Position numbers and translations under genes: made by a program | Notes under the pieces: model-generated | Database searches by the model: none | What the model was told of the DNA's origin: nothing | The model's input: the letters and a program-made list of their open reading frames with translations, nothing else | Source: Paludibacter sp. | GTDB lineage: Bacteria > Bacteroidota > Bacteroidia > Bacteroidales > Paludibacteraceae | Assembly (NCBI GenBank): GCA_024709185.1 | Contig: JANJXE010000010.1 | Span: forward strand, 1 to 15,487 | DNA: 15,487 nt | Direction: 5' to 3' | Shown here: piece by piece, positions 1 through 15,487 of the stretch | Position numbering within the stretch: the first letter of the stretch is position 1 | How the letters are laid out: every line of letters begins with the position of its first letter

Positions 1-407
1 TCTGATTTGATTACCGAAACCGATCCGGTGAGATCCTTTTTTCGCTGGGTTCCATAACCCACCACCACTACTTCTTCCAACTGTTCGGAGGTTTCGGTCA
101 TTACAATATTTACAGGAATGTTTTTTACTGCAACTTCCTGACTGGTATAACCAACATAAGAAACCAGTAGAACGGGATTTGAGGAAGTGGATGTCAGGGT
201 AAAACTCCCCGAGAAATCTGTAATTGTTCCGGAAGTGGTGCCTTTAAGTACCACACTTACTCCGATTAACGGTTCGCCGTTCACATCTGCTACTTTTCCC
301 GAAATCCTGACGGGATTTGACTGAGCTGTTAAAGAAGGACGTGCCCATGTCATCAAACTACCTATTAGTAGTAAGTTGAGAAGAAATTTTTTCATGTTTA
401 ACTTCAT
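1..407 (-). CDS. SusC/RagA-like TonB-linked outer membrane receptor, N-terminal part (cut by window edge)
   Basis: The first 135 codons of a receptor whose remainder lies off the left edge. SusC-family proteins are outer membrane beta-barrels that import glycans, peptides or other large nutrients with a SusD lipoprotein partner, energised by TonB. Visible: a signal peptide (MKKFLLNLLLIGSLMTW, cleavage probably near LTAQ), then a carboxypeptidase-regulatory-like beta-sandwich at about residues 30-105 (ISGKVADVNGEPLIGVSVVL and a GTTSGTITDFSGSF turn), then the SusC signature EEVVVVGYGTQRKKDLTGSV that opens the plug domain. ATG codons occur at 407 and 395; the second gives the more ordinary signal peptide (MKKF) and may be the true start. 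The regulator-like DUF6377 gene lies 204 bp upstream on the same strand. The substrate cannot be told from this part. Confidence 0.93.
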   Translation of the reverse strand, partial: MKLNMKKFLLNLLLIGSLMTWARPSLTAQSNPVRISGKVADVNGEPLIGVSVVLKGTTSGTITDFSGSFTLTSTSSNPVLLVSYVGYTSQEVAVKNIPVNIVMTETSEQLEEVVVVGYGTQRKKDLTGSVSVIKS

Positions 408-427
408 GTTACATATATATTTAAGAT

Positions 428-464
428 TATTTGTATCGGGACTCGCTTTTTCCCGATACAAATA
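428..464. promoter_or_regulatory. Perfect 14-bp inverted repeat in the susC leader, overlapping a -7-like box
   Basis: TATTTGTATCGGGA at 428-441 is exactly complementary to TCCCGATACAAATA at 451-464, with a 9-base loop. On the minus strand TATATTTG (466-459) matches the Bacteroidetes -7 consensus TAnnTTTG and runs into the repeat. A TTTG at 485-482 is only 15 bases upstream, shorter than the usual spacing of about 19-21, so the promoter is tentative. Neither strand has a T-run after the stem, so it does not look like an intrinsic terminator. An operator or a leader hairpin ending about 21-33 bases before the receptor start is more likely. Confidence 0.6.
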
Positions 465-611
465 TAGACGGTAAAGGAATTCAAATAACCGGATGGAATG
501 TGATAGTAGTGGATTTAAAATACAGAGGAATAATACTGTCTGATATTCAGCAGTATATGTTGATTTGGCAGGCGAAAAATAGTAGTGGTTTTAGAAAAAT
601 AAAGTTGTCAT

Positions 612-2267
<1,656 letters not shown>

Positions 2268-2301
2268 TTATTGAAGAGTCCGGAGTTAAAAAGAATCAGT
2301 A

Positions 2302-2309
2302 CAAAAATA
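2302..2309 (-). promoter_or_regulatory. Candidate -7 box for the DUF6377 gene
   Basis: TATTTTTG on the minus strand matches TAnnTTTG and lies about 40 bases before the ATG at 2261. No TTTG was found at the usual distance upstream, so support rests on one element in AT-rich DNA. Confidence 0.3.
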
Positions 2310-2419
2310 CACAAAACTCTCAAATAAAATTTATAAGTTGAGATTATTTGGTTCAATCTTACACTCCTGTATTCACCTATCGGTATAGCTTTTGTTATCC
2401 ATTACAATAAGACAGTCGA

Positions 2420-3451
2420 TTAATACCTGTTCTTATTTGCATACCTCACCAGCGCCAGCATCACCGGTACTTCCACCAGCACCCCCACCACGGTTACCAA
2501 AGTAGCTCCGGAATTCAATCCGAAAAGTACTATCGCCACCGCTACAGAGAGTTCAAAGAAATTACTGGCACCAATCAGCGAGGCCGGGGCAGCTATATCG
2601 TGTGGCAATTTCCACTTTTTAGCCCATTTATAAGCCACGAAAAAGATGAAGAAGGTCTGGATAATCAGCGGCACGGCAATCAGCAGAATGTTAAAAGGAT
2701 TTTGAAGAATTACATCGCCCTGGAAGGAGAAAATCAGTATCAGGGTGAGCAGCAAACCGCTGATGGTAATTCCGGTAAACTTCTTCAGGAAGTTGTTTTG
2801 AAAATAGTCCATCCCCTTTTTGTTAATTATAGCATTGCGGGTCATCACAGCTAATGCCAGCGGAATCACCACAAACAAAAGCACCGACATCAGTAAGGTA
2901 TTCCACGGAATGGCGATACCTGATACACCCAGCAATAAACTAACGATGGGCACAAAGGCGATGATGATGATTAAATCGTTGATGGCTACCTGCACTAAGG
3001 TGTAGGCCGGATTCCCTTTGGTGAGATGACTCCATACAAACACCATAGCCGTACAGGGAGCGGCGCCCAGCAGTACGGATCCGGCAAGGTATTCACGTGC
3101 CAGCTCTACGGGTATCAAGGCTTTGTAAATAATAAAGAAAAAGAGCCAGGCAATGCCAAACATAGTGAAAGGCTTTATCAACCAGTTGGTTACTAAGGTT
3201 ACGGTGAGGCCTTTCGGCATTTTTACGGCATCCACCACACTGCGGAAATCTATTTTCAGCATCATCGGGAATATCATAATCCAGATAAGCACCGCGATGG
3301 GAATCGATACATTTGCATACTCGAGTTTGCCCAGGGTTTCGGGTACGATGGGCAGCAGTTTGCCCACGGCAATTCCTGCTACAATACACAGTGCTACCCA
3401 AAGCGTCAGGTAGCGGTCGAAAAACGACATGTTGGCTGATTCTTTACTCAT
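2420..3451 (-). CDS. acr3: ACR3-family arsenite efflux permease
   Basis: A 343-residue inner membrane protein that exports As(III) as the last step of arsenic detoxification. It belongs to the ACR3 (BART superfamily) permeases, not the unrelated ArsB type, although genomes often label it arsB. Multiple hydrophobic segments fit the ten-helix family topology. The hallmark GAAPCTAMVFVWSHLTKG carries the conserved Cys (Cys133), and the ASNFFELSVA segment carries the conserved Glu (Glu300); both are needed for transport in characterised ACR3 proteins. Length is normal for the family. Its ATG overlaps the arsM stop as ATGA (3448-3451), so translation is probably coupled. It is the last gene of the operon; no convincing terminator hairpin follows it. 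Confidence 0.95.
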   Translation of the reverse strand: MSKESANMSFFDRYLTLWVALCIVAGIAVGKLLPIVPETLGKLEYANVSIPIAVLIWIMIFPMMLKIDFRSVVDAVKMPKGLTVTLVTNWLIKPFTMFGIAWLFFFIIYKALIPVELAREYLAGSVLLGAAPCTAMVFVWSHLTKGNPAYTLVQVAINDLIIIIAFVPIVSLLLGVSGIAIPWNTLLMSVLLFVVIPLALAVMTRNAIINKKGMDYFQNNFLKKFTGITISGLLLTLILIFSFQGDVILQNPFNILLIAVPLIIQTFFIFFVAYKWAKKWKLPHDIAAPASLIGASNFFELSVAVAIVLFGLNSGATLVTVVGVLVEVPVMLALVRYANKNRY

Positions 3452-4353
3452 TGTTTAGTTGCTGATAAGGTGATACTGAAAATCCCGGTTCCATTGCTGC
3501 CATACGCTTGTGCTTCCTCTTCCGAAAGGTAGTTTTGAAGCACATTTTCCGGAATTTGAATGGCTTTTTCTTTGTGAATACTAATATTAGTGAATCCTGC
3601 TTTGCGAACAATGGCCAGGTACTCTTCCCTGTCGAGTGCCCCTGATACGCAACCGGCATACATCGTGGCATCGTTTTTTAATCCTTCGGGAAGTTGGCCT
3701 GCAGTAACCACGTCGGAAATGCAAAAATGTCCTCCCCGGCGTAATACCCGATACATTTCGGCGAATGCTTTTTGTTTGTCGGGCACCAGGTTTAATACAC
3801 AATTGGAAAGAAGTACATCGAATTCATTTCCCTCAAAAGGCATCGATTCGATATCGCCCTGCACAAACTGCACATTGGTATAGCCAAGTTTCCGGTTGTT
3901 GGCCATTGCTTTTTCCACCATGGCGGGGGTAAAGTCCAGCCCGGTTACCGTGCCACTTTCGCCCACTATCTTTCGGGCCACAAAGCAATCGTTGCCGGCA
4001 CCGCTTCCCAAATCGAGCACGCTTTGACCGGTTTGGAGATTCGCAAATTGAGTAGGAATGCCGCATCCCAGTCCCAGGTCGGCATCTTTGAAGTGACCCT
4101 CCACGGCTGTGTATTCGTCGCCTATCATGCTTATTTCCAGTTCGCCGCAACAGCCTGTATCGCCACAGCAGCCGGTGGAGGTGCCTTCATTTGCACGGGC
4201 AATCTGACTGTATTTCTCCTGAACGATTAATTTCAGGTCTGTACGGTTGGATGTGTTATCTTTAGACTGTGACTCCTGGTAGCTCAGGCCGCTAAAGTTT
4301 TGCTTGGTTGGGTAGGTCTTTTCGACTTTACTGTTTAAATCAGTGCTGCTCAT
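3448..4353 (-). CDS. arsM: Arsenite S-adenosylmethionine methyltransferase ArsM
   Basis: A 301-residue cytoplasmic enzyme that methylates As(III) with SAM to methyl- and dimethylarsenicals, releasing S-adenosylhomocysteine. The class I SAM-binding motif is at 113-122 (LDLGSGAGND) with the acidic ribose contact near Asp140. The three cysteines expected for arsenite binding and catalysis are present: Cys97 (ADLGLGCGIP), Cys185 (LLSNCVLNLVPD) and Cys235 (YAGCVSGAL). A double-CC stretch, GCCGDTGCCGE, lies at 61-71, similar to that seen in many ArsM proteins. About 36 polar residues precede the usual ArsM start (KLIVQEKYSQIA); no other domain is visible in them. It sits between arsC and acr3 with ATGA overlaps at both ends. 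The divergent ahcY could remove its SAH by-product. Confidence 0.95.
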   Translation of the reverse strand: MSSTDLNSKVEKTYPTKQNFSGLSYQESQSKDNTSNRTDLKLIVQEKYSQIARANEGTSTGCCGDTGCCGELEISMIGDEYTAVEGHFKDADLGLGCGIPTQFANLQTGQSVLDLGSGAGNDCFVARKIVGESGTVTGLDFTPAMVEKAMANNRKLGYTNVQFVQGDIESMPFEGNEFDVLLSNCVLNLVPDKQKAFAEMYRVLRRGGHFCISDVVTAGQLPEGLKNDATMYAGCVSGALDREEYLAIVRKAGFTNISIHKEKAIQIPENVLQNYLSEEEAQAYGSNGTGIFSITLSATKQ

Positions 4354-4775
4354 AACTGTGGTTTTATATCATCTTCGTACAGTTTCCAAAAACAGGCTTT
4401 TATTTCATCGCGCACCCGGATAAATTCGCTGTGGATAAACTCTTCGGTTCCCACAGCATGACTCGGATCATCGAATCCAATGTGAAGGCGGTGTTTTACC
4501 TTTCCAAGAAAAGCCGGGCAGTTTTCGTTGGCTCCTCCGCAAACGGTAATCACATATTCCCATTCGTCGTTGAGGTATTTCTCTACCGAATCGGAGGTGT
4601 GGTGACTGATGTCGATCCCAATTTCGTTCATTACTTCCACCGCTTTTTGGTTGAGTCGTCCCGAAGCCTCGGTTCCGGCTGAACAAACGGTGATGCGACT
4701 GTCGAACGATTGCAGAAAGCCGTGGGCCATCTGACTGCGGCATGAATTGCCTGTGCAAAGAATAAGTACTTTCAT
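4350..4775 (-). CDS. arsC: Arsenate reductase, LMW protein-tyrosine-phosphatase type (thioredoxin-coupled)
   Basis: A 141-residue cytoplasmic enzyme that reduces arsenate to arsenite, the form exported by ACR3 and methylated by ArsM. The N-terminal CTGNSCRS (residues 7-14) is the CX5R phosphatase-like loop. Cys79 and Cys86 in the CGGANENC segment have the 7-residue spacing of the redox pair in the Staphylococcus pI258 enzyme (Cys82/Cys89), which indicates the thioredoxin-linked mechanism and not the glutaredoxin-linked one. The FDDPS segment near 100-104 supplies the usual Asp-Pro. Length is normal. It overlaps arsR upstream (4772-4775) and arsM downstream (4350-4353), each by ATGA. Confidence 0.95.
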   Translation of the reverse strand: MKVLILCTGNSCRSQMAHGFLQSFDSRITVCSAGTEASGRLNQKAVEVMNEIGIDISHHTSDSVEKYLNDEWEYVITVCGGANENCPAFLGKVKHRLHIGFDDPSHAVGTEEFIHSEFIRVRDEIKACFWKLYEDDIKPQL

Positions 4776-5098
4776 TTACAGTTGAATGTTTGATTATCAA
4801 TTTTACTAAAAAAAGCATCGAACAGAATTAATTTTTCATTTATAGTATCACCACAAAGGCAATAATTAATTTTTATTCCATCGATTTCGCCATGTATAAG
4901 TCCGGCATCGCGCAGTTCCTTCAGGTGTTGCGACACAGTTGTGCGACTCAGGGGCAACTGATCCGAAATATCACCTGAAATACAGGTCTTCGTTTCGGCT
5001 AAATATTTTAAAATAGCTAATCGTGCCGGATTGGAAATTACCCGTGCAAAATCGGCCAACTCCTGTAACTCTTTATCAAATACCTGCGGTTTTCTCAT
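4772..5098 (-). CDS. arsR: ArsR/SmtB-family repressor of the ars operon
   Basis: A 108-residue winged-helix repressor, expected to leave DNA when it binds As(III). The winged helix is clear: NPARLAILKYLAE at 23-35, recognition helix LSRTTVSQHLKELRDAGLIH at 50-69, then a short wing (GEIDGIKINYCL). The canonical ELCVCDL metal site of the third helix is absent: the equivalent region reads KTCISGDISD with a single Cys39. Other cysteines are Cys80 and Cys82 (YCLCGD) and Cys107 at the extreme C-terminus, so the sensing site is probably atypical. I chose the ATG at 5098. A longer reading frame opens with TTG at 5170, but it would run through the promoter and operator dyad. First gene of the operon. 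Confidence 0.92.
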   Translation of the reverse strand: MRKPQVFDKELQELADFARVISNPARLAILKYLAETKTCISGDISDQLPLSRTTVSQHLKELRDAGLIHGEIDGIKINYCLCGDTINEKLILFDAFFSKIDNQTFNCK

Positions 5099-5110
5099 GT
5101 TGCTATGTTT

Positions 5111-5149
5111 TATGTCGCAAACATACGACATATTTTTTAAATACACAAC
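5111..5149 (-). promoter_or_regulatory. ars operon promoter with dyad operator around the -7 box
   Basis: On the minus strand TATGTTTG (5125-5118) is an exact TAnnTTTG -7 box, and GTTG (5149-5146) stands in for the -33 TTTG with exactly 20 bases between. The -7 box fills the 8-base spacer of a perfect 7-bp inverted repeat, TATGTCG (5111-5117) and CGACATA (5126-5132). A repressor on this dyad would cover the -7 element, as expected for ArsR. The predicted transcript would start about 13 bases before the chosen arsR ATG. Confidence 0.7.
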
Positions 5150-5195
5150 ATATTGGTTAAACTTGCTCAATAAGCATAAAAATGCACACCGGGCT

Positions 5196-5229
5196 CTTGT
5201 GGTAGCTTGTCGAAATTTTTGTACCTTTG
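5196..5229 (+). promoter_or_regulatory. Candidate ahcY promoter
   Basis: TACCTTTG at 5222-5229 matches the Bacteroidetes -7 box. CTTG at 5196-5199 is a one-mismatch -33 box, 22 bases upstream (slightly long). The predicted start leaves a leader of about 30 bases before the ATG at 5264. The ars promoter lies back to back at 5111-5149, so the two promoters share a 165-bp divergent region. Confidence 0.55.
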
Positions 5230-5263
5230 TAGCCCGATTTTCGCTAACAATTAATACAATAAT

Positions 5264-6685
5264 ATGATTTCATCTGAATTATTCAGCAATTTGCCTTACA
5301 AAGTGGCAGATATCACACTGGCCGATTACGGTCGCAAGGAAATAGAACTGGCCGAAAAGGAAATGCCCGGCCTCATGGCGCTGCGTGCCCGTTATGGCGA
5401 TCAGAAACCTCTTAAAGGCGCCCGCATCATGGGTTCGCTGCACATGACCATTCAAACTGCCGTGCTTATTGAAACGCTTGCTGAGCTGGGTGCCGAAGTG
5501 CGCTGGGCCAGCTGTAATATTTATTCCACACAGGATCACGCTGCTGCTGCCATTGCTGCTGCCGGCATCCCGGTGTTTGCCTGGAAGGGCGAAACTCTCG
5601 AAGAGTACTGGTGGTGTACGCTTCAGGCCCTGACTTTCGATGGCCACAAGGGCCCGAATGTGATTGTGGACGATGGTGGCGATGCTACTATGATGATTCA
5701 TGTAGGTGTTGATGCCGAAAAAGACGCATCGGTGCTCGACAAGGTGGTAGAAGGCGAGGATGAAATGGAACTGTATGCCATCCTTAAAAAAGTTCTGAAA
5801 GAAGACAATAGTATCTGGACGCGCATGGCTCCTGAAATCCGTGGTGTTTCCGAAGAAACAACTACAGGTGTGCACCGCCTTTACCAGATGATGGAAGAAG
5901 GCAAACTGCTGTTCCCGGCTTTCAACGTAAACGACTCGGTTACCAAATCGAAGTTCGATAACCTTTACGGATGCCGCGAGTCGCTGGCCGATGGTATCAA
6001 GCGTGCCACCGACCTCATGCTGGCCGGTAAAGTGGTGGTAGTGTGCGGTTATGGCGATGTGGGCAAAGGTTCGGCTAAATCGATGCGTGCCTACGGAGCC
6101 CGTGTTATCGTGACCGAAATCGACCCGATTTGTGCGCTACAGGCTGCTATGGAAGGCTTCGAAGTAGCAACGGTGGAAGATGCACTTCTTGTTGGAAATG
6201 TATTTGTTACTACTACCGGCAACAAGGACATCATCCGGATCGAACACATGGAAAAAATGAAAGACAGTGCCATCGTTTGTAATATTGGTCACTTCGATAA
6301 TGAAATCCAGGTGGATAAGCTGAAAAAATATCCGGGTATCGAAAAAGTGAATATCAAACCGCAGGTTGATAAATACATCTTCCCCGACGGGCACAGCATT
6401 TTATTGCTTGCCGATGGTCGCCTGGTGAACCTCGGTTGCGCTACCGGTCACCCTTCCTTTGTGATGAGTAACTCCTTTACCAACCAAACCCTGGCCCAAA
6501 TCGAGCTCTTCACCAAAGATTACGCAGTAAATGTGTACCGTTTGCCCAAGCACCTCGACGAAGAAGTTGCCCGTCTGCACCTCGACCAACTGGGTGTGCG
6601 GCTTACCCAACTCACTCCCGAGCAGGCCGCCTACATCGGGGTAGCGCCCGAAGGACCGTATAAGCCCGAGCATTACCGGTATTAA
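5264..6685 (+). CDS. ahcY: Adenosylhomocysteinase (S-adenosylhomocysteine hydrolase)
   Basis: A 473-residue cytoplasmic enzyme that splits S-adenosylhomocysteine into adenosine and homocysteine, relieving product inhibition of methyltransferases and feeding methionine recycling. Family landmarks in order: [16 protein letters not shown] (57-72, with His60), [16 protein letters not shown] (83-98), DDGGD (136-140), [10 protein letters not shown] (196-205), [13 protein letters not shown] (221-233, with the substrate/NAD Lys and Asp residues), the NAD-binding [10 protein letters not shown] (261-270), [11 protein letters not shown] (395-405), and the C-terminal YKPEHYRY whose Lys and Tyr reach NAD of the neighbouring subunit. 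An insert around 150-190 is typical of many bacterial forms. It is divergent from the ars operon, whose ArsM makes SAH, but as a housekeeping gene its role need not be limited to arsenic. Confidence 0.98.
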
Positions 6686-6708
6686 TCTATTGCGATAAAT
6701 ATCTTTTT

Positions 6709-6753
6709 AAAAAACTGCAAGTTGTATCTTAAAAGTTCAACTTGCAGTTTTTT
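6709..6753 (+). terminator. Intrinsic terminator after ahcY
   Basis: A perfect 16-bp stem, AAAAAACTGCAAGTTG (6709-6724) with CAACTTGCAGTTTTTT (6738-6753) and a 13-base loop. The T-run at the 3' side follows the GC-containing part, 24 bases after the ahcY stop. The A-run on the other side would let it work in both directions, although no minus-strand gene needs it here. Confidence 0.85.
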
Positions 6754-6811
6754 ATGCAACTTTCATTTTACCTTTTGCATCTATCTGGCGTTGCACTAAA
6801 AAACGATTAAA

Positions 6812-8035
6812 ATGAAAACAATTGTAACCCTTATCACTACTGCTATCCTGATGAGTTCCTGTGCCGGTTTTCTGACTTCCTGCACCGAACCCGATGTGAA
6901 ACCTGCCGGCGATATTCCCCTGAAGGTGGGGATGGAAAAGAAAGTAGCGCAGGACAATGATTTTTCGTTCGACCTGCTGCGGCAAACCATCGCTAAGAAC
7001 AGCAATGAACCCAATGTGTTTATTTCGCCATTGAGCATGAGCATCGCACTGGGTATGGTGCGCAATGGCGCTGCCGGTCTTACCCGTACCGAAATTGAAC
7101 AGGCCTTGCGACTCAGTGGAATGAGCGATGAGGAAATCAACGAATATTATAAAATAATGCGCGAGGGCTTGTTATCGATCGATCCGAAAACAAAGCTCAA
7201 CATTGCCAACTCCATCTGGTACCGTACCGGCTTTCCGGTGAAGGAAGATTTCCTCAACGTGAACCGCTCGTACTTTAATGCCGAAGTGAAACCGCTCGAT
7301 TTTGCGGCCCCGGGTGCTGTAGATATTATCAATTCCTGGTGCGCCAAAGCTACCAACGATCTCATCAAAAAGCCGCTCGACAAGATTTCAGCCGATGCGA
7401 TGCTGTACCTCATCAATGCCATCTATTTCAAAGGGATTTGGGCAAAACAATTCGATAAAAAGAAAACCTACGAAACCGATTTTGTGGCAGAAAATGGCAC
7501 CCGCACTAAGGTGGATATGATGCAGCAAAAAGATACCTTCCTGTATGCCGAGGACGATAAAGCCCAGTACCTCGATATGCCCTATGGCAACAAAGCTTTT
7601 TCGATGACCGTCATCCTGCCTAAAGACGGTCTGACTACCGGTCAGGTGCTCGAAGACCTCACCGCCGATGAGTTCGCACGTATTAATGCATCGCTTCGTA
7701 TGCAGGAAGTAAATGTGTTTTTTCCAAAATTCAAAATGGAAAATAAATACGAGATGAAAGACCCGATGATGGCGCTGGGAATGAAAACTGCCTTTACCGA
7801 TGAGGCCGACTTTTCACCTATCTCCGATATTGCGTTGATAATCTCCCGAATCATTCACAGTACTTTTGTGGAAGTGGATGAAGTGGGAACCGAAGCTGCT
7901 GCGGTTACCATCATCGAATTTGAAACCACCTCGTTGCCGGTTACACCTTTCTTTGTTGCCAACAAACCGTTCATTTTCCTGATCCGGGAAAAAAGCACAG
8001 GCGTGATTCTTTTTGTGGGAAAGAAAGGGAAGTGA
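6812..8035 (+). CDS. Serpin-family serine/cysteine protease inhibitor, predicted lipoprotein
   Basis: A 407-residue serpin. Serpins trap target proteases covalently after cleavage of an exposed reactive loop. The N-terminus is a lipoprotein signal with two possible lipobox cysteines, MSSC17 and LTSC24 (the second fits the consensus better), so the protein is likely membrane-anchored, in the periplasm or on the cell surface. The core runs from about 50 to 405: NVFISPLSMSIALGMVRNGA (68-87), LYLINAIYFKGIW (198-210), the TTFVEVDEVGTEAAAV-like breach/hinge region (hinge EVGTEAAA at 357-364) and a C-terminal NKPFIFLIREKSTGVILFVG. The small residues of the hinge are those of inhibitory serpins. Counting from the hinge by analogy with alpha-1-antitrypsin puts P1 near Thr373, but the loop is about two residues longer, so the cleavage site is uncertain. 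It stands alone after a terminator. Confidence 0.95.
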   Translation: MKTIVTLITTAILMSSCAGFLTSCTEPDVKPAGDIPLKVGMEKKVAQDNDFSFDLLRQTIAKNSNEPNVFISPLSMSIALGMVRNGAAGLTRTEIEQALRLSGMSDEEINEYYKIMREGLLSIDPKTKLNIANSIWYRTGFPVKEDFLNVNRSYFNAEVKPLDFAAPGAVDIINSWCAKATNDLIKKPLDKISADAMLYLINAIYFKGIWAKQFDKKKTYETDFVAENGTRTKVDMMQQKDTFLYAEDDKAQYLDMPYGNKAFSMTVILPKDGLTTGQVLEDLTADEFARINASLRMQEVNVFFPKFKMENKYEMKDPMMALGMKTAFTDEADFSPISDIALIISRIIHSTFVEVDEVGTEAAAVTIIEFETTSLPVTPFFVANKPFIFLIREKSTGVILFVGKKGK

Positions 8036-8037
8036 GT

Positions 8038-8089
8038 TAATGATAAATGATTAATGGGTGCGGTTGAGGAGAAGATTTACTTTTTAAAC
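8038..8089 (+). repeat. Degraded half copy of an AT-rich intergenic repeat
   Basis: Begins three bases after the serpin stop. The segment TGATTAATGGGTGC (8048-8061) and the following (G/A)GTTGAG, GAT-T and CTTTTTAAA blocks line up in order with 14348-14396 in the full element before lepA. The second, inverted half is missing here. Confidence 0.7.
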
Positions 8090-8091
8090 TT

Positions 8092-8128
8092 TGAACTGGA
8101 CATCCGGTTTATTCGTATGTTCAGTTCA
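8092..8128. terminator. Possible shared hairpin between the convergent serpin and hydrolase genes
   Basis: TGAACTGGACAT (8092-8103) pairs with ATGTTCAGTTCA (8117-8128) over 12 bases with one G-T position and a 13-base loop. It lies between two convergent genes, where a terminator is expected, but neither side has a clear T-run directly after the stem. Confidence 0.4.
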
Positions 8129-8132
8129 CCAA

Positions 8133-9023
8133 CTAAATCAATTTTTTTATCGTTGCAATAGTTTCTTTGGTTTCCTGTAGCTGGCCTATCAGCACCCAGT
8201 CGTGAAACATTTCAGGGTATTCAAAATAATCGAATGCGATTTGTTGTTCTTCCAGGATGTGCTTCAGTTTACGGGCATCGGCCACTAATAAGTCGTTGGT
8301 GCCGGTGAAGATGGATATCTTTCCGGGAAGCCGGAAGGAGCCGTAAAGAGGACTGACGCGGTAATCGGTAACGTCTGCCTCTCCGGCCCAGGCCTTTCCG
8401 GCAATTTTCAACCCATCGATGCTCAATATTTTGTCACGATGTTCGTAATGTGTCAGATCGGGGTTGGTCATGGATACATCCAGCCAGGGCGATAAAAGGA
8501 TGATGCGGGAGGGTTGTCGGATGCTTTCCATATACAGCTTTTGCGCATATCCCAAAGCTAGTCCGCTACCTGCCGAGTCGCCCATCAGCACAATGTCGGC
8601 AGTTGGGTAATCGGCGAGAAGCTGAGCATACACCTGATCCATAAATTGGTATGCGTCGATACAGCTCTTTTCGGGAGCCAGGGGGTAATCGGGGACGATA
8701 AAACGGGCTCCGGTGGACAGTGCGAGCTGCTCAATCAACCGCCAGTGCATGCGGGTGATGTTGGCATAGTAGGCTCCTCCGTGAAGAAAGAGAACAACAG
8801 GGGAAGAAAGTGCAGATTTTGGCGATAGCGTCCACACGTTTCTTGTAATTTCTACTACGGCACCTGTAAATCCTATTTCATGGGTCTGTATATCCAGCTT
8901 TCTGTACATTGATGCGGGAAGCGTGGCGGCTTCCTTGCTAAAGCTGTTGTTTACGATGTTTTTCTCCATCGCTTTTTTCATGCCCATTACTTCCAACGAA
9001 AACTGTATAATTGAAGGTCGCAT
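8133..9023 (-). CDS. Alpha/beta hydrolase of the hormone-sensitive-lipase type (esterase/deacetylase)
   Basis: A 296-residue cytoplasmic hydrolase that should cleave carboxyl esters of small or lipid-like substrates. The HSL oxyanion motif HGGAY is at 81-85, the nucleophile elbow GDSAG at 148-152 (Ser150), the acid in GTNDLLVADAR (Asp244, or Asp248), and the histidine in EMFHDW (His274). The PDYPLAPE stretch (111-118) is also typical of the HSL family. There is no signal peptide; about 40 variable residues form a cap before the first strand. The start lies three bases after the stop of the flavoprotein gene, so it is in the same operon and probably acts on the same compound, for example freeing an esterified alcohol. 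The substrate is not known. Confidence 0.92.
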   Translation of the reverse strand: MRPSIIQFSLEVMGMKKAMEKNIVNNSFSKEAATLPASMYRKLDIQTHEIGFTGAVVEITRNVWTLSPKSALSSPVVLFLHGGAYYANITRMHWRLIEQLALSTGARFIVPDYPLAPEKSCIDAYQFMDQVYAQLLADYPTADIVLMGDSAGSGLALGYAQKLYMESIRQPSRIILLSPWLDVSMTNPDLTHYEHRDKILSIDGLKIAGKAWAGEADVTDYRVSPLYGSFRLPGKISIFTGTNDLLVADARKLKHILEEQQIAFDYFEYPEMFHDWVLIGQLQETKETIATIKKLI

Positions 9024-9026
9024 GGT

Positions 9027-10640
9027 TTACTTATTTAGCTTGTTGAGTGCGCGGTCGGAGGCGAGCTTTCCGGTAACTATCGACATGGGAAAGCCGGATG
9101 GACTGTAGGTCCACTGTCCGGCCTGCCAAACCGAGGGCAGCGGGGTTACCACGGCATCGTTGACATGTAGCATTTGGGTGACTGCCGGCACAACAGGATT
9201 GGTAAATGCCCAGCCTGTGAGTGCCCCATGGGTGTTACCGGTGAGTTTTTCCATCGAAAGCGGCGACGATGAAAACCGTTTTATAATCTTGTCCTTGATT
9301 CCCGGAAAAATGGTTTCGTTCATGATCTCAATCGTCAGCACCTCTATAAACTCCTTCATTTCAGCCGTCCAACCATAGTTCTCGATTTGTTTTTCAAGAT
9401 GATAATCCAGGAAAAGGCTCACCTCAAGTCCCACTTTTCCTTCGGGAGCCAAATCAGGATCACGCAGGGCGGGAATGGCAATTTCGAAGGTGTTTAACCG
9501 GAAGTAATCGCGCAGGTAGTGTTTGACGCTGGCTTTCAGCTCTTGTAAGTCGGAGTCGGCCGTAGAACTTAAAAATGTTTCGATAAACTTTGTTGATACC
9601 GACGACAGCCCGCGCTTATCCGGTGTGAAAAAGAAATGACCGGTGCAGCGCTGTTCGAACCAGGAAGGAGATTCGTCCACAATCAGGTACACTGTAAACA
9701 CCGAATCACCACCAGTCAGTGGTTTCATTTCATCAATCTTTCCCTGAATTGTATTGGCTAAATTGATGTCTTTTACTTCTTTAAGCGGAATAATATTGTA
9801 CAGTTGCTTTAAATCGCAGGCCCATATCAACTCTTTGTACTCCGTTTCGATACCCCGGCTGTCGGTGATACGCAGGGTTTCCGGATTCAGCGATACCACT
9901 TTCACACCGGTATAAATTTCACCTCCTTTTTCAAGTATAAAATCGGTAATACGGCTGATTACCGTTCCAGTTCCGCCTTTAGGGTAGTGGTAGTCCAGGT
10001 AAAGACTGAAATAACTCAATGCAAAGGAGGTAGGCGTATGCTTAAAAAAGTGCTGAGCAATAATGTCCACCAGCGCCGGATTACTTGTAAGCCGGTGCAG
10101 GTACTGTTCAACGGGCTCGTACAATCGGTTGATGTTGCGCATGGTAAACAGAAACCGAAACAGCCAGGGCAACAGCTTTCCAAACAGGTATTTTTTATTA
10201 TTCGGAATATCCATCAGGGCCGGATTATCGATTCCATACAGCACATCCATATAGCCCATAATCTTCTTAATTTCACGGATGATTACGTCAATATCGGCCG
10301 CATTTTCCGGGAAATGGTTTTTCAGAAAAGAGGCATAGGTGGCGATACTTTTTTTATCGTTAATGCGAATTACTTCATCACCAATGCCCACCGAAACCGT
10401 CACTTGTTGAAATTCTATGTCGATACCAAGCTGCTTCAACATCGGAAATACGATTCCCGAATTTTCGATGGAGCGTAATCCGGAATCGAAATACACCCCG
10501 TCGCGCTGGAAGGTCTGCACCAGTCCGCCGGTTTTCGACTGCATCTCGAACAAAGCGACCTTTTTGCCGGCTTTGGCCAGGTAGGCTGCGGCTGTTAAAC
10601 CGGCAATGCCACCTCCCACTACTACTACATCGTATTTCAT
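9027..10640 (-). CDS. FAD-dependent oxidoreductase of the phytoene desaturase / carotenoid isomerase / retinol saturase family
   Basis: A 537-residue flavoprotein. The N-terminal dinucleotide fold is classic: VVVGGGIAGLTAAAYLAKAGKKVALFE (GxGxxG, with the Glu that binds FAD ribose), then GGLVQTFQRDGVYFDSG. The C-terminal FAD contact GQWTYSPSGFPMSIVTGKLA is also clear. Relatives desaturate, saturate or isomerise conjugated polyenes (CrtI, CrtISO, RetSat); I cannot tell which reaction this one performs. It matches residues ~322-846 of the upstream fusion protein along its whole length (MDVLYGI.NP, KLLPW, FALSYFSLYLDY.YPKGG), so the two are paralogues from a local duplication. ATG at 10640 was chosen over a TTG two codons upstream. 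It follows the fusion gene after about 83 bases, and the hydrolase follows immediately. Confidence 0.9.
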   Translation of the reverse strand: MKYDVVVVGGGIAGLTAAAYLAKAGKKVALFEMQSKTGGLVQTFQRDGVYFDSGLRSIENSGIVFPMLKQLGIDIEFQQVTVSVGIGDEVIRINDKKSIATYASFLKNHFPENAADIDVIIREIKKIMGYMDVLYGIDNPALMDIPNNKKYLFGKLLPWLFRFLFTMRNINRLYEPVEQYLHRLTSNPALVDIIAQHFFKHTPTSFALSYFSLYLDYHYPKGGTGTVISRITDFILEKGGEIYTGVKVVSLNPETLRITDSRGIETEYKELIWACDLKQLYNIIPLKEVKDINLANTIQGKIDEMKPLTGGDSVFTVYLIVDESPSWFEQRCTGHFFFTPDKRGLSSVSTKFIETFLSSTADSDLQELKASVKHYLRDYFRLNTFEIAIPALRDPDLAPEGKVGLEVSLFLDYHLEKQIENYGWTAEMKEFIEVLTIEIMNETIFPGIKDKIIKRFSSSPLSMEKLTGNTHGALTGWAFTNPVVPAVTQMLHVNDAVVTPLPSVWQAGQWTYSPSGFPMSIVTGKLASDRALNKLNK

Positions 10641-10723
10641 TTGCAAGGGTGTTTAGTTAAATCGTGGTATTCTCACCTAAATATGTCTCATGGTTTCGGG
10701 ATTTACATTCCCTGATCGTTTCC

Positions 10724-13264
10724 TCATTTTTGTTTCAAAATGGCATTGGCCGCCAGTTTGCCCGTGAGTATCGACATGGGCACGCCGGCCGGACTATACG
10801 CCCATTGACCCGCCTGATATACCGACGGGAAAGGAGTGAATACCGAACGGTCAGCAATTTTTATGTTGTTGATTACCGGCATATCGGTCGTAAACTCCCA
10901 TCCCACAATAGCGCCTTCGGAACTTCCGGTGCGGTTTTCGATGCTTAACGGCGAGAACGAGAACCGGTGGAGAATCTTTCCTTCCAGCATCGGGAACACC
11001 GATTGGGAGATTACCCGAATGATTTCTTCCTCCATGAAGGGAATTAATTCGCCCAGCCATCCTGCTTCCTGTACTTTTTTAAATAAGGAATGTTCGGCCA
11101 GGAAGCTGATAATCATTCCGGTTTTGCCTTCAGGCGCCAGGGCTTTGTCGCGTAAGGCCGGAATGGAAATTTCGAAGGTGTTGAGGCCGATGAATCGTTT
11201 TGCCCATTCGAGAACTTCCTGTTTATCCCCGAAACGACTCATCAGCTCATCAAACTCTTTGCGGTGTGTTTCGCCCAAGCCCTGTCGCGACGGGGTGTAG
11301 AAGAAGTGCCCGTTCGCAATTTTGCCAAAACTTTCCACCGGCTCATCCACCTGCAGGTAAAGGGTAAACACCGACTCGCCACCTTTGTTACGTAGCACTT
11401 TCGACCTCACAGCCTCCATGCCTGTACGTAGTCCGGGCTCGAGATTTTCGGTTTCCGAAATGCGGTACAGGGTTTTTAAATCGCCTGCCCACACCAGGTT
11501 CTTGTAGCTGTATTCCACGCCCTTATCATCCACAATACGCTTAGCGCCGGGAATGACCCTCGTCACCGTGGTGCGGTTTTTAATGGTCCCCCCCAGCTCC
11601 CTGATTCTTGCGCCCAGGGCTTCCGACAAACGCCCAACGCCTCCTTTGGGATAAAAATAATCGAGGTAGAGCGAGAAATAACTCAGTGCAAAGAAGGTGG
11701 GTGTATTCCGGAAAAAATGCTGCGAGATAATATCGCGGAGCGAAGGATTACTAACCACCGAAGTAAGGTATTCCTCCACAGGCAGCTGCATCTTGTTTAT
11801 TTTACCAACCGTCATTATAAAGCGCGGCATCCACGGAAGGAGTTTTTTGAAGATATACGCGGTGTCGCGTTTCAGGTCTTTAAACACTGGGTTTTCAATC
11901 CCATAAAGCACATCCATGTGATCCATGATTTTGCGGATGGTCTTTATCACTTCATCAATTTCGCTGGAATTTTCGGGATAGAATTTCTTCAGCATGTCAC
12001 TGTAGGCATCTAAACTTTCTACCGTTGAGAGGCTCAGGATTTCATTTTCCACCCCCAGCGATACCGGACTACGCACCGATTCGAGTTCGATGTTCAAATC
12101 CTGTAACATGGGAAGAATAATACCCGCATCCTCGAGTGCCCGCACGCCGGCATCGAAATGAAAACCATTGCGCACAAAAGTATTGACCAACCCACCCAGC
12201 TCTCGGTTTTTCTCGATTAGCAACACTTTGTGACCTTCTCTGGCCAGAAAAGCTGCAGCAGTCAGGCCAGCTGCTCCGGCACCCACTACAATATGGTCGT
12301 AAGCATTTTCGCCCCCGGGCAATCCTGTTATTTTCAATGTTTCATTCCACAAGGCAGAGGCCACTTCCCGATCCAGTGCCGGAGGAGCCGGCTCTTCAAG
12401 AGTCGTTAGATTGAAAAACTTCCCACTCACACCGGCAATTTCCTTCGATACGCCCAGGTAATACAGCGCCCCGGCCGAAATAGATGCCGGCTTTAGCGTC
12501 TTATCGAAGAAAGTACGTTTGAACCAGCGGTACAGCGGCCCGTTTTCCTGTCCTGTTTCCGATTTTACAGCGCCCGGATGCATGGTATTTATCGTCACCC
12601 CTGTATTCCGGAACTGTTCCTCGAACACCAGCATCGACAGCAGCTGCGCCAGTTTAGCCGAACCATAGCTTCCCAGTCCCGAGTAAGACCGTTTCGCCCA
12701 GTTTAAATCGTCAAGGCGCAATCCCCAGGCTGCAAAGCGATGTCCTTCCGAACCCACCATAATAATTCGTGCCTCTTTCTGCGCTTTCAACTTATCCATC
12801 AGCAGGAAATTGATGATAAACGACGAAAGATAGTGCACCGCAAACACCTTTTCAAAACCATCGGGGGTGAGTTCGCGCCGGGTCATGTACACACCGGCAT
12901 TGTGAATCAGAATGTCGATGGAAGTTTCCAGTTGAACCAATTCCCCTGCCACCCTGAATGTATCGTCCATCCGGCTTAAGTCGGCGATAAGGTAGTCGCA
13001 GCGCACCCCGAATTCAGTTTCAATTTCCTTTTTCAACCGTTCCGATTTTTCAGGATTGCGGTTGATACAAACTAAACTGGCACCGTTAGAAGCATAATAG
13101 CGGGCCGTATCGTACCCAATACCAGAAGTAGCACCCGTGATAACCACCAGTTTGCCGGTACAGGAGTCGGTGCACAATTCCGGTTTCCGTTGGTTGTTGC
13201 GGATCATAGCAAACACATTGGACCAACGGTATTGACGAATATATTGAAGAGTTTTTAATTTCAT
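10724..13264 (-). CDS. Fusion of a retinol-dehydrogenase-like SDR with a retinol-saturase/CrtISO-like flavoprotein
   Basis: An 846-residue two-enzyme protein. Residues ~36-315 are a short-chain dehydrogenase of the retinol dehydrogenase/protochlorophyllide reductase-like type: TGATSGIG (43-50) for NAD(P), ADLS with Asp95, HNAG (121-124), Ser172 and the catalytic YGSAK (Tyr200, Lys204). The tetrad asparagine position (usually VNHL or VNYL) reads VHYL, giving His144. Residues ~322-846 are a complete FAD oxidoreductase: VGAGAAGLTAAAFLAREGHK (327-346), Glu351, GGLVNTF, and the C-terminal GQWAYSPAGVPMSILTGKLA. The first 30 residues are basic and aromatic and might touch membrane, but there is no signal peptide. 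An SDR that interconverts an alcohol and carbonyl next to a polyene reductase or isomerase suggests two steps on one lipid. The frame is unbroken through the linker, so this is a genuine fusion and not two genes. Confidence 0.93.
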   Translation of the reverse strand: MKLKTLQYIRQYRWSNVFAMIRNNQRKPELCTDSCTGKLVVITGATSGIGYDTARYYASNGASLVCINRNPEKSERLKKEIETEFGVRCDYLIADLSRMDDTFRVAGELVQLETSIDILIHNAGVYMTRRELTPDGFEKVFAVHYLSSFIINFLLMDKLKAQKEARIIMVGSEGHRFAAWGLRLDDLNWAKRSYSGLGSYGSAKLAQLLSMLVFEEQFRNTGVTINTMHPGAVKSETGQENGPLYRWFKRTFFDKTLKPASISAGALYYLGVSKEIAGVSGKFFNLTTLEEPAPPALDREVASALWNETLKITGLPGGENAYDHIVVGAGAAGLTAAAFLAREGHKVLLIEKNRELGGLVNTFVRNGFHFDAGVRALEDAGIILPMLQDLNIELESVRSPVSLGVENEILSLSTVESLDAYSDMLKKFYPENSSEIDEVIKTIRKIMDHMDVLYGIENPVFKDLKRDTAYIFKKLLPWMPRFIMTVGKINKMQLPVEEYLTSVVSNPSLRDIISQHFFRNTPTFFALSYFSLYLDYFYPKGGVGRLSEALGARIRELGGTIKNRTTVTRVIPGAKRIVDDKGVEYSYKNLVWAGDLKTLYRISETENLEPGLRTGMEAVRSKVLRNKGGESVFTLYLQVDEPVESFGKIANGHFFYTPSRQGLGETHRKEFDELMSRFGDKQEVLEWAKRFIGLNTFEISIPALRDKALAPEGKTGMIISFLAEHSLFKKVQEAGWLGELIPFMEEEIIRVISQSVFPMLEGKILHRFSFSPLSIENRTGSSEGAIVGWEFTTDMPVINNIKIADRSVFTPFPSVYQAGQWAYSPAGVPMSILTGKLAANAILKQK

Positions 13265-13326
13265 CTCAAAAATTCTGAATAAAATGTAATAAAAAATTAA
13301 AGCTGAAACAACAGAATCAGCTGTTC

Positions 13327-13374
13327 GGTTCGAACCATGGCATCAAAAGTAAATCAAACGATACATCACCCAAA
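13327..13374 (-). promoter_or_regulatory. Internal promoter before the SDR-flavoprotein fusion, with palindrome at the predicted start
   Basis: On the minus strand TTTG (13374-13371), 19 bases, then TACTTTTG (13351-13344) is an excellent match to the Bacteroidetes -33/-7 promoter. It starts at the 3' end of the SnoaL-like gene and gives the fusion gene a leader of about 70 bases. A perfect 10-bp palindrome GGTTCGAACC (13327-13336) lies just downstream, about where transcription should begin, and could be an operator. Confidence 0.6.
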
Positions 13375-13839
13375 CTTCCGCACTAAAAACCGCCGGTACA
13401 TCTTACCAAATTTCGGAATATTATTAAAAATATCGCCCCACAAATCGTAGTAGTCGCGCTGCTCTTTTATCAAGCCGTCGTCGCTGAGCACCAGCTTGGT
13501 AGCGCCATACATGGGCGTATTCGGATATTTCTTAAACATCATGGTCATCACCCAGTCGAACAAAATCACATTTTCGTTTTGCGAGATCGCCAGAATTTCC
13601 ATTTGAAGCTGAGTAGTGCGCTGTGTCAGCCGGTTACACATTTCCACGAAATTGTCGATTCCCTCGATGCGCTGGATGGTATCCTGAAACACAATATCGG
13701 GGTGGTAATATTTAAAAATATGCGACCAGTCGGGTTTCCCTTCGCGGTTGTAGGTTTGCGACCACAGCTCCTGGATAGTATCCACGTTCAGGGGCAGGCG
13801 ATCGGCAGGAGTGTTTAAAGCGTTTTCAGAAGTATTCAT
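13366..13839 (-). CDS. NTF2/SnoaL-like (ketosteroid-isomerase fold) protein
   Basis: A 157-residue cytoplasmic protein of the NTF2-like superfamily, a cone-shaped fold used by delta-5-3-ketosteroid isomerase, polyketide cyclases and many small-ligand binding proteins. Family features: an N-terminal helix with WSHIFKYYHPDIVFQD (about 38-53), IEGIDNFVEMCNRL (58-71), the WVMTMMF strand, and the C-terminal IKEQRDYYDLWGDIFNNIP, a conserved pattern in this subgroup. No function is proven for the subgroup. It overlaps the DUF2141 gene by ATGA (13836-13839), so the two are coupled, and it is followed 101 bases later by the SDR-flavoprotein fusion, which has its own promoter. An isomerase or lipid-carrier role in the same pathway is inference. 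Confidence 0.85.
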   Translation of the reverse strand: MNTSENALNTPADRLPLNVDTIQELWSQTYNREGKPDWSHIFKYYHPDIVFQDTIQRIEGIDNFVEMCNRLTQRTTQLQMEILAISQNENVILFDWVMTMMFKKYPNTPMYGATKLVLSDDGLIKEQRDYYDLWGDIFNNIPKFGKMYRRFLVRKFG

Positions 13840-14252
13840 TTGGAGAATAAATAGATGGTTTTACAATTGATGACAGTTGATTCGGTTAGTTCAAAGAGCA
13901 TGCGTTTGAGTGTTGGGGGGCCTTTCAGGAGACTCGGATTATTGGAATAGCCAAAACCCTCGTTGGGAATTCCCAACCAATTAGTATCCAGTTTCTTATT
14001 GTTGTTTTCGTCGTGAATAAACTGAAAGGCATATTTCCCGGGCTGAAGCTTATCGAAAACCATGAAGCATTTATTATCCACAATGGTACGGCTTGCCGCA
14101 GCAACCGGTTGGTCCTTATCGTTGCGAAGTTCGCCATGAACAGTACCTCTGCAATTACGCAGGTTCGAAATTTCAACACTCAGCGCCAGCTGTGCCATCA
14201 ACCCAATAGGAAGAAGAGAAAAAACAAGTGTCAAAGCAACTTTCTGCATCAT
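13836..14252 (-). CDS. DUF2141 family exported protein
   Basis: A 138-residue protein with a signal peptide (MMQKVALTLVFSLLPIGLMAQ) and a single DUF2141 domain: GTVHGELRND, then FDKLQPGKYAFQFIHDENNN, then LDTNWLGIPNEGFGYSNN. These are the hallmarks of this small beta-sandwich family, which is exported and has no established function. I chose the ATG at 14252 (a second ATG follows at 14249). The frame remains open upstream to a TTG at 14312, but that would put about 20 aromatic residues before the signal peptide and overlap a possible promoter box. First gene of the minus-strand cluster; its stop overlaps the SnoaL-like start. Confidence 0.88.
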   Translation of the reverse strand: MMQKVALTLVFSLLPIGLMAQLALSVEISNLRNCRGTVHGELRNDKDQPVAAASRTIVDNKCFMVFDKLQPGKYAFQFIHDENNNKKLDTNWLGIPNEGFGYSNNPSLLKGPPTLKRMLFELTESTVINCKTIYLFSK

Positions 14253-14282
14253 TTGAACGAACTTAGTATAAAAATAAAAGTG

Positions 14283-14317
14283 CAAAATACAATAGATTTT
14301 GAAAAAGTCCAAAAATA
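14283..14317 (-). promoter_or_regulatory. Candidate promoter for the DUF2141 gene
   Basis: Two readings are possible. TTTG (14313-14310) and TATTTTG (14289-14283, one base short of TAnnTTTG) are 20 bases apart and would start the transcript about 25 bases before the ATG. Alternatively TATTTTTG (14317-14310) is itself a -7 box whose -33 region would lie inside the repeat arm. Confidence 0.4.
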
Positions 14318-14333
14318 CAACTAATATTTAAGA

Positions 14334-14485
14334 TAATGTTTAATGTTTAATTATTAATGATTAATGGGTGCAGTTGAGAGGTGATATGCTTTTAAAGAGA
14401 CTTGTATCGTCACTAAACTCATTTAAGAGTATATCGCATGTACAATACCACCCATTAATCATTAATTATTAACCATTAATCATTA
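14334..14485. repeat. 152-bp hairpin-forming intergenic element (MITE- or REP-like)
   Basis: Two 37-base arms at 14334-14370 and 14449-14485 are inverted copies with three mismatches; the best block is ATTAATGATTAATGGGTG and its complement. Complementarity continues inward in the 78-base centre (GATAT and CTTTTAAA/CTCTTAAA blocks), so the whole element could fold into one long hairpin. The arms are built from TTAATG-like units. No open reading frame and no obvious target-site duplication was seen. It lies between the divergent DUF2141 and lepA genes. Confidence 0.8.
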
Positions 14486-14493
14486 AAAAGTTT

Positions 14494-14501
14494 TATCTTT
14501 G
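14494..14501 (+). promoter_or_regulatory. Candidate lepA -7 box
   Basis: TATCTTTG matches TAnnTTTG and lies about 40 bases before the ATG. No TTTG occurs at the -33 distance; that region falls in the right arm of the hairpin repeat. Confidence 0.5.
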
Positions 14502-14539
14502 CGCTCTCAAAACTGTATATACAATTTTTTGTACCACGA

Positions 14540-15487
14540 ATGAATAAAATTCGCAATTTTTGTATCATTGCTCATATCGACCACGGAAAGAGTACCCTGG
14601 CCGATCGATTACTGGAATACACTAAAACCGTTTCGGAAAAAGACCTGCAGGCCCAGGTTCTCGATAATATGGACCTGGAGCGCGAACGGGGAATTACCAT
14701 TAAAAGTCACGCGATTCAAATGTCGTACGTGCAGGATGGTGAAGTGTACACCTTTAATCTCATTGATACTCCGGGGCATGTCGACTTCTCGTACGAGGTG
14801 TCGCGTTCGATTGCCGCCTGCGAAGGAGCATTGCTCATTGTGGATGCCACACAGGGCATTCAGGCTCAGACCATTTCGAACCTCTATATGGCCATCGAGC
14901 ACGATCTGGAGATTATCCCGGTGATGAACAAGATGGATATGGACTCGGCAATGCCCGAGGAAGTAGAGGACCAGATTGTCGAATTGTTGGGATGTAAACC
15001 CCACGAGATTATTCGTGCAAGCGGAAAAACCGGTATGGGCGTGGAAGAAATTTTGCGTGCAATTGTGGAGCGGGTCCCAGCTCCGAAAGGCGATCCCGAA
15101 GCACCACTTCAATGCCTTATTTTCGACTCGGTGTTTAATTCCTTCCGCGGTATAATTGCCTATTTTAAAATCGTAAACGGTACCATTCGTAAGGGCGAAC
15201 TGGTGAAATTTGTTGCTACCGAAAAAGAATACAATGCCGATGAGATTGGCATCCTACGGCTCGATATGATTCCACAGCAGGAGTTAAGTGCAGGCAATGT
15301 GGGCTATATCATTTCAGGAATTAAGACCTCGAAGGAAGTGAAGGTGGGCGATACTATTACCCATGTGAAACGTCCGTGCAGCGAGGCTATCGATGGTTTT
15401 GAAGAAGTAAAGCCGATGGTGTTTGCCGGAGTATATCCCATCGAAACAGAAGATTTTGAAGACCTGCGTTCGGCAATTGAAAAATTA
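14540..15487 (+). CDS. lepA: Elongation factor 4 (LepA GTPase), N-terminal part cut by window edge
   Basis: The first 316 codons of a protein usually near 600 residues. LepA/EF4 is a ribosome-associated translational GTPase implicated in back-translocation and in translation initiation or ribosome assembly under stress. GTPase motifs are complete: AHIDHGKST (11-19), RGITIKS (50-56), [11 protein letters not shown] (76-86), NKMD (130-133) and ASGKTG (160-165). The DHGKST form and [20 protein letters not shown] region with the EF4 pattern [12 protein letters not shown] distinguish it from EF-G, which is longer here. The EF-Tu-like domain II begins near residue 187 ([20 protein letters not shown]), and the final residues ([20 protein letters not shown]) open domain III. 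The ATG at 14540 gives the standard [19 protein letters not shown] start. Confidence 0.97.

Follow-up and report, generated by a model that had tools for sequence, protein, structure and literature searches.

In Rhodobacter and Rhodopseudomonas furan fatty acids are made on phospholipid acyl chains by UfaD, UfaO (DUF1365) and UfaM, and UfaD resembles phytoene dehydrogenases (PMC7380195, in part). The R. sphaeroides operon RSP_1087-1091 includes an SDR (excerpt of PMC7074977) and VC1122 is named as a CFA synthase (excerpt of PMC5241685). A related logic is seen in the dolichol detour of DHRSX and SRD5A3, in which the aldehyde formed by an SDR is saturated by another enzyme at the adjacent double bond and is then reduced back by the SDR (PMC11607601, in part). 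Amongst carotenoid genes, DUF2141 adjoins crtG in many Sphingomonadales (PMC5989583, in part). Here we describe a locus on a 15,487-nucleotide stretch of a Paludibacter sp. genome (contig JANJXE010000010.1, the whole of which stretch we call the window), where an SDR is fused to a flavoprotein of the CrtI superfamily. Six functions are carried by five genes on the same strand, in the order DUF2141, NTF2-like, SDR and first flavoprotein (FAD1), followed here by a second flavoprotein (FAD2) and an esterase (EST):

13836-14312, minus strand, DUF2141 protein (PF09912, E 2e-25)
13366-13839, minus strand, NTF2-like protein, SnoaL_2 / DUF2358 (PF12680, E 1.1e-8; PF10184, E 1.3e-8)
10724-13264, minus strand, SDR-flavoprotein fusion, 846 aa in a single frame
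12317-13264, minus strand, SDR half of the fusion, residues 1-316, including a conserved extension of some 30 residues at the N-terminus
12305-12325, minus strand, linker LPGGENA, residues 314-320
10727-12304, minus strand, flavoprotein half (FAD1), residues 321-846
9027-10646, minus strand, FAD2, of the same superfamily (PF01593, E 8.2e-20)
8133-9023, minus strand, EST, alpha/beta hydrolase of hormone-sensitive-lipase type (PF07859, E 2.3e-34)

The NTF2-like gene overlaps the DUF2141 stop by 4 bases and EST, which scores below the cut-off of the NCBIfam HSL models, begins 3 bases past FAD2. Judged by eye, the ATG at 14252 is a likelier start for the DUF2141 protein than the TTG at 14312, and the ATG at 10640 is the likely start of FAD2. 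The DUF2141 protein has a hydrophobic stretch at its N-terminus (maximum KD 2.04) and is probably exported, as judged from sequence. FAD2 is 46% identical to FAD1 and the two fall in separate clades (support 100).

Several other features of the window lie around these genes. Between DUF2141 and lepA (14334-14485) there is an imperfect inverted repeat with 37-nt arms, 92% complementary, and a 78-nt spacer. It has 87 matches in the same genome, many of the places being matched on both strands, and at about 20 distinct places the match spans 130 or more of 161 bases, which suggests a MITE- or REP-like intergenic element. A serpin (6812-8035; PF00079, E 1.9e-112) has an N-terminus that by eye resembles a lipoprotein signal. 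An arsenic operon (2420-5170, minus strand) encodes an ACR3 efflux protein, an arsenite methyltransferase and an ArsR/SmtB-type regulator, all over cut-off, and an ArsC-like reductase below it. A SusR-family regulator (612-2261; 601.5 bits against a cut-off of 480) is next to a SusC/RagA-type protein of which only the beginning (3-461) is in the window, the rest running off it.

The fusion gene is read from an ATG at 13264 through 846 uninterrupted codons to a stop at 10724-10726, exactly the frame given in the original prediction. Pfam places adh_short at residues 38-173 (E 7.6e-31), Amino_oxidase at residues 332-643 (E 2.2e-17) and NAD_binding_8, corresponding to the Rossmann FAD region, at residues 326-379. 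All of the classical SDR motifs are present (TGATSGIG, HNAG, VGSEG and YGSAK, containing the expected TGxxxGxG, NAG, Ser and YxxxK). Among 18 fusion rows only P0011, which has SG there, and L051 miss the TG pattern, while P0010 misses the serine pattern because the next residue differs. As the linker contains no Met, no start codon for the flavoprotein remains there. The structure of the fusion was predicted with a mean pLDDT of 77.4 and a pTM of 0.58, values at which the relative placement of the two domains is not fixed by the model. A fold search with the whole model (VIA-align) listed mostly SDRs, and other families may sit outside the listing; the nearest solved folds among the matches listed are, by their entry titles, the gamma-carotenoid desaturase 4rep and LPOR with NADPH, Pchlide and membrane, enzymes that act on large hydrophobic substrates. 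The maximum KD value in the fusion is 1.44, with no stretch typical of a membrane helix, so that contact with the membrane is proposed from relatives. The protein is an SDR joined to a CrtI-superfamily flavoprotein and would be a bifunctional enzyme.

It had been predicted that two complete enzymes share this frame, and the comparisons agree with this. The best 120 separate SDRs listed, of 312-343 aa, are 72-79% identical to the SDR half in alignments covering 98-100% of it, and the flavoprotein half is 66-78% identical to separate flavoproteins of 528-549 aa (107 non-fused of 120 listed), so that each half looks complete. The other 13 of those 120 relatives are full-length fusions of 846-868 aa, at 61-95% identity, so the architecture recurs; one of these clusters, P0001 (95% identical), comprises 11 member sequences, with 3 contigs and two sources represented. 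An assembly error joining two genes is ruled out by these 13 further clusters and by the interleaving of fused and separate clades. Both the length and the sequence of the linker vary among the fusions. Full-text searching of one open-licence library, at the level of its listings, found no papers on the fusion itself.

To count how often the fused state has changed we used trees of each half, both of them quick searches without bootstrap. The flavoprotein tree has 103 rows, 18 of them fused and two of these identical there, and requires six changes of the fused state; branches with SH-aLRT values of 95 or higher force all six. The fused groups on it are the window with P0001-P0003; P0004, P0011 and L051; P0005, L045 and L050; P0006; P0008 and P0009; and P0007, P0010, P0012, P0013 and L048. 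The SDR tree (97 rows) likewise gives six changes, four of them forced. A topology with all fused rows in a single clade is rejected (p-AU 1.1e-122) on 99 rows, four long-branch flavoprotein rows having been left out; the group tested was defined by fusion, but the first tree was already known by then. The changes may be fusions or fissions; from the sequences, it appears that the joining of SDR and flavoprotein happened several times separately. The fused form L051 is in a Cloacimonetes bin, and the contigs of L046 and L048 are binned as Halobacteroidaceae (Bacillota), either because the gene was transferred laterally or because these bins are wrong.

When species genomes were scanned with the SDR alignment, 62 loci were returned. 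Of these, 58 are close (L012-L069), while four with distant SDRs (L070-L073, 23-27% identity) were excluded from the operon counts. At 41 of the 58 the SDR and flavoprotein are separate neighbouring genes, -40 to +130 bases apart when the first start codon is taken as the start (a pair was counted when a flavoprotein frame of 400-600 aa lay -120 to +200 bases from the SDR). Four loci carry complete fusions (L045, L048, L050 and L051) and a fifth, L046, is a fusion cut by a contig end. L015, L042 and L054 are also cut by contig ends, the FAD2 frame of L058 is broken, the flavoprotein is on the opposite strand in L044 and L056, and six loci (L021, L026, L033, L059, L065 and L067) have no flavoprotein beside the SDR. 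With the window included, the NTF2 family is found in 48 of 59 loci and the DUF2141 family in 26. EST follows FAD2 in L012, L013, L016, L017, L024 and L035, but not in L014. In the flanks, which extended up to 8 kb and were in many cases shortened by contig ends, only the operon families occur in more than 6 of the 59 loci and no further conserved partner gene was found; a family of 228 aa reaches 6. L066 is the sole locus to show a lipocalin gene (L066:6285-6821; PF08212, E 2.4e-50), directly before DUF2141, and it also has two divergent flavoproteins in a row.

The two enzymes also occur together at the level of the genome. In a sample of 393 genomes from the order, 20 have the SDR and 19 the flavoprotein, and each of these 19 also has the SDR (E <=1e-60); in the twentieth, G558, only 216 bases separate the SDR from the end of its contig. 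Within the family the fusion is matched (E 1e-60) in only 2 of 150 genomes sampled, the window's own and G130, which is of the same genus, showing that the operon is patchy. In L031 and L058 it is FAD2 that directly follows the SDR, and in four genomes (L096-L099) a second type of SDR, 43-46% identical to that of the window, is paired with FAD2, indicating that the module has been shuffled. Despite the shuffling, coupling of the SDR to a flavoprotein of FAD1 or FAD2 type is the rule. The lineages involved are Bacteroidales, Cloacimonadota, Spirochaetes and others, bacteria of mostly oxygen-poor places.

The joining could nevertheless be without functional meaning, as close co-oriented genes will occasionally fuse through loss of a stop codon. 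The short gaps at the 41 separate pairs would allow this, and in one fused clade (P0005, L045 and L050) what appears to be the old start Met is kept in the linker. However, FAD1 and FAD2 are also close, yet the 120 FAD2 relatives listed, the window's own included, are all of 577 aa or less and none is a fusion, and both halves have been kept in SDR fusions down to 61% identity. We consider this explanation unlikely. That the two halves act together, as had been argued from the fusion, is upheld by the neighbouring genes, the co-occurrence and the alternation of fused and separate forms; the channelling of an intermediate that was argued alongside it is a supposition. Repeated joining marks the SDR and flavoprotein as a pair that would act together in an operon which, as far as we have searched, has no assigned function.

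The fusion, the family and predicted fold of both halves, the gene order, the co-occurrence and the alternation are established. The reading that best accounts for them, to which we would give an even chance of being right, is a bifunctional membrane-associated redox enzyme acting on one long hydrophobic alcohol or carbonyl within a lipid-modifying operon. The N-terminal SDR would interconvert alcohol and carbonyl with NAD(P)(H) and the flavoprotein half would add or remove hydrogen at a carbon-carbon double bond. Both would share a single long hydrophobic molecule, either an isoprenoid or an acyl chain, and the pair would form one step of a compact operon that is probably lipid-modifying. Within it, the NTF2-like protein may isomerise or hold an intermediate, the esterase may free an ester and the DUF2141 protein may act outside the cytoplasm. 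Cultured carriers of the operon exist (L013, L047 and L055), Perlabentimonas gracilis, Carboxylicivirga marina and Puteibacter caeruleilacunae being cultured examples, and could lead to a new membrane lipid or its precursor.

One alternative is that the operon tailors the bacterium's own carotenoid after CrtB and CrtI, for instance through a late desaturation or saturation, or by oxidising an end group. On another contig, the window's genome has a carotenoid cluster (L079, contig C431 of genome G000) with a PF00494 synthase, an IPP isomerase over cut-off, an acyltransferase, a glycosyltransferase, a CruF-like Caroten_synth protein (PF04240; CruF model below cut-off) and a true CrtI (360.8 bits against a cut-off of 238.1); our guess would be that it makes a glycosylated and acylated carotenoid. 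The possibility that FAD1 is the genome's own phytoene desaturase is ruled out by this CrtI, and with it the CrtI role is already taken. Any match to PF00494 is found in 15 of 20 SDR-positive genomes against 107 of 373 others (p 4.2e-5), and a strong match (E <1e-30) in 13 of 20 against 91 of 373 (p 2.3e-4); these counts were made by hand, both tests ignore kinship and the strong cut-off was picked after the list was known. All seven of the two-flavoprotein loci fetched (L012, L013, L014, L016, L017, L024 and L035) are in PF00494-positive genomes, and the adjacency of DUF2141 and crtG in Sphingomonadales, in the part of PMC5989583 cited above, points the same way. On the other hand, PF00494 has no match in 25 of the 49 operon genomes searched, that of Puteibacter among them. 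In the order sample G413, G489, G492 and G507 (97-99% complete, the last a single contig) have the SDR and flavoprotein and no PF00494, FAD2 occurs with no match in the genome of L031 and in G292 and with only a weak one in the genome of L058 and in G506, and in the window's own genome the operon and the carotenoid cluster are on different contigs. Carotenoid tailoring is, in our view, rather improbable.

Comparison of FAD1 with the curated models bore out the superfamily that had been predicted for it and placed it in none of the CrtI, CrtISO and CrtD families. It scores 88.6 bits against CrtI (TIGR02734, cut-off 238.1), 59.9 against CrtISO (TIGR02730, cut-off 586.9) and 62.5, 50.4 and 43.9 against CrtD (TIGR02733, NF045637 and NF042421; cut-offs 549.7, 580 and 500), and none of the CrtI, CrtD, CrtISO and CrtO models in the list of 25 gives it a score that reaches the curated cut-off.

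A parallel from outside these lineages came from the NTF2-like protein. In a tblastn search of plasmids (E <=0.01) it matched 10 records, all gammaproteobacterial and all within a phrB-NTF2-SDR-flavoprotein cluster with DUF1365 and/or a CFA-like synthase. The cluster was called from annotation in seven and from our own ORF search in three; H12 has no gene listed in the DUF1365 slot and the stretch of H11 ends before a possible CFA gene. The NTF2-like proteins of window and cluster are related: hhalign gives 99.0% over 129 columns, and blastp finds 24-29% identity in 7 of 7 sequences (E 3e-19 to 1e-9). The SDRs reach 99.4% in hhalign, a score that has to be read in the light of SDR profiles generally matching each other. 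The cluster flavoprotein, taken as UfaD-like by its position beside DUF1365 and the CFA synthase, aligns with FAD1 over only 79 columns, as against 464 for FAD1 with CrtI, and its subfamily is not that of FAD1 and FAD2. When FAD1 itself was searched against plasmids (E 1e-5) it gave only two matches, both about 25% identical, the better of them amid acyl-carrier-protein and ketosynthase genes and the other amid amino-acid-type genes.

The window could hold a counterpart of the furan-fatty-acid or singlet-oxygen module minus its oxygen-dependent step, with NTF2, SDR and flavoprotein acting on phospholipid acyl chains. This would fit the shared gene order, the homologous NTF2-like protein and SDR, and the SDR of the R. 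sphaeroides operon in the excerpt of PMC7074977. The difference in flavoprotein subfamily and the caution attached to the SDR score argue against it, as does DUF1365 (UfaO, PF07103), which was matched in 0 of 32 operon genomes with a positive control in Caulobacter vibrioides, the window's genome being 82.65% complete. The furan-fatty-acid pathway proper is ruled out by the same DUF1365 result and flavoprotein subfamily, and we regard the counterpart as distinctly unlikely. We infer that a shared NTF2-SDR core has been coupled to different flavoproteins, which would point to lipids in both cases. Together with the lipocalin of L066 and the acyl-carrier-protein and ketosynthase genes beside the FAD1 plasmid match, these NTF2 matches provide the lipid context in which we place the operon.

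Within the lipid-modifying reading, a more specific proposal is that an allylic polyisoprenoid alcohol takes a detour in these bacteria. The SDR would oxidise the alcohol to the aldehyde, the flavoprotein, helped by the NTF2-like protein in the role of an isomerase or a carrier, would saturate the conjugated double bond and the SDR would return the product to an alcohol. The outcome would be a dolichol- or dihydropolyprenol-like lipid, made by an enzyme pair unrelated to SRD5A3. We see only a slim chance that this is correct.

A retinol dehydrogenase and retinol saturase acting in retinoid or apocarotenoid metabolism seem highly improbable. In their favour stand the labels 'retinol dehydrogenase 13' on several SDR relatives and 'all-trans-retinol 13,14-reductase' on one flavoprotein (P0120), which are source labels only. 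Against them, the lineages carrying the operon are mostly known as anaerobes whereas formation of retinal by carotenoid cleavage needs O2, and a BCD-type retinal-forming enzyme was matched in 0 of 32 genomes, in a search whose own control was also silent. The identification of the two halves with these enzymes in the original prediction is not supported, the near neighbours being named 'phytoene dehydrogenase-like', and 'retinol dehydrogenase' or 'retinol reductase' labels on the operon genes should be treated with caution, as we met no supporting test.

Compared with the known systems, the flavoprotein of our preferred membrane-associated redox enzyme stands apart from the CrtI-type desaturases such as 4rep, being about 20% identical to the CrtI of its own genome, which is a separate gene. 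It shares its broad superfamily with CrtISO, from which its score keeps it far removed, and presumably also with RetSat. The SDR resembles the classical RDH/LPOR-like SDRs (the PRK06197 group, 3rd5 and LPOR), but it is below the NF004846 cut-off of 268, has the conserved N-terminal extension and is fused to a flavoprotein. With the DHRSX/SRD5A3 detour the likeness is in logic only; the saturating enzyme there is of steroid-5-alpha-reductase type and not a flavoprotein. The gammaproteobacterial phrB-NTF2-SDR-flavoprotein-DUF1365-CFA cluster, which resembles the UfaD/UfaO/UfaM type, shares NTF2 homology and the order NTF2-SDR-flavoprotein with the window, while the window operon has no DUF1365, CFA synthase or photolyase.
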